Assembly: GCF_001518815.1 (NCBI RefSeq)
Contig: NZ_CP013987.1
Coordinates: 1,281,001 to 1,345,000 of the forward strand
Length of the DNA: 64,000 nucleotides
Reading direction: 5' to 3'
DNA from: Pseudomonas oryzihabitans
GTDB taxonomy: Bacteria > Pseudomonadota > Gammaproteobacteria > Pseudomonadales > Pseudomonadaceae
The position numbers and the translations under genes are program-made. Every line of letters begins with the position of its first letter. The first letter of the stretch is position 1. Below, piece by piece: positions 1 through 64,000 of this stretch. The notes below the pieces were generated by a model that was not told the DNA's origin, searched no databases, and was given only the letters and a program-made list of their open reading frames with translations.

Positions 1-1
1 T

Positions 2-712
2 GCCGGCCAGCGCCTGCTGGAGCGCCTGACCCCGGCGCTGCGCGAGGTACGCGGCGCGCTGGACGCCATCAATGCCGAGGGCGAGAGCCCGGTCGGTAGT
101 CTGAGACTCAACGTGCCCACCATCGTCGCCCGGGTGCTGTTGCCCCCGCTGATCGGGCCCTTCCTGGCCAGGCATCCCGGCATTCGCCTGGAGGTGGTGG
201 CCGAGGATCGATTGATCGACGTGCTCGCCGCAGGCTTCGATGCCGGCGTGCGCTACGACGAGCATCTGGAAGGCGACATGATCAGCGTGCGGCTGGGCCC
301 GGCCACCCAGAGATTCGCCGTGGCGGCCACGCCCGCCTACTTGGAACAGCATGGCGTACCTGTGCATCCCACTGACCTGGTCAGGCATTCCTGCATCGGC
401 CATCGCTTCGCTAGCGGCCTGGTGGCGCAGTGGAGCTTCGAGCGCGGCAGCGAGGTCCTCAATGTCGCGCCGGGCAGTCGCCTGCTGGCCTCGACACTCG
501 ATCTGGAATTGCAGGCCGCCCTCGACGGTGTCGGCCTGATCTATTCCTTCGCCGACTACCTGGCCGAACCCCTGGCCGACGGCCGCCTGGTCGAGGTGCT
601 GGCAGACTGGTCCAGCGTCTTTCCCGGTCCGCGGCTCTATTACGCGGATCGCCGGCAGCTGCCGGCCCCACTGCGGGCTTTCGTGGCCTTCTTGCGCGAG
701 CGTCACGGCTAG
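2..712 (+). CDS. LysR-family transcriptional regulator, C-terminal part (5' end outside window)
   Basis: The gene is cut by the window edge. The reading frame is open from base 2 and encodes the end of the linker helix (GQRLLERLTPALREVRGALD) followed by a complete effector-binding domain. The domain begins with SLRLNVPTIVARVLLPPL, the usual opening of the periplasmic-binding-protein-like fold of LysR proteins, and continues with phrases common in the LysR group that acts near oxidoreductases and efflux genes (DAGVRYDEHLEGDMISVRLGP). The DNA-binding HTH lies upstream and is not visible. Such proteins are tetrameric activators or repressors of nearby genes, but the target cannot be seen because the divergent neighbour is outside the window. 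The next gene, selB, is not an expected target. Confidence 0.9.
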   Translation, partial: AGQRLLERLTPALREVRGALDAINAEGESPVGSLRLNVPTIVARVLLPPLIGPFLARHPGIRLEVVAEDRLIDVLAAGFDAGVRYDEHLEGDMISVRLGPATQRFAVAATPAYLEQHGVPVHPTDLVRHSCIGHRFASGLVAQWSFERGSEVLNVAPGSRLLASTLDLELQAALDGVGLIYSFADYLAEPLADGRLVEVLADWSSVFPGPRLYYADRRQLPAPLRAFVAFLRERHG

Positions 713-801
713 GCGATACCGCCAGCCGCCGCTACCCTGGGGGTCCGACCGCCGTCCGGAGTCTCCATGACGTCCCTGTTTTCCCGCCTGATGCAGCCCT
801 C

Positions 802-2715
802 ATGATCATCGGTACCGCCGGCCACATCGACCATGGCAAGACCGCGCTGATCCAGGCCCTCACCGGGATCGCCGGTGATCGGCGGCGCGAAGAGCAGGCT
901 CGGGGCATCACCATCGACCTGGGCTATGTCTACGCCGACCTGGGTGACGGCGGGCTCACCGGCTTCATCGACGTACCCGGCCACGAGCGCTTCGTGCACA
1001 ACATGCTGGCGGGTGCCAGCGGCCTGGACCTGGCCTTGCTGGTGGTGGCCGCCGATGACGGCGTCATGCCCCAGACCCGCGAGCACCTGGCGATCCTCGA
1101 ATTGCTCGGCATTCCCCGGCTGCTGGTGGCCCTGACCAAGGCCGACCGGGTGGACGCCGAGCGTCTGGCGGAGGTGCGCCAGGAAGTCGGTGTGCTGTTG
1201 GCTGCCGGGCCCTTCGCCGGCGCGCCGCTGTATCCGGTGGCCAGTCCCAGCGGCGCAGGCATTTCCGCATTGCGCGCCGCCTTGCTGAAGGCCCTGGGCG
1301 AGGTGCGTGAGCGCAATGCCCGGGGCAGCTTCCGCCTGGCGGTGGATCGGGTGTTCAGCGTCGCCGGTGCCGGGGTGGTCGTTACCGGCACTGCCTTTGC
1401 CGGCCAGGTCGCGGTGGGCGACGAACTCCTGCTCACCCCACGCGGGCAGCGCCTGCGGGTACGTGGTCTGCATGCCCAGAATCGTGCGGCCGAGACCGCC
1501 CGGGCCGGTCAACGGGTTTCCCTCAATCTCGCCGGTGAGCGACTGAGCACCGACAGCATCGCCCGCGGTGACTGGCTGGTGGCCGAGGCGCTGCATGCGC
1601 CCACCACCCGGATCGACGTGGAGCTCCGGCTGCTGCCCGGCGAGGCGCGCAACCTGGCGCACTGGACGCCGGTGCACGTGCACCTGGGTGCCCAGGATCT
1701 CACCGGCCGGGTGGCCCTGCTGGAAGGCGACAGCCTGGCACCCGGCGCCACGGCCCTGGCACAGCTGGTGCTCAATGCCCCGCTGCACGGCGTGCATGGC
1801 GATCGCCTGGTGCTGCGCGACCAGTCCGCCCAACGCACCCTGGGCGGCGCCCGGCTACTCGACCCCTTCGCCCCGGCGCGGCATCGCCGCACGCCGCAGC
1901 GCCTGGCACAACTCCAGGCACTGCGCCAGGGCGGTCTGGAGGAGGCCTTGCCCGAGCTCCTGGCCCAGGCCGACGGCGGCCTCGATCCGCGATTGCTCGC
2001 GCGCCAGTTCAATCGGCCCGAAGGCGACTGGCAGTTGCCAGCCGACACCCTGAGGGTGGAAACGCGCGTCGGCCCGCGGCTGTTCCAGGCTTCTCTGTGG
2101 CAGGCAGCGCTGGAGCGCCTCAGCGAGGCGCTTGCCACCTTTCACCAGGAACAACCCGACGAATTGGGCCCTGATCGGGATCGCCTGCGCCGCATCGCTG
2201 CACCGGCGCTGGAACGGCCCGTCTATCTGGCCCTGCTGGAGACGGCCCTGGCCGAGGGGCGACTGCAGAGCAGCGGCCCCTGGCTGCACCTGCCCGATCA
2301 TCGGGTACGCCTCACCGAGGCGGAGGAGGGGCTCAAGGCCCGGCTCTGGCCGCTGCTGGAGGCCCAGCGTTTCGATCCGCCCTGGACGCGGGACCTGGCC
2401 AAGCACCTGGGTCAGCCCGAGGCCGAGGTACGGCTGCTGCTGCGCAAACTGGCTCGGCTGGGGGAACTGACCCAGGTGGTCAAGGATCTCTTCTATCCCC
2501 AGGCGAGCCTGGAAGCCGCGGCCGGCGAGGCATTGCGCCTGGAGCGCGAAGCAGGGATCATTCGCGCCGCGGCCTTCCGCGATGCCCTCGGCATCGGCCG
2601 CAAGCGCAGCATCCAGATCCTCGAATGCCTGGATCGCATCGGTTTCACCCGTCGCTTCGGCGACGAGCGCCGGGTTCGCCCGGACAGCGCCTGGGCCCGC
2701 GCGGCCGAGGGTTAG
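802..2715 (+). CDS. selB: Selenocysteine-specific elongation factor SelB
   Basis: SelB is a GTPase that carries selenocysteinyl-tRNA to UGA codons marked by a SECIS hairpin. The 637-residue protein is close to the usual bacterial length. The GTPase domain has G1 GHIDHGKT (7-14), DVPGH (57-61) and TKAD (112-115), followed by EF-Tu-like barrels. The C-terminal half is the winged-helix array that binds the SECIS RNA, ending in [19 protein letters not shown], which is typical of SelB. The frame is open upstream into the LysR gene, but the ATG at 802 begins [14 protein letters not shown], exactly where SelB proteins start. The selenocysteine tRNA gene follows after 9 bp. selA and a selenoprotein gene such as formate dehydrogenase are not in this window and are expected elsewhere. 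Confidence 0.97.
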
Positions 2716-2724
2716 CGCAGCAGA

Positions 2725-2820
2725 GGAAGGCAATCACGCCCGGTGGCGTGGCCGGGCTTCAAACCCGGTTGGGGACGGCAGCCGTTCCCGGGTGGGTTCG
2801 ACTCCCACTGCCTTCCGCCA
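2725..2820 (+). tRNA. selC: tRNA-Sec, anticodon TCA
   Basis: The 96-nt gene has the features of a bacterial selenocysteine tRNA. The acceptor arm runs from GGAAGGCA to TGCCTTCC, followed by an encoded GCCA end. The anticodon stem CCGGG/CCCGG encloses the loop CTTCAAA, with anticodon TCA at 2759-2761. There is a long variable arm and a T arm with GGTTCGACTCC. The extra-long acceptor/T stack and large size separate it from tRNA-Ser. It lies 9 bp behind selB, so it may be cotranscribed and processed. Its CCA end is only 10 bp from the stop codon of the convergent gene, leaving no room for a separate terminator. Confidence 0.97.
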
Positions 2821-2830
2821 TTTCCCGCCG

Positions 2831-3841
2831 TCAGTGCCCATCCGCCAGCTGATGGATCACCCCGCCTTCCCGTTGCAACTCCTGCAGAAACCACTTGGCC
2901 TCCCAGAGCAACTCAGGCATGTAGAGGCCCGCAGGTAGCGGGGTGCCAGTCTCCAGTCCCAACACTCGCTCCAGCGACAGCACCAGGCCCAGAGCCGTGA
3001 GCGACGACTGGCCGTGGCGGAATTCCAGCACGGCACGCCGGGTGGTCCACCGGCCCGCTGCTTCGCCGGTGACGGTCACCACGATCTCGGCGGCCGTTTC
3101 CGCCCCTCGGCGGCGACTGGAGGACTCGCCCGTGGCCAGGTCGAAGCGGATATCTCCGGCCCCGGTGGCAGAATAGAGGCTCAGCAGGTCGATGGAGCCG
3201 AAGGCGGTAGCAGGCAGCCGGCGACCGTCCAGCGCGGTGATCTCTCCTTGGATCGCTGCGCCGGTCAGCCAGTGACGTCGACCGTTGTGGAACACCAGCG
3301 CGGCAGGGGCGGCGCTGTGGACACGCTCCATGTCTTCCCAGGCCAGCGGGCCGGCTGGATCCTTTTCGTCGAGCAGGACGTCGATCTTGATAGCGTCGAC
3401 CCGCGCCAGGCCGCTTGCCTGGTCGAGCGCGAGCGCCAGAGCGGCTCCGGAGGCCCAGTGGCTGGACAGCACCAGAGCGTTGGCCGCAGGACGGTGCATG
3501 AACTGCGCGACCTCCAGCCCCAGTTCGGTGACGCCGGTGTTGGCATTCAAGTAGGGGATGCCCAAGGTCTGGGCGAGGCGCAGGCCGTGCAGCGCCTGGT
3601 CCGGCGCGAGCATGATCATGGCGCCGGGGGAGAGTGTCTCGTCCAGACCAAGTCCTGGCCGGTCGAGATCGAGGATGACTGCCTGGGCATTGCCCGCGAT
3701 CCGGGCCACGGCCTGGGCAGTGCCAAGTGTGCGACCGCCCACCAGCAGAGGCCGGTCGGGGTGGCGCTTGCGAAACCACTGGACGGCCTGGCGGCCTACC
3801 GTGCCTGAGCCACCAGCGAAAAGTACGGGTTGCAGTGTCAT
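2831..3841 (-). CDS. Saccharopine dehydrogenase-like NAD(P)-binding protein
   Basis: The 336-residue protein starts with a Rossmann dinucleotide-binding motif (LFAGGSGTVGRQAVQWF, about residues 8-24). It then follows the pattern of saccharopine dehydrogenase-like proteins: a nucleotide fold, an acidic strand end (ILDLDRPG) and a larger C-terminal catalytic or dimer domain. No family-specific catalytic residues can be assigned with confidence, so the substrate is unknown. It is divergent from a TetR regulator, and two identical-arm palindromes lie between them, so it is probably the main target of that regulator. A role in stress or xenobiotic reduction would be a guess. The ATG at 3841 is the only sensible start. 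Confidence 0.75.
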   Translation of the reverse strand: MTLQPVLFAGGSGTVGRQAVQWFRKRHPDRPLLVGGRTLGTAQAVARIAGNAQAVILDLDRPGLGLDETLSPGAMIMLAPDQALHGLRLAQTLGIPYLNANTGVTELGLEVAQFMHRPAANALVLSSHWASGAALALALDQASGLARVDAIKIDVLLDEKDPAGPLAWEDMERVHSAAPAALVFHNGRRHWLTGAAIQGEITALDGRRLPATAFGSIDLLSLYSATGAGDIRFDLATGESSSRRRGAETAAEIVVTVTGEAAGRWTTRRAVLEFRHGQSSLTALGLVLSLERVLGLETGTPLPAGLYMPELLWEAKWFLQELQREGGVIHQLADGH

Positions 3842-3962
3842 GATCCGGTCCTCGATAGCGAAATGATGGGATCCATCGTCGGCGATAACCCTGATGTCGA
3901 GGATTCAGTGACCTGTTCCGCGACCACCACGGCAGGTCTGGCTGAAGACATCTTTTGCCGAT

Positions 3963-3981
3963 AACCTACCAATAGTAGGTT
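3963..3981. promoter_or_regulatory. TetR-type operator, copy 1
   Basis: AACCTACCAATAGTAGGTT is a perfect 7-bp inverted repeat (AACCTAC / GTAGGTT) around five bases. A second copy with the same arms lies 31 bp downstream, centre to centre. It sits in the divergent promoter region of the dehydrogenase-like gene and the TetR gene, the usual place for an autoregulated TetR operator. Confidence 0.7.
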
Positions 3982-3993
3982 GTATTCAGGATT

Positions 3994-4012
3994 AACCTAC
4001 CTTTAGTAGGTT
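3994..4012. promoter_or_regulatory. TetR-type operator, copy 2
   Basis: AACCTACCTTTAGTAGGTT has the same 7-bp arms as copy 1 with a different 5-bp centre. The 31-bp centre-to-centre distance is close to three DNA turns, so two dimers could bind the same face. It ends 18 bp before the TetR start codon, where binding would block expression. Confidence 0.7.
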
Positions 4013-4030
4013 TGCAAGGTGATTTGACGA

Positions 4031-4639
4031 ATGGCAGAACGATCCAAGGTGGAAAAGTCAGGCTCGGAGAGCTCGGGACGACGCCTCTCGAAGGCCGCGC
4101 GGCGGCAGCAGTTGCTGGAGACGGCGCGGTTCATCGCACGGGAAGAGGGGGCGGATCGCTTGACTCTCGGCCATCTGGCCGTGCGGGCCGGAGTGTCCAA
4201 GCCGGTGGTTTACGAGCACTTCGGCACCCGCTCGGGGCTGCTCATCGAGCTCTATCGCTGGTTGGATCTGGCGCAGATGGACGCCTTCCGCCAGACCCTG
4301 GTCGCCCGTCAGCAGAGTGCCGAAGAGGCCACCGCGGCGCTGGCCGAGGGTTACATCCGTTGCGTGACCGACATGCAGGGCGAGGTCGGCATGCTGGCGG
4401 CGGCGCTGGCGGGGAGTGAGGAAAAGACGGCGGTGTACCAGGAACTGCTGGAACATGGCACCCAGATGGTGGCGGCGGTGCTCACGTCGCACAGCAAAAG
4501 ACCCGCCGCGGAGTTGCAGGTGTCCTGCATCGGCCTGGTCGGCGCGGGCGAGGCCCTGGCCGCGGCCGTGGTGCGCAAGACGCTGGGCGAGCGCGAGGCC
4601 ATCGAGGCCTTCACCCGCCTGGTGCGCGCGGTACTGTAG
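4031..4639 (+). CDS. TetR/AcrR-family transcriptional repressor
   Basis: The 202-residue protein has the standard TetR layout. A basic N-terminal tail is followed by a helix-turn-helix at about residues 28-66 (RRQQLLETARFIAREEGADRL, then HLAVRAGVSKPVVYEHF, then GTRSGLLIELY). The rest is an all-helical ligand and dimer domain, which is not conserved enough to name an inducer. It is divergent from the saccharopine dehydrogenase-like gene, and its own promoter region carries two matching palindromes, so autoregulation and repression of that neighbour are likely. It ends 9 bp from the 3' end of the convergent nitrate reductase gene, with no visible terminator between them. Confidence 0.9.
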   Translation: MAERSKVEKSGSESSGRRLSKAARRQQLLETARFIAREEGADRLTLGHLAVRAGVSKPVVYEHFGTRSGLLIELYRWLDLAQMDAFRQTLVARQQSAEEATAALAEGYIRCVTDMQGEVGMLAAALAGSEEKTAVYQELLEHGTQMVAAVLTSHSKRPAAELQVSCIGLVGAGEALAAAVVRKTLGEREAIEAFTRLVRAVL

Positions 4640-4648
4640 TCAGCGACG

Positions 4649-7600
4649 CTAGTAGACGTCCTTCAGATAGCGCTTCTGTTCGCTCATCCCGCGCACATAG
4701 TCAGCGGCTGCCTCGTCGCTGAGGTGGCCGTGGGTCGCCACCACCTGGCGCAGGGCCTGGTCCACGTCCTTGGCCATGCGGCTGGCGTCGCCGCAGACAT
4801 AGACGCGGGCGCCGTCCTGCAGCCAGCGCCAGACTTCGGCGCCGCGTTCGCGCAGCCGATCCTGCACATAGACCTTCTCGGCCTGGTCGCGGGAGAAGGC
4901 CAGGCTGAGTTCGCTCAGCAGGCCATCACGCTGGAAGGCTTCCAGCTCGTCGCGGTAGTAGAAGTCGTGGGCGGCGTGCTGTTCGCCGAAGAACAGCCAG
5001 TTGCGCCCCTGGTCGCCCCGGGCGCGGCGCTCGTGGAGAAAGCCGCGGAAGGGGGCGATGCCGGTGCCGGGGCCGATCATGATCAGCGGGACGTCGCTCT
5101 GGTCCGGCAGGCGGAAATGACGCGAGGACTGGATATGCACCTCGGTGGCGGCCTCGCCCAGGCGGTCGGCGAGAAAGCTGGAGGCCACGCCCTTGCGCTT
5201 ACCGTAGCGCACCGCCGAGACGGTGAGGTGCACCTGGCCAGCATGGGCCAGGGGGCTGGAGGCGATGGAGTAGAGGCGCGGCTGCAGGCGCTTGAGGCTG
5301 CCGAGCAACTCGCGGGCATCGTGGCGGGCGGGAAAGCGGGCCAGCACATCGGCCAGTTGCCGGCCCCAGAGCCAGCGCTTGAATTCGTCGCGGTCGTTCA
5401 GCAGGGCGCGGCAATCGTCACTGCCGCTGCGCTCGGCGATCAGCGCCAGGGTCTCGGGGTTGGGGCGGGCGATCTCGTAGTGCTCGCCCAGGGCCTGACG
5501 CAGTGACAACTCCCCGACTTTTGGCACGGCGACCGGCTGTTCGCCGTCCAGACCGGCGAGGGTGAGGATCTCCTCGACCAGCTCCGGGCAGTTGCGCGCC
5601 CTCACGCTCAAGGCGTCGCCGGCCTCGTAGGCCAGGGGCTGATCGGATTCGAACCCGCACAGCCGCACCTCCTTGTTGGATCCGGCGCTGTTGAGTCTGC
5701 GGTTGATGACCAGCCGCGCCGGGACTGGCACCGGGCGATTGGGCGTGGTCGGGGCGGTGACGGACACGCTGGTGGTATGGGGCGCCAGTTGCTCTTGCAG
5801 CCTGGCCAGCCAGGCATCGGCGCCGTCGAGACCATCGGCGTCGCAGTCCAGGCGCGGGCACAGGCGGCGAGCGCCGAGTTCGGCCAGGCGGGTGTCGAGG
5901 CGCTGGCCGTGGCCGCAGAATTGCTCGTAGGTGGAATCGCCCAGGGCCAGCACGGCGTAGTCCAGTTCGGCCAGGGAGGCGTCGAGGCGACTGAGGCCCT
6001 GCCAGAAGGCCTGGCCGTTGTCCGGCGCCTCGCCGTCGCCAAAGGTGCTGCTGACCAGCAGCAGGCGGCGGGCACCGGTCAGGCGTTCCACGGCATAGGC
6101 GGCCATGTCGTGCAGTTCCACGCTGAGACCGGCCTGGCACAGGCGGGCGACGCAGCGCTCGGCCAGGGCTTCGGCGTTGCCGGTCTGGGACGCCCAGAGC
6201 ACTACCAGATCGGCCGGCGCGGTGGGGGCCAGGGCCAGGCCGGCGGCCTGGCTTTCCGGTAGGCGGCTGAACAAGCCGGCGAGCAGGCCGTCGAGCCAGA
6301 GGCGGGTGTCGGCGGCCAGCGGCGCCTGGGCCGGCAGGCAGGGCACGCCCTGGGTCGCGCCGTCGCGCAGACCGTCCATGAAGCCTGCCAGGTAGGTGCG
6401 CTCGGCCGCGCTGAGCTGGGGCCGTACCGCGGTCGCGACCCCGGTGAGCTCGGCCAGGCGCGCCAGGGCGGGCTGGCGGCTGCTCTCGGCGACGGGCTCG
6501 TCAACCGGCAGCTGGCGGTGGGGAATGGTGGCGACGCGAGTCAGGCGCACGGCGCAGACCTTGAGCTCCGGTTGCAGCGAGAGCGGATCGACGGCGTCGC
6601 TGGTGACGGCATTGATGGCCAGGTCGCTGCCCTGGACGTCGGCCCAGTGAAAGGGCGCGAAGCAGTTGCCGGGCTGGACCCGGTCGCTAAGGGTTACCGG
6701 CAACACGGCACGGCCACGACGGGAGGTGATTTCCAGCCGGTCGCCGTCCGCCAGGCCCAGGGCTTCGGCATCCTGGGGATGTACCTCGATGAACGGGGCG
6801 GGGTTGAGGCGGTTGAGGGCGGCGATCTTGCCGGTCTTGGTCAGGGTGTGCCACTGGTGCTGCAGGCGGCCGGTATTGAGCACGAAGGGGTAGTCGGCAT
6901 CGGGCAGTTCCGCCGGCTCCAGGTGCGGGCGGGCGAAGAATTGCGCCTTGCCGCTCGGGGTGGCGAAGTTGAGGGCGGTCGGTTCGCCGGTGGCGTCCAG
7001 GCGCAGGGTCTGGCTGCGGCCATCGTTGCGATAGCGGATCGGCTGGCGCGGGTCGCTCTCTGCGCTGGGGCAGGGCCATTGCAGCGGCGTCTCGCGCAGC
7101 CGGGCATGACTGGCGCCGCGAATGTCATAGCCGGTCTGGGGGTTGTGGAATTGCCGGATCTCGTCGAACACCTCGGCGGCCGAGGCATAGCTGAAGTGCT
7201 CGCCATAACCCAGGGCGCAGGCCACGTCGGCGATGATCCGCCAGTCGGCGCGGGCCTCGCCGGGCGGGGTGACGGCCTGGGGCGCCAGGGTCAGGTTACG
7301 CTCGGAATTGATCATCACCCCGTCGGCCTCGGCCCAGAGCGCGCCGGGCAGCAGGATGTCGGCGTACGGGTTGGTCTCGGTGTCGAGAAAGGCGTCCTGG
7401 GTGATCACCAGCTCGGCGGCCTGCAGACCGCGGACGACCGTCTCGCGATTGGCCACGCTGGCCACCGGGTTGGTGCAGATGATCCAGCAGGCCTTCACCT
7501 TACCGGTGGCCAGGTCCTCGAACAGGGCGACGGTACCCTGGCCGAGGCGGGTGTGCAGGGTGCCCTCGGGGATGCCCCAGGCCCGCTCGACGAAGGTGCG

Positions 7601-8680
7601 GTCGGTAGTCGACAGCAGGCTGCGCTGGCCAGGCAGGCCGGGGCCCATGTAGCCCATCTCGCGCCCGCCCATGGCGTTGGGCTGGCCGGTGAGGGAGAAG
7701 GGGCCGCTGCCGGGGCGGCAGATCTTGCCGGTGGCCAGGTGCAGGTTGCACAGGGCGTTGGTGCTCCAGGTGCCGTGGGTGCTCTGGTTCAGGCCCATGG
7801 TCCAGAGGCTGGTCCATTCGCCGGCCTCGCCGATCCAGCGTGCCGCGGTACGGATGTCCGCCTCGGTCAGCCCGGTCCCCGCGGCCACCCGTGCCGGGGT
7901 GTAGTCGGCGAGAAAATCGGGCATGGCCGCCCAACCTTCGGTATGGGCGGCGATAAAGGCTTCGTCCAGATGGCCCTCGGCGTACAGCAGATGCAGCAGA
8001 CCGTTGAGCAACAGCAGGTCGCTGCCGGGGCGCAGTTGCAGGAAGAGATCGGCCTTCTCGGCGGTGGCGGTGCGCCGCGGATCTATCACGATCAGCTTGG
8101 CGCCGCGCTTGACCCGATCCAGTAGGCGCAGGAAGAGGATGGGATGACAGTCGGCCATGTTGGCGCCGCTGACGAGGAAGAGGTCGGCGCGGTCGAGGTC
8201 GTCGTAGGAGCCGGGCGGACCGTCGGCGCCAAGGGACAGCTTGTAGCCGGTGCCGGCACTGGCCATGCACAGTCGGGAGTTGGATTCGAGCTGGTTGGTG
8301 CCGATGAAGCCGCGGGCCAGCTTGCTCGCCAGGTACTGGGCCTCTAGCGACATCTGCCCGGACACATAGAAGGCGATGGCGTCCGGTCCGTCGCGGTCGA
8401 GGATGGCGCGCAGCCGTTCGGCGGTGGCGGCGATGGCCTGGTCCAGCCCGGTCTGCACCGGTTGGTGAGAGCGGTCATGGCGGACATAGGCCTGCGCCAT
8501 GCGCCCGCTGTCCACCAGCGCCTGGTGGCTGGTGCTGCCCTTGGTGCAGAGGCGGCCGCGATTGGCGGGGTGGTCGCGATCGCCGCTGACCTTGATGACC
8601 CGGCCGTCTTCCACCTGCATGACCATCCCGCAGCCGACGCCGCAGTAGGGGCAGACGCTCTTGATGTGGGTAGTGGCCAT
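4649..8680 (-). CDS. nasA: Assimilatory nitrate reductase fused to CysJ-like diflavin reductase
   Basis: The 1343-residue fusion reduces nitrate to nitrite in the cytoplasm. Residues 1 to about 760 form a molybdopterin oxidoreductase of the NasA/NapA type. Its [4Fe-4S] site is CPYCGVGC plus C45 (C10, C13, C17, C45), and the cysteine in NSRLCMASA is the likely Mo ligand. A segment resembling the CysJ N-terminus follows (LSAAERTYLAGFMDGLRD). From about residue 824 there is a flavodoxin domain (LVVLWASQTGNAEALAERC), then an FAD-binding domain from about 985 (RLYSIASSPL) and an NAD(P)H domain (IGPGTGIAPFRGF, near 1196) ending in YLKDVY. The fusion can pass electrons from NAD(P)H to the Mo site without a separate reductase. 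The ATG at 8680 starts MATTHIKSVCPYCGVGCGM with an AGGA site upstream. The frame is open further upstream, but that part would cover the regulatory leader. Confidence 0.95.
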   Translation of the reverse strand: MATTHIKSVCPYCGVGCGMVMQVEDGRVIKVSGDRDHPANRGRLCTKGSTSHQALVDSGRMAQAYVRHDRSHQPVQTGLDQAIAATAERLRAILDRDGPDAIAFYVSGQMSLEAQYLASKLARGFIGTNQLESNSRLCMASAGTGYKLSLGADGPPGSYDDLDRADLFLVSGANMADCHPILFLRLLDRVKRGAKLIVIDPRRTATAEKADLFLQLRPGSDLLLLNGLLHLLYAEGHLDEAFIAAHTEGWAAMPDFLADYTPARVAAGTGLTEADIRTAARWIGEAGEWTSLWTMGLNQSTHGTWSTNALCNLHLATGKICRPGSGPFSLTGQPNAMGGREMGYMGPGLPGQRSLLSTTDRTFVERAWGIPEGTLHTRLGQGTVALFEDLATGKVKACWIICTNPVASVANRETVVRGLQAAELVITQDAFLDTETNPYADILLPGALWAEADGVMINSERNLTLAPQAVTPPGEARADWRIIADVACALGYGEHFSYASAAEVFDEIRQFHNPQTGYDIRGASHARLRETPLQWPCPSAESDPRQPIRYRNDGRSQTLRLDATGEPTALNFATPSGKAQFFARPHLEPAELPDADYPFVLNTGRLQHQWHTLTKTGKIAALNRLNPAPFIEVHPQDAEALGLADGDRLEITSRRGRAVLPVTLSDRVQPGNCFAPFHWADVQGSDLAINAVTSDAVDPLSLQPELKVCAVRLTRVATIPHRQLPVDEPVAESSRQPALARLAELTGVATAVRPQLSAAERTYLAGFMDGLRDGATQGVPCLPAQAPLAADTRLWLDGLLAGLFSRLPESQAAGLALAPTAPADLVVLWASQTGNAEALAERCVARLCQAGLSVELHDMAAYAVERLTGARRLLLVSSTFGDGEAPDNGQAFWQGLSRLDASLAELDYAVLALGDSTYEQFCGHGQRLDTRLAELGARRLCPRLDCDADGLDGADAWLARLQEQLAPHTTSVSVTAPTTPNRPVPVPARLVINRRLNSAGSNKEVRLCGFESDQPLAYEAGDALSVRARNCPELVEEILTLAGLDGEQPVAVPKVGELSLRQALGEHYEIARPNPETLALIAERSGSDDCRALLNDRDEFKRWLWGRQLADVLARFPARHDARELLGSLKRLQPRLYSIASSPLAHAGQVHLTVSAVRYGKRKGVASSFLADRLGEAATEVHIQSSRHFRLPDQSDVPLIMIGPGTGIAPFRGFLHERRARGDQGRNWLFFGEQHAAHDFYYRDELEAFQRDGLLSELSLAFSRDQAEKVYVQDRLRERGAEVWRWLQDGARVYVCGDASRMAKDVDQALRQVVATHGHLSDEAAADYVRGMSEQKRYLKDVY

Positions 8681-8710
8681 GGCAAGGATCCTTCGAAAAC
8701 CAGAAAGCGA

Positions 8711-8757
8711 AAAGGCGCCGGTCGCGCTCCCCGGAGGGAGGCGAACACGGCGCCTTT
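8711..8757 (-). terminator. Intrinsic terminator/attenuator in the nasA leader
   Basis: On the minus strand the arms AAAGGCGCCG and CGGCGCCTTT pair perfectly. They enclose an inner stem, CTCCC-TCCG-GGGAG, with a stable UNCG-class tetraloop. TTTTCGCTTTC follows the 3' arm as a partial U tract. The structure lies between the likely promoter and the nasA start, so it would stop transcription unless prevented. Its 5' arm overlaps the hairpin at 8753-8768. Confidence 0.8.
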
Positions 8758-8791
8758 GTCGTGAAAGGAAGCGATCGGCGTTGACCGCTCC
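8753..8791 (-). promoter_or_regulatory. Two-hairpin ANTAR-type antiterminator element, nasA leader
   Basis: On the minus strand, hairpin P1 (8791-8768) has a 9-bp stem including two G-U pairs, and the hexaloop AACGCC with A at position 1 and G at position 4, the known ANTAR signature. It is followed directly by P2 (8768-8753), CCTTT-CACGAC-AAAGG, whose hexaloop keeps G4 but has C1. The 3' arm of P2 is the first part of the terminator 5' arm, so P2 and the terminator cannot form together. This is the arrangement known for NasR/NasT antitermination. The regulator gene is not in the window. Confidence 0.65.
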
Positions 8792-8941
8792 ATGCCGGGG
8801 ATTTAGCAAGGCTCGCGCCAGCTCGGTCCGGCGCGCTCGGGGAGCGCATCACTGCTGGTCTGGCGGGGTGCCAGCGGCGCTGATCGAGGTCGCTTCCCTC
8901 TCGGTCGAGGTGCGCCGTGACGGGGCAGGCAGGCCTTGCCC

Positions 8942-8958
8942 TGCACCGTTGTGGTTCC
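8942..8958. promoter_or_regulatory. Possible NtrC binding site
   Basis: TGCACCGTTGTGGTTCC matches the 17-bp enterobacterial NtrC consensus (TGCACYAWWWTGGTGCA) at 13 positions, with the left half-site complete. It lies about 115-130 bp upstream of the predicted nirB transcription start, a usual enhancer distance. It could serve both divergent genes. It was judged by eye and not scored against the genome background. Confidence 0.45.
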
Positions 8959-9047
8959 GGCTGGCACGCATCCGGAACGTGGGCGGCAGTCCCCTTTGCC
9001 GGCTACAGGCCGCGCCAGCTGCGGATATATAGGCCATCAGGCGAAAC

Positions 9048-9063
9048 TGGCACAGCCGATGCA
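9048..9063 (+). promoter_or_regulatory. Sigma54 (-24/-12) promoter of nirBD
   Basis: TGGCACAGCCGATGCA has the invariant GG and GC separated by ten bases and a full TGGCAC -24 element. The transcript would start near 9074, just before the first hairpin of the leader. Sigma54 with NtrC is the known control of nitrate assimilation in this group, and rpoN lies in this window. Confidence 0.65.
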
Positions 9064-9075
9064 AAAGCCTTGGCA

Positions 9076-9131
9076 GACCCGTCCATTCGGGTCGCCCGGT
9101 CGATCAACGGCGATCGACAGCCACTGCAGGC
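9076..9131 (+). promoter_or_regulatory. Two-hairpin ANTAR-type antiterminator element, nirB leader
   Basis: P1 (9099-9118) is GTCGATC-AACGGC-GATCGAC, a perfect 7-bp stem with a hexaloop that has A1 and G4. P2 follows after one base (9120-9131), GCC-ACTGCA-GGC, a short stem whose hexaloop also has A1 and G4. An extra 6-bp hairpin with hexaloop TCCATT (9076-9093) lies at the predicted 5' end of the RNA. The P1 loop differs by one base from the nasA leader loop. P2 does not overlap the terminator here, so antitermination would need a further rearrangement. Confidence 0.65.
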
Positions 9132-9177
9132 GACGGGCACGGAGCAGCGCCTGGCGCTCCTCCCTACCAGAACAGGC

Positions 9178-9219
9178 AAAGGCGCCTGAGACCGCAAGGT
9201 TTCAGGCGCCTTTTTATTT
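9178..9219 (+). terminator. Intrinsic terminator/attenuator in the nirB leader
   Basis: A 16-bp stem with one G-U pair (AAAGGCGCCTGAGACC with GGTTTCAGGCGCCTTT) is closed by a GCAA (GNRA) tetraloop and followed by TTTTTATTT. It lies 43 bases before the nirB start. A complete terminator between promoter and gene is expected only if readthrough is regulated. Confidence 0.9.
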
Positions 9220-9262
9220 GCCGCGAATCAACCTGATTGGCCTCGGCCGGGGGATAGCCTCC

Positions 9263-11812
9263 ATGAACAGCATCGTGACCCGCAAAGAACGCCTGATCGT
9301 CGTCGGCAACGGCATGGTCGGCCATCACCTCGTCGAGCAGCTGCTGGCGGCCGGCGCCTTGGACCACTACGAGATCCACGTCTTCGGCGAAGAACGTCAG
9401 CGCGCCTATGATCGGGTACACCTCTCCGAGTACTTCGCCGGTCGCGACGCCGAATCCCTGGCCATGAGCGAAGCCGGCCTCTATGCCGTGCCCGGCCTGG
9501 TGCTGCACCTGGGCTGCGCGGTGACCGCCATCGACCGCGAGCAGCGCGAGGTACTGACGTCCGCAGGTACCTTTGGCTACGACCGCCTGGTGCTGGCCAC
9601 CGGCTCCTATCCCTTCGTGCCGCCCATCGAGGGCGCCGAAGGCGACTCGCGCCTGGTCTATCGCACCCTGGACGACCTGGACACCATCCGCCTGGCCGCC
9701 GCCAGGGCGCGCCGCGGCGTGGTGGTGGGCGGCGGCCTGCTAGGGCTAGAGGCGGCCAATGCCCTGAAGTCTCTGGGCCTGGAAGCCCATGTGGTGGAAT
9801 TCGCCCCACGGCTGATGCCGGTGCAGCTGGACGACCTGGGCGGCGCCGCCTTACGCCAGCGCATCGAAGACCTGGGCGTGGGCGTGCACCTGTCCAAGGC
9901 CACCCAGAACATCACCGCCGGCAGCGAGTACCGCTACCGCATGAACTTCGCCGGCGAGGATTTCCTCGAGACCGACCTGATCCTGTTTTCCGCCGGCATC
10001 CGGCCCCAGGACGCCCTGGCCCGCAGCTGCGGCCTGGAACTCGGCCCCCGCGGCGGGGTGGCGGTGGATAACGGCTGCCTGACCAGCGATCCCTTCATCC
10101 ACGCCATTGGCGAGTGCGCCGCCTGGAATGGCAGCGTCTTCGGCCTGGTCGCGCCGGGCTACCAGATGGCGCGCCTGGTATCCGCCACCCTCTGCCACGG
10201 CCAGGGCACGCCCTTCACCGGCGCCGACATGTCCACCAAGCTCAAGCTGCTGGGCGTGGACGTGGGCTCCATCGGTGATGCCCACGGCGCCACCCCCGGC
10301 GCGCGCAGCTATCGCTACATCGACGAAGCCAGCGCCAGCTACCGTCGCCTGGTGGTCTCCGCCGATGGTAAGCACGTCCTCGGCGCCGTGCTGGTGGGCG
10401 ACAACAGCTACTACGACACCCTGCTGCAATACGCCCAGAACGGCATCCCGCTGCCCCAGGATCCGGCCAGCCTGATCATGCCGGTGGGCGAGGGCGCCCC
10501 GACCCTGGGTGCCGACGCCTTGCCGGCCACCGCCACCCTCTGCTCCTGCCACAACGTCACCAAGGGCGCGGTCTGCGCCGCCATCGACGCCGGATGCACC
10601 GATCTCGCCGGCATCAAGAGCTGCACCAAGGCCGCCACCGGTTGCGGCGGCTGCGCGGCCCTGGTCAAGCAGGTGTTCGAGCACGAGCTGGTCGCCCGGG
10701 GCGTCGAGGTCGACAAGAGTCTCTGCGAACACTTCGCCCATACCCGCCAGGAGCTCTATCACCTGGTGCGGGTGGAAGGCATCCAGAGTTTCGACGAGCT
10801 GCTGGCGCGCCACGGCCACGGCCAGCATGGTTGCGACATCTGCAAGCCGGCGGTAGCCAACGTCCTGGCTTCCTGCTGGAACGCGCCCATCACAGCTCCG
10901 CACCTGGTGCCGCTGCAGGACACCAACGACACCTTCATGGCCAACATGCAGAAGAACGGCACCTATTCGGTGGTGCCACGCATCCCGGGCGGCGAGATCA
11001 GCCCGGAAGGCCTGATCGCCATCGGCCAGGTGGCGAAGAAATACGACCTCTACACCAAGATCACCGGCGGCCAGCGCATCGATCTCTTCGGCGCCCAGTT
11101 GCACGAGCTGCCGGACATCTGGGGCGAACTGATCGCCGCCGGCTTCGAGACCGGTCATGCCTACGGCAAGTCGACCCGCACGGTGAAGAGCTGCGTGGGC
11201 AGTACCTGGTGCCGCTACGGGGTGCAGGACAGCGTCAAGATGGCGCTGGACATCGAGCACCGCTACAAGGGCCTGCGTGCCCCGCACAAGCTCAAATTCG
11301 CGGTGAGCGGCTGCACCCGCGAATGCGCCGAGGCGCAGAGCAAGGACATCGGCGTGATCGCCACCGAGAACGGCTGGAATCTCTATGTTTGCGGCAATGG
11401 CGGCATGCGGCCGCGGCATGCCGAGCTGTTCGCCACCGACCTGGATGACGAAACCCTGATCCGCTACATCGACCGCCTGCTGATGTTCTACATCCGCACC
11501 GCCGACCGCCTGCAGCGCACCTCGGTGTGGCGCGAATCCCTGGAGGGCGGCCTCGACTATCTCAAGCAGGTGATCATCGAAGACAGCCTGGGCCTTGGCG
11601 CCGAGCTGGAAGCCCAGATGCAGCTGGTGGTGGATCGCTACGAATGCGAATGGGCCAACGCCCTGAACGATCCCGACAAGCTCAAGCGCTTCCGTACATT
11701 CGTCAACCAGCGCGGCAACGACCCGGACATTCACTTCGTCAAGGAACGTGGCCAGCGCCGACCGGCGCGTCACCACGAACTTCAGCTCATCGCCGTTACC
11801 GAGGAGGTTTGA
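9263..11812 (+). CDS. nirB: Assimilatory nitrite reductase (NADH), large subunit
   Basis: NirB with NirD reduces nitrite to ammonium in the cytoplasm. The 849-residue protein begins with an FAD-binding fold (VVGNGMVGHH, residues 14-22), followed by an NAD-binding fold (GVVVGGGLLGLEAAN, near 152). Next is a BFD-type [2Fe-2S] segment with CSCHNVTKG near 428 and TGCGGC near 458. The C-terminal half is the nitrite/sulfite reductase module: ferredoxin-like halves and the four cysteines that bind the [4Fe-4S]-siroheme centre (SCVGSTWC near 642 and SGCTRECAEA near 682). The ATG at 9263 begins MNSIVTRKERLIVVGNG and follows the leader terminator. A longer open frame upstream runs through the leader and is not coding. 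nirD follows 2 bp after the stop. Confidence 0.97.
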   Translation: MNSIVTRKERLIVVGNGMVGHHLVEQLLAAGALDHYEIHVFGEERQRAYDRVHLSEYFAGRDAESLAMSEAGLYAVPGLVLHLGCAVTAIDREQREVLTSAGTFGYDRLVLATGSYPFVPPIEGAEGDSRLVYRTLDDLDTIRLAAARARRGVVVGGGLLGLEAANALKSLGLEAHVVEFAPRLMPVQLDDLGGAALRQRIEDLGVGVHLSKATQNITAGSEYRYRMNFAGEDFLETDLILFSAGIRPQDALARSCGLELGPRGGVAVDNGCLTSDPFIHAIGECAAWNGSVFGLVAPGYQMARLVSATLCHGQGTPFTGADMSTKLKLLGVDVGSIGDAHGATPGARSYRYIDEASASYRRLVVSADGKHVLGAVLVGDNSYYDTLLQYAQNGIPLPQDPASLIMPVGEGAPTLGADALPATATLCSCHNVTKGAVCAAIDAGCTDLAGIKSCTKAATGCGGCAALVKQVFEHELVARGVEVDKSLCEHFAHTRQELYHLVRVEGIQSFDELLARHGHGQHGCDICKPAVANVLASCWNAPITAPHLVPLQDTNDTFMANMQKNGTYSVVPRIPGGEISPEGLIAIGQVAKKYDLYTKITGGQRIDLFGAQLHELPDIWGELIAAGFETGHAYGKSTRTVKSCVGSTWCRYGVQDSVKMALDIEHRYKGLRAPHKLKFAVSGCTRECAEAQSKDIGVIATENGWNLYVCGNGGMRPRHAELFATDLDDETLIRYIDRLLMFYIRTADRLQRTSVWRESLEGGLDYLKQVIIEDSLGLGAELEAQMQLVVDRYECEWANALNDPDKLKRFRTFVNQRGNDPDIHFVKERGQRRPARHHELQLIAVTEEV

Positions 11813-11814
11813 CC

Positions 11815-12171
11815 ATGACCCAGACCAATACCGCCCGCGCCCTGCAACCCACCTGGCAACCCCTGTGCAGCCTGGCCGACCTGGTGCCCCAGTCCGGCGT
11901 GGTGGCCCTGCACGAGGGCGAGCAGGTGGCGCTGTTCTACCTGCCCGATACCGAGCAGAAGGTCTTTGCCGTGGGCAACCGCGATCCCAAGTCCGGTGCC
12001 AACGTCATCGGCCGTGGCATCGTCGGCCAGCTGGGCCAGGATCTGGTGATCGCCTCGCCACTGTACAAGCAGCATTTCCGCCTGGCGGATGGCGGCTGCC
12101 TGGAGTATCCCGAGCAGGCGCTGCCCACCTGGGCGGTACGGTTGAACGGGGAGCGGGTGGAGATCGCCTGA
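11815..12171 (+). CDS. nirD: Nitrite reductase (NADH), small subunit
   Basis: The 118-residue Rieske-like small subunit is the partner of NirB. It has the NirD-type fold (FAVGNRDPKSGANVIGRGIV, then ASPLYKQHFRLADGGCLEYP). As in most NirD proteins, the cysteines and histidines that hold the Rieske cluster are missing, so the role is structural. The ATG lies 2 bp after the nirB stop, with GAGGAGG as ribosome binding site inside the end of nirB, so the two are translated together. No uroporphyrinogen methyltransferase (cobA/cysG) gene follows. The next DNA is a repeat array. Confidence 0.95.
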   Translation: MTQTNTARALQPTWQPLCSLADLVPQSGVVALHEGEQVALFYLPDTEQKVFAVGNRDPKSGANVIGRGIVGQLGQDLVIASPLYKQHFRLADGGCLEYPEQALPTWAVRLNGERVEIA

Positions 12172-12181
12172 GGCGGCTTGG

Positions 12182-12520
12182 CCCTCACCCCAACCCTCTC
12201 CCGAAGGGAGAGGGGGCGGTACGGCGCGGCGCGGAGCTATTGGCGTAGCCTGGACAACGGCGCAGCCTTGTCTGGGAATGGCTACCGCGATGCTAGGTGA
12301 TCCCTCACCCCAACCCTCTCCCGGAGGGAGAGGGGGCGGTACGGCGTGGCGCGGAGCTATTGGCGTAGCCTGGACAACGGCGCAGCCTTGTCCGGGAATA
12401 GCTGACGCGATACCAAGTGACACTCACCCCAACCCTCTCCCGGAGAGATAGGGGGCGGTACGGAGTGGGGCGGAGCTATTCGCGTAGCCTGGACAACGGC
12501 GCAGCCTTGTCCGGGTGATC
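12182..12520. repeat. Tandem 120-bp intergenic repeat, about 2.8 copies
   Basis: Three copies start at 12182, 12302 and 12421, with periods of 120 and 119 bp. Each begins CCCTCACCCCAACC and contains CCCTCTCCC-gga-GGGAGAGGG, a perfect 9-bp hairpin in copies 1 and 2 (12194-12214 in copy 1). Each then carries a segment with TAGCCTGGACAACGGCGCAG. Copies 1 and 2 are nearly identical, and copy 3 has a damaged hairpin. The hairpins could end nirBD transcription, although no U tract follows. The remaining DNA to 12669 shows nothing else I can identify. Confidence 0.9.
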
Positions 12521-12669
12521 ACTACTGCGACTGACTGTTGCACACCCGGCAGTGCAGTGTTGCGCGATAGGTGCCGGTCCAGGCAGGCGGAAACCCTCGG
12601 ACGGGACGATACTCAAGGAGCGGGGACGCTATCCGCCCGAGCCTGGCAATCGCCCCGCGGGAGACCACC

Positions 12670-12879
12670 ATGCGCCTGACAAGAACCCTTCGCTCCGCAC
12701 TGTTCATCACCCTGCTGCTGGCCCTGGCCGCCGTGGCCCTGCTGGAAGGCTGGCGCGCGCAACCGGTGGGCGAACCCGCCTTGCGCGCCGATCCGGTCTG
12801 CACCCACGGCTATGCGCCCTATGGCTGCTATCCGGTGCCGGCCCGTGGCGGTGATCTGGGGTGGCTGGAGCGCCTCTAG
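12670..12879 (+). CDS. Small secreted or membrane protein, 69 aa, unknown function
   Basis: This short open frame starts at an ATG preceded by GGGAGA. It begins with a basic segment and a hydrophobic stretch (SALFITLLLALAAVALLEGW, about residues 9-28) that would act as a signal peptide or anchor. The remaining 40 residues contain two cysteines in CTHGYAPYGCYPVP, which could form a disulfide outside the membrane. I do not recognise a family. The reading frame has a usual GC-rich third position, and its stop lies 4 bp before the 3' end of the convergent GGDEF gene. It is likely real but unproven. Confidence 0.5.
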   Translation: MRLTRTLRSALFITLLLALAAVALLEGWRAQPVGEPALRADPVCTHGYAPYGCYPVPARGGDLGWLERL

Positions 12880-12883
12880 ACGG

Positions 12884-15427
12884 TCAACCAGCCCGTAGCT
12901 CCGTGTCCAGCAGCGCCGTCAGCTCGCTGGCAGACAGGGCGTGGCCGACCAGCGCGCCCTGGACTTCATCGCAGTGCTGCGCCTGCAGCCAATGCAACTG
13001 GCCTGGCGTCTCGACGTCCGTCGCCGCCACCTTGAGGCCCAAGGTTCGTCCGAGGCCGATCAGGGCTTGTGCGATAGCCGCGTCGGCGTGCTGACGTTCC
13101 AGGTGGGTGATCACGCGGCTATCGAGGCTGATGCCGTCCAGCCACGGCTGGCGCAGTGCCTCGAAGGCGGTGAGACCCCTGCCGAAGTCGGCCAGGCTCA
13201 GACGCACCCCCAGCGCCTTGAGCGCTTGAAGGTGGTCCAGTTGCTGATCACAGTCGGCATGTAGCAGCGTGTCCGGAAGCTGCAGCTCCAGTCGTTCCGC
13301 TGCCAGGCCAGTCGCCTGCACGGTCTGGGCGACCGCCTCCAGCAGCTCCCCGGCAGCGGCGAATTGGCGTGGCGACAGACTGACCACCAGCTTCAGCGGC
13401 AGGGGCCAGGTAGCCGCGCTGCGACAGGCGCCCTCCAGCAGCCAGAGCCCCAGGGAAGCGCCAAGGCCGAGCTCTTCGGCCAGGGGCAAAAAGGCGTCCG
13501 GGGGCAACAGTCCGCGTACCGGGTGGGCCCACTGCACCTGGACCTCAACGCCGCACAGGGCGCCATCGGCGACGCTCCGGCGGGGCAGGTAGCTTAGGCG
13601 CAACTGGTCACGCGCCAGCGCCTGGCGCAGTTCCTGTTCCAGGTCACGACGCTGGCTGAGCTCGGCGTCCATGGCCGGCGCATGAAAGCACCAGCCGTTG
13701 CGGCCCGCGGCCTTGGCCTGGTAGAGCGCGATGTCGGCCAGCCGCAGCAATTCCTCGACCTGGTCGGCCTGGCCCGGGGCCTGGGCGATGCCGATGCTGG
13801 TCCCGACGCTGACGGTCTGCTCTTCCAGCAGGATCGGCCGGGCGATGGCGGTTACCAGCCGGGCACAGATCTGGTCGACCGTCGTGGCATCCAGGTGACC
13901 GAGCAGCACCACGATGAATTCATCGCCGCCCAGCCGCGCCACCAGGCCGCCGGGCCTCAGGCTGGCTTGCAGACGACGGGCGATTTCCTGCAGCACCCGA
14001 TCACCGGCGGCGTGGCCGAGGCTGTCGTTGATCGGTTTGAAGCGATCCAGGTCCAGACTGAGCAGGGTGAGCGGCGTGCTGGGTTGCGCCAGTTGAGCGG
14101 CCAGGTAGTGCTGCAACTGCAACCGGTTCGCCAGCCCGGTCAGGCTGTCGTGTTGCGACAGGTGCTCGATTTCGGCCTGGGCGTTGACCGCGGCGGTGAT
14201 GTCACTGGCGGTTCCACGAAAACCCGCACCCTTGGGCAAGGGGCGGGCGGTGATTTCGCAGACCCGGGAATGGCCGAGACGGTCACGATAATGGCAGCGC
14301 AGCACCTGACGCTCGTCGAGGTGTCGAGCGTTGTCCAGGAGCCAGTCAGCCAGGCTGGTCGTCTCGGTGCTGAACAGCTCCGCGAGCGGCCGACCGAGCC
14401 AGCTGCCAGGCGCATGCCCGGTGATGCGGGCGAAGCGTTCGGACAGATAGGCGATGCGGCCTTCGGCATCGCTTTCCCAGAGCCAGTCGGAGGCCGCCTC
14501 GGCGAGCTCGCGAAAGCGGCGTTCGCTGCGACTCAGCTCCGTCTGGCTGGCGACCAGGGCATCGAACTGCTGGTCGAGCTGCCGGGCCGAATTCAGCGCA
14601 TGGCGGATCAGCAGCGCCAGCACCAGGCCGAGCAACAGCACCCCGGCCAGGAACACCGGTAGCGTCCGGCGCAGCAACTGGGCGCCGGGCCGTGGGGGTT
14701 GCCAGTTGAGCAACAGCGGTGAATCCAGCGGGCGCAGGGATTCATGATCGGGCAGAGGCAGCCGGGAGGCCTGCAGCGTCGGCAGCCCGTAGGTGTCGCT
14801 GAGATGAGCCAGGGTCGCGGGGTCGAGCACATTGACGAACAGCATCACCGAGGGCACGCCGGCGCCCGGCGTGACGCCATAGCTCGCGCCCGGCGTGATG
14901 GTGGCGGCGGCGACCAGCGCAGGGACGCCGCCGACACTCAGGATCCGCACCAGGCTTTCGGTTTCTCCAGGTCGCTTGCGAGTCGCCGCCAGCAGGGCAG
15001 TGAGATCCCCTTCCAGCCATTGCGCGGCCGTGCGCTCCGTTGGCTGGCCGTCGATCACGGCATAGACGGTACGGTCCTGGGGATCCAGCACGAAGACGCC
15101 GTTGTAGCCATAGAGCTCATAGGGAATGTCGCCAACGTTACGCTCCTCGTTGGCCCAGAAGCGATCGACCTTCAGGTGCAGGTGCTTGTAGGCCTCGCCC
15201 CACTTGGCATAGTTGATGATGTTATGGCCGATCTCGTTTTCCACCTGCTCCAGGGTGCGGGTGATATAGGTCCGCGCCCGCTGCTGGACATCGGCGTCCT
15301 GGCTGGAGGCGGTCTTGATCAGCAGGTAGCAGCCGATGCCGAGCAGGATCGGCAGGGCGCAAATGACCGGAAACAGGCGCAGCAACAGGGCGTGACTGCG
15401 ACGGGTGGCGATGGGGGTTGACGACAT
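12884..15427 (-). CDS. CHASE4-PAS-GGDEF-EAL signalling protein, EAL degenerate
   Basis: The 847-residue membrane protein is a cyclic-di-GMP signalling enzyme or receptor. It has a first membrane helix (about 13-33) and a CHASE4-like periplasmic sensor (about 40-230, with NYAKWGEAY). A second helix lies at about 255-277, followed by a PAS domain (about 305-420), a GGDEF domain with intact GGDEF at 500-504, and an EAL domain from about 600. The RxxD inhibitory site before GGDEF reads RPGG, so product inhibition is probably lost. The EAL domain has lost key residues: EAL reads EVQ, the NLS asparagine is serine, and the DDFG pair reads ADFG. It should not hydrolyse c-di-GMP. I expect a diguanylate cyclase. 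The ATG at 15427 (MSSTPIATRRS) was chosen over an upstream start. Confidence 0.9.
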   Translation of the reverse strand: MSSTPIATRRSHALLLRLFPVICALPILLGIGCYLLIKTASSQDADVQQRARTYITRTLEQVENEIGHNIINYAKWGEAYKHLHLKVDRFWANEERNVGDIPYELYGYNGVFVLDPQDRTVYAVIDGQPTERTAAQWLEGDLTALLAATRKRPGETESLVRILSVGGVPALVAAATITPGASYGVTPGAGVPSVMLFVNVLDPATLAHLSDTYGLPTLQASRLPLPDHESLRPLDSPLLLNWQPPRPGAQLLRRTLPVFLAGVLLLGLVLALLIRHALNSARQLDQQFDALVASQTELSRSERRFRELAEAASDWLWESDAEGRIAYLSERFARITGHAPGSWLGRPLAELFSTETTSLADWLLDNARHLDERQVLRCHYRDRLGHSRVCEITARPLPKGAGFRGTASDITAAVNAQAEIEHLSQHDSLTGLANRLQLQHYLAAQLAQPSTPLTLLSLDLDRFKPINDSLGHAAGDRVLQEIARRLQASLRPGGLVARLGGDEFIVVLLGHLDATTVDQICARLVTAIARPILLEEQTVSVGTSIGIAQAPGQADQVEELLRLADIALYQAKAAGRNGWCFHAPAMDAELSQRRDLEQELRQALARDQLRLSYLPRRSVADGALCGVEVQVQWAHPVRGLLPPDAFLPLAEELGLGASLGLWLLEGACRSAATWPLPLKLVVSLSPRQFAAAGELLEAVAQTVQATGLAAERLELQLPDTLLHADCDQQLDHLQALKALGVRLSLADFGRGLTAFEALRQPWLDGISLDSRVITHLERQHADAAIAQALIGLGRTLGLKVAATDVETPGQLHWLQAQHCDEVQGALVGHALSASELTALLDTELRAG

Positions 15428-15588
15428 GAGGGACCTGAGCGGCGCTGGACGACGGTCAGGTTTCCTGCGCGGTGGCCAAAGACGGCGCAAGGAATATCTG
15501 GCCAGGTGCCATTATCGGCGACTGGCTAACAGACGTCTGCTCATCATCGGACCAGGGGCAGCGCTGAGCTGCCCGGACGGTCGACCGC

Positions 15589-16173
15589 TCAAGGACGCGG
15601 CGGATAGCCTATCAGCAGTTCGTTGATCAGGCGGCCAAAGCCGGCACTGCGTTGGGCGGGCGTGGCGTTCTGGTCGTCCAGCAGCCGTTCTTCGCTAGCA
15701 CGCCAGACCAGCTTGCCATCGCGGCCGTCGAGCATGTCGAGCTGCACCGTCATCACCGGATAGGTGACGGTCTGGGTGCGCACATAGCTCGGTCCCCAGG
15801 GGCCCGGGCCCCAGGCGGAGCCCCAAGGGCCACCCCAGCCCGGACCCCAGTAGGGGTCGGCATAGCTGTAGCTCTGCTGACGCTGGTCGAGGATCACATA
15901 GAGCTTGATCCTGAGGTCTGGCCGCGTGCCTGTCGCGGCGGGGCGCAGCCCACGCTGGTCGAGGCCGCCGCTGACCGAGTCGCGCAGGCGCTGCTCGGTA
16001 AGATCGCTGCGCACCCGGGGATCGTTGGGTCGGTACTCGATGGCTGGATCGGCCCAGCTCCAGCTGCGATAGGCGGCGAAATCGCGGCTGGCGTCATAGT
16101 CCAGGTTGCGGGGTCCCCGCTCGGCACAGGCCGCCAGCAGCAGGACCGACAGCAGCAGGAGACAGCGTTTCAT
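15589..16173 (-). CDS. DUF4136-family lipoprotein
   Basis: The 194-residue protein has a lipoprotein signal (LLLLSVLLLAACAE, cysteine at the LAAC lipobox) and the DUF4136 pattern: YDASRDFAAYRSWSW near the start, then RLRDSVSGGLDQRGLRPA and a final strand region ending GRLINELLIGYPP. The middle holds a low-complexity run of glycine, proline and tryptophan (around residues 110-135). It is a paralogue of the next upstream gene on the same strand. DUF4136 proteins have no assigned function. Start at MKRCLLLL was chosen because AGAGG precedes it. Confidence 0.85.
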   Translation of the reverse strand: MKRCLLLLSVLLLAACAERGPRNLDYDASRDFAAYRSWSWADPAIEYRPNDPRVRSDLTEQRLRDSVSGGLDQRGLRPAATGTRPDLRIKLYVILDQRQQSYSYADPYWGPGWGGPWGSAWGPGPWGPSYVRTQTVTYPVMTVQLDMLDGRDGKLVWRASEERLLDDQNATPAQRSAGFGRLINELLIGYPPRP

Positions 16174-16234
16174 GGGCGAACCTCTGGGTGAGCGCACTAG
16201 TCTGCTTGGACTGGCTTAAGGGCGACTTATCCCC

Positions 16235-16840
16235 TCAGCTCGGCGGATAGTTGGCCAACAGGCGGCGGGTGGTGTCTCTCAGGGTCCGCGCGCGTTCGCT
16301 GCCGTTGCCCCCGGTGGCCTGTTCGGCGGCCGAATGCCAGAGCACCCGGCCACTGGTGGGATCGAGCAATTCAACCTCTAGCACGTCCACCAAAAAGGTG
16401 CGGGTACGGGTCCGCGCCTGGCCGACCGTGGTGCCATAGCCAGGCCCGTAACCGTAGGGCCCATAGCCGCCGTAGCCATAGTTGGTGTCGTAGTAGTCGG
16501 TGTACTGCTCGCTGCGCTGCTGCTGGGTGAGGCGGGCACGGACCTGCAGATCGGCACGGGCACCCCCGAGTGCCGGCCGCAGGCCGCGCTGGTCGAGGCC
16601 ATCGGCCACTGCCTGCTGCACGGTCTGGCCATCCAGGCCACCGCTGACCACGGCGGCACCAGGTGCCCAGCGCCAGGTGCGATAACGACTCCAATCGGTG
16701 GGCGCCACTGGATAGGCTGCTGGATCCTGCTGCGGCAATACCGGCGCCGAGGCCTCTGGCAGGCTGCTGGCGACATAGGGGTTGGGACTCTGGCAAGCGG
16801 CCAGGGTGAGCAGCGCGAGGCAGAGCAGGAGGCGACGCAT
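16235..16840 (-). CDS. DUF4136-family lipoprotein, second copy
   Basis: The 201-residue protein has a lipoprotein signal (LCLALLTLAACQ) and the DUF4136 core (SRYRTWRWAPG, AVADGLDQRGLRPALGGARA, ending LLANYPPS). It carries a tyrosine and glycine-rich insert (YGYGGYGPYGYGPGYG) in the position where its neighbour has glycine, proline and tryptophan. The two genes lie 61 bp apart on the same strand and probably arose by tandem duplication. They are likely outer-membrane lipoproteins of unknown function. Confidence 0.85.
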   Translation of the reverse strand: MRRLLLCLALLTLAACQSPNPYVASSLPEASAPVLPQQDPAAYPVAPTDWSRYRTWRWAPGAAVVSGGLDGQTVQQAVADGLDQRGLRPALGGARADLQVRARLTQQQRSEQYTDYYDTNYGYGGYGPYGYGPGYGTTVGQARTRTRTFLVDVLEVELLDPTSGRVLWHSAAEQATGGNGSERARTLRDTTRRLLANYPPS

Positions 16841-16887
16841 GACCGGTTCCTCGAAGGAATGCTGGCCAGAGCATACCGCGCCCGGCG

Positions 16888-17643
16888 TTATCCTGCCTTA
16901 GCTTGGCAGAGCCAATGCAGATAGCGCCCCAGGCCCGCGAAAGCCGGGTGCCGTCGGTGGGCCAGTTCCATGGCCACCAGCTCCTCGCCGTCGGCACGGG
17001 TCTGGAATTCCGGCGGCATATAGTCGTGAAAGACCCGTACGCCGCTGCGCGCCTGGATCTGCCAGTCCGGCGCCAGCCAGGCCTCGACCTCGCGCGGATC
17101 GAGGGGCTGTTGCGGCGTGAGACCACGGCGACCCTCGCCCGCATAGTCGCCCCGCTTGAGCTTGCGAAAATGGCCCTTGAGCAGATTGCGATAGATCAGG
17201 GCGTCACGGTTGTAGAAGGCCAGGGACAGCCAGCCGTCCGTGGCCAGGCAGCGCTGCAGCGTCGGTAGGATCGCCGTGGGCGTCTCCAGCCATTCCAGCA
17301 CCGCGTGGCAGAGCACCAGGTCGAAGGGTTCGGCGAAGGCGGGCAACTCCTGCCAGGGCAGCGCCAGCCAATCGGCCCGCAAGCCGGCGGCCGCGAAGGC
17401 CTCCTGGGCGCCGGCGAGCATGGGCGCCGACGGCTCGGCCAGGGTCACCGCATGACCCTGCTGGGCCAGCCAAAGACTCATGTGGCCAAGGCCGGCACCG
17501 ATGTCCAGCACCCGCAGCGGGCGTTGCGGCAGCACCTCGGCGAGATCCGCCTGCAGCACGGCCAGGCGGATGGCGCCCTTGGTGCCGCCATAGATGTTGG
17601 CGGCGAAGCGGGTGGCGCGGTCGTCGAAGAAGGTATCGCTCAC
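16888..17643 (-). CDS. cmoM: tRNA 5-carboxymethoxyuridine methyltransferase CmoM-like
   Basis: CmoM methylates the cmo5U wobble base of tRNAs to mcmo5U using S-adenosylmethionine. The 251-residue protein matches the family from its start (FFDDRATRFAANIYGGTKG) and carries the SAM-binding motif LDIGAGLGHMSLWLA. FDLVLCHAVLEWL is the second class I motif region. The GTG start at 17643 overlaps the stop of the MazG-like gene by four bases (GTGA), so the two are translationally coupled. A longer frame upstream would read through that gene and is not used. The class I methyltransferase fold is certain; the exact substrate rests on family resemblance. Confidence 0.85.
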   Translation of the reverse strand: MSDTFFDDRATRFAANIYGGTKGAIRLAVLQADLAEVLPQRPLRVLDIGAGLGHMSLWLAQQGHAVTLAEPSAPMLAGAQEAFAAAGLRADWLALPWQELPAFAEPFDLVLCHAVLEWLETPTAILPTLQRCLATDGWLSLAFYNRDALIYRNLLKGHFRKLKRGDYAGEGRRGLTPQQPLDPREVEAWLAPDWQIQARSGVRVFHDYMPPEFQTRADGEELVAMELAHRRHPAFAGLGRYLHWLCQAKAG

Positions 17644-17945
17644 GGCAGGAAGCGCCTCTCGTTGTCGGCCAGCTTGGCCAGCACCGCCTGTTCCACGTCC
17701 AGCTCCAGTTCGCTGCCCAGTTGCAGCAGATAGAGCAGCACGTCGGCGATTTCCTGGCCGGCGTGTTCGCGCTCGGTGGCGCTCAGCGCGCGGGCCTCGG
17801 CATCGCTCTTCCACTGGAAGATCTCCACCAGCTCGGCCATCTCGACACTGGCGGCCATCGCCAGGTTCTTGGGGTTGTGATAACGCCGCCAGGCGTTGGC
17901 ATCGCGGATGGCGTGCAGGCGGGTGAGCAGGGCAGGGAGGTCCAT
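17640..17945 (-). CDS. MazG-like nucleotide pyrophosphohydrolase
   Basis: The 101-residue protein is a short all-helical NTP pyrophosphatase of the MazG/RS21-C6 type. The metal-binding pattern is visible: ASVEMAELVEIFQW (the ExxE part) and, after a spacer, AGQEIADVLLYLLQL (the ExxD part). Such enzymes hydrolyse non-standard or excess (d)NTPs to the monophosphate and pyrophosphate. Length and pattern point to the dCTP-type subgroup, but the nucleotide cannot be decided from sequence. The ATG at 17945 (MDLPALLTRLHAIRDANAW) is preferred to one ten codons upstream. Confidence 0.88.
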   Translation of the reverse strand: MDLPALLTRLHAIRDANAWRRYHNPKNLAMAASVEMAELVEIFQWKSDAEARALSATEREHAGQEIADVLLYLLQLGSELELDVEQAVLAKLADNERRFLP

Positions 17946-18089
17946 GGGCGTCCGGAGGCGTCGATAAACCACCATTCTCCCATGGCTGGCCCGGCGGACG
18001 GCAGTGTCCTGGCTGACGGCGGCCGGCGACAGCCCAGGCCGACTGCTCTACCCTGAGGCCTCCCCCTGACGTTGGCTGCTGGAGACCTG

Positions 18090-19208
18090 ATGAAATTTCG
18101 CCTGTCCGGACTGTTGCTGGCCCTGACCATGATCACCGGCACTGCCCATGCCGAACGGCTGCTGCTGGAGGGCACCCTGGGGCAAGCCAGGGTGGTGGTG
18201 GACGTCGATCCCGCGGCCAACGACGAAGCCTATGGTCGCTATTTTTACGAACGCTATCGTCGCGATCTGCGCCTGAGCGGTCCGGCGCAGCGGGGCGACC
18301 AGCTTGAGCTGGAGGAGGGGGCGCCCTGGCAGGACGGACCCAAGGCCCGCTGGGCACTGGCCCGAGGTAGCGACGGACGCTGGACCGGTACCTGGAATGG
18401 TGAGGGCAAGACCCTGCCCATCGCGCTGGCGCCGCTGCACCTGGCCGAGGCCGTGGACACGGGTAGCTATCGCCAGAAGCTGCGCCAGGAAGACCCCTAC
18501 GAATATCGCCGGCTGCAGGGACTGAGCCTGGTGCAGGGCGAGCGCCAGACCTTCATGGGCCGCGGCCTGCGCTGGTGGCGCGAGCCGGTCTCGGGCATGC
18601 GGCTGTTCACCGTGGAAGGCGCCAGCGAGGCGGCCAACGGCGTCTTGCGTGAACGCCTCTGGCAGGAGGTGGATGCTCACCTGAGCTGCATCGGTAGTGA
18701 CGGCGACCATAGCCTGACCGTGACCCCTCAATTGCTCACCGAGCGGGTGCTCAGCGTCAACCTGTTCAGCGAATACAGCTGCAGCGGTGCGGCTCACCCG
18801 GATTTCGGCAGTGCGCCCCTGACCCTGGATCTCAAGAGCGGCCGCGAGCTGGCGCTGGAGGATGTCCTCTGGCTGGGCCGCGGTGCGCCGATCCGGCCGG
18901 CGGCGGACGATCGCTATTCCCAGGCGCTGGCGGACTATCGGGAAAAGACCCTGGCACCCTGGCTGGTCCGGCTGTTCACCCGGCTGTATCCGGAATTGAT
19001 GCAGGCGCCGGCCAATGGCGACGGCTGCGACTACCGCAGCGCCGACGTCTGGCAATTCGCCCCCTGGTACCTGACGCCCAAGGGCCTCTACCTGGGCCCG
19101 ACCTTCTACCGCGCCGCCCGCAGCTGCGACGAACCCGGCGGTACCCTGGTGCCCTACGCCGAAGTCCGGAAACATCCGGGGCCGCGGGTGGGATTGCTGC
19201 CGCACTGA
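18090..19208 (+). CDS. Secreted DUF3298-type protein, unknown function
   Basis: The 372-residue protein has a cleavable signal peptide (FRLSGLLLALTMITGTAHA). Its C-terminal part has the pattern of DUF3298 proteins: EYSCSGAAHPDFGSAPLTLD followed by LKSGRELALEDVL, seen also in RsiV-like and PdaC-like proteins. Four or more cysteines in the mature part (CIGSDG, YSCSG, GDGCDY, RSCDEP) fit a disulfide-bonded periplasmic protein. The biochemical role is unknown. It is single and faces away from the mazG gene. Start at 18090 was preferred because GGAGA lies just upstream and the signal peptide then begins normally. Confidence 0.75.
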   Translation: MKFRLSGLLLALTMITGTAHAERLLLEGTLGQARVVVDVDPAANDEAYGRYFYERYRRDLRLSGPAQRGDQLELEEGAPWQDGPKARWALARGSDGRWTGTWNGEGKTLPIALAPLHLAEAVDTGSYRQKLRQEDPYEYRRLQGLSLVQGERQTFMGRGLRWWREPVSGMRLFTVEGASEAANGVLRERLWQEVDAHLSCIGSDGDHSLTVTPQLLTERVLSVNLFSEYSCSGAAHPDFGSAPLTLDLKSGRELALEDVLWLGRGAPIRPAADDRYSQALADYREKTLAPWLVRLFTRLYPELMQAPANGDGCDYRSADVWQFAPWYLTPKGLYLGPTFYRAARSCDEPGGTLVPYAEVRKHPGPRVGLLPH

Positions 19209-19212
19209 GGCC

Positions 19213-19507
19213 TAGGTTGGCGCCGGGTAATGTTGGGCTTCGACGATGAAGGCGTCTCAATCCAACCTACGCGGTGGTCGACCAAGCAGCAGTAGGTTGG
19301 CGCTGAGCGCAGCGAAGCCCAACGAGGCTCCCGTTGGGCTTCGACCATAGAGCTGTCTCGGTCCAGCCTATAAAAGCGGTCGTAGCGCGGAGAACTGCAT
19401 GGCGGTTTCCACCGGGAAGGAAGGTCCCGCGTGGGTAAGGCTGCGCCGTTACCCACCCTGCGGTCGCCGTCAGCCCCTAGCGTGGAAAACCGCAAAGCGT
19501 TTTCCAC
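19213..19507. repeat. Cluster of REP-like palindromes
   Basis: The gap holds several inverted repeats and no gene. TAGGTTGGCGC opens two related copies, one near 19213 and one at 19292, each with GTTGGGCTTCG inside and CAACCTA or CAGCCTA at the end. The arms CCAACCTAC (19262-19270) and GTAGGTTGG (19292-19300) pair, as do CGAAGCCCAACG (19313-19324) and CGTTGGGCTTCG (19332-19343). Further hairpins are GTGGGTAA/TTACCCAC (19431-19456) and GTGGAAAAC/GTTTTCCAC (19482-19507). These look like dispersed intergenic repeats of pseudomonads. Confidence 0.7.
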
Positions 19508-19551
19508 TGGCAATGAGGTATTTGCGGCGGAAAGCCGCCCTTCATCCACCT

Positions 19552-19971
19552 CTACTCGTCGGCGATCAGCCGCTTGCCCAGGGTGACGACCTCGGCCTCG
19601 GCATAGCCCAGCGCGGTATAGAAGCCGATGATCGCCGCGTTGTCCCGCCGTACCATCAGCTGCAGCTTGGGGCAGCCTCTTTCGATCAGCAGCCGTTCGC
19701 CGGTCTCTACCAGGCGGCGCGCATGGCCGCGGCGCTGATGCTCCGGTGCCACGGCGAGGTAATAGAGCCAGCCGCGATGGCCGTCGGTGCCGAGCATGGC
19801 GCTGGCCATGAGGATGCCGTCCACTTCGCCTACGAGGAACAATTCCGGCTGCTCGGCCAGCTTGCGCTGGATGTCGCGGTAGGGATCGTTCCAGGGGCGG
19901 GTCAGGCCGCAGACCTGCCAGAGGCTGGCGACGGCCTCGGTGTCGGCGGGCTGGAACGGACGGATGTGCAT
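19552..19971 (-). CDS. GNAT-family N-acetyltransferase, YpeA-like
   Basis: The 139-residue protein is a single GNAT domain. It has the strand-4 region LYYLAVAPEHQRRGHARRLV, which contains the acetyl-CoA pyrophosphate loop Q/RxxGxG/A (QRRGHA), and the later strand KLQLMVRRDNAAIIGFYTALGY. It closely resembles the small YpeA acetyltransferases. The substrate is unknown, and protein or amino-acid targets are possible. It stands alone between two repeat clusters and may be monocistronic. Confidence 0.9.
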   Translation of the reverse strand: MHIRPFQPADTEAVASLWQVCGLTRPWNDPYRDIQRKLAEQPELFLVGEVDGILMASAMLGTDGHRGWLYYLAVAPEHQRRGHARRLVETGERLLIERGCPKLQLMVRRDNAAIIGFYTALGYAEAEVVTLGKRLIADE

Positions 19972-20058
19972 GGGGAGTCCGGCAGGGGGGGGCGGAGCTC
20001 AAAGATAACAGGCGGGGGTGTGGGCTTCGAGGAGGGTGCTGGCTTTGACGGCGCTATT

Positions 20059-20115
20059 GCGGCCATGGGCCGCTCCTACGGGTTTTGACATCCTGTAGGA
20101 GCGGCCCATGGCCGC
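20059..20115. repeat. REPIN-like 21-bp inverted repeat
   Basis: GCGGCCATGGGCCGCTCCTAC (20059-20079) is matched perfectly by its reverse complement at 20095-20115, with a 15-bp loop. A third half-copy (CTCCTAC ... GTAGGAG) follows at about 20130-20155. This is a paired REP sequence. It lies between the 3' end of the dpp operon and the GNAT gene start, where it could end or protect the dpp transcript. Confidence 0.85.
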
Positions 20116-20203
20116 GATAAGAGCGTTGCTCCTACGGAACGGCGTCAGTAGGAGCGGGCGCATCAGCGGACTGCCGTGGCCGGGATTGAGACGTCAGAAG
20201 CCG

Positions 20204-21214
20204 CTAGAGAAAGTTCTCCGCATAGTGGCAGGCCACCTGGCGGGCTTCCACGTTGCGCAGCGCCGGCACCTCGGTCTTGCACTTCTCCGTCGCATAGGGG
20301 CAGCGACGGTGGAAGACGCAACCGGGTGGCGGATCCAGCGGGTTGGGCAGTTCGCCCTGGATGCGGATGCGCGGCTTGCTCGGATCCGGGTGCAGGCTCG
20401 GGGTGGCCGACAGCAGCATCTGGGTATAGGGATGCAGGGGCCGCTCGAACAGCAGGTCGCGATTGGTCTTTTCGACGATGCAGCCCAGGTACATCACCAT
20501 CACCTCGTCGGCGATATGGCGCACCACCGAGAGGTTGTGGGAGATGAACACATAGGCGGTCCGGTACTGCTGCTGCAGATCCATGAACAGATTGAGCACC
20601 TGCGCCTGGATGGAGACGTCCAGCGCCGAGGTCGGCTCGTCCGCCACCAGCACCTTGGGCTGCAGCATCATGGCGCGAGCCACGGCGATGCGCTGGCGCT
20701 GGCCGCCGGAGAACATGTGCGGATAGCGCTGGTAGTGCTCCGGTCGCAACCCCACCTGCTGCATCATCGCCTGGACCTTCTCGCGTCTTTCAGCGCGCGA
20801 GAGGCTGGTGTTGATCTGCAGCGGTTCGGCCAGCTGATCGCCGATCTTGCGCCGCGGATTGAGCGAGGCATAGGGATTCTGGAATACCATCTGCACCTCG
20901 CGGCGCAGCTCCTTGCGGCGAGCGGCATCGGCCTTGGCGACGTCCTGGCCACCAATGACCAGGCTGCCGGTAGTGGGCTGCTCGATCAGGGTCAGGGCGC
21001 GGGCCAGGGTGGACTTGCCGCAGCCGGACTCCCCCACCACGGCCAGGGTGCGTCCGGCCTGGAGGTCGAAGGAGACGCCGTTGAGCGCCTTGACCGTGGC
21101 GTTGTCCTTGAACAGGCCGCGGGACAGCTGATAGTGCTGGGTCAGGTCACGGGCTTCGAGCACGTTCCCCTGGGTGACAGGGGTTTCGAGGACGGTGGCT
21201 TCAGACGGCGCCAT
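20204..21214 (-). CDS. dppF: Dipeptide ABC transporter ATP-binding protein DppF
   Basis: One of two ATPases that power dipeptide uptake. The 336-residue protein has Walker [10 protein letters not shown], the Q loop [13 protein letters not shown], the signature [16 protein letters not shown] and Walker [13 protein letters not shown]. The C-terminal oligopeptide-type extension has [11 protein letters not shown] and CKTEVP, with cysteines usual in this family. It is the last gene of the operon. Its ATG lies 14 bp inside the end of dppD, so translation is coupled. Longer upstream frames lie inside dppD. Confidence 0.95.
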
Positions 21215-22232
21215 GGCGATCCTCCGGCAGCTGACTGGGACGTTGATGTTCGGGCAGCACTTCGGGCGCCTCGCCCGGGCCGACATTGCGCGGGAAGAAG
21301 CAGCGCACCGCTCCGCGGTCGTAGGGCTCCAGCGCCGGACGCTCCTGGCAGCGCGGCTGCACATAGGGGCAGCGCGGGCTGAGCAGGCAGCCGGCCGGCC
21401 GGTCGTAGCGACCGGGCACGATGCCGGGCAGGGTGTGCAGGCGGTCCGTCTGGCTATGCTCGGGAATGGCCGCGAGCAGGGCTTCGGTGTAGGGGTGGGC
21501 GGGCGCGTCGAACAGCGTCGGCACCACGCCTTTCTCCACCGCCTGGCCGGCATACATCACCACCACGCGCTGGGCGGTCTCGGCCACCACGGCGAGGTCG
21601 TGGGTGATGAGGATCAGCCCCATGCCCTCGTCACGCTGCAGGTTGACCAGCAGTTCCATGATCTGCGCCTGGATGGTCACGTCCAGGGCGGTGGTGGGTT
21701 CGTCGGCGATCAGCAGGCGCGGCTCGGCGGCGATGGCCATGGCGATGGCGACGCGCTGGCTCATGCCCCCTGACAGCTGGTGCGGATAGGCGCCGAGGCG
21801 ACTGGCCGCGGCCGGGATCTCGACCTTTTCCAGCAGCTCCAGGGCGCGCTGGCGGGCGGCGCGACCCTTGAGACCCAGGTGCTGACGGATCACTTCTTCC
21901 AGCTGGAAGCCCACGGTGTAGCTGGGATTGAGCGCCGTCATCGGGTCCTGGAACACCATCGACAGCTCCTTGCCGATCAGGTGACGCCGACGGCGACCCT
22001 TGAGGCTGAGCAGGTCCTGGCCATCGAAGGTCAGGCGGTCGGCGGTGATACGGCCAGGGTGATCAATCAGGCCCATCACGGCCATCATGGTCACCGATTT
22101 GCCGGAGCCGGATTCACCGACGATGGCGACGATCTCGCCCTGATCCACCGTGAGATCGAGGCCTTCCACCACCGGCGGGGCGTCGGCGCCGCCGAAGCGG
22201 ACCGAGAGGTTCTGGATTTCGAGGAGGCTCAT
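21201..22232 (-). CDS. dppD: Dipeptide ABC transporter ATP-binding protein DppD
   Basis: The second ATPase of the transporter, 343 residues. It has Walker [10 protein letters not shown], the signature [15 protein letters not shown], Walker [13 protein letters not shown] and the H loop [11 protein letters not shown]. The oligopeptide C-terminal segment has [16 protein letters not shown]. It overlaps dppC by four bases (ATGA) and dppF by 14. The start [15 protein letters not shown] is the usual one for the family. Confidence 0.95.
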
Positions 22233-23140
22233 GACTGCACCTTCAGACGCGGATCGAGGGCATCGCGCAGGCCGTCGCCCATCAGGTTGATGGCCAGCAC
22301 GGTGAAGAGGATGGCGAGACCCGGCAGGGTCACCACCCACCAGGCGCGCTCGATGTAGTCGCGGGCCGAGGCCAGCATGGTGCCCCACTCGGGGGTGGGC
22401 GGCTGCACGCCGAGGCCGAGGAAGCCCAGGGCGGCGGCATCGAGGATCGCCGAGGAGAAGCTCAGGGTGGCCTGGACGATCAGCGGCGCCATGCAGTTGG
22501 GCAGCACGCTGACGAACATCAGGCGCAGGGTACCGGCGCCCGCCAGCCGCGAGGCGGTGACATAGTCGCGGTGCAGTTCGCCCATCACCGCGGCGCGGGT
22601 CAGGCGGACATAGGAGGGCAGCGAGACGATGGCGATGGCCACCACGGTGTTGATCAGGCCTGGGCCGAGGATGGCGACGATGGCCACGGCCAGCAGCAGC
22701 GAGGGCAGCGCCAGCATGATGTCCATCAGGCGCATGATCACCGGACCGGCGCGGTTGGGCGAGAAGCCGGCGATCAGTCCGAGCAGGATGCCGGGAATCA
22801 GCGAGAAGACCACCGAGGCCAGGCCGATCAGCAGCGACAGCCGGGCACCATGGATCAGCCGGCTGAGCAGGTCACGGCCCAGCTCGTCGGTGCCCAGGGG
22901 GAACTGACTGGTGCCACCGTCCAGCCACAGCGGCGGGGTGAGCATGAAGTCGCGGAACTGCTCGCTGGGCGCATGGGGTGCGACCCAGGGCGCGAAGAGC
23001 GCGCAGAAGACCACGATGACCATGAAGATCAGCCCGCCCAGGGCGCCCTTGTTGCGGGCGAAGGCGTGCCAGAACTCCTTGAAGGGGGAGGGGTAGAGGG
23101 CGCTCGGGTCTTGAGCGGCCGGGGTGTTTACCGTTGTCAT
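22229..23140 (-). CDS. dppC: Dipeptide ABC transporter permease DppC
   Basis: The 303-residue inner-membrane permease has a cytoplasmic N-terminus, a first helix ([20 protein letters not shown]) and a large periplasmic loop with [21 protein letters not shown], the OppC/DppC marker. Five more helices follow. The EAA loop for contact with the ATPases is [20 protein letters not shown]. It overlaps dppD by four bases and lies 22 bp behind dppB. Confidence 0.95.
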
Positions 23141-23162
23141 AGGCTCTGTCCGTATGGGCGCA

Positions 23163-24173
23163 TCAACGCTGGTGGCGGATGCGCGGATTGACCAGGCCGT
23201 AGAGGATGTCCACGACGAAATTGACCAGGATGACCAGGGTGGCGATCAGCAGGATGCCGTTCTGCACCACCGGGTAGTCCCGGGCGCCGATGGCCTCGAT
23301 CAGCCACTTGCCGATGCCGGGCCAGGAAAAGATGGTCTCGGTGAGCACCGCGCCGGAGAGCAGGCTGCCCACCTGCAGGCCGAGCACCGTCAGGACCGGA
23401 ATCAGGGCATTGCGCAGGGCGTGGACGAAGACCACGCGCCCCGGCGACAGGCCCTTGGCCCGGGCGGTCCGCACATAGTCTTCGCGCAGGACTTCGAGCA
23501 TGGCCGAGCGGGTCATGCGGGCGATTACCGCCAGGGGAATGGTCCCCACCACGATGGCCGGCAGGATCAGGTGCTTGAGGGCGTCGATGAAGGCGCCGGG
23601 TTCGTCGGAGAGCAGGGTGTCGATGAGCATGAAGCCGGTGCGCGGCGGAATGTCGTAGAGCAGGTCCAGGCGGCCGGAAACCGGGGTCCAGCCGAGCTGC
23701 ACCGAGAACAGCATGATCAGCAGCAGGCCCCACCAGAAGATCGGCATGGAGTAGCCGGTCAGGGCCACGCCCATCACCCCGTGGTCCACCGTGGAGCCGC
23801 GCCTCAGGGCGGCGAGGATGCCGGCCAGCACGCCGAACACCGTGGCGAACAGCATGGCCGCCACCGAAAGCTCCAGGGTGGCTGGGAACAGGGTCAGGAA
23901 TTCGTCCCAGACCCCGACGCGGCTGCGCAGGGATTCGCCGAGGTTGCCCTGGGCGAGATTACCGATGTAGTCGAAATACTGCTGGTACAGGGGCTTGTCG
24001 AGGCCCAGGCGGTGCATGGCTTCGGCGTGCATCTGCGGATCGACGCGGCGTTCGCCCATCATGACTTCCACCGGATCGCCGGGGATGAGGCGGATCAGGG
24101 CGAAGGTCAGCAGGGTGACGCCAAAGAACGTCGGTATCAGCAGCCCGAAGCGACGGGCGATGAAGGCGAGCAT
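23163..24173 (-). CDS. dppB: Dipeptide ABC transporter permease DppB
   Basis: The 336-residue permease has the DppB/OppB features: an N-terminal helix (RFGLLIPTFFGVTLLTFALI), the following PGDPVEVMMG, the internal TGYSMPIFWWGLLL, and the EAA loop VLREDYVRTARAKGLSPGRV. The start MLAFIARRF is 16 codons inside the longer open frame and is where DppB proteins start. The 360-bp gap before it separates the permease genes from the porin and binding-protein genes. The direction and order suggest one operon, or two with a shared readthrough. Confidence 0.95.
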   Translation of the reverse strand: MLAFIARRFGLLIPTFFGVTLLTFALIRLIPGDPVEVMMGERRVDPQMHAEAMHRLGLDKPLYQQYFDYIGNLAQGNLGESLRSRVGVWDEFLTLFPATLELSVAAMLFATVFGVLAGILAALRRGSTVDHGVMGVALTGYSMPIFWWGLLLIMLFSVQLGWTPVSGRLDLLYDIPPRTGFMLIDTLLSDEPGAFIDALKHLILPAIVVGTIPLAVIARMTRSAMLEVLREDYVRTARAKGLSPGRVVFVHALRNALIPVLTVLGLQVGSLLSGAVLTETIFSWPGIGKWLIEAIGARDYPVVQNGILLIATLVILVNFVVDILYGLVNPRIRHQR

Positions 24174-24533
24174 CGGAGGGGGTATCTCCTCTTGAGGCTG
24201 ATCAAGACGGCGCGAGTACATGCCCGGCCGCGTTTTTAAGTGAGAGCGCGCTCAAAAGCTAATGAGCTTTTGATCTGACTCTCAGACCTTGTGGGCCTGG
24301 ATTCATCCCTGAAAAGACCATCCTGGTCCGCAACGAACGACACCTGCGGGCAGCAGGCTCGTTCGGTCCTACGAATAGGTTCGAAGAGCGCTCTGAACCA
24401 GTGCTCCAAACCCGGCAGACTACCACGTTGCCACGGGCGTCGATATCTTCGACATGGCCAGGGCTTCGCCGGTGTTCGCCACGCGATCCCGGCCAAGTGC
24501 CGGGTGCTGCGCGAAATCTGCCGGGTTCGGTCA
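24174..24533. other. Intergenic segment between the porin gene and dppB
   Basis: This 360-bp gap has no convincing gene. It holds two hairpins: TCAAAAGCT-AATG-AGCTTTTGA (24252-24273, 9 bp) and a longer imperfect one at 24334-24365 (CGAACGA ... TCGTTCG with an inner CCTGC/GCAGG stem). Both lie downstream of the porin stop on the minus strand, so they could end or stabilise the porin transcript. Base use looks less GC-rich than the flanking genes. A 91-codon frame here is discussed under rejected items. Confidence 0.6.
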
Positions 24534-25952
24534 TCACAGCAGGTTGAACGGCAGGGTGGACACCAGGCGCAGTTCCTTGACGTTGCCGTCGACCTGGTTC
24601 TGGCTGGCGCGGTGATCGGTCAGCAGCAGGCGGAAGCGGCTGTCCTTGAGCGTGCCCTGTTGCACCTTGTAGGTGGTGACCAGGCCGATCTCGCGGTGCT
24701 TCTCGCCATCCTGCTGCAGGACCTCGGCATAGTTGGCGTACTTGCCGGCGCCGGCGTCGTAGTGGGTGCCGTCGATGTCCCAGCCCTTGGCGTACCAGAC
24801 GCCGGTGCTCAGACCGGGCACGCCAAAGTAGCTCCAGTCAGTCTCGTAGCGGATCTGCAGTGACTTCTCGTTGGGGCCGTTGTAGTCCGAGACCAGGGAG
24901 TTGGCCAGGTAGATGGCCGCGGTCTCGTGGGCGTAGTCGAAGTACTCGTTGCCGTCGATCTGCTGGTAGGCCAGGGTCAGGCTGTGGGCCTGGTGGCTGC
25001 CGGTGAACGCCAGGCTCCAGGCGGTGTTGTCGATGTTGCCGGCCTTGGCGCTGCCGGCGTCGACGGTGCGATAGGCGTTGGCCACCGCCTTCCAGGCGAA
25101 GGTGTCGAGGGTGCCGCCGGCCTGGGTGACGCTCAGGAAGTACTGGTTCCAGACGTCTTCGAAGTTGGCGCCATAGACGCTGACTTCCCAGCCCTGGGGC
25201 AGCTTGTAGTTGCCGCCGAGAAAGCTCAGGCGGTCGGCGGTGACCTCGCGGGTGCCGTACTCGGTGGTCCACTTCTCGTCGCCGGCGCCGGTCCGCGGGC
25301 TGACGCGGGTGAAGCTGCCGCCCTGCAGCGAGAGGTTGTCCCACTCATCGCTGGTCAGCGCGAAGCCGTCGAAGCCGGAGGGGAAGGGCCGGTTGTCGTT
25401 GTAGCTGATCACCGGGGTGTCGAGCATGAAACGGCCGATCTTGAGTTCGGTGTTGGAGACGCGGAAGCGGGCATCGGCGATGCCCAGCTTGGACCATTCC
25501 GCATGGCCCTCGCCCTCGGCGTTGGCCAGGGTGCGGTTGCCGCCGCCACCGATGCGGCCCTTGCCGCGTTCCAGGTTGGTGGCCTGGTAGCCCGCCACGT
25601 CGATGCCGAAGCCCACCGGGCCCTGGGTGTAGCCGGAGCTGTACTTGAGCGCCGTGGCCTGGACCCAGGTGTTGCGCGAATGGGTGCGCACCCGGGTGCC
25701 GTTCTTGCTGTAGCTGAAGATCGGATCGGAGCTGGTCTCGCGGGCGAAGAAGTTGCGCGTGGTCAGGGTCAGGCTGTCGTCGGCCAGAAAACCCTTTGCG
25801 CCTGCCTGGCCCTTCACCGGCTTCTGCACGTTGGGCAGGGTCTGGACCTCGTTGGCGTAGCTGGGATCTTCCGGCGCCGGGGACTGGGCGTGGGCGGTCA
25901 GCGCCAGGGTGAGCAGGGAGAGGGCAAGGCCTCCACGGTGCAGGTTGGTCAT
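24534..25952 (-). CDS. opdP: OprD-family porin, probable dipeptide porin OpdP
   Basis: The 472-residue outer-membrane protein has a signal peptide (LALSLLTLALTAHA) and the OprD-family beginning (KGFLADDSLTLTTRNFF). The body is of beta-strand type with alternating aromatic residues and ends in the phenylalanine-rich VSTLPFNLL. OprD-family porins take up small charged substrates. Its place inside the dpp cluster, between the binding-protein genes and dppBCDF, matches the arrangement known for OpdP of Pseudomonas aeruginosa, which imports dipeptides. The function is inferred from family and position. Confidence 0.9.
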   Translation of the reverse strand: MTNLHRGGLALSLLTLALTAHAQSPAPEDPSYANEVQTLPNVQKPVKGQAGAKGFLADDSLTLTTRNFFARETSSDPIFSYSKNGTRVRTHSRNTWVQATALKYSSGYTQGPVGFGIDVAGYQATNLERGKGRIGGGGNRTLANAEGEGHAEWSKLGIADARFRVSNTELKIGRFMLDTPVISYNDNRPFPSGFDGFALTSDEWDNLSLQGGSFTRVSPRTGAGDEKWTTEYGTREVTADRLSFLGGNYKLPQGWEVSVYGANFEDVWNQYFLSVTQAGGTLDTFAWKAVANAYRTVDAGSAKAGNIDNTAWSLAFTGSHQAHSLTLAYQQIDGNEYFDYAHETAAIYLANSLVSDYNGPNEKSLQIRYETDWSYFGVPGLSTGVWYAKGWDIDGTHYDAGAGKYANYAEVLQQDGEKHREIGLVTTYKVQQGTLKDSRFRLLLTDHRASQNQVDGNVKELRLVSTLPFNLL

Positions 25953-26097
25953 CGGTTGTGCTCCAAAGCAGTTGTTTTTGCTGTTATCTGGGCGTTTTCC
26001 GGCACGACCGGACCCGTCGCGCCAGAGGCTGGCGCGAGGTGGGTAAGGTCGTGGGGCGGGCCGCCCGGGCCCGGTTTGTTGCGGCGTCAGGCGCCGA

Positions 26098-27690
26098 TCA
26101 GTCGAGGGTCACCGTGGAGAAGTCGTAGACCCCCAACGGGCTCTGCACATAGCCCTGCACCTTGGGTTGCAGGACGTCGGTGAACAGCGGGTGCGCCAGC
26201 GGAATCCAGGGCATCTGCTGGTGGAAGATCTGCTGGGCCTGCTCGTAGAGGGCCGCGCGCTGGGCGGGATCGTTGATGCGCTTGGCCTTCTCGATGGCGT
26301 CGTTGAACGCCTTGTCGCACCAGAAGGAACGGTTCTCGCCACCCTGCACGGCCGCGCAACTCAGGTTGGTGGTGAGGAAGTTGTCCGGATCGCCATTGTC
26401 GCCGGTCCAGCTCATCATCATCAGGTCGTGCTCGCCGGCTTTGGTACGCTTGACGAACTCACCCCACTCGAACTGGGTGATCTCGGCCTTGATGCCGATC
26501 TTGGCCAGGTCGCCTTGGATCAGCTGGGCCACCAGGGCCGGACTGCCACCAGGACCGCTGCCGGTGCTGATGTAGTACTTGAGGGTGAAGCCATTGGCGT
26601 AGCCGGCGTCCTTGAGCAGCGCCTTGGCCTTCTCCACGTCGTGGGGCCAGGGCTTGATGTCCTTGGCATAGCCCAGCAGCGAGGAGGGGTAGGGGTTGAT
26701 CGCCGCCTTGGCGCCGCCCTCGCCGAACACCGTCTTCAGGTAGTTCTGCTGATCGAAGGCCATGGCGATGGCCTGGCGCACCCGCACATCGCTCAGCGGC
26801 TTGTGCCTGGTGTTCATCGCCAGGTAGGAGGTGGTCTGGCTTTCCACCTGGGCCAGCTTGAGGTGCTTGTCCTGCTTGAGCATCGGCACGTCCTGCGGTT
26901 TGACCGTCAGGCCGATCTGGCACTCGTTGTTGCGTACCCGCTGGATACGCACGTTGGGATCCAGGGTCACCGCCAGCACCAGGCCATCCATCGGCGGCTT
27001 CTGGCCGAAGTAGTCCGGGTTGACCTTGTAGCGAGTATTGGAATCCTTGGCATAGCGCTGGAAGACGTAGGGACCGGTGCCGATGGGCTTCTGGTTGATG
27101 TCATCGGTCTTCTTGCTGGCTAGCAGGCTGTCGGCGTATTCCTTGGACAGGATGGAGCCGAAGGCCATGGCGAGGTCGGCGAGGAAGGGCGCCTCGGGCT
27201 GGTTGAGGGTGAAGCGCACATGGCTGTCGTCCACCTTCTCGATGGACTTGATCAGGCTGCCCATCTCCATGGCCGCGGCATAGGGATAGCCGCTGGGGGA
27301 GAGGTTGTACCAGGGGTTGTTCTTGTCGAGCATGCGCTCGAAGCTGAACACCACGTCGTCGGCGTTGAAGTCGCGGCTGGGCTTGAAGTACTCGGTGGTG
27401 TGGAATTTCACGCCTTGGCGCAGGGCGAAGGTGTACTGCAGGCCGTCAGGGGAGATCTCCCAGCTTTCCGCCAGGCCCGGCTCCAGTTCCGCGCTGCCCT
27501 GCTTGAATTCCACCAGGCGGTCGTACAGCGGCGTGGCCGAGGCGTTGAAGGTGTAGCCGGAGGTGTAGCGACCCGGGTCGAAGCCTTCCGGGTTGGCCTC
27601 GGTGCAGACCACCAGGGGCCGCGCCAGGGCGGCATTGGCCGTCAGGCAGAGGAGGGCGGCGAGGGACAGCGAGAAGAGTGGTTTGGACAC
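26098..27690 (-). CDS. dppA: Peptide ABC transporter substrate-binding protein (third of three)
   Basis: The 530-residue periplasmic protein has a signal peptide ([19 protein letters not shown]) and the SBP family 5 pattern. The N-terminus is [20 protein letters not shown], the conserved middle is [13 protein letters not shown], and the later region is [13 protein letters not shown], all typical of DppA. It is more distant from the other two binding proteins than they are from each other. The GTG at 27690 is the start, with AAGGAG six bases before it. The gene adds a further ligand range to the same transporter. Confidence 0.93.
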
Positions 27691-27733
27691 GGAAGGCTCC
27701 TTGTGAAAGGCCCGCGGGGCGAGCCGGACAGGA

Positions 27734-29332
27734 TCAGCGGTCGAGGCTTACGCCATAGAAACCGGTGACGCCGAAGGGGTTGATCTTGAAGCCCTGCACC
27801 TCTTTGCGCATGGGCTGGGACACCACCGAATGGGCCATGGGACTCACCGGCATCTGCTGGCGAATAATCTGTTGCGCCTGCTCGTAGAGACGGGTGCGCT
27901 GGGCGCGATCGTTGCTGGTCTTGGCCTGCTGGATGAGGGCGTCGTAGTCCTTGTCGCACCAGCGCGCATAGTTGCTGCCACCGATGGCGCTGCAGCCGTA
28001 GAGCACGCCCAGCCAGTTGTCCGGATCGCCGTTGTCACCGGTCCAGCCATAGGTCAGGACATCGTGCTCGCCGGCCTTGGCTCTCTTGATGTACTCGCCC
28101 CATTCGTAGCTGACGATCTTGGCCTTGATGCCGACCTTGGCCCAGTCCTGCTGGATCATCTGCGCCGACTGGCGAGCGTTGGGGTTGGAAGAGCGCTGCA
28201 CGGTCATGGCCCAGAGAGCGATTTCGGTGCCGTCCTTGATCCCGGCCTGCTTGAGCAGGGCGCGGGCCTTGGTCGGATCATAGGGCGCGCCCTTGATGCT
28301 TTTGTCGTAGGACCACTGGTTGGGCGGGATCACGTTCTGCGCCACCTGGCCGGCCCCCTGGAACACGGTATCGACGATGGCCTGCTTGTTGATGGCCATG
28401 TCCAGGGCGCGCCGCACCTCGGGCTTGTCCAGCGGCGGATGCTGGACGTTGTAGGCGAGGAAGCCGACGTTGAAACCCGGCTGCTGCAGCACCTTGAGGT
28501 GAGGATCCTGCTTCATCTCCAGCAGATCCGCCGGGCGCGCATAGCCGCTGACCTGGCACTCGTTGGCCTTGAGCTTCTGCAGGCGGGTAGCGGCATCGGG
28601 AGTGATGGCGAAGATCAGGTTGTCGAGCTTGACGTCCTCGGGCTTCCAGTAGTCCGGATTACCCTTGAAGCGGATCACCGCATCCTTCTGGTAGCGACTG
28701 AAGACGAAGGGACCGGTGCCGATGGGCTGCTGGTTGAGCAGCTCGGGCTTGCCTTCCTTGAGCAACTGATCGGCGTATTCGGCCGATTGAATGGAGGCGA
28801 AGCTCATTGCCAGGTCGGCGGCGAAGGCGGCGTCCACCTTGTTCAGGGTGAAGACCACGGTGTGGTCGTCGACCTTGGCCACCTTGGCGATGTTCTGGTC
28901 CAGCCCCATGTCGGTGAAGTAGGGGAATTCGGTGGGATAGGCCCTACGGAACGGCTGGTTCTTGTCCAGCATGCGCTGGAAGGTGAAGACCACGTCGTCG
29001 GCGTTGAAGTCGCGCGTGGGCTTGAAGTAGTCGGTGGTGTGGAATTTCACGCCCTGGCGCAGGTGGAAGGTATAGGTCTTGCCATCCGCGCTTACGTCCC
29101 ATTTGGTCGCCAGGCCCGGCTCCAGGGTGGTGCCGCCACGCTGGAACTGCACCAGGCGGTTGAAGACGGTTTCCGCGGAGGCATCGAATTCGGTGCCCGA
29201 GGTGTATTGCGCTGGATCGAAACCGGCCGGGCTGGCTTCCGAGCAATAGACGAGATTGCTCGCCGCCTGGGCGAGCGGAGCACAGGCGAGCAGGCTCGCC
29301 GCCAGCAACGAGTAGGCGTAGGGAAGGCGCAT
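27734..29332 (-). CDS. dppA: Peptide ABC transporter substrate-binding protein (second of three)
   Basis: The 532-residue periplasmic dipeptide- or peptide-binding protein has a signal peptide ([15 protein letters not shown]) and the DppA pattern: [36 protein letters not shown] and [13 protein letters not shown]. It is closely related to the first binding protein (same length, many identical blocks). The ATG at 29332 ([10 protein letters not shown]) follows GGAGTGAGA. Gene order first-second-third binding protein, porin and dppBCDF fits one minus-strand operon. Ligand preference is not readable from sequence. Confidence 0.95.
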
Positions 29333-29359
29333 GGGTCTCACTCCATCAGTCAAATGAAC

Positions 29360-29394
29360 GGCCAGGGCCGGGAGTCTGGCTCCCGACCCTGGCC
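29360..29394 (-). repeat. Hairpin between the first and second binding-protein genes
   Basis: A long stem, GGCCAGGG with CCCTGGCC outside and CGGGAG with CTCCCG inside (one mismatch between), closes on a short loop. It lies 8 bp after the stop of the first binding-protein gene and has no clear U tract. Such a hairpin is more likely to protect the 3' end of the first cistron than to end transcription. Confidence 0.7.
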
Positions 29395-29402
29395 AAGAGG
29401 CT

Positions 29403-31001
29403 TCACTTGCTGACGCTGACGCCGTAGAACTCGTTCAACCCGAAGGGGCTGATCTTGTAGTCCTGGACTTCCTTGCGCATCGGCATGTAGACCGTGGAAT
29501 GCGCGATGGGCGTCATGGGTACCTGCTGCTTGAGCACCTGCTGGGCCTGTTCGTAGAGCTTGGTGCGCTCGCCCTGGTCGGTCACGCGCTTGGCCTTGAC
29601 CACCAGGTCCTCGAACGGCTGGTAGCACCAGCGGGAGAAGTTGTTGCCACCGATGGCCTTGCAGCCGAAGAGGGTCGCCAGCCAGTTGTCCGGGTCGCCG
29701 TTGTCGCCGCTCCAGCCGATCAGCATGATGTCCTGCTCGCCGCTCTTGGAGCGCTTGATGTACTCGCCCCATTCGTAGCTGACGATCTTGGTCTTAACGC
29801 CGATCTTGGCCCAGTCCTGCTGCAGCATCTCTGCCATCAGGCGCGCATTGGGATTATAGGGACGCTGCACCGGCATGGCCCAGAGGGTAAGTTCGGTGCC
29901 TTCCTTAAAGCCGGCTTCCTTGAGCAGGGCCTTGGCCTTTTCCGGATCGTAGGGCGCGTCCTTGATGGACTTGTCGTAGGACCACTGGGTCGGCGGCATG
30001 GCGTTGACCGCCACCTGGCCGGCGCCTTGGTAGACGGCGTTGATGATGGCCTCCTTGTTGACGGCCATGTCCATCGCCTGGCGCACCTTGAGCTTCGCCA
30101 GATCGCCATGTTCGACGTTGTAGGAGATGTAGCCCAGGTTGAAGCCCGGCTGCGACGGCAGCTTGAGATTCGGGTCCTTCTTCAGGCCGTCCAGGTCCGC
30201 CGGACGCGGATAGACGGTGATCTGGCACTCGCCGGCCTTGAGCTTCTGCATCCGTACCGAAGGATCGGTGTTGATGGAGAAGATCAGGTTGTCCACCTTG
30301 GGCCCATCGACCTTGTCCCAGTAGTCCGGGTTGGCCTTGTAGCGGATCACCGCATCCTTCTGGTAGCGGCTGAAGACGAAGGGACCGGTGCCGATCGGCT
30401 TTTGGTTGATCTCGGCAGCCTTGCCGGCCTTGAGCAGCTTGTCGGCGTATTCGGCCGACTGGATCGACGGGAAGGGCATCGCCAGGTTCTGCAGGAAGGC
30501 GGCGTCCACTTCGTTGAGGGTCATGCGCACCGTGTAGTCGTCGACCTTTTCCACCTTGGCGATGTTCTGGTCCAGGCCCATGTCGGTGAAGTAGGGGAAT
30601 TCGGTGGGGTAGGCCTTACGGAACGGATTGTCCTTGTCCAGCATGCGCTGGAAGGTGAAGAGGACGTCATCGGCATCGAAGTCGCGGGTCGGCTTGAAGT
30701 AGTCCGTGGTGTGGAATTTCACGCCCTTGCGCAGGTGGAAGGTGTACACCTTGCCGTCTTCGCTGATGTCCCAGCTCTCCGCCAGACCCGGCTTGACCTG
30801 GGTACCGCCGCGCTCGAACTGGGTCAGCTTGTTGAAGATGGTTTCCGCCGACGCATCGAAATCGGTGCCAGTGGTGTATTGCGCCGGATCGAAACCGGCC
30901 GGGCTGCCTTCGGAGCAGAACACCAGGTTGGTTGCCTGTGCCAGGGGTGCGCCGGCCAGCAGACCGGAAGCGAAGAGGGCAGCGAGTACGTTCTTGTGCA
31001 T
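29403..31001 (-). CDS. dppA: Peptide ABC transporter substrate-binding protein (first of three)
   Basis: The 532-residue periplasmic protein opens the peptide-uptake operon. It has a signal peptide (VLAALFASGLLAGAPLAQA) and the DppA blocks [35 protein letters not shown] and [13 protein letters not shown]. Two cysteines in the mature protein (FCSEG, and GECQITVYP) are shared with its paralogue and could form the usual disulfide pair. The ATG at 31001 follows GAGGT; the open frame extends 47 codons upstream but that part covers the promoter. It is usually the most expressed gene of such operons. Confidence 0.95.
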   Translation of the reverse strand: MHKNVLAALFASGLLAGAPLAQATNLVFCSEGSPAGFDPAQYTTGTDFDASAETIFNKLTQFERGGTQVKPGLAESWDISEDGKVYTFHLRKGVKFHTTDYFKPTRDFDADDVLFTFQRMLDKDNPFRKAYPTEFPYFTDMGLDQNIAKVEKVDDYTVRMTLNEVDAAFLQNLAMPFPSIQSAEYADKLLKAGKAAEINQKPIGTGPFVFSRYQKDAVIRYKANPDYWDKVDGPKVDNLIFSINTDPSVRMQKLKAGECQITVYPRPADLDGLKKDPNLKLPSQPGFNLGYISYNVEHGDLAKLKVRQAMDMAVNKEAIINAVYQGAGQVAVNAMPPTQWSYDKSIKDAPYDPEKAKALLKEAGFKEGTELTLWAMPVQRPYNPNARLMAEMLQQDWAKIGVKTKIVSYEWGEYIKRSKSGEQDIMLIGWSGDNGDPDNWLATLFGCKAIGGNNFSRWCYQPFEDLVVKAKRVTDQGERTKLYEQAQQVLKQQVPMTPIAHSTVYMPMRKEVQDYKISPFGLNEFYGVSVSK

Positions 31002-31084
31002 GGAGACCTCATGTCGGGGACGGCGCAACACGATGTGGCGTTGCGAAACAGAATGCCGATGTCTTGTGGACAGATGAGCCCACA

Positions 31085-31100
31085 TGCACAGCTTATGCCC
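31085..31100 (-). promoter_or_regulatory. Possible sigma54 promoter of the peptide operon
   Basis: On the minus strand GGGCATAAGCTGTGCA has GG and GC ten bases apart, with GGCA and TGCA matching the -24 and -12 elements. Several other consensus positions differ. Transcription would start near 31074, giving a 5' untranslated region of about 73 nt. No activator site was found. A sigma70 promoter in the same 246-bp gap is not excluded. Confidence 0.3.
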
Positions 31101-31247
31101 ATGTCCATAGCTCAGGCGAGCTATTGACCCTGAGCGACCCAAACAGGAAACAGATGTCGCAAAGATGTAAGACGAGGTATCACGACGGGAAGGCAGTGCG
31201 CACCAAAAGTGCGCACCGAAACAGCGTTGTTACTTTTCTGCCCTAGA

Positions 31248-31955
31248 TCAGGGCATCTGTACCTCGATGGTACCGCCCGCAGTCACTTCGACGGTGGTGG
31301 TACCGGGGGCAACGTCCGGAGTCACGGCATCACTGGCGGCCTTCATCGCCGACATGCGCAGCATCGGCAGCGGCTGGGGAACGCCACTGGTGCCCAGATC
31401 CAGATTGACGATGCGATAGCCCGAGCCCCCCAGGGCGTCGGTCGCCAACTGGGCGCGGGCCTTGAAGGCGGCCACGGCGTCCTTGAACAGGGCATCCTCC
31501 TGCTGCTTGCGGGTGCCATCGGCGATGGTGAATTGCAGGTTGCCCATCTTCAGCGTGCCCAGCAGCTCGCCGGTCAGCTTGGACAGGGCGGCGAAATCCG
31601 TGCTTTCCAGGCGCAGCTCGCCGCGCTCGCGCCAGGCATTGATGGCACGGCCCTGGTCTTCGTAGACCGGGTAGGTGTTGCGATTGCCCAGGGAGACATC
31701 CACGCCTTTGACCTTGCGGGCTTCTTCCAGGGCTGCATTGAGAGTCTTGGTGGTGTCGCTGGCCAGAGCGGCCGGATCCTGGCCCTGGCTCTCGGTATAG
31801 AGCATGACCTGCATGCGATCACGCGGCACTTCGCGACTGACCTCGGCCCTCAGGCTGATCTGGTTGTAACGCGGCTCGTCGGCCTGGGCGCCGGTGGCGA
31901 GCGCGGCGCTGAACAGGGCGGCGCCCAGCACGAGTGGGCGTAGGGAAAAGGTCAT
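31248..31955 (-). CDS. SIMPL-domain (DUF541) periplasmic protein
   Basis: The 235-residue protein has a signal peptide (LVLGAALFSAALATGAQA) and the SIMPL/DUF541 pattern: SLRAEVSREVPRDRM, then DVSLGNRNTYPVY and a late region with GGTIEVQMP at the C-terminus. The domain is common in secreted or periplasmic proteins, and no general biochemical role is agreed. It sits between the dpp operon and roxS and is divergent from roxS. Two GTGCGCAC palindromes (31197-31217) lie downstream. Confidence 0.88.
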   Translation of the reverse strand: MTFSLRPLVLGAALFSAALATGAQADEPRYNQISLRAEVSREVPRDRMQVMLYTESQGQDPAALASDTTKTLNAALEEARKVKGVDVSLGNRNTYPVYEDQGRAINAWRERGELRLESTDFAALSKLTGELLGTLKMGNLQFTIADGTRKQQEDALFKDAVAAFKARAQLATDALGGSGYRIVNLDLGTSGVPQPLPMLRMSAMKAASDAVTPDVAPGTTTVEVTAGGTIEVQMP

Positions 31956-32134
31956 GGTGTTCTCCTGATTGGCAGTACGAAAGCCTTGGGACCTCAGGCC
32001 CGGCGGATGGTGCGTCGCATTGCCGCGTCAGCGGCTGAAGGCGGGCGGGGCTCGCTATAATGCCGGGTCTGCTCTGACGGACACGCCCCTCTGGGACCCG
32101 CCGTCTCGATCGTTTCTTGCGCCTGGAACCTCGC

Positions 32135-33394
32135 ATGTTCTCCTTGCCCGTTCAATGGTTGTCCGCCAATCGCCAGAATCTCGGGCGCCTGGTTCTCATC
32201 CGCGTGCTGGTGCTGGCCGCCCAGGCTGGCTCGGTGGGCATCGCTCGGCTGTCGGGCATCGTCCAGCTGCCCTGGACGGCCCTGGCCATCACCCTGGGCG
32301 TCTCCGCGGTACTCTGCCTGTTCGCCGCCCTGCGACTGACCCGCCCCTGGCCGGTCACCGAGCAGGAATATGCCGCGCACCTGGGCTGTGACCTGGCCAT
32401 CCACAGTGCGCTGCTGTATTTCGCCGGCGGGCCGACCAACCCCTTCGCCTCCTATTACCTGGTGCCCCTGACCATCGCCGCGGCCACATTGCCCTGGCTC
32501 TACACCCTGGTATTGGCGGCCCTGACCCTGGTGGTCTTCTCGCTGATGCTGCTCTCCTATGAGCCGCTGCATCTGCTGGTGGCCAACGATGGCGCGGTGC
32601 TGAGCTACGGCATGTGGCTGAGCTTCGCGCTGTCCGCCGCCGTCATCACCCTGTTCGTCGCGCGGATGGCCACTGCCCTGCGTGAGCAGGAGAACCTGCA
32701 GGCCCAACGCCGCGAGCAGGCCATGCGCGACCAGCAGTTGCTGGCGGTCGCCACCCAGGCAGCCGGTGCCGCCCATGAACTGGGTACCCCGCTGTCCACC
32801 ATGAGCGTGCTGCTCAAGGAATTGCAGCAGGAGCACGCCGATCAGCCGACCCTGAGCGAGGACCTGGCGCTGTTGCAGGTGCAGGTCGGGCAATGCAAGC
32901 AGACCCTGCAGCAACTGGTGCGCGCCGCCGAGGCCGACCGGCGCCAGACCGTGCAGGAGCAGACCGCGGTGGAATGGCTGGAGGCGACCATGGATCGCTG
33001 GCACCTGATGCGGCCGGAAGCCACCTATCGCTTCGAGGTGGTCAGCCTGGGCACGCCGCCACGCCTGACGCCGCCGGTCGAACTTACCCAGGCACTGCTG
33101 AATCTACTCAACAATGCCGCCGATGCTTGCCCGGAAGACCTGGCCATCCGCCTGCACTGGGATGCTCGCGAGCTGTGCCTGTCGATTCGTGACCACGGGG
33201 CCGGAGTGCCCCTTGCCATCGCCGAGCAGCTTGGCAAGCCCTTCTTCACCACCAAGGGCAAGGGCTTCGGGCTGGGGCTGTTCCTCAGCCAGGCCAGCGT
33301 CACCCGTGCTGGTGGCACGGTGAAGCTCTACAATCACGAAGAAGGCGGCACCCTGACCGAATTGCGCCTGCCGCGGCACTACGCCTTGGCGTGA
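32135..33394 (+). CDS. roxS: Redox sensor histidine kinase RoxS (RegB/PrrB family)
   Basis: The 419-residue membrane kinase senses respiratory redox state and phosphorylates RoxR. Six membrane helices occupy the first half. The RegB quinone-linked motif is present (FAGGPTNPF). The phosphorylated histidine is H214 in AAHELGTPLSTM. A cysteine at 254 (VGQCKQTL) lies 40 residues after H214, the same distance as the redox-active cysteine of RegB, so the cysteine switch is probably kept. The ATP-binding domain has NLLNNAADA, DHGAGVP and GKGFGLGLF. The ATG at 32135 was preferred to a TTG six codons upstream. roxR follows after 16 bp. Confidence 0.95.
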   Translation: MFSLPVQWLSANRQNLGRLVLIRVLVLAAQAGSVGIARLSGIVQLPWTALAITLGVSAVLCLFAALRLTRPWPVTEQEYAAHLGCDLAIHSALLYFAGGPTNPFASYYLVPLTIAAATLPWLYTLVLAALTLVVFSLMLLSYEPLHLLVANDGAVLSYGMWLSFALSAAVITLFVARMATALREQENLQAQRREQAMRDQQLLAVATQAAGAAHELGTPLSTMSVLLKELQQEHADQPTLSEDLALLQVQVGQCKQTLQQLVRAAEADRRQTVQEQTAVEWLEATMDRWHLMRPEATYRFEVVSLGTPPRLTPPVELTQALLNLLNNAADACPEDLAIRLHWDARELCLSIRDHGAGVPLAIAEQLGKPFFTTKGKGFGLGLFLSQASVTRAGGTVKLYNHEEGGTLTELRLPRHYALA

Positions 33395-33410
33395 ATGCCT
33401 GGAGAATTCT

Positions 33411-33971
33411 ATGACTGACGACCTCAACAGTGGTTTCGACGACCAGCCCCACATCCTGCTGGTGGACGATGACCCCACCTTCACCCGGGTCATGGCCCGG
33501 GCCATGGATCGCCGTGGTCTGCGGGTATCCATCGCCGACAGCGCCGAGGAAGGCCTGCAATTGGCCAAGGACGACCTGCCGGACTACGCGGTGCTCGACC
33601 TGAAGATGGAAGGCGACTCCGGCCTGGTGCTGCTGCCCAAGCTGTTGGAACTGCATCCGGAGATGCGCGTGGTCTTGCTGACCGGCTATTCCAGCATCGC
33701 CACCGCCGTGGAAGCCATCAAGCGCGGCGCCACCAACTACCTGTGCAAGCCGGCCGATGCCGACGATGTCCTGGCCGCCTTGCTCGCCCAGCACGCCGAC
33801 CTCGACACCCTGGTGCCGGACAATCCCATGTCGGTGGACCGCCTGCAGTGGGAGCACATCCAGCGGGTGCTGGCCGAGCACGAAGGCAACATCTCGGCGA
33901 CTGCCCGTGCCCTGGGCATGCACCGCCGGACCCTGCAGCGCAAGCTGCAGAAGCGCCCCGTACGCCGCTGA
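33411..33971 (+). CDS. roxR: Response regulator RoxR (RegA/PrrA family)
   Basis: The 186-residue regulator has a receiver domain with the acidic pocket LLVDDDP, phosphoacceptor D63 in VLDLKMEG, and K113 in LCKPAD. The C-terminal domain is a Fis-type helix-turn-helix (HEGNISATARALGMHRRTLQRKL), almost invariant in the RegA/PrrA/RoxR family. In pseudomonads the family controls terminal oxidases and cyanide-tolerant respiration. The gene is 16 bp behind roxS, so the pair forms one operon. Confidence 0.96.
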   Translation: MTDDLNSGFDDQPHILLVDDDPTFTRVMARAMDRRGLRVSIADSAEEGLQLAKDDLPDYAVLDLKMEGDSGLVLLPKLLELHPEMRVVLLTGYSSIATAVEAIKRGATNYLCKPADADDVLAALLAQHADLDTLVPDNPMSVDRLQWEHIQRVLAEHEGNISATARALGMHRRTLQRKLQKRPVRR

Positions 33972-33977
33972 GCGAGC

Positions 33978-34016
33978 CTCATCGTCCACGGGCCGGGGGC
34001 GATGAGTGTTACATTG
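33978..34016 (+). terminator. Possible terminator after roxR
   Basis: CTCATCG (33978-33984) pairs with CGATGAG (34000-34006) around a GC-rich loop, and TGTTACATTGTTT follows. It sits 6 bp after the roxR stop. The U tract is interrupted, so this is a moderate call. Confidence 0.45.
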
Positions 34017-34093
34017 TTTCAGTCAGACTCCGTTCAGGAATCTCGGCATAGGCTGTGCAAGCGTCTCGTTGAGCAGTCCTTGAGAGTCCGAGC

Positions 34094-35827
34094 ATGTCCG
34101 AATCCGCCGTACCCGTACCCTCCGTCTATGGAGCTTCCCGCGGGCATTTTCTTGCCCGTGTCTGGGCCCTGATCACCCCCTACTGGCGCAGTGAGGAGAA
34201 GGGCAAGGCCTGGCTTCTGCTGTCCGTGGTCATCGCCCTGTCCCTGGCCGGAGTAGGCCTGTCGGTGGCCCTCAATACCTGGTATCGCTATTTCTACGAT
34301 GCCCTGCAGAATCGTGATCTCGCCGCCTTCATCCGCCTGATGCTGTATTTCTGCGGCCTGGCGACCACGGCCATCCTGCTGGCGGTGTACCGGCTGTACC
34401 TGACCCAGGCGCTGACCATCAACTGGCGCCGCTGGCTGACCGAAAAGCACTTCGGGCTCTGGCTGTCCGATCGCAACTACTATCATCTCGAACGCGAAGG
34501 CGGCGCGGACAACCCCGACCAGCGCCTCACCGAAGACATCCGCGACTTCGCCGAAACCACCCTGACCCTAGGACTTGGTTTCATCCGTACCGTGGTCAGC
34601 CTGGTGTCCTTCAGCGTCATCCTGTTCGGCATTTCCGGCGACATCACCCTGTTTGGCATCACCATTCCGGCCTACATGTTCTGGGCCGCGCTGATCTACG
34701 CCACCATCGGCACCTGGCTGACCCATCTCATCGGTCGACGGCTGATCGGCCTGTACAACCAGCAGCAGCGCTACGAAGCCGATCTGCGTTTCGGTCTGAT
34801 CAGGGTTCGCGAGAAGGCCGAAAGCGTGGCCTTGTTCCGTGGCGAGGCCAACGAGCAGCAACGCCTGCTGGAGCGTTTCGGCTATGTCTGGGGCAACTAC
34901 CACCTGCTGATGAACTACACCAAGCGCCTGACCTTCTTTACCGCCGGCTACAGCCAGATCGCCATCGTTGCCGGCTTCGTGCTGGCGGCGCCGCGCTATT
35001 TCTCGGGCAAGATCCAGCTGGGCGACCTGATGCAGATCAACTCGGCCTTCGGCAACGTTCAGGAAAGTCTCAGCTGGTTCGTCGACGCCTACGTCAGCCT
35101 GGCATCCTGGCGCGCCATCTCCGATCGCCTGCTCACCTTCCGCGAAACCATGGCCGAACTGGGCCAGGAATCCGAAGTGCTGGTGCCGCGTACCGGCGAC
35201 CAGGACCTGCTGCTGGAGAGCCTTACCCTGAGCGCCGCCGGCCGGCTGCTGCTACACCCCACCGATCTGCGCATCGCCCGTGGCGAGCACCTGCTGATCG
35301 AAGGCGCCTCGGGCAGCGGCAAGAGCACCCTGCTGCGCGCCCTGGCCGGACTCTGGCGGCAGGGGCAGGGCGATATCGCCGTGCCGGCCGGACGCCAGCT
35401 CTTCCTGCCACAGCAACCCTATCTGCCCATCGGCTCCCTGCGCGAGGCGCTGGCCTATCCGCAAGCCGCCGATGCCTACTCCGACGCACGTCTGACGGAG
35501 GTGTTGCAACTGTGCCGCCTGGAGCACCTTCTTGAGCATCTGGACGAAACCCGTCATTGGGAGCGGACCCTGTCGCCCGGCGAGCAGCAGCGGGTGGCCC
35601 TGGCGCGGGCGCTGCTCTATGCCCCCGAGTGGCTGTTCCTCGACGAGGCCAGCTCGGCGCTGAACGAGGCGGACGAGCGCCTTCTCTATGAGCGGCTGCT
35701 GGCCGAGAATCCTGGCCTTACCTTGGTCAGCGTCGGGCACCGGCCCAGCCTGAGGGCCTACCACCGTCGCCATTTGCTGCTGGAGGACCAAGAGCTGCGC
35801 CCTAGAGCGGTAGTGGACGTGTCTTGA
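34094..35827 (+). CDS. ABC transporter, fused permease and ATPase, SbmA/YddA-like
   Basis: The 577-residue inner-membrane protein has about six membrane helices, typical of the SbmA_BacA/YddA group (NTWYRYFYDALQNRDLAAF near residues 62-80 and EKHFGLWLSDRNYYHLE near 116-132). The C-terminal ATPase has Walker A EGASGSGKST (about 398-407), the signature LSPGEQQRVALARAL and Walker B WLFLDEASSALNEAD. Related proteins exchange cobalamin, peptides or fatty acyl compounds, but the substrate cannot be named. It follows roxSR and is probably a separate transcript. Confidence 0.85.
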   Translation: MSESAVPVPSVYGASRGHFLARVWALITPYWRSEEKGKAWLLLSVVIALSLAGVGLSVALNTWYRYFYDALQNRDLAAFIRLMLYFCGLATTAILLAVYRLYLTQALTINWRRWLTEKHFGLWLSDRNYYHLEREGGADNPDQRLTEDIRDFAETTLTLGLGFIRTVVSLVSFSVILFGISGDITLFGITIPAYMFWAALIYATIGTWLTHLIGRRLIGLYNQQQRYEADLRFGLIRVREKAESVALFRGEANEQQRLLERFGYVWGNYHLLMNYTKRLTFFTAGYSQIAIVAGFVLAAPRYFSGKIQLGDLMQINSAFGNVQESLSWFVDAYVSLASWRAISDRLLTFRETMAELGQESEVLVPRTGDQDLLLESLTLSAAGRLLLHPTDLRIARGEHLLIEGASGSGKSTLLRALAGLWRQGQGDIAVPAGRQLFLPQQPYLPIGSLREALAYPQAADAYSDARLTEVLQLCRLEHLLEHLDETRHWERTLSPGEQQRVALARALLYAPEWLFLDEASSALNEADERLLYERLLAENPGLTLVSVGHRPSLRAYHRRHLLLEDQELRPRAVVDVS

Positions 35828-35874
35828 TATGGACCGAGCGGTCTAAATAGGGCGTTTGGGAGGAGGTGGGTGCT

Positions 35875-36663
35875 ATGATTCCAGAGTCCCTTCAATCGGT
35901 ACGAGAATCCATGTCAGCCCCCACCGTATCCCGCCCCCGAAAAAGACCCCGTAGCCTGGCAGAAGAGGTCGTCGCGGTGCTGATCCAGCAGATCGGCGAT
36001 GGCCAGTTTCAGCCAGGCGACAAGCTCCCCACGGAATCGGCCATCATGCAGGCCCAAGGCGTGAGCCGCACCGTGGTACGCGAGGCCATCTCCCGACTGC
36101 AGGCCGGCGGCTATGTGGAGACCCGTCACGGCATAGGCACCTTCGTGCTGGAGCGACGCCCCGAGTCGCCGCTGCCAATCGATCTGGCGACCATCACCAC
36201 CCTCAAGGACGTCCTGGCAATGCTCGAATTGCGCATCAGCCTGGAAGTCGAGGCAGCCGGCCTCGCGGCCCAACGTCGTTCCGCCGAGCAATTGCAGACG
36301 ATGTGGACCTTGCTGGAAAACATGCGCACCGGTGTCGAGCAGCCCGACCGCGCGGTAAGCGCCGACCTGGAGTTGCACCTGTTGATCGCCAGCTCCACCG
36401 GCAATCGCTATTTCAGCGACATCATGGGTTACCTCGGCACGGTGCTGATTCCCCGTACCCGACTCAATTCCGCCTATCTCGCCCACGATGACCAGCAGCG
36501 CTACCAGAGCCGGCTGGACGCCGAGCATGAAGCCATCGTCCAGGCCATCGAAGACGGTGATCTGGAGGCGGCTCGTTCGGCCATGCGTCTGCACCTGAGC
36601 AACAGTCGCGAGCGCCTGAGACGCGCTCATGAAGAGATGGAGCGTCAGGCGGAAGGGGCGTGA
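35875..36663 (+). CDS. GntR/FadR-family (FCD domain) transcriptional regulator
   Basis: The 262-residue regulator has an N-terminal winged helix (LAEEVVAVLIQQIGDGQFQ, then GVSRTVVREAISRLQAGGYV) and an all-helical FCD ligand domain (LELRISLEVEAAGLAAQR, LHLLIASSTGNRYF, HEAIVQAIEDGD with metal-site histidines). FCD regulators respond to sugar acids or organic acids. The gene lies directly upstream of kdgD in the same direction, so it is probably its regulator. The ATG at 35875 was chosen because AGGAGG lies eight bases before it. Confidence 0.92.
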   Translation: MIPESLQSVRESMSAPTVSRPRKRPRSLAEEVVAVLIQQIGDGQFQPGDKLPTESAIMQAQGVSRTVVREAISRLQAGGYVETRHGIGTFVLERRPESPLPIDLATITTLKDVLAMLELRISLEVEAAGLAAQRRSAEQLQTMWTLLENMRTGVEQPDRAVSADLELHLLIASSTGNRYFSDIMGYLGTVLIPRTRLNSAYLAHDDQQRYQSRLDAEHEAIVQAIEDGDLEAARSAMRLHLSNSRERLRRAHEEMERQAEGA

Positions 36664-36726
36664 AACCAGGCATTAATCTGGCGATACGCATTTTCATGGT
36701 AGGGGCTTGCCCCTTCCACAAGAGAG

Positions 36727-36746
36727 GTTGTACGATGACTTACAAC
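36727..36746 (+). promoter_or_regulatory. Putative operator of the GntR regulator before kdgD
   Basis: GTTGTA and TACAAC form a 6-bp inverted repeat around eight bases in the kdgD 5' region. FadR-type regulators bind similar TTGTA-n-TACAA arms. Position between the regulator and kdgD supports a repressor site. It was found by eye. Confidence 0.45.
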
Positions 36747-36796
36747 AGGTAGCGGACGCGCCGCACCTCAGTCCAACCTACGCCGAGGCACTCAAG

Positions 36797-37708
36797 ATGA
36801 CTCCACAAGAACTCAAACACGTCCTCTCTTCCGGTCTGCTGTCCTTCCCGCTGACCGACTTCGATGCCAATGGCGACTTCCGTCCCGATACCTATGCCAA
36901 GCGCCTGGAGTGGCTGGCCCCCTACGGCGCTACCGCGCTGTTCGCGGCTGGCGGCACTGGTGAATTCTTCTCGCTGGAAGCCAGCGAATACAGCGGCATC
37001 ATCAAGACCGCCGTGGACACCTGCCAGGGCAGCGTGCCGATTCTCGCTGGCGTCGGCGGCTCCACTCGCCAGGCCATCGCCTATGCCCAGGAAGCCGAGC
37101 GCCTGGGTGCCAAGGGTCTGTTGCTGCTGCCGCACTACCTGACCGAAGCCAGTCAGGACGGCGTCGCCGCCCATGTCGAGGCCGTCTGCAAATCGGTCAA
37201 GATCGGCGTAGTGGTCTACAATCGCAACGTCTGCCGCCTGCAGCCCCATCATCTGGAGCAGCTGGCCGAGCGTTGCCCTAACCTGATCGGCTACAAGGAC
37301 GGCCTGGGTGACATCGAGCTGATGGTCGCCATCCGCCGCCGTCTGGGTGATCGCTTCAGCTACCTGGGCGGTCTGCCCACCGCCGAAGTCTATGCCGCCG
37401 CCTACAAGGCGCTGGGCGTACCGGTCTATTCGTCGGCCGTATTCAACTTCGTGCCCAAGACCGCCGTGCAGTTCTACGAAGCCATCGCCCGTGACGACCA
37501 CGAGGCTGTCGGCAAGCTGATCGACGACTTCTTCCTGCCGTACCTGGAGATCCGCAACCGCTGCGCCGGTTACGCCGTGAGCATCGTCAAGGCGGGCGCC
37601 AAGATCGCCGGTTACGATGCCGGTCCCGTACGCACCCCGCTGACCGATCTCAAGCAGGACGAGTACGAGCAGCTGGCTGCACTGATGGACAAGCTCGGCC
37701 CGCAGTAA
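36797..37708 (+). CDS. kdgD: 5-dehydro-4-deoxyglucarate dehydratase
   Basis: KdgD converts 5-keto-4-deoxy-D-glucarate to 2-oxoglutarate semialdehyde with release of water and CO2, in D-glucarate and galactarate breakdown. The 303-residue protein is of the DHDPS/NAL aldolase superfamily. The Schiff-base lysine is K167 ([10 protein letters not shown]) and the tyrosine Y141 (VVVYNRNV). GGTGEFFSL is the substrate-binding loop. The start [10 protein letters not shown] is preferred; the open frame runs upstream without a good ribosome site. Other genes of the pathway are not in this window. Confidence 0.93.
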
Positions 37709-37754
37709 GGTCCAGCGCCTGAGAGGGCTATCAAGCACCTCTCCTCAGTTGCTT

Positions 37755-37788
37755 GCCCGCGACCAGTTGTCTGGTCGCGGGCTTTTTT
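37755..37788 (+). terminator. Intrinsic terminator after kdgD
   Basis: GCCCGCGACCAG (37755-37766), loop TTGT and CTGGTCGCGGGC form a perfect 12-bp stem, followed by TTTTTT. It is a strong Rho-independent terminator. The next 190 bp to the following gene contain no other feature I recognise. Confidence 0.95.
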
Positions 37789-37984
37789 CTGCCCGCGTCT
37801 CAAGGCGCTGGTAGAGCGCTCAAGGCCCTGAGGCGGCGAGGCTCGCCTGGCTTAAGGCGATCCTAAGGGCGGGTGGGCAGACTGGATTGCACGCCGCGCC
37901 TGGGTCGCGAAGCCGTTAGGGTAGGGGAGCTGGTGCCTTGGTGCAGGCGCTTCTTGAGCAACGTCCAGCCAGAGGGTCCCTGTC

Positions 37985-39004
37985 ATGAGTGCCGCCCTGC
38001 TGTTTATCGCCCTCGCCGCGACACCTGGGCATGCGACCTGCCTGGCCGCCAAGCCGCCCTCGGCCGCTGCGCTGACGCGGTCGGTCGGCAACCCTCCAGC
38101 TCCCACGCCTCAGGCGCTGCCGATCATCCATACCGCGGGGACGCTGCCTCATACGGGCATCCACGATCAGTCCACGGCGGCCGTGCGCGATTTCGGCTAT
38201 ATGCTCGACTTGGCGCTGGCCTGGCGAGATAACCACGATGCCGCGGCCCTGGCGCGGCTGGCAGGCTATCTCGATGCCTGGATACCGCTATATCGGCCCA
38301 GCTTCCAACCCATCGACGAGACCAACCTGGGCATGCTCATCGCGGCCTATCGGTTGACCGCGACGAACCTTCCGGCGCCAACGGCCCGGCGCACCCGCGC
38401 CTTCATCGAGGCACTGGCTCAGGGGTATCTGCAGCAAATGGAGGCGCACCGCGGCGAAGACCGGGGCGTCTGGAGCAACAACTGGCAGAGCCACAGGATC
38501 AAGCTGGTGACCCTGGCGGCCAGCGCCCTGGATGACCGGGCACTGTTTGCCCGGGCGCGGGCGGCCTTCGTCACCCAGCTGGCGGTTAACATCAAACCCG
38601 ATGGCGAGGTGCTCGACTTCAGCGAGCGCGATGCCTTGCACTATGTCGTCTACGATCTCGAACCGCTGGTGCTGGCTGCCGCAGTGGCCCGGGGGCGTGG
38701 CGAGGACTGGCTACGGCTGCCGGGCCGTGAAGGGCAGACCCTGGCCGCGGCGCTCGACTGGCTGCTGCCCTATGCGCAAGGCCAGCGCAGCCATGAAGAA
38801 TTCCGCCATACGACGGTGCGCTTCGATGTGCAGCGGGCCGAGGCCGGGCTGCCAGGCTATGCGGGGGTCTGGGATCCGAAAGGCGCCAGGACGCTGTACT
38901 GGTCGGCCAGTCTGCTTGACCCGCGCTACGTAGCCATTGCCCAGAAGCTTGCCGCCGCGCCACCGCGGATGCTGTGGGCCTATGCCCCGGCCTGTCAGGG
39001 CTAG
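37985..39004 (+). CDS. Alginate lyase-family (PL5-like) secreted protein
   Basis: The 339-residue protein has a signal peptide (AALLFIALAATPGHA) and the helical fold of the alginate lyase family: SNNWQSHRIKLVTLAA (the conserved asparagine-histidine region), then INIKPDGEVLDFSERDALHY-like blocks, and YVVYDLEPLVLAA. The usual NNH of AlgL reads NNW...H here, so the active site may differ. It may depolymerise a polyuronate in the periplasm or bind it. It is not in an alginate operon and stands alone between kdgD and rlpA. Confidence 0.7.
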   Translation: MSAALLFIALAATPGHATCLAAKPPSAAALTRSVGNPPAPTPQALPIIHTAGTLPHTGIHDQSTAAVRDFGYMLDLALAWRDNHDAAALARLAGYLDAWIPLYRPSFQPIDETNLGMLIAAYRLTATNLPAPTARRTRAFIEALAQGYLQQMEAHRGEDRGVWSNNWQSHRIKLVTLAASALDDRALFARARAAFVTQLAVNIKPDGEVLDFSERDALHYVVYDLEPLVLAAAVARGRGEDWLRLPGREGQTLAAALDWLLPYAQGQRSHEEFRHTTVRFDVQRAEAGLPGYAGVWDPKGARTLYWSASLLDPRYVAIAQKLAAAPPRMLWAYAPACQG

Positions 39005-39025
39005 CCCGGGCTGGACCTGAGAGTC

Positions 39026-39424
39026 TCAGTCCAGGCTGCGGATGCTGACCCTGGAGGTACCGTCGGCCACCATATCGAGCCGATCGGCCGCGCTGCGCGA
39101 CAGGTCGATCACGCGCCGGCGCACCGTCGGGCCGCGATCATTGATGCGGACCACCACGCTGCGGCCGTTGGCCAGGTTGATGACCTGGACGCGGGTACCG
39201 AAGGGCAGGGTGCGATGGGCGGCGGTCAGGGCGTTGGGGTCGTACTTCTCGCCGCTGGCGGTGCGGCGGCCGGCGTGCCACTTGGAGTAGAAGGACGCCA
39301 TGCCGGTGTCCTGATAGTCATGGGCCGCGCTGGAGGACAGCGGTGGCGGGAAGCTCTCATGACTGGCGCAACCGGCGAACAGCAGGACCAGCGACAGCAG
39401 TCCAACGCGGTGGATCCGATGCAT
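39026..39424 (-). CDS. RlpA-like lipoprotein, double-psi beta-barrel
   Basis: The 132-residue lipoprotein has a signal with LFAGC lipobox and a single RlpA double-psi beta-barrel domain: MASFYSKWHAGRRTASGEKY, LTAAHRTLPFGTRVQV and VVRINDRGPTVRRRVIDLS, where D of NDRGP is the likely catalytic acid. It lacks the SPOR domain of full-length RlpA. Such proteins are septal or envelope lytic transglycosylases, or relatives of unknown activity. The start at 39424 follows AGGAGG with eight bases between. Confidence 0.88.
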   Translation of the reverse strand: MHRIHRVGLLSLVLLFAGCASHESFPPPLSSSAAHDYQDTGMASFYSKWHAGRRTASGEKYDPNALTAAHRTLPFGTRVQVINLANGRSVVVRINDRGPTVRRRVIDLSRSAADRLDMVADGTSRVSIRSLD

Positions 39425-39513
39425 CTCGATGCCTCCTGGCAAAACGACCGGCAGCAGCTTAAGGGCTCGAACCGAGACTGTCAGCCCCGGTCCGTTACCC
39501 CGTGCGACTGCCG

Positions 39514-40962
39514 TCAGCCTTCCAGTTTCTGCTTGAGCAACTGGTTGACCTGGCCGGGGTTGGCCTTGCCCTTGGAAGCCTTCATCGCCTGGCCGACGAA
39601 GAAGCCGAACATTTTGCCGCGCTTGGCTTCGTCACTGGCGCGGTATTGCTCGACCTGGGCGGCATTGGCGGCCAGGACCTCGTCCAGCATGGCCTCGATG
39701 GCGCCGCTGTCAGTGACCTGCTTGAGGCCCTTGGCTTCGATGATGGCATCGGCACTCTCGCCTTCGCCGGCGGCCAGGGCTTCGAACACCATCTTGGCGA
39801 TCTTGCCGGAGATGGTGTCGTCCTTGATGCGCAGGATCAGGCCGCCCAGCTGGGCCGCGTTCACCGGTGCCTGGCCGATCTCCAGGTCCTGCTTGTTGAG
39901 CAGGCTGGACAGGTCGCCCATCACCCAGTTGGCGGCCAGCTTGGCATCACCGCTCACCTGCTGGACTTCCTCGAAGTAGTCGGCCAACTCGCGGCTGGCG
40001 GACAACACGCTGGCGTCATAGACCGACAGGCCGTACTCACGCTGGAAGCGGTCGCGCTTTTCGGTCGGCAACTCAGGCAACTGGCTGCGCACCTCGGCCA
40101 GGAAGGCTGGCTCGATCACGACCGGCAGCAGGTCGGGGCAGGGGAAGTAACGGTAGTCGTTGGCTTCTTCCTTGCTCCGCATGGAGCGGGTCTCGTCCTT
40201 GTTGGGATCGTACAGGCGGGTTTCCTGCACCACCTTGCCACCGTCCTCGATGAGTTCGATCTGGCGCTGAACTTCGTGGTTGATGGCCTTCTCGATGAAG
40301 CGGAAGGAGTTGACGTTCTTGATCTCGGCGCGGGTGCCGAAGGCTTCCTGACCCTTGGGGCGCACCGAGACGTTGCAGTCGCAACGCAGCGAGCCCTCGG
40401 CCATGTTGCCGTCGCAGATACCCAGGTAGCGCACCAGGGCGTGGATGGCCTTGACGTAGGCCACGGCTTCCTTGGCGCTGCGGATGTCCGGCTCGGAGAC
40501 GATCTCCAGCAGGGGGGTGCCGGCGCGGTTCAGGTCGATGCCGCTCATACCGTGGAAGTCTTCGTGCAGGCTCTTGCCGGCGTCCTCTTCCAGGTGCGCG
40601 CGGGTGATGCCGATACGCTTGACGGTGCCGTCTTCCAGGGTGATGTCCAGGTGGCCCTTGCCGACGATGGGATGATCCATCTGGCTGGTCTGGTAGCCCT
40701 TGGGCAGGTCCGGGTAGAAGTAGTTCTTGCGCGCGAAGACGTTGCGCTCGGCGATCTCGGCATCGATGGCCAGACCGAACTTGCAGGCCATGCGCACGGC
40801 CTCGGCGTTGAGCACCGGCAGGGTGCCGGGCATGCCCAGGTCGACCAGGCTGGCGTGGGCGTTGGGCTCGGCGCCGAAGCTGGTGGCGCTGCCGGAGAAA
40901 ATCTTCGATTGGGTGCTGAGCTGAGCGTGGATCTCAAGCCCGATCACGGTTTCCCATTGCAT
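39514..40962 (-). CDS. gatB: Asp/Glu-tRNA amidotransferase subunit B
   Basis: GatB is the tRNA-binding and kinase subunit of the GatCAB enzyme that converts Glu-tRNA(Gln) and Asp-tRNA(Asn) to their amides. The 482-residue protein begins [20 protein letters not shown], the usual family start, and has the catalytic core FEVNVSVR-like segment [10 protein letters not shown] and the metal-site region [15 protein letters not shown]. The C-terminal tail domain ends [12 protein letters not shown]. It is the last of the gatCAB operon. Confidence 0.97.
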
Positions 40963-40976
40963 GTCTCTATCCTTCC

Positions 40977-42428
40977 TCAGAAGCCGCTCGGCGCCTGGCG
41001 ATGCCAGTCGCTGACCTGCTGGTACTGGTGGGCGACGTTGAGTAGACGGCCTTCCTGGAAATAGTTGCCGAGCAGTTGCACGCCCACCGGCAGGCCATCG
41101 ACGAAGCCGGCCGGCATCGACAGGCCGGGGATGCCGGCGAGGTTGGCGGTGATGGTGTAGATGTCTTCGAGATAGGCGGAGACCGGGTCACCACCCTTTT
41201 CGCCGAGCTTCCAGGCCAGGTTCGGCGTGGTCGGGCCGAGGATGACGTCGACCTCGGCGAAGGCCGCGACAAAGTCGTTCTTGATCAGCCGGCGGATGCG
41301 CTGCGCCTTGAGGTAATAGGCGTCGTAGTAGCCAGCCGACAGGGCGTAGGTGCCGACCATGATGCGGCGCTTCACCTCGGCGCCGAAGCCTTCGCCGCGG
41401 GATCTCTTGTAGAGATCTTCCAGGTTGACCGGATTTTCGCAGCGATAGCCGAAGCGCACGCCGTCGAAGCGCGACAGGTTGGAGCTGGCCTCGGCCGGGG
41501 CGATGACGTAGTAGGCCGGGATGGCGTGCTGCAGGTTGGGCAGGGAGATGTCCTTGACGGTGGCGCCGAGCTTCTTCAGCTCCTCGACCACGGCCAGTAC
41601 CTTCTCACCGATGCGGGCATCGAGACCGGCGCCGAAGTATTCCCTTGGCAGGCCGATGCGCAGGCCGGTCAGCGGCTGCTGCAGGGCGGCACGGTAGTCG
41701 TCCACCGGCTGATCGACGCTGGTGGAATCCTTGGGGTCGAAGCCGGCCATGGCCTGCAAGAGCAGGGCGCAGTCCTCGGCGGTGCGTGCCAGCGGACCGC
41801 CCTGGTCGAGGCTGGAGGCGTAGGCGATCATGCCCCAGCGCGAGACACGGCCATAGGTAGGCTTGATGCCGGTGAGGTTAGTCAGGGCCGCCGGCTGGCG
41901 GATCGAGCCGCCGGTGTCGGTGCCGGTGGCAGCCGGCAACAGCCGCGCGGCCACGGCAGCGGCGGAGCCGCCGGAAGAGCCGCCAGGCACCCGGGTGACG
42001 TCCCAGGGATTCTTCACCGGGCCGTAGTGGCTGGATTCGTTGGCCGAACCCATGGCGAATTCGTCCATGTTCAGCTTGCCGAGGGAGACGGTGCCGGCCG
42101 CGGCCAGCCTCTCCACCACGGTGGCGTCGTAGGGTGCCTTGAAGCCAGTGAGGATCTTCGAGCCGCAGCTGGTCAGCACGCCCTGGGTGCAGAACAGGTC
42201 CTTGTGGGCGAGGGGCGCGCCCAGCAGGGCGCCCGTCTCGCCGGCGGCGCGGCGGGCATCGGCAGCGCGCGCCTGTTCCAGGGCCTGCTCGGCGGTCACG
42301 GTGATGAAACTGTTGAGCTGGGGATCGAGCTGCTCGATCCGCTGCAGCAGCTCGCCGGTCAGTTCTTCGGCAGAAAAATCCTTCGCGGCCAGGGCGGCGG
42401 CGATCTCGGTCAGGGTCAGCTGATGCAT
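40977..42428 (-). CDS. gatA: Asp/Glu-tRNA amidotransferase subunit A
   Basis: GatA releases ammonia from glutamine for GatB. The 483-residue amidase-signature enzyme has the Ser-cisSer-Lys triad at K76 (LAHKDLF), S151 (PGGSSGGS) and S175 (TDTGGS), the nucleophile being S175. It lies between gatC (8 bp) and gatB (14 bp), and all three are probably translated from one m[16 protein letters not shown] was chosen as the start; the frame goes four codons further to a GTG. Confidence 0.97.
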
Positions 42429-42436
42429 GTCGTGTC

Positions 42437-42724
42437 TCACTCGATCACCTTGGGAACCAGGTACAGCCCGGCTTCCACGGCCGGGGCGATGGCCTGGTAG
42501 GCCGCGCGCCGGTCGCCTTCGGTAGCCTGGTCGGGCCGCAGGCGCTGGGTGGCTTCCAGCGGGTGGGCAAGGGGGGCTATGTCCGCGGTGTCCACGGCCT
42601 GCATCTGGTCGACGAGGCCGAGGATGTCGTTGAGGGTAGCGGTGGTAGCGGCGAGATCCGCCTCGTCGAGACCCAGGCGGGCCAGGTGAGCGATCTTTTC
42701 GACGTCGGTGCGTTCGAGCGCCAT
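42437..42724 (-). CDS. gatC: Asp/Glu-tRNA amidotransferase subunit C
   Basis: The 95-residue subunit joins GatA and GatB. It has the family start [17 protein letters not shown], the middle [16 protein letters not shown] and the C-terminal region [16 protein letters not shown]. The first gene of gatCAB is divergent from mreB, with a 231-bp shared promoter region. The start MALERTDV was chosen over a TTG four codons upstream. Confidence 0.95.
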
Positions 42725-42946
42725 CGGCTTCTCCAAGCAGGAAGGCGGCGTGACCCAGTTGGCGGCCGCGTATGCTGGAGACGGGCTGGCGGGTCGGGCG
42801 CCGCGTTGAACGGGGGCTTAACGGCCCGGAAAAGCTCTCAATCTAGCATATCGGCGCCTTGCCCTAAATCCCCGCGATTGTTAGAGTCTGCCGCACTTTT
42901 TTACCCGCACGTTTGTCCTGTCGCGTGCCTGCTTGTCACCGCCTAG

Positions 42947-43999
<1,053 letters not shown>

Positions 44000-44047
44000 G
44001 GCAGTTCCAGGCTACAGGCCCCGCTCCGGTCGCCCCAGGCTACCGGG

Positions 44048-45274
44048 GTGCCGGGCGCGTTCTGCGAGGAACTCACCATCAAGCCGATTTTCAGCAAAGG
44101 CCCAGCGCTGGGCATTCGTCTGCTGATCCTGGCCGCCCTTTCGGTGGGTGTCATGGTCACCGACGCGCGTTTCGACTATCTGAAGCCGGTGCGCAGCGAA
44201 CTGGCGCTGGTACTCTCGCCCCTCTATCAGGTGGCGGGCTTTCCCGTGCGCGCCTGGGAAGTTGTCAGCGACCAGTTTTCCAGCCGTACCGAGTTGATGG
44301 CGGAAAACGAAAGACTCAAGGCCGAGCAGCTCCTGCTGCAACGGCGACTGCAGAAGCTGGCCGCGCTCACCGAACAAAACGTACGCCTGCGCGAGCTGCT
44401 CAATTCCGCCGCCCTGGTGGACGACAAGGTGCTGGTTGGCGAGCTGATCGGCGTCGATCCCAATCCCTATACCCATCGCATCATCATCGACAAGGGCGCG
44501 AAGGACGGTGTCTTCGTCGGCCAACCGGTGCTCGACGCCAGTGGCCTGATGGGGCAGGTGGTGGAGGTGATGCCCTATTCGGCGCGCGTCCTGCTACTGA
44601 CCGACGTGACTCACAGCATTCCGGTGCAGGTCAATCGCAACGGCTTGCGCGCCATTGCCGCCGGCACCGGTAACCCCGAGCGCCTGGAGCTGCGCTATGT
44701 GGCCGATACCGCCGACATCAAGGAAGGCGACCTGCTGGTGAGCTCCGGGTTGGGGCAGCGTTTCCCGGCCGGTTATCCGGTGGCCACGGTGTCCAAGGTG
44801 ATCCACGACTCGGGGCAACCCTTCGCCGTGGTGCGCGCCATTCCCACCGCCAAGCTCAATCGCAGTCGCTACATGCTGCTGGTGTTCAGCGATACCCGCA
44901 CCCCGGAGCAACGCGCCAACGATGCCGCCGAGGCCCAGGAGGCGGCGGATCGCCATGCCGCCCAGCGCCCGGCCGCCGCCGCGAATCCGGCCCCCGCCGG
45001 AGCCTCCGCCGCGCAGCCGCCAGCTCCTGCTACGCCAGCGCCGAGCGCCGCCGCCAGCAGTCGCGCCGCGACCCCGACCAAGCCTCCGGCGACCCAGGGT
45101 AACACTGGGGCTCATCCGGCCACGCCGACCAAGCCACCTGCGGGTGCGAATGGCGCCGCGGCGCATCCTGCCACGCCAGCCAGGTCGCCCGCCCAACCGG
45201 CCACGACCGGTACCCAGGCACCACGTCGGGCCCAGCAGCCAGCCGCGGAATTGCCCGACGAGGGTGATCGTTGA
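44048..45274 (+). CDS. mreC: Rod-shape protein MreC
   Basis: MreC is a bitopic periplasmic organiser of the elongasome. The 408-residue frame has a transmembrane helix (GIRLLILAALSVGVMVT), a coiled coil (ELMAENERLKAEQLLLQRR) and the beta-barrel domain (VGELIGVDPNPYTHRI, GLMGQVVEVM). The tail from about residue 290 is an alanine, proline and threonine-rich low-complexity region with HPATPTKPPA and HPATPARSPA as repeated units, longer than usual. The GTG at 44048 has no obvious ribosome site. A GAGGA site (44066-44070) lies seven bases before an ATC at 44078, which encodes the point where many MreC proteins start (IKPIFSKGP). Confidence 0.93.
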   Translation: MPGAFCEELTIKPIFSKGPALGIRLLILAALSVGVMVTDARFDYLKPVRSELALVLSPLYQVAGFPVRAWEVVSDQFSSRTELMAENERLKAEQLLLQRRLQKLAALTEQNVRLRELLNSAALVDDKVLVGELIGVDPNPYTHRIIIDKGAKDGVFVGQPVLDASGLMGQVVEVMPYSARVLLLTDVTHSIPVQVNRNGLRAIAAGTGNPERLELRYVADTADIKEGDLLVSSGLGQRFPAGYPVATVSKVIHDSGQPFAVVRAIPTAKLNRSRYMLLVFSDTRTPEQRANDAAEAQEAADRHAAQRPAAAANPAPAGASAAQPPAPATPAPSAAASSRAATPTKPPATQGNTGAHPATPTKPPAGANGAAAHPATPARSPAQPATTGTQAPRRAQQPAAELPDEGDR

Positions 45275-45762
45275 TGGCGCTGCGCATCGGCCATAACGGG
45301 TGGGTGATCTGGCTCACCCTGCTGGTCGGGCTGCTGCTCTCCATCGTGCCCATGCCGGAATTCATGGAGATCGGTCGGCCGCTGTGGCTGGCCATGCTGC
45401 TGACCTTCTGGACCCTGGCCCTGCCGCACCGCGTCGGGCTGCTCACCGCCTGGGTGATGGGCATCGCCGAGGACGTGCTCTATGGCAGCCTGCTGGGGCA
45501 GACCGCCCTGGTGCTGAGCCTGGTCGTCTTCCTGGTCCGCTCCCTGGCGCAGCGGCTGCGCGCCTTTCCCGTCTGGCAACAGAGTTTCGTGCTGCTGGTG
45601 GTCTACGGTATCGCCCAGCTGCTGGCGCTGTGGCTCAACGCCCTGGCCGGCAGCCGGCCACCGACCCTGGTGTTTCTCACCCCCTCGCTGGTCAGCGCGC
45701 TGCTCTGGCCGTGGATCTATCTGCTGCTGCGCGGGCTGCGCCTCAGATTCGGTGTCACCTGA
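45274..45762 (+). CDS. mreD: Rod-shape protein MreD
   Basis: The 162-residue integral membrane protein has five to six hydrophobic segments and the family pattern (MPMPEFMEIGRPLWLAMLLTFW-like opening, GIAEDVLYGSLLGQTAL, LLALWLNALAG). It works with MreC and RodA/PBP2 in wall elongation. Its ATG overlaps the mreC stop by one base (TGATG). No terminator is seen in the 204 bp before maf. Confidence 0.95.
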   Translation: MALRIGHNGWVIWLTLLVGLLLSIVPMPEFMEIGRPLWLAMLLTFWTLALPHRVGLLTAWVMGIAEDVLYGSLLGQTALVLSLVVFLVRSLAQRLRAFPVWQQSFVLLVVYGIAQLLALWLNALAGSRPPTLVFLTPSLVSALLWPWIYLLLRGLRLRFGVT

Positions 45763-45817
45763 GGCGGTCTGAACCACCGCTGGGCGCAGGCAAGGCAGGC
45801 AAGACTCTCTGAGGACA

Positions 45818-45866
45818 CGGCGTTTACCAGTGATGAACGAGCCTTCCGAAGGGATGTTCAACGCCG
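45818..45866 (+). repeat. Nested hairpin between mreD and maf
   Basis: CGGCGTT (45818-45824) pairs with AACGCCG (45860-45866). Inside, TGAAC pairs with GTTCA, and CCTT-CCG-AAGG forms the tip. The structure may end or stabilise the mreD transcript. No U tract follows. The rest of this gap shows nothing else. Confidence 0.5.
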
Positions 45867-45966
45867 CATGACCGAGCGCAGGCTCTTTTCCCGCAAAGCC
45901 TAAGCTGGTTTCACCGGCGATGGGCTGGCATTCTCCCGTCATCCCCTCGTCATCTGGTTGTTGTCG

Positions 45967-46575
45967 ATGCCCCAGCTCTATCTCGCCTCCGCCTCGCCAC
46001 GGCGTGCCGAACTGCTCGAACAGATCGGCGTCGCCTTCCAGAAAGTCGCCGCGACGGTGGACGAAACCCCTCATCCGGGGGAGGCGGCGGACGCCTATGT
46101 CGAGCGCCTGGCCCGGGCCAAGGCGGCCATGGGCCGGCAAGTACTGGCCGGCGCCTCCGATGGCTGTGTCATTGGCGCCGACACCTGCGTGGTGCTCGAT
46201 GACCAACTGCTCGGCAAGCCCCGCGATCGCGCCGAGGCGCTGGCCATGCTCAACGCCCTCGGTGGTCGACGGCATCGGGTGGTGACCGGCGTTGCCGTGG
46301 CCGATGGCGAGCGCTGTCTGAGTCGCGTGGTCGCCGCGGAGGTGGAGTTTCGTCCCCTGGCCCCCGGTGAAGCCGAACGCTACTGGGACACCGGCGAGCC
46401 GGCCGACAAGGCCGGCAGCTATGCCATCCAGGGTGCCGGCGCGGTCTTCGTTCGCGGACTGCAAGGCAGCTACAGCGCCGTCGTAGGGCTGCCGCTGTGC
46501 GAAACCGCGGAACTGCTGAGCGCTTTCGCCATCCCTTGTTGGCGGCCTGTCGGACGGCCGACCGCTCAGTCTTGA
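45967..46575 (+). CDS. maf: Maf-family nucleotide pyrophosphatase (YhdE type)
   Basis: The 202-residue enzyme hydrolyses non-canonical or modified nucleoside triphosphates; YhdE-type proteins prefer dTTP and UTP. It has the family start [19 protein letters not shown], the central [18 protein letters not shown] and the end [11 protein letters not shown]. The ATG at 45967 was chosen. The next gene is rng, 55 bp away, as in other pseudomonads. Confidence 0.95.
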
Positions 46576-46630
46576 GGTCCCTGGTATCCCGGTCCTCATT
46601 CCGCCCCTCCACGTCGTCCAAGAGTCCTCC

Positions 46631-48085
46631 ATGAGCGAAGAGATCCTCATCAACATCACTCCCATGGAGTCCCGTGTCGCCGTCGTGGAAAACGGTGTGC
46701 TGCAGGAGGTGCACGTCGAGCGCACGTTGCGTCGCGGTATCGTCGGCAACATCTATCGCGGCCGGGTCGTGCGGGTGCTGCCGGGCATGCAGGCGGCCTT
46801 CATCGACATCGGCCTGGCCCGCGCGGCCTTCATCCACGCCGCCGAGATCTCCCAGCGTGAAGGGGCGGCGGTGGAGAGCATCAGCGCGCTGGTGCGCGAG
46901 GGCCAGACGCTGGTGGTCCAGGTCACCAAGGACCCCATCGGCACCAAGGGCGCGCGCCTTACCACCCATCTGTCGATTCCCTCGCGCTATCTGGTCTATA
47001 TGCCGCGTACCTCCCATGTCGGCATCTCGCTGAAGATCGAGGACGAAGCCGAACGCGAGCGCCTCAAGGCGATCATGGCGCGCTGCGTGGAAAGCGAGGG
47101 CATCGAGCACGAGGGCGGTTTCATCCTGCGCACCGCCGCCGAGGCGGCGCGCGAGGAAGACATCCTGGCCGACATCCGCTATCTGCGCCGCCTCTGGCAG
47201 CAGATCTCCAGCAATCTGCAGGGACCGACGCCGGCGCCCATCTATGAAGACCTGACCCTGGCCCTGCGTGCCCTGCGCGATCTGGTCGGGCCGCGTACGG
47301 AAAAGATCCGCGTCGACAGCCGCGAGAACTTCCAGCGCATCGGTCAGTTCGTCGAGGAGTTGATGCCCGAGGTCGCGGCGCGGCTGGAGCATTATCCGGG
47401 CGAGCGGCCGATCTTCGATCTGTATGGCGTGGAAGACGAGATCCAGAAGGCCCTGGAGCGCAAGGTACTGCTCAAGTCCGGCGGCTATCTGGTGATAGAT
47501 CCCACCGAGGCGATGACCACCATCGACGTCAATACCGGCGCCTTCGTCGGCCATCGCAATCTGGAAGAGACCATCTTCAAGACCAACCTGGAGGCCGCTA
47601 CCGCCATTGCCCGTCAGCTGCGGCTGCGCAATCTCGGCGGCATCATCATCATCGATTTCATCGACATGGAAGACGAGGAGCATCAGCGCCAGGTGATCCG
47701 TACCCTGGAAAAGCAGCTCGAACGCGACCATGCCAAGACCAATATCATCGGCATCACCGAGCTGGGCCTCCTGCAGATGACCCGCAAGCGCACCCGCGAG
47801 AGCCTGTCCCAGGTGCTCTGCGAACCCTGCGGCAATTGTCAGGGACGCGGCATCCTGCGCACCGCCGAGACCATTTGCTACGAGATCTTTCGTGAAATCC
47901 TGCGCGAGGCGCGGGCCTACCAGGCCAATTCCTATCTGGTGCTGGCCAATCAGAAGGTGGTGGATCGGCTGCTGGATGAGGAGTCGGGCAATGTCGCCGA
48001 TCTCGAAGCCTTCATCGGCCGCACCGTCAAGTTCCAGGTGGAGACCATGTATTCTCAGGAGCAGTACGATGTCGTGCTGCTCTAG
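46631..48085 (+). CDS. rng: Ribonuclease G
   Basis: RNase G processes the 5' end of 16S rRNA and degrades some mRNAs. The 484-residue protein has an S1 domain near residues 35-110 (GNIYRGRVVRVLPGMQAAFIDIG), the RNase H-like part, the metal-binding DVNTGAF region and the small zinc-link motif CEPCGNCQGRG. It lacks the large C-terminal degradosome scaffold of RNase E, which identifies it as RNase G. It is followed by yhdP after 12 bp. Confidence 0.97.
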   Translation: MSEEILINITPMESRVAVVENGVLQEVHVERTLRRGIVGNIYRGRVVRVLPGMQAAFIDIGLARAAFIHAAEISQREGAAVESISALVREGQTLVVQVTKDPIGTKGARLTTHLSIPSRYLVYMPRTSHVGISLKIEDEAERERLKAIMARCVESEGIEHEGGFILRTAAEAAREEDILADIRYLRRLWQQISSNLQGPTPAPIYEDLTLALRALRDLVGPRTEKIRVDSRENFQRIGQFVEELMPEVAARLEHYPGERPIFDLYGVEDEIQKALERKVLLKSGGYLVIDPTEAMTTIDVNTGAFVGHRNLEETIFKTNLEAATAIARQLRLRNLGGIIIIDFIDMEDEEHQRQVIRTLEKQLERDHAKTNIIGITELGLLQMTRKRTRESLSQVLCEPCGNCQGRGILRTAETICYEIFREILREARAYQANSYLVLANQKVVDRLLDEESGNVADLEAFIGRTVKFQVETMYSQEQYDVVLL

Positions 48086-48097
48086 GTTCGTGCCTTG

Positions 48098-51000
48098 ATG
48101 TCCCTGCTCAAACGCGGCGCGCTTGGCTTGGCGCTGCTACTGCTGGCCCTGGTGACCCTCTATATGGGCCTGGGGCGGCTGCTCATGCCCTGGGTCGGCG
48201 AATACCGCAGCGAGGTTGAGGGACGGGCTACCGCCGCGTTGGGCGAGCCGGTGCGCCTGGGCCGACTCGAAGGACGCTGGGCCACCTGGAATCCGGTGCT
48301 GATCCTGCGCGATCTGAGCCTGGGGCGCGGCGAAAGCAGCGTACAGCTGGATCATCTCAAGGTGGTGCCGGATGTGCTCGGCAGTCTCTGGCATCGCCAG
48401 CTGCGGCTCAAGTCGGTGCAGATCGATGGCGTCCATCTGGTCCTGGAGGAGGATGCCCAGGGCCACTGGCAATTGCGCGGCCTGCCGCCGCGGGCGCCGG
48501 ACGCCAAGCCCTTCGATCCGGGTCCGCTGCTCGATGCCCTGGCGCGCCTGGGCCATGCCAGCCTGCTGGACAGCCAGCTCAGTCTGATCCCCCAGCAGGG
48601 TTCCCCGGTGACCCTCAGGTATGCCGAGGCCAGCCTGTCCCGGCAGTTGAACGGTGCCCTGGAACTGGCAACGCGTTTCCGACTGCCCGATGGCGGCACG
48701 GTGGCGGCGCATTTCATCGCCAGGCCACGGCCCGAGGACTGGCGCGCCAGTGGGCTGGAAGGCTATGTCAGCCTGCCCGCCAGCGACTGGTCCCGCTGGA
48801 TCCCGGGAACCCTCACCCGGCAATGGCAATTGCGCCGTGCCCAGGCGGAAGGCGAGCTCTGGTTCGCCTGGGCCGAAGGGCGGTTGCAGCGTTCCCATCT
48901 GCGCCTGAAGGCGGATGAGCTGACGCTCGCCTATGCCGATCACCCCCCGGTGCGGCTGCAGGCCCTGGCGCTGGACAGCGACCAGCAGGCCGACGCTGCC
49001 GGCCAGTACAGCGGAGCGCTGGCGCTCAAGGCGCAGCTCGACGGCAAGCCGCTTGAAGCGCGCTACGCCCTGGCCTACGACAGCACCGCCCAGCACCTGC
49101 AGGTACGTAGCGACCAGCTGGATCTCAAGCAGGCTGCCCAGCTGGCGCGGGACCTGGCACCCTTGCCGGCGCCTGTCGCCCAGGCCGTGCAGGCCTTGGC
49201 GCCCCATGGTCAGCTGCGCAATCTCAACGCCGACTTCTATCCGCAGAAGCCCCTGCGCGAGCGGCTCTCCTATGCAGCCAACCTGGAGCGGGTGGGCGTT
49301 TCCGCCTATCGGGGGGCGCCTGCCGTCGAGGGTGTCACCGGCAGCCTGAGCGGCAGTCTGGGCGGCGGCGAATTGCGCCTGGACACCAGCGACTTCATGC
49401 TGCACCTGAGTGACCTCTTTCCCGAGCCCTGGCGCTATCGCACCGCCAAGGCGCGATTGACCTGGAGCCTCGACGATCAGCGCTTCACCCTTGGCAGTGC
49501 CCTGATGCAGGTCACTGGGCCGGAGGGTGCGGCCAGTGGCGACATGCACATCCAGCTCGGTCTGCACCCCGAGGTGGACAGCTACATGGACCTGCGTGTC
49601 GGCCTCAAGGACGGCGACGCGAGCTACACCCGCAAGTACCTGCCCACCAAGCTGCCGGCGACGGACTTCAGTCCGGAACTGGCCCAGTGGCTGACCACCG
49701 CCATCGTCGGCGGCCGGATCGACGAGGCCATCTACCAGTACCAGGGCTCCCTGCGCCATGGCTCGCCTCCGCACTCGCGCACCATGAGTCTGTTCTTCCG
49801 GGTGCACGATGCTCAGCTGGCCTATCAGCCCGGCTGGCCCGCGCTGCGCGAAGCCCGGGGTGATGTCTTCATCGAGAGCGATGGGGTCAAGGTTCAGGTA
49901 CCCGAGGGGCGCATCCTCGACACCCGGGTCAGGGACGTCGAGGCCCGTATCCCGTTGCTGCACGATGGCAGCGCGCCGCACCTGCGTCTTACCGCACGAC
50001 TCGACAGCAGCGTGCGCGACGGCCTGAAGATCCTCCAGGACACGCCGCTACCGACCGCTAAGGTCTTCGCCGGCTGGAAGGGGGAGGGGGCGCTCAACAA
50101 CAGCAGCCTGAATCTGGACATTCCCCTGGCCAAGGGACAGCCACCCGTCGTGGTGGTCGAGCTGACGCCGGACAAGGCGCGCCTGGAGCTGGCGGATCCC
50201 CAGCTGACTCTCACCGACCTGCGCGGCACCTTCCGCTACGACACTCGTAGCGGCCTCAGTGCACCCGACATCCAGGCGCGTGTCTTCGATCAACCCATTC
50301 GCGGTCAGGCCCTGGCCGAAGGCAAGGTCAACGAGCCCCGTACCCGCCTGGTAGTGGACGGCCGTGTGGACGTGGACCAGCTGGCACGCTGGCTGGGCAG
50401 CGAGGGGCGACCCCTTCCGGCGCGGGGCCTGCTTGGCTATCGCCTCGGTCTGACCCTTGCCGAGCACAGCGAGCTGGCCGTTACCTCCGACCTGCGCGGG
50501 GTAGCCATCGATCTGCCGGCGCCCTTCGGCAAAAGCGCGGAGCAGAGCCGTGAGGCCTTCTTCAGCCTGGCGCTCAACGAGGGTGAGCGCCGGGTGGAAG
50601 CGACCTACAAGGGGCTTGCCGACGCCGTGCTGATGCTCGATCCCAAGGCCATGGACAAGGGGCGCGGCGAGATCGTGCTGGGTGGCGGGACCGCCAATCT
50701 GCCCACCACGGTCGGTTACGACCTGCGCGGCCAACTCGCGGAATTCGATCTGGCGGCCTGGCAGGACGTCTATCAGCGTTATGGCAAGGCCAGCGGCAGT
50801 GGCGGGGCGGGGCGGGGCGGCGGCAACGCGGTCGATATCTCCAGCCTCGGACGCGGCGATCTCAGCTTCGGGCGCTTTCTGGCGTTCGGCCAGGAAATCG
50901 ACAACCTGCGCCTCACCTACGCGCCCCAGGGCAATGCCTGGCAACTGGGACTGGCCAGCCAGACCGTGGCTGGCCAAGTGCGTATCCCTCGCCAGACTGG

Positions 51001-51928
51001 CCAGCCGATCGACATCAACCTGCAGCACCTGCGCATTCCCCAGACCCCGGCAGATCCCTCGGTGGAAAGCGACGCGCCCCGTCCCGATCCGCTGGCTGAC
51101 GTCGATCCGCGCACTTTGCCAGCGCTGAATCTGGTCATCGACCGTTTCGAACTGGGTGGGCGGCTGGTCGGTGCCCAGCGCCTGCAGCTCAGGCCGTCGC
51201 CATCCGGCGCCAACTTCAATGCCCTGGACCTCGACCTCCGCGGCCTCAAGGTCATGGGCTCCCTGCGTTGGGAGGGCGCGCCGGGCGCGACCCACAGCTA
51301 TTACCAGGGACGTCTGTCCGGCGGCAACATCGCCGACATCCTGCTGGGCTGGAATTTCGCCTCCAGCGTGACCAGTCGCGATTTCCGGCTGGATGCCCGG
51401 GTCGACTGGCCCGGCTCGCCTGCCCATGTCGCCCTGGCGCGGCTCAATGGCAATCTCGATGCGCGCTTCAACGATGGCCATTTGCGCCAGGTGGAAGGAA
51501 CGGCTTCGGCGCTGCGTATCTTCGGCCTGCTCAACTTCGAATCCATCCGCCGCCGCCTGCGGCTGGACTTCTCCGATCTGTTCGGCAAGGGCTTGAGCTA
51601 CGACAGCATTACCGGGGTACTCGACGCCCAGCAGGGCGCCTTCCGTACCCGCAAGCCCATCAGCCTGAGCGGGCCGGGTGCCGAGATGAGTCTGCAGGGC
51701 CTGCTGGACATGGCCAGCAATCGCATCGACGCCAACCTCAAGGTCGGGCTGCCGGTCAGCAACTCCCTGCCGCTGGCCGCGCTGATCGCCGGGGCACCGG
51801 CCATCGGCGGCGCGCTGTTCATTGTCGATCGGCTGATTGGCGACCGCATCACCCGCATGGCCAGCATCAACTACCACATCGAAGGCCCCTGGCAGAATCC
51901 GACCATGACCACGGGCAAGCGCGATTGA
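48098..51928 (+). CDS. yhdP: YhdP-family AsmA-like envelope protein
   Basis: The 1276-residue protein has an N-terminal membrane helix (LALLLLALVTLYMGLGRLL) and a long periplasmic body rich in beta strands, the AsmA/TamB-like pattern. Its C-terminal part ends with the YhdP/DUF3971-type blocks DLFGKGLSYDSITGVLDAQQ and GPWQNPTM. In enterobacteria YhdP is one of three AsmA-like proteins that move phospholipids to the outer membrane. The 12-bp spacing from rng and the following nit-type gene suggest a joint transcript. Confidence 0.93.
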   Translation: MSLLKRGALGLALLLLALVTLYMGLGRLLMPWVGEYRSEVEGRATAALGEPVRLGRLEGRWATWNPVLILRDLSLGRGESSVQLDHLKVVPDVLGSLWHRQLRLKSVQIDGVHLVLEEDAQGHWQLRGLPPRAPDAKPFDPGPLLDALARLGHASLLDSQLSLIPQQGSPVTLRYAEASLSRQLNGALELATRFRLPDGGTVAAHFIARPRPEDWRASGLEGYVSLPASDWSRWIPGTLTRQWQLRRAQAEGELWFAWAEGRLQRSHLRLKADELTLAYADHPPVRLQALALDSDQQADAAGQYSGALALKAQLDGKPLEARYALAYDSTAQHLQVRSDQLDLKQAAQLARDLAPLPAPVAQAVQALAPHGQLRNLNADFYPQKPLRERLSYAANLERVGVSAYRGAPAVEGVTGSLSGSLGGGELRLDTSDFMLHLSDLFPEPWRYRTAKARLTWSLDDQRFTLGSALMQVTGPEGAASGDMHIQLGLHPEVDSYMDLRVGLKDGDASYTRKYLPTKLPATDFSPELAQWLTTAIVGGRIDEAIYQYQGSLRHGSPPHSRTMSLFFRVHDAQLAYQPGWPALREARGDVFIESDGVKVQVPEGRILDTRVRDVEARIPLLHDGSAPHLRLTARLDSSVRDGLKILQDTPLPTAKVFAGWKGEGALNNSSLNLDIPLAKGQPPVVVVELTPDKARLELADPQLTLTDLRGTFRYDTRSGLSAPDIQARVFDQPIRGQALAEGKVNEPRTRLVVDGRVDVDQLARWLGSEGRPLPARGLLGYRLGLTLAEHSELAVTSDLRGVAIDLPAPFGKSAEQSREAFFSLALNEGERRVEATYKGLADAVLMLDPKAMDKGRGEIVLGGGTANLPTTVGYDLRGQLAEFDLAAWQDVYQRYGKASGSGGAGRGGGNAVDISSLGRGDLSFGRFLAFGQEIDNLRLTYAPQGNAWQLGLASQTVAGQVRIPRQTGQPIDINLQHLRIPQTPADPSVESDAPRPDPLADVDPRTLPALNLVIDRFELGGRLVGAQRLQLRPSPSGANFNALDLDLRGLKVMGSLRWEGAPGATHSYYQGRLSGGNIADILLGWNFASSVTSRDFRLDARVDWPGSPAHVALARLNGNLDARFNDGHLRQVEGTASALRIFGLLNFESIRRRLRLDFSDLFGKGLSYDSITGVLDAQQGAFRTRKPISLSGPGAEMSLQGLLDMASNRIDANLKVGLPVSNSLPLAALIAGAPAIGGALFIVDRLIGDRITRMASINYHIEGPWQNPTMTTGKRD

Positions 51929-51986
51929 GCGTTGCCCTGCGGCCGCGCCACTGCTTAGGATGGGCGATCCCTTCTGGAGTGCCTGC

Positions 51987-52823
51987 ATGTCCATAGCCAT
52001 CCTGCAGATGGTCAGCGGCCCCGCGGTGGCAGCCAACCTGCGCGCCGCCGAGCGGCTGCTCGAACGTGCCGCCAACGCCGGTGCGCAACTGGCGGTGCTG
52101 CCGGAAAACTTCGTCGCCATCGGGCATCCGGCCCCCGCCGAACTGGCCCGGGCGGAGGCGCTTGGCGAGGGTGAGATCCTGCCCTGGCTGTCCAGCCGGG
52201 CGCGCGAGCTGGGCCTCTGGCTGCTGGCCGGCACCCTGCCGCTGCTGCCCGACGGCGCCACCGAGGGCAAGCCCTGTGCCTGTTCGCTGCTGTTCGACGA
52301 CCAGGGTCGCCGCGTCGCCCGCTATGACAAGCTGCATCTCTTCGATGCCGACGTCAGCGACAGCCAGGGCAGCTATCGCGAATCCGATCACTATGCCGCC
52401 GGTGAGACCCTCACGGTGGTGGATACCCCGGTCGGCCGCCTGCGCCTGACCGTCTGCTACGACCTGCGCTTTCCCGAACTCTATGGCGCCCTGCGCGCTG
52501 CCGGTGCGGAGCTGATCAGCGCCCCCTCGGCCTTTACCGTGCCGACCGGCCAAGCCCATTGGGAGCTGCTGCTGCGCGCCCGGGCGGTGGAAACCCAGAG
52601 CTATCTGCTGGGCGCCGCCCAGGGCGGTGTCCACGCCAATGGCCGCACGACCTGGGGCCACGCCATGGCCGTGGATCCCTGGGGCGAGGTGCTTGCCGTC
52701 CAGGCCAGCGGCGAAGCGGTCCTGCTCATCGAGCGCGATGCCGAGCGCCAGGCCCAGTTGCGCCAGCGAATGCCCGTCACCCAGCACCGCCGCTTCGCAC
52801 CGGCGCGCTTGGCTGGCCACTAG
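51987..52823 (+). CDS. Carbon-nitrogen hydrolase, Nit1/Nit2-like (deaminated glutathione amidase-type)
   Basis: The 278-residue protein is a nitrilase-superfamily amidase. The Glu-Lys-Cys triad is visible at E40 (LPENFV), K115 (YDKLHLFD) and C157 (TVCYDLRFPE). The pattern KLHLFD with AQGGVHANGR-type loops fits the Nit1/Nit2 group, which hydrolyses deaminated glutathione. The substrate is inferred from group membership. The ATG at 51987 has GGAGT upstream. Confidence 0.88.
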   Translation: MSIAILQMVSGPAVAANLRAAERLLERAANAGAQLAVLPENFVAIGHPAPAELARAEALGEGEILPWLSSRARELGLWLLAGTLPLLPDGATEGKPCACSLLFDDQGRRVARYDKLHLFDADVSDSQGSYRESDHYAAGETLTVVDTPVGRLRLTVCYDLRFPELYGALRAAGAELISAPSAFTVPTGQAHWELLLRARAVETQSYLLGAAQGGVHANGRTTWGHAMAVDPWGEVLAVQASGEAVLLIERDAERQAQLRQRMPVTQHRRFAPARLAGH

Positions 52824-52951
52824 GAGCCGAACGGCAATGGCGCCCATTGGTCATTTGCATCAGGGATCAGTCACTTCCGCGAGTAGGCTAGAGGCCACCT
52901 CGCGCCCCTTTCATCGTTCCGACGCCCGGGGTGGCGTCGTCTGGAGTTTCC

Positions 52952-54397
52952 ATGAGTGATTACCTGAATAGCGTCGGCGCGGCCCTGCTGGGGCCGGGCG
53001 GACTCGCGCTGGACGATCTGCAGCCCGTGCTGCAGCGCCTGGCCGGCCCCGGCATCGACGCTGCGGACCTGTACTTCCAGAGCATCGTCTCCGAGTCCTG
53101 GCTGCTGGAAGACGGCATCGTCAAGGAAGGCGGTTTCCACCTCGACCAAGGCGTCGGGGTGCGGGCGCTGTCCGGCGAGAAGACCGGCTTCGCCTACAGC
53201 AACGCCATCACCGGCGAGGCGCTGGATCTCGCTGCCCAGGCCGCGCGCTCCATCTCCCGCAGTGGCGTCGAGGGCCAGGTCCAGGCATTTCGTGCGGTGG
53301 AACCCGCGCAGCGCCTCTATGGCCAGGACAACCCCCTCGATGTGCTGGATCGCGCGACCAAGGTGACCTTCCTGCAGCAACTGGACGAGGCCACCCGGGC
53401 TCTGGATCCGCGCATCCAGCAGGTCACCATCAGCCTGGCCGGCGTCTGGGAGCGCACCCTGGTGGCCGCGGTCGACGGCACCCTCGCCGCCGACGTGCGC
53501 CCCCTGGTGCGCCTGGGCGTCAGCGTCATCGTCGAGCAGAACGGTCGTCGCGAGCGCGGCAACAGCGGTGGCGGTGGCCGTTGCGACTACCGCTATTTCC
53601 AGAGCGACGACCGTGCCCTGGGCTATGCCCGCGAAGCGGTACGCCAGGCACTGGTCAATCTGGAAGCCACAGCGGCTCCGGCCGGCACCCTACCGGTGGT
53701 GCTGGGTGCCGGCTGGTCCGGCGTGCTCCTGCACGAAGCGGTCGGCCATGGCCTGGAAGGTGACTTCAACCGCAAGGGCAGCTCCAACTACAGCGGTCAG
53801 CTCGGCCGGCAGGTGGCCTCGTCGCTGTGCACCATCGTCGACGACGGCACCCTGCCGGATCGCCGTGGTTCCCTGTCCATCGACGACGAGGGTACCCCCA
53901 GCGGCTACAACGTGCTGATCGAGAACGGCATTCTCAAGGGCTACATGCAGGACAAGCTCAACGCCCGGCTGATGGGTGTGGCCCCCACCGGCAATGGTCG
54001 GCGCGAGTCCTATGCCCACCTGCCCATGCCGCGCATGACCAACACCTACATGCTCGCCGGCCAGAGCGATCCGGCCGAGATCATCGCCTCGGTGGAGAAG
54101 GGCATCTATTGCGCCAGCCTCGGCGGCGGTCAGGTGGACATCACCAGTGGCAAGTTCGTCTTCACCACCAACGAGGCCTACCTGATCGAGAACGGCAAGC
54201 TCGGTCGCCCGGTGAAGGGCGCCACCCTGATCGGCAATGGTCCCGAGGTCATGAACCGGGTATCCATGGTCGGCAACGACCTGGCGCTGGATGCGGGGGT
54301 AGGGACCTGTGGCAAGGATGGCCAGTCATTGCCGGTGGGCGTGGGTCAGCCGACCCTGAAGATCGACGCCATCACCGTGGGCGGCACCGGCGCCTGA
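52952..54397 (+). CDS. tldD: Metalloprotease TldD
   Basis: TldD and PmbA (TldE) form a heterodimer that digests unfolded peptides and helps mature some ribosomal peptides. The 481-residue protein contains the HExxxH metal site HEAVGH (H261, E262, H266) with a downstream [10 protein letters not shown] segment. Its partner pmbA is 650 bp downstream, separated by darP on the other strand. The start MSDYLN at 52952 was chosen. Confidence 0.96.
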
Positions 54398-54432
54398 TGC
54401 CGGCACCGGCCGTGGCCGTAGCGGACAGAAAC

Positions 54433-54957
54433 CTAGCGCAGACCGCGCTGGGTTTCGTCGAGGGTGCGGATGTACTTGAAGACCTTGCGCGCCGCCGCGG
54501 GCGGCTTGTTGTGCGCGGCCTCGTGCTGGGCATGGCGCACCAGGCCGCGCAGGTGCTGGCGGTCGGTTTCCGGATACAGCGCCACGAAGGCTTCCAGCGC
54601 CTGGTCGCCCTCGGCGATCAGGCGGTCGCGCCAGCGCTCCAGGGCATGAAAGCGCTCGTTGTACTGCCGCGTCGAGCTGTCCATCTGGTCGACCAGCGCC
54701 AGGATGGCCTCCAGATCCTGGTCACGCATCAGCTTGCCCAGGTATTGGACATGCCTTTTGCGCGCGATGTGCGTCTTGTGCTTGGGCGCCTCGGCAAGGG
54801 CCTTGCGCAGCGGATCGGTCAGGGGCAGGCGGTCCAGCTGCTCAGCCGGCAACCCGGCCAGGCGTTCGCCCAGCTCCTGCAGCGCGTGCAGCTCACGCTT
54901 GACCTGTGTCTTGCTCTTTTCGCCCAGCGGCGCGTCGTCGTCGTAAGAATCAACCAT
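54433..54957 (-). CDS. darP: Ribosome biogenesis factor DarP (YjgA)
   Basis: The 174-residue protein assists late 50S assembly. It is a helical, strongly charged protein with [21 protein letters not shown] near the start, [19 protein letters not shown] and a C-terminal region ending [14 protein letters not shown]. It is transcribed toward tldD and divergent from pmbA, in the same order as in other pseudomonads. Confidence 0.94.
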
Positions 54958-55049
54958 GAACTATGGGGTCCAGCTAAGAATGGGCGCCATCATAACGAGT
55001 TGCCGCACGGTTGTCCGGCCTGGCCGGCGCCGTCCGTAAGGAGAACGTC

Positions 55050-56399
55050 ATGAATCGCAACGCCGCCGTGGGTCCCGCCGCGCTACCCGAATTGCGCGAA
55101 CAGGTCGAAGCCATCCTGGCCGAGGCCCGTCGCCAGGGCGCCAGTGCCGGTGAAGTGGCCGTCTCGATCGACCAGGGGCTGTCCACCTCGGTCCGCAAGG
55201 GTGAGGTGGAAACGGTCGAGTTCAATCGCGACCAGGGCTTTGGCATCACCCTCTATGCCGGTCAGCGCAAGGGCTCGGCCAGTACCTCCGCTACCGGCCC
55301 CGAGGCGATCCGCGAGACCGTGGCCGCGGCCCTGGCCATCGCCAAGCACACCTCCGAGGATCCCTGTGCCGGCCTCGCCAACGCCGAGCTGATGGCACGT
55401 GGCGAGCTGCCCGATCTCGACCTCTATCATCCCTGGGACATCACCCCGGAGCAGGCCATCGAGCAGGCCCTGGCCTGTGAAGCCGCCGCCTATGCCGCCG
55501 ACAGCCGCATCGGCAATGCCGACGGTACCACCCTCAATACCCACCAGAGCTGCCGGGTCTACGGCAACAGCCACGGTTTCGTCGGCGGCTACGCCAGCAC
55601 CCGCCACAGCCTGAGCTGCGTGATGATCGCCGGCAGCGGCGAGGCCATGCAGCGCGACTACTATTACGACGTCAACCGCCTCGGCAGCGAACTGATGAGC
55701 GCCGAGGAAATCGGTCGGCGCGCCACTGAACGCGCCGTGAGCCGTCTGGGCGCCAGGCCGGTGCCCACCGCCAAGGTTCCAGTGCTCTTCTCCCCGGAAA
55801 TGGCCGCCGGCCTGTTCGGCACCTTCCTCGCTGCCATTTCCGGCGGCAACCTCTATCGCAAGTCGTCCTTTCTTGAAGGCGCCCTCGGGCAGCAGGTGTT
55901 TCCCGACTGGCTGACCCTGGATGAACGGCCGCACGTGCCGCGCGCCCTGGGCAGTGCCGCCTTCGATGGTGAAGGCCTGGCCACCTACGCCAAGCCCTTC
56001 GTGGAGAACGGCCAGCTGGTGTCCTATGTGCTCGGCAGCTATTCCGCGCGTAAGCTGGGTATGCAGAGCACCGCCAATGCCGGTGGCGTGCACAACCTGC
56101 ATGTCAGTCATGGCACGGCCGACCAGGCCGAGTTGATCCGGCAGATGGGCACAGGCTTCCTGGTCACGGAAATGATGGGGCAGGGTACCAACCTGGTCAC
56201 CGGCGACTACTCCCGGGGCGCCGGTGGTTTCTGGATCGAGAATGGCGAGATCCAGTTTCCGGTCCAGGAGGTCACCATCGCCGGTCGCCTCGGTGACATG
56301 TTCCGCCAGATCCTGGCCGTGGGCAGCGACGTGGAACGCCGCGGCAGCCTGCGCACCGGCTCGGTGCTGATCGACGGCATGACCCTGGCGGGTAGCTAG
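55050..56399 (+). CDS. pmbA: Metalloprotease PmbA (TldE)
   Basis: The 449-residue partner of TldD has the family features GEVETVEFNRDQGFGITLY, VLFSPEMAAGLFGTFLAA and the C-terminal TGDYSRGAGGFWIENGEI, but no HExxH site, as expected because TldD carries the metal. The ATG at 55050 follows AAGGAG. The 223-bp gap to sodA shows small hairpins. Confidence 0.96.
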   Translation: MNRNAAVGPAALPELREQVEAILAEARRQGASAGEVAVSIDQGLSTSVRKGEVETVEFNRDQGFGITLYAGQRKGSASTSATGPEAIRETVAAALAIAKHTSEDPCAGLANAELMARGELPDLDLYHPWDITPEQAIEQALACEAAAYAADSRIGNADGTTLNTHQSCRVYGNSHGFVGGYASTRHSLSCVMIAGSGEAMQRDYYYDVNRLGSELMSAEEIGRRATERAVSRLGARPVPTAKVPVLFSPEMAAGLFGTFLAAISGGNLYRKSSFLEGALGQQVFPDWLTLDERPHVPRALGSAAFDGEGLATYAKPFVENGQLVSYVLGSYSARKLGMQSTANAGGVHNLHVSHGTADQAELIRQMGTGFLVTEMMGQGTNLVTGDYSRGAGGFWIENGEIQFPVQEVTIAGRLGDMFRQILAVGSDVERRGSLRTGSVLIDGMTLAGS

Positions 56400-56473
56400 A
56401 AAAGATGCCGGAAGTGTCGCGGTTAGGAAAATCCCGTCGAACGGGAGACAGCCCACCCCGTTAGTCGTTAGTA

Positions 56474-56492
56474 TCCTAGCAATGCACTAGGA
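56474..56492. promoter_or_regulatory. Palindrome upstream of sodA
   Basis: TCCTAG and CTAGGA are 6-bp arms around seven bases, about 130 bp before the sodA start. It may be an operator for a regulator that I cannot name. It does not match the usual Fur or SoxR site. A second hairpin (GGTGCGCC / GGCGCACC, 56540-56557) lies between it and the gene. Confidence 0.4.
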
Positions 56493-56622
56493 CATAGCCG
56501 TGCGGTCGAATTCCGTGACCGGACGGCCCAGATTCAGACGGTGCGCCGTGGCGCACCAGCCGTACTCCCCGCCGCCCCAGGGCAGTGGGTCCATACCAAA
56601 AACCACCATGGAGACATTCCGC

Positions 56623-57237
56623 ATGCCGCATACTCTGCCTCAGCTGCCCTACGCCTACGACGCGCTGGAACCGCACGTCGATGCCCAGACCATGGAAATC
56701 CACCACACCAAGCACCACCAGACCTACATCAACAACCTGAACGCTGCGCTGGAAGGCACCGAGTTCGCCAATTTGTCGGCCGAAGAAGTGGTTCGTCAGC
56801 TGGATAAGCTGCCCCAGGACAAGCGCGGTGCCGTGCAGAACAACGGTGGCGGCCATGCCAACCACAGCCTGTTCTGGACCGTGATGGCCCCCAATGCCGG
56901 CGGCAAGCCCGAAGGCGCCCTGGCTGAAGCCATCGAGTCCCAGCTGGGCGGCTTCGATGCCTTCAAGGAGGCCTTCACCAAGGCTGCCCTGACCCGCTTC
57001 GGCAGCGGCTGGGCCTGGCTGAGCGTCACCCCCGAGAAGAAGCTGGTGGTCGAGAGCACCGGCAACCAGGACAGCCCGCTGATGACCGGCAATACCCCGA
57101 TCCTCGGCCTGGACGTCTGGGAGCACGCCTACTACCTGCGCTACCAGAACCGTCGTCCCGAATACATCGGTGCCTTCTTCAACGTCATCAACTGGCCGGA
57201 AGTGTCCCGTCGCTACGAAGCGGCGCTGAACGCCTGA
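56623..57237 (+). CDS. sodA: Manganese superoxide dismutase
   Basis: The 204-residue enzyme converts superoxide to oxygen and hydrogen peroxide in the cytoplasm. The metal ligands are H27 (EIHHTKHH), H81 ([10 protein letters not shown]), and the Asp and His in [21 protein letters not shown] and NQDSPLM are typical of the Mn form, not the Fe form. The start [15 protein letters not shown] is the usual one; upstream in-frame ATGs lie in the promoter region. A strong terminator follows. The usual pseudomonad partners fagA and fumC are not adjacent. Confidence 0.95.
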
Positions 57238-57245
57238 GTTGACGT

Positions 57246-57285
57246 CCAATAAAAAAAGCCGCCCTCGGGCGGCTTTTTTTATTGG
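57246..57285. terminator. Bidirectional terminator between sodA and npr
   Basis: A perfect 18-bp palindrome, CCAATAAAAAAAGCCGCC and its reverse complement around a CTCG tetraloop. T runs follow the stem in both directions, so it can end sodA on the plus strand and the npr operon on the minus strand. Confidence 0.95.
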
Positions 57286-57306
57286 GCGAAGCTGGAGCAG
57301 GGCCGA

Positions 57307-57579
57307 TCACTCACCCTCGTCGAAGTAGTTGTTGATCAGTTCGATCAGGGCGCGCATGGCCTCGTCGCTCTGCTCACCCTCGGTTTCCAGTTGCAGCACC
57401 GTGCCCTTGCCGGCGGCCAGCATCATGACCGCCATGATGCTCTTGCCATCGACTGGCGGCTCGCCACTGCGGCCTACGCGGACGCTGGCAGGATAACGGC
57501 CGGCCACGCCGACGAACTTGGCGGCCGCGCGGGCGTGCAGGCCCAGCTTGTTGATGATGGTGATCTGTTGGGCAGGCAT
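57307..57579 (-). CDS. npr: Nitrogen phosphotransfer protein NPr (PtsO)
   Basis: NPr passes phosphate from PtsP to PtsN (EIIANtr). The 90-residue HPr-like protein has the active histidine H15 in NKLGLHARAAAKF and the serine region GKSIMAVMMLAAGKG. It is the last gene of the rpoN-hpf-ptsN-rapZ-npr set. The start MPAQQITI was chosen over longer frames. The gap to rapZ is 31 bp. Confidence 0.95.
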   Translation of the reverse strand: MPAQQITIINKLGLHARAAAKFVGVAGRYPASVRVGRSGEPPVDGKSIMAVMMLAAGKGTVLQLETEGEQSDEAMRALIELINNYFDEGE

Positions 57580-57610
57580 TGAGTCTGTCCTTGTCGAAAC
57601 AAAACGGGCG

Positions 57611-58465
57611 TCAGAGATCGCGATGGCGGATCTGAACGTTCTTGAGCAGGTCTTTGAGTTCGCGACCCAGGCGGTCGGCCAGGTAGACCGAACGGTGATG
57701 ACCGCCGGTACAGCCAATGGCCACGGTCACATAGGACCTGTTGTTGGCCGCGAAGCGCGGCAGCCACTTCACCAGGTAATCGCGGATGTCATTGTACAGG
57801 GTCTCTACCTCGGGCTGTTGCTCGAGATAATCGCGCACCTGGGCATCGAGTCCGGAAAAGTCGCGCAGGTCCGGTTTCCAGTAGGGATTGGGCAGGAAAC
57901 GTACATCGAAGACCATGTCCGCATCCACCGGCAGGCCCCGCTTGAAGCCGAAGGATTCCACCAGGTAGGCGGTGCCGGGCTCGGGCGCGTTCAGCAGACG
58001 CAACTTGAGGATGTCACGCAGCTGATAGAGATTCAGGTGAGTGGTGTCGATCTTAAGATCGGACAGATCGGCGATGGGCGACAGCAGCACCTGCTCATCG
58101 TGGATGGCCTCGGCCAGCGATCTTTCCTGATTGGACAGCGGATGCCGGCGGCGCGTCTCGGAAAAGCGCTTGAGCAAGGTCTGGTCATCGGCGTCCAGAT
58201 AGAGGATGTCGCAGCGGATGTTGCGGCTGCGCACCTGTTCGAGCAATTCGGGAAAGCGCTGCAGCTGGCTGGGCAGATTGCGTGCATCGATGGACAGGGC
58301 GACCTTGGGCTGAGGTCGTTCCATGTCGGTGAGGGCGTGCTGGGCCAGTTCGGGCAGAAGGCTGGCCGGCAGGTTGTCGATGCAGTAGAAGCCATTGTCC
58401 TCAAGCACGTTGAGCGCCGTACTCTTGCCCGACCCGGAACGTCCGCTCACGATGATGAGGTGCAT
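57611..58465 (-). CDS. rapZ: RNase adapter RapZ
   Basis: RapZ is an RNA-binding GTPase-like protein that, in enterobacteria, directs GlmZ decay and controls GlmS. The 284-residue protein has the P loop GRSGSGKST (8-16), the second motif [20 protein letters not shown] and the C-terminal domain with [16 protein letters not shown]. Only one base separates it from ptsN. Whether RapZ acts on small RNAs in this organism is not shown by the sequence. Confidence 0.96.
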
Positions 58466-58466
58466 G

Positions 58467-58931
58467 TCAGTGTCCGCTCTGGGCCTCGACGACGATCTGA
58501 TAGAGCGCCTGGCTGTCCTTGGCCTTGCGTAGCCGTTCGCGGATGTCCGCGCGGTCCAGGATGCCGGCGATCTGGCGCAGCAGGGTCAGGTGCTGTTCGG
58601 TAGCGGCTTCGGGTACCAGCAGCACGAACACCAGGTCTACCGGTGCGCCATCCAGGGAGTCGAAGTCCACGGGTTGCTGCAGGTGGAAGAGGACGCACAG
58701 CGGCTGTTGCAGGCCCGCCAGGCGACAGTGGGGAATGGCAATGCCATTGCCGAAGCCAGTGGAGCCCAGGCGCTCGCGCGCCATCAGGCATTCATGGATG
58801 TGCGCCGCATCATGGCCAGGCAATTCCTGCGCGGCCAGTTCGGCGATACGTTCCAGTACGGCGGCTTTGCTGCCACCCGGCGCACCCGTCTGGGTGCGGC
58901 CGGGGGTCAGAATATTTTCGAGTCTGATCAT
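58467..58931 (-). CDS. ptsN: Nitrogen regulatory EIIA protein PtsN
   Basis: The 154-residue EIIANtr has the phosphorylated histidine H68 in GIAIPHCRL and the family regions [11 protein letters not shown] and [15 protein letters not shown]. It links phosphate state to potassium transport and nitrogen-linked control. It lies in the rpoN operon and is directly before rapZ. Confidence 0.96.
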
Positions 58932-58949
58932 AAAGCGGCGATCGAAACC

Positions 58950-59258
58950 TCAGCGGACGCCGACGCCCTGCTGGCGTTCGATCGATTTTTCCTTGTGTTT
59001 AATCAGTTGGCGGTCGAGCTTGTCGGCCAGGAGATCAATGGCGGCATACATGTCGTCATGCTCGGCGTTGGCGACCACCGCGGCGCCAGCGACGTGCAGG
59101 GTGGCTTCGGCTTTCTGCTTGAGCTTGTCCACTTCAAGAATGACCTGGACGTTGGTAATACGGTCGAAGTGCCGTTCGAGGCGGGCGAGTTTCTCGCCGA
59201 TGTAGTCACGCAGGGCTTCTGTCACTTCAAGCTGATGGCCACTGATGTTGACTTGCAT
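58950..59258 (-). CDS. hpf: Ribosome hibernation promoting factor (short HPF/YfiA type)
   Basis: The 102-residue protein has the family start MQVNISGHQLEVTEALRDYI, followed by KLARLERHFDRITNVQVILEV and the C-terminal AIDLLADKLDRQLIKHKEK. It binds stationary-phase 70S ribosomes. Without the long C-terminal domain it is the short form that needs RMF for 100S dimers. The start at 59258 was chosen, and the longer frame reads into the rpoN end. Confidence 0.95.
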   Translation of the reverse strand: MQVNISGHQLEVTEALRDYIGEKLARLERHFDRITNVQVILEVDKLKQKAEATLHVAGAAVVANAEHDDMYAAIDLLADKLDRQLIKHKEKSIERQQGVGVR

Positions 59259-59347
59259 ACCGCTTCTCCTTATTGCCGGGCTGCGATCGGCGAAGCTGCT
59301 CGCCGACATGACACGGGTCGATCGAGGCACGGTCACATCAGGACGCG

Positions 59348-60847
59348 TCAGAGGAGACGCTTGCGTTCGCTGGACGGAGCGATACCCAGGGATTCCCGAT
59401 ACTTAGCCACCGTGCGACGAGCGACTTGTATACCTTGCGATTCCAGTAAACCAGCGATCTTGCTGTCACTCAACGGCTTTTTCGCGTTTTCCGCCGCTAC
59501 CAATTTCTTGATGATCGCGCGGATCGCGGTGGAGGAGCATTCGCCCCCTTCGGCGGTGCTGACGTGACTGGAGAAGAAATACTTGAGTTCGTAGATGCCA
59601 CGCGGGGTGTGCATGAACTTCTGGGTGGTCACCCGGGAGATGGTCGACTCGTGCATGCCCACCGCCTCGGCGATGTCGTGCAGGACCAACGGCTTCATGG
59701 CCTCTTCGCCGTATTCGAGAAAACCCCGCTGGTGCTCGACGATCTGGGTCGCCACCTTCATCAGGGTCTCGTTGCGGCTCTGCAGGCTCTTGATGAACCA
59801 GCGCGCTTCCTGCAGCTGATTGCGCATGTATGTATTGTCGGCGCTGCTGTCGGCGCGTTTGACGAAGCCCGCATACTGGGGATTCACCCGTAGGCGCGGC
59901 ATGGATTCCTGATTGAGCTCCACCAGCCAGCGCTCGTTGTGCTTGCGCACGATGACGTCCGGTACCACGTATTCGGCTTCGCCGGACTCGATCTGGGAGC
60001 CAGGCCGCGGATGCAGCGTCTGGATCAGCTCGATGATCGGCTTGAGTTCGTCTTCCTTGATCTTCATGCGCCGCATCAGCTGCGCGTAGTCGCGGCTGCC
60101 GAGCAGATCCAGGTAGTCACCGACCAGGCGCTTGGCCTCGCCGAGCAAGGGGAGGGTGGCCGGCAGTTGCGCCAGCTGGATCAGCAGGCATTCGCGCAGA
60201 TTGCGAGCGGCGACGCCGGCGGGCTCGAATTGCTGGACCCGTCGGAGCACCACCTCGACTTCGTCGAGATCGACTTCCAGGTCCGGGTCGAGCGAGGCAT
60301 GGATGTCTTCGAGGCTTTCCTGCAGGTAACCGTCGGTATCGATGCCATCGATGATGGCCAGCGCGATCAGCCGATCGAGGTCCGACATGGGTGCCAGGTT
60401 GAGCTGCCAGAGCAGATGCGTCTGCAGGCTCTCGCCCGCCGAGGTGCGAGTGGTGAAGTCCCACTCGTCGTCGTCACTGCTGGGCAGGCTGCTGGCGCTG
60501 GTCTGGTAGATGTCTTCCCAGGCCGTGTCGACCGGCAGCTCGCTGTCGCTGGGGATGCGCTCGCTCCACTCGGATTCGTCGGCCAGCTCGTTGGTGGCGA
60601 CCGAGGTTTCCTTGAAGGTGGTTTCCATGTTGCCGGAGTTCGCGTGCTCGTCGCTTTCGCCCGAGGCTTCGCTCTGGTCGAAGTCTTCCCCGTCTTCCTG
60701 GCGTTCCAGCATCGGATTGGATTCCAGGGCTTCCTGGATTTCCTGCTGCAAATCGAGCGTCGAGAGCTGGAGCAGACGTATGGCTTGTTGCAGCTGCGGC
60801 GTCATCGTCAGCTGCTGGCCCATCTTGAGGACTAGCGATGGTTTCAT
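59348..60847 (-). CDS. rpoN: RNA polymerase sigma54 factor
   Basis: The 499-residue factor has region I ([20 protein letters not shown]), an acidic region II and the C-terminal DNA-binding region with the RpoN box [10 protein letters not shown]. It directs transcription from -24/-12 promoters, such as the one proposed for nirBD in this window. It lies behind lptB in the usual pseudomonad operon and ahead of hpf. Confidence 0.98.
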
Positions 60848-60949
60848 GGCTGCGGAAATACACCTTGTCTACCGACGCGAACAGCGCCACCGAACCTCGC
60901 GAACCCTGCGAGCGTTAGCAAATTATATGCCTTGTTTCCCCGGGTTTGC

Positions 60950-61678
60950 CTAGAGGCGGAATTCGTGGCCCAGATAGACTTCCTTCACCAGGTCGTTGGC
61001 AAGGACTTCTTCGGCGGTGCCTTCGGCGATGAGCTGGCCGTCATTGACGATATAGGCCGTTTCGCAGATGGTCAGGGTTTCCCGCACGTTGTGATCGGTG
61101 ATGAGCACACCGATGCCCTTGGCCTTGAGGTGGCGGATGATCTGCTTGATATCGCCCACCGAGATGGGGTCCACGCCCGCGAAGGGTTCGTCAAGCAGGA
61201 TGAACTTGGGCGCGGTGGCGAGGGCGCGGGCGATCTCGACACGGCGTCTTTCACCGCCAGACAGGCTCATGCCCCGGTTGTCGCGGATGTGGGTGATGTG
61301 GAATTCCTGCAGCAGGCTTTCCAGCTCGCGCAGTCGTCCGGCCTTGTCCAGGTCCTTGCGGGTTTCCAGAATGCCAAGGATGTTGTCGGCCACGGTCAGC
61401 TTGCGAAAGATCGAGGCTTCTTGGGGCAGATAGCCGATCCCGGCACGGGCGCGGCCATGCATGGGCAGCGCGGTGACATCCTGGTCGTCGATCAGCACGC
61501 GACCCTGATCCGCCTTGACCAGGCCGACGATCATGTAGAAGCAGGTGGTCTTGCCGGCGCCATTCGGGCCGAGCAGGCCAACGATTTGGCCGCTGTCGAT
61601 GCTGACGCTGACATCACGAACGACCTGACGACCCTTGTAGCTCTTGGCCAGATGCTGGGCTTTGAGCGTAACCGTCAT
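60950..61678 (-). CDS. lptB: LPS export ABC transporter ATPase LptB
   Basis: The 242-residue ATPase powers extraction of lipopolysaccharide from the inner membrane. It has Walker [10 protein letters not shown] (about 37-45), the signature [15 protein letters not shown] and Walker [13 protein letters not shown]. The start overlaps the lptA stop by four bases. Confidence 0.97.
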
Positions 61679-62217
61679 TGTTTCTGCCCCGACTGCTGCT
61701 GATCCTTGGGCTGGATGACCATGTCGATCCGCGGCCGCGGCGTGGTGACCTTGCTGCCGTTGGCCCGTCCCGCATTGACGATCTGGCGCTGGGTGTCGTA
61801 GACGATCTTCTCGCCTTCGAAGGTGTTGCCCTGTTGGACCACCTTGGCCTGGTCGATCAGGATGATGCGGTTTTCCTGGGCGAAGTATTGGATGGTCAGG
61901 CCATAGGCCTTGACGATGTCCTTGTCCGCCGAGGGTTTCTGCTCGTAGTAGGCCGGTTTGCCCACTGCGGTGGCGACCTTGATATTGCCCTGGTTGTCCT
62001 GGGTCAAGGTCACGGTATTGCCGGTGATCTTCATACTGCCCTGGGTGATGACCACGTCTCCGCGATACACGGCCACGCCCTGCTTGTCATCGAGCTCGGC
62101 GCTGTCGGCCTGCACGCGGATCGGCTGGGTGCGATCGGTCGGCAGGGCCCAAGCCGCGGCACTGCCCAAGGTGGCGCCGAGGGTGAACAGGAAGGGGAGG
62201 GTTTTAACGAACCTCAT
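61675..62217 (-). CDS. lptA: LPS transport periplasmic protein LptA
   Basis: The 180-residue periplasmic bridge has a signal peptide ([16 protein letters not shown]) and the OstA-type strand pattern ([34 protein letters not shown]). It connects LptC at the inner membrane with LptD. It overlaps lptB by four bases and lptC by 14. Confidence 0.96.
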
Positions 62218-62776
62218 GCTGGCCTCTTACGTTGGACAGCAGGAGCATTCTGCCGTCTTCTAGATACGCTTTCATGCCATTGGCCGTGGTCACCCCATTG
62301 GCGGCCTCGATTCTAACGGCTTGCTCAGTTTGCGCATATTGTTTGTCAGGAAAGACGGTCATGCGGGTGGTGGTCAATACCACCGGGCGGCCTTTCGCGT
62401 CGGTACGTTCCACACGCACGTCATCGATCAGCTCCGCCTGACTGCCACCGGGGGCGACCTCGGCGCGGGCACTGCGAATGTGCCAGGGAAAGTCTGTGCC
62501 ACGAAAGGCCAGCATGTCGGGCCGGGTCACCAGGGTGACGTCGGTGGCCTTGACATGTTCGCTGCGCTCGGCCTTGAGTTCGTACTGGATCTTGCCGTCC
62601 AGGCGATACTGAATCGTCCGGGTATTGAGGGCATAACCGTCGATGGCGCTGTCTTGCGGGGTCGATGACGCTGGAGCATCGACGAAGCGCTGCGGCAGGA
62701 TGTTCCAGTAGCCGATCGCGATGAGCGCGGCGGCGATCAGGACCAACAGCACGGGTCGGCGCAAGCTGCGAAACAT
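62204..62776 (-). CDS. lptC: LPS export protein LptC
   Basis: The 190-residue protein has an N-terminal anchor (PVLLVLIAAALIAIGYW) and the LptC fold (GYALNTRTIQYRLDGKIQYE, LTTTRMTVFPDKQYAQTEQ). It receives LPS from LptBFG. The start MFRSLRRP was chosen. Upstream it is only 82 bp from the stop of kdsD, so kdsC, which lies between them in many pseudomonads, is not present here. Confidence 0.95.
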   Translation of the reverse strand: MFRSLRRPVLLVLIAAALIAIGYWNILPQRFVDAPASSTPQDSAIDGYALNTRTIQYRLDGKIQYELKAERSEHVKATDVTLVTRPDMLAFRGTDFPWHIRSARAEVAPGGSQAELIDDVRVERTDAKGRPVVLTTTRMTVFPDKQYAQTEQAVRIEAANGVTTANGMKAYLEDGRMLLLSNVRGQHEVR

Positions 62777-62858
62777 GAGGGTACCTGTGGTGGGTCGCAC
62801 GTTGGCGGCGGGTTGAACACGAGTTGTGGGCGTATTTAGTCGGTCAGTATAACCCGGC

Positions 62859-63833
62859 CTACAGCACCCCGGCGCGTAGCAGGTCGCCCATGTTGAGCGC
62901 ACCGACCGGGCGCCGCTCGTCATCGATCACCACCAGCGAGTTGACCTTGTGTTCTTCCATGATCTTCAGCGCCTCCGCCGCGAGCATCCGGGCCCTGGCG
63001 GTTCGACCGCCGCGGGTCATCACGGTTGCGATAGGTGTGGTCCGGACATCGATACCGCGATCCAGAGCGCGCCGCAGATCGCCATCGGTGAAGATACCGG
63101 CGAGGCGGCCATCGGCGCCCAGCACACTGGTCATGCCCAGCCCCTTGCGCGACATCTCCAGCAGGGCGTCGGACACTAGGGTGTCCTCGCTGACCTGCGG
63201 CAGATCGACGCCGGCATGCATGACGTCTTCCACCTTCAGCAGCAGGCGACGGCCCAGGGCGCCGCCTGGATGAGAGAAGGCGAAGTCCTCGGCGGTGAAG
63301 CCACGGGCTTCGAGCAGGGCGATGGCCAAGGCGTCGCCCAGGACCAGGGCGACGGTGGTCGAGGAGGTGGGCGCCAGGTTTAGCGGGCAAGCCTCGGTGG
63401 CGACGCTGGTGTCCAGATTGACGTCCGCCGCCTTCGCCAGGGGCGAGGTGGGATTGCCGGCAAAGCTGATCAGAGGGACGCCCAGGCGTTTGATCAGCGG
63501 CAGCAGGGTCAGGATCTCGCTGGAGGTGCCCGATTGGGAGATGGCGATGATGACGTCCTCGCGGGTGATCATGCCCATGTCGCCATGGCTGGCTTCGGCC
63601 GGATGCACGAAGAACGCCGGGCTGCCGGTGCTGGCCAAGGTAGCGGCGATCTTGTTGCCGACATGGCCGGACTTGCCCATGCCTAGCACGACTATTCGAC
63701 CGCGACAGCCGAGCAGCAGACGGCAGGCCTGGGCAAATGTCGCGTCGACACGTGCGCTCAAAGCAGCTACAGCAGCTTGTTCAACATCTATGGTGCGCTT
63801 AGCGGAAGCGATGAAATCTATTGAGTCGGACAT
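62859..63833 (-). CDS. kdsD: Arabinose-5-phosphate isomerase KdsD
   Basis: KdsD makes D-arabinose 5-phosphate, the first intermediate of Kdo synthesis. The 324-residue protein has a SIS domain with VVLGMGKSGHVGNKIAAT and SQSGTSSEI, and HPGGALGRRL ahead of two CBS domains (DVMHAGVDLP and a second pair near the C-terminus). It opens the operon toward lptC. The expected next gene kdsC is missing. The upstream gap to the end of the window is a promoter region. Confidence 0.96.
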   Translation of the reverse strand: MSDSIDFIASAKRTIDVEQAAVAALSARVDATFAQACRLLLGCRGRIVVLGMGKSGHVGNKIAATLASTGSPAFFVHPAEASHGDMGMITREDVIIAISQSGTSSEILTLLPLIKRLGVPLISFAGNPTSPLAKAADVNLDTSVATEACPLNLAPTSSTTVALVLGDALAIALLEARGFTAEDFAFSHPGGALGRRLLLKVEDVMHAGVDLPQVSEDTLVSDALLEMSRKGLGMTSVLGADGRLAGIFTDGDLRRALDRGIDVRTTPIATVMTRGGRTARARMLAAEALKIMEEHKVNSLVVIDDERRPVGALNMGDLLRAGVL

Positions 63834-64000
63834 AGGTCAGAAGGCAGGTGAAGGGACAATCGGAAATTATATGCGCAAAGCCGTGACACTCAGCAACGTC
63901 GCTCGCGAGTCAGGGGCATCGGCAACGAATGGTATAGTGCCGCCCTTTTGCCGGGGCCATCGAGCGCGAAAGCCGCGTGTCCTGAAGCGGTGGAGCGGCG
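63834..64000. other. Promoter region upstream of kdsD
   Basis: No gene is visible. The sequence is probably the shared region between kdsD on the minus strand and a divergent gene beyond the window. TATAGT at 63933-63938 could be a plus-strand -10 element, but a good -35 box is not seen. Confidence 0.4.

Follow-up and report, generated by a model that had tools for sequence, protein, structure and literature searches.

Introduction

According to PMC8934654 and PMC3369931, the RNA targets of ANTAR proteins are defined by two hexaloops with A at position 1 and G at position 4 (A1/G4), belonging to hairpins P1 and P2, and by a terminator that overlaps P2. The EutV RNAs of Enterococcus faecalis, as portrayed in the same papers, resemble the leader described below: both hexaloops carry A1 and G4, and P2 lies inside the terminator. 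EutV is activated by phosphorylation, whereas NasT is instead released by NasS. For NasT, leader binding or antitermination is reported from Paracoccus, Bradyrhizobium, Azotobacter and Pseudomonas (PMC3795266, PMC6759348, PMC5424462, PMC12830290), and published work describes, in relatives of the present system, binding of the nasA leader by NasT, release by nitrate and NasT control of nirBD with a sigma54 promoter (PMC3795266, PMC5424462, PMC12830290). The nasAB leader of Azotobacter vinelandii and the nasA leader of Paracoccus denitrificans, which we liken to ours by their description in PMC5424462 and PMC3795266, likewise show NasT-dependent antitermination before assimilatory nitrate genes. 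A further likeness is found in the pseudomonad nirBD leader (NalA), for which the review PMC12830290, citing P. putida and P. aeruginosa work, gives a sigma54 promoter, a blocking hairpin relieved by NasT and NasS as the nitrate sensor. Unlike the NalA case, the genome reported here has one leader for nasA and a second, for nirB, on the other strand of the shared intergenic region, while cobA is preceded by a leader of its own.

Because the mechanism has been published for relatives, it is not new, and only the member is new. What we add, on the basis of sequence comparison, is a probable reading of the Rfam family RF03032 (narK RNA) as an ANTAR leader, its apparent likeness to P11 (RF00625), and an A.C mismatch that seems common in the P2 of Pseudomonas nasA leaders. 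A predicted hairpin is not always a sign of activation by NasT. NasT hairpins are predicted for narK and bjgb of Bradyrhizobium, and yet both genes are up-regulated in a nasT mutant (PMC6759348); in the Paracoccus leader, mutation of the second hairpin (HII) had little effect on expression with nitrate, and mutation of HI had a severe one (PMC5424462).

We give a probability of roughly nine in ten to the reading that the nasA leader is a NasT-type ANTAR antitermination leader. This reading is based on observations of the present analysis, namely the layout, its conservation, the covariation of P1, the overlap of P2 with the terminator, the adjacency of NasT-like and NasS-like genes and the co-occurrence with ANTAR genes; binding by NasT, a response to nitrate, dependence on sigma54 and the position of the start site would follow the published relatives.

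Organization of the nasA and nirB leaders

The stretch of Pseudomonas oryzihabitans DNA analysed here (64,000 nt; hereafter the window) lies within a 4.83-Mb one-contig genome, and in it nasA (start 8680, minus strand) and nirB (start 9263, plus strand) are divergent, sharing one intergenic region with one leader for each gene. In the 1343-aa product of nasA (4649..8680, minus, ATG at 8680) the molybdopterin domains of a nitrate reductase come first, and flavodoxin, FAD and NAD domains come after them; judging from these domains the protein is an assimilatory nitrate reductase to which a CysJ-like flavoprotein portion is fused. Along the minus strand, its ATG is preceded by a sigma54-type -24/-12 promoter TGGCGCGAGCCTTGCT (8820-8805), with one mismatch to the consensus TGGCACGNNNNTTGCW used for the comparison; by P1 (8789-8770), with a 7-bp stem and the hexaloop AACGCC; by P2 (8763-8746), CACGAC-AAAGGC-GCCGTG, with an A1/G4 hexaloop and an A.C mismatch at the second pair; and by an intrinsic terminator hairpin predicted by folding (8757-8710), whose 5' arm overlaps the loop and 3' arm of P2. 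P2 and the terminator are mutually exclusive because 8757-8746 is common to both. Transcription would start at about 8794.

Folding gives -8.8 kcal/mol for P1 and -35.7 kcal/mol for the terminator hairpin (z -5.4 for a 51-nt stretch), at the end of which is a short T run (TTTT). The first-pass annotation had suggested folding 8850-8681, a stretch that begins about 56 nt upstream of the probable transcription start; both P1 and the terminator are found within its minimum-energy fold (-83.8, z -4.53, with 0 of 200 shuffles as stable). In the A1/G4 register P2 is weak by itself, at -2.3 kcal/mol. Its stem consists of one closing pair, the A.C mismatch and four more pairs and, like the 7 pairs of P1, reaches the threshold of at least 3 bp for such stems. 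Further features by which a dual-hexaloop ANTAR target is recognized are present: both loops have A1 and G4 (AACGCC and AAAGGC), P2 overlaps the terminator, and the genome encodes an ANTAR protein.

The nirB leader is organized on the same plan on the plus strand, with a sigma54-type promoter TGGCACAGCCGATGCA (9048..9063) showing two mismatches to the consensus, P1 with hexaloop AACGGC (9099..9118, -9.0 kcal/mol), P2 of the form CAGGC-AAAGGC-GCCTG 54 nt after P1 (9173..9188, -8.1 kcal/mol), and a terminator overlapping P2 (9178..9220; -30.5 kcal/mol and z -8.3 for a 50-nt stretch), followed by the gene for the nitrite reductase large subunit (nirB, 9263..11812). Our model R1 matched this leader at 9099-9132, covering P1 only and not recovering P2, and among the Rfam matches to it none was above cut-off. 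In another genus of the family, the locus L191 (G061:C1:347297-347440) has a P2 and terminator that by eye are almost identical to those of the window's nirB leader.

With layout thresholds that were chosen after the leaders had been inspected, dinucleotide shuffling reproduced the full layout (an A1/G4 hairpin, a second A1/G4 hairpin and an overlapping terminator) 3 times in 5000 for the nasA leader and once in 5000 for the nirB leader, and a both-strand scan of the window with these thresholds found it at the nasA and nirB leaders only (at nasA twice, with two choices of P1). The promoter is predicted from its position: the nasA leader has GG-N10-GC at 8819-8806 (minus), at the right distance before the leader, and matches to the promoter consensus with up to two mismatches number 12 in the window against 13.3 expected, which is not above chance. 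Possible NtrC sites were also sought between the divergent promoters, and two matches with two mismatches to the consensus were seen (8911-8927 and 8942-8958); because such matches occur across the whole window (72 against 56 expected), we claim no NtrC site.

Relation to the Rfam families narK RNA and P11

A search with the Rfam ANTAR model had also been suggested in the first-pass annotation. No family of that name was among the matches; the nasA leader instead matched RF03032, narK RNA, at 8747..8819 (minus) with 59.3 bits against a gathering cut-off of 43.2, and is a member of that family by score. The model contains P1 as its only helix, leaves the P2 stretch unpaired and lacks the terminator: in its printed consensus, positions 1-15 read GGCaCAgcucUUGCU, P1 follows as the sole helix, and then comes the unpaired ACGACAAAGACGUCGC, which corresponds to P2. 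Positions 1-15 look like a sigma54 -24/-12 promoter, fitting its consensus, and we infer that this first part of the family is probably promoter DNA that is not transcribed. A candidate function can be offered for narK RNA, in which a sigma54 promoter is followed by an ANTAR leader, on the same plan as P11. The family reportedly stems from one earlier published study; our literature search, which was limited and did not extend to the family's likely source paper, found no paper on narK RNA or RF03032.

The consensus of P11 has the same order of parts as that of RF03032. Both window leaders score below the P11 cut-off of 70 bits (24 bits for the nasA leader at 8714-8832, minus; 27.6 bits for the nirB leader at 9036-9210, plus). 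When P2 was located by its loop pattern and stem, GGAC/GTCC or AGGC/GCCT was found around AAAGGC in 30 of 30 cases, comprising 29 loci fetched with P11 and the window's nirB leader; the automatic choice of P1 and promoter was poor in a few of these rows (L172-L175). The two families, narK RNA and P11, seem to share one promoter-plus-antiterminator plan, and since neither carries a clan in the Rfam tables used here, annotators see them as unconnected.

P11 is presumably the P. aeruginosa nirB leader and reportedly acts on C. elegans. Rfam files it under genes and calls it a Pseudomonas sRNA, and the resemblance of both window leaders to it raises the alternative that the leader RNA left after termination acts chiefly in trans, as a small RNA like P11, control of nasA being secondary. 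We think this very improbable, because the P11 scores are far under the cut-off and the layout stands directly in front of nitrate genes.

Candidate regulator, predicted regulon and co-occurrence

The genome contains one ANTAR match, which lies in a REC+ANTAR protein sequence-related to 6wsh (E 1.8e-18), to AmiR 1qo0 (1.4e-8) and to the 'nitrate regulatory protein' 4akk, which we take to be NasR. Its gene comes directly after an NMT1-like gene; by this relationship and neighbourhood the protein appears NasT-like, and the adjoining NMT1-like gene is taken as NasS. The structure 6wsh is that of EutV according to PMC8934654.

Four leaders of one plan are found in this genome, before nasA and nirB in the window and before narK and cobA elsewhere. 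The narK leader (3106859-3106927 of the genome) is an RF03032 match. The cobA leader was matched by R1 at 2972242-2972285 (38.3 bits, E 1.8e-9), although cobA was absent from the R1 seed, and by P11 at 2972193-2972305 with 56.6 bits, below the P11 cut-off (locus L192, G000:C1:2971800-2979800); among the 23 R1 matches listed in the genome, 20 (including L154-L157) had 24.8 bits or less. With its own sigma54-type promoter and ANTAR layout, the cobA leader adds a predicted target of NasT that lies beyond the window. The four leaders fit one pathway of nitrate entry, nitrate reduction, nitrite reduction and siroheme, and we expect a single NasT to act on the nirB, narK and cobA leaders as well as on that of nasA, so that in one genome a four-leader NasT regulon is predicted, covering nitrate uptake, nitrate reductase, nitrite reductase and a siroheme enzyme.

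From the published relatives, the nasA leader would operate as follows. Under nitrogen limitation RNA polymerase would start at the sigma54 promoter, and without nitrate the nascent RNA would fold P1 and then the terminator, so that transcription stops before nasA. On binding nitrate or nitrite, NasS would release NasT, whose ANTAR domains would hold the A1/G4 hexaloops of P1 and P2; P2 would then tie up the terminator's 5' arm, and polymerase would continue into nasA.

The presence of narK RNA tracks that of ANTAR genes. Among 119 genomes of the family sample, 83 have both, none has narK RNA only, 6 have ANTAR only and 30 have neither (for 10 of these 30 the narK-RNA status was inferred from handle ranges), that is, ANTAR was found in 83 of 83 genomes with narK RNA and in 6 of 36 others. 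Among 390 genomes of the order sample, where 22 carry narK RNA and 182 an ANTAR match, the corresponding counts are 22 of 22 and 160 of 368. Because the genomes are related, these counts are not independent and their p-values (1.5e-22 and 2.5e-8, respectively) are inflated. In a larger family sample narK RNA occurs in 318 of 398 genomes.

Conservation of the leader in related genomes

Alignment A1 was built from 92 parsed loci with 69 distinct sequences, consisting of 67 RF03032 loci and 25 of 26 Pseudomonas nasA loci. The 67 comprise all 39 order-sample matches (2 of them also in the host-genome search) and 29 new family-sample matches out of the 30 best-scoring, minus L045, which was left out because its match lay away from the expected place. 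Outside the parse is L126, the 26th Pseudomonas nasA leader, to which the P2 regular expression could not be fitted and which by eye has GGC/GCC in P2; L142, with a P2 of the A.C form, stands outside the 26. The P1 anchors of L001, L025 and L031 were placed by hand.

The nasA loci came from 80 loci listed for the window's nasA protein, the window's own genome being possibly absent from the list; the nearest named relatives among them are P. oryzihabitans strains, with best segments up to 94% identical. In a first detection on these 80 loci the layout was seen in 27 and not in 53, the latter including the Pseudomonas loci L119, L126 and L142; the P1 drawn for L118 was spurious. Among the 53 loci with titles other than Pseudomonas, this detection found no layout in 50 and found it in 3 (a Burkholderia, a Pectobacterium and a Paracidovorax), which have GGAC-AA[CT]GGC-GTCC before nasA. 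Model R1 matched close upstream of nasA in 27 of 27 Pseudomonas-titled loci (results being given for 41 of the 80 loci), most of these 27 being R1 seed rows or identical to them, with the exception of L126, at only 25.6 bits, and L142.

A1 and G4 are present in the P1 loop of all 92 parsed loci and in the P2 loop of 90, the exceptions L009 and L031 having G at position 1; because the locating step favoured A1/G4 for P1, and the regular expression for P2 required G4 but accepted either A or G at position 1, these counts are not independent, and only that of A1 in P2 is partly so. In 91 of 92 parsed relatives a TGG-N10-GC element precedes the P1 stem by 10-35 nt, in 71 of them by 15-18 nt, against a mean of 2.1 and a maximum of 8 of 92 in 200 shuffles.

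Across the 69 distinct sequences, P1 and the A1/G4 form of P2 together have 84.5% of cells paired (shuffled mean 70.1) and a covariation score of 0.399 against 0.142 shuffled, a score reached in 0 of 500 shuffles. Most of this joint signal comes from P1, with 92.4% of cells paired as compared with 75.6% for P2 and with changes on both sides at 6 of its 7 pairs; RNAalifold on the same alignment predicted P1 and not P2. For P2 alone, 48 distinct hairpins including nirB- and cobA-type leaders gave 0.185 against 0.073 shuffled (0 of 500), with the third pair from the outside (column 3 with 16) being C-G in 20, G-C in 15 and unpaired in 10. The inner pairs of P2 hardly vary and so speak neither way, and covariation backs P2 mainly via the other leader types.

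It might still be argued that this is ordinary attenuation by a leader peptide or a constitutive terminator, working without an ANTAR protein and with the hexaloops incidental, as a reading frame that runs through the leader begins with the ATG at 8793 and the terminator is strong by itself. Such an account is scarcely credible beside the A1/G4 loops of the relatives, even with the locating step that favoured them, the covariation of P1, the four leaders of one plan in a single genome and the tracking of ANTAR genes, all of which agree with NasT-type antitermination.

Register of P2 and its A.C mismatch

In the first-pass annotation P2 was drawn as CCTTT-CACGAC-AAAGG (8768-8753, minus), so that its loop broke the A1/G4 rule at position 1 and might be recognized differently. 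This register can pair, and energy cannot choose between the two because both are about equally stable here (-1.9 kcal/mol for CCTTT-CACGAC-AAAGG against -2.3 for the A1/G4 form). In the 69 distinct relatives, however, it has 42.0% of cells paired, when the shuffled mean is 42.9% and 474 of 500 shuffles do at least as well. All 5 of its pairs are formed in 2 of 92 parsed loci, the window (L001) and L072, a P. oryzihabitans strain identical to the window over P1-P2, and thus in 1 of 69 distinct sequences; 4 pairs are formed in 8 of 69. That it is nevertheless the working P2, with NasT reading a loop CACGAC without A1, deserves next to no credence: the isolated 44-mer spanning P1 and P2 includes it when folded to minimum energy, which speaks for it, and shuffle-level pairing and violation of a rule that the other register keeps speak against it. 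The drawing of P2 is thereby corrected, and the conserved loop AAAGGC, having A at 1 and G at 4, gives no support to a differing recognition. The remaining proposals of that annotation, an ANTAR-type antitermination leader before nasA, a P1 whose hexaloop AACGCC obeys A1/G4 and competition between the terminator and a second hairpin, are upheld by the layout, the conservation and the RF03032 match.

Counted from the loop, the second P2 pair is A.C in every one of the 25 Pseudomonas nasA leaders that were parsed and G-C in L126. At the same pair the 67 RF03032 loci have A-U in 63 and A.C in 4 (L001, L028, L029 and L030); tblastn places nasA directly downstream of these 4, some of which coincide or are identical with loci of the nasA set. 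The mismatch does not mark all nasA leaders, because L022, a more distant one, has A-U. Tentatively, the A.C mismatch may be a deliberate weakening by which one NasT pool switches the nitrate genes in order, although we consider this unlikely. Equally doubtful is the order that would result, with nirB and cobA, whose P2 is strong, turned on at low NasT and nasA only at high NasT. The P2 energies are -8.1 kcal/mol for nirB, -5.1 for cobA, -2.3 for nasA and -2.2 for narK, and the order cannot come from the mismatch alone because the P2 of the narK leader is equally weak in the same genome.

Other features of the window

A tandem repeat at 12182-12515 (120-base unit, 2.8 copies, 92% matches) gave equally spaced weak matches to R1. 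A tRNA-Sec gene is present at 2725-2816 on the plus strand (RF01852, 83.1 bits), directly following a long ORF (430-2715) that by eye resembles the selenocysteine elongation factor SelB.
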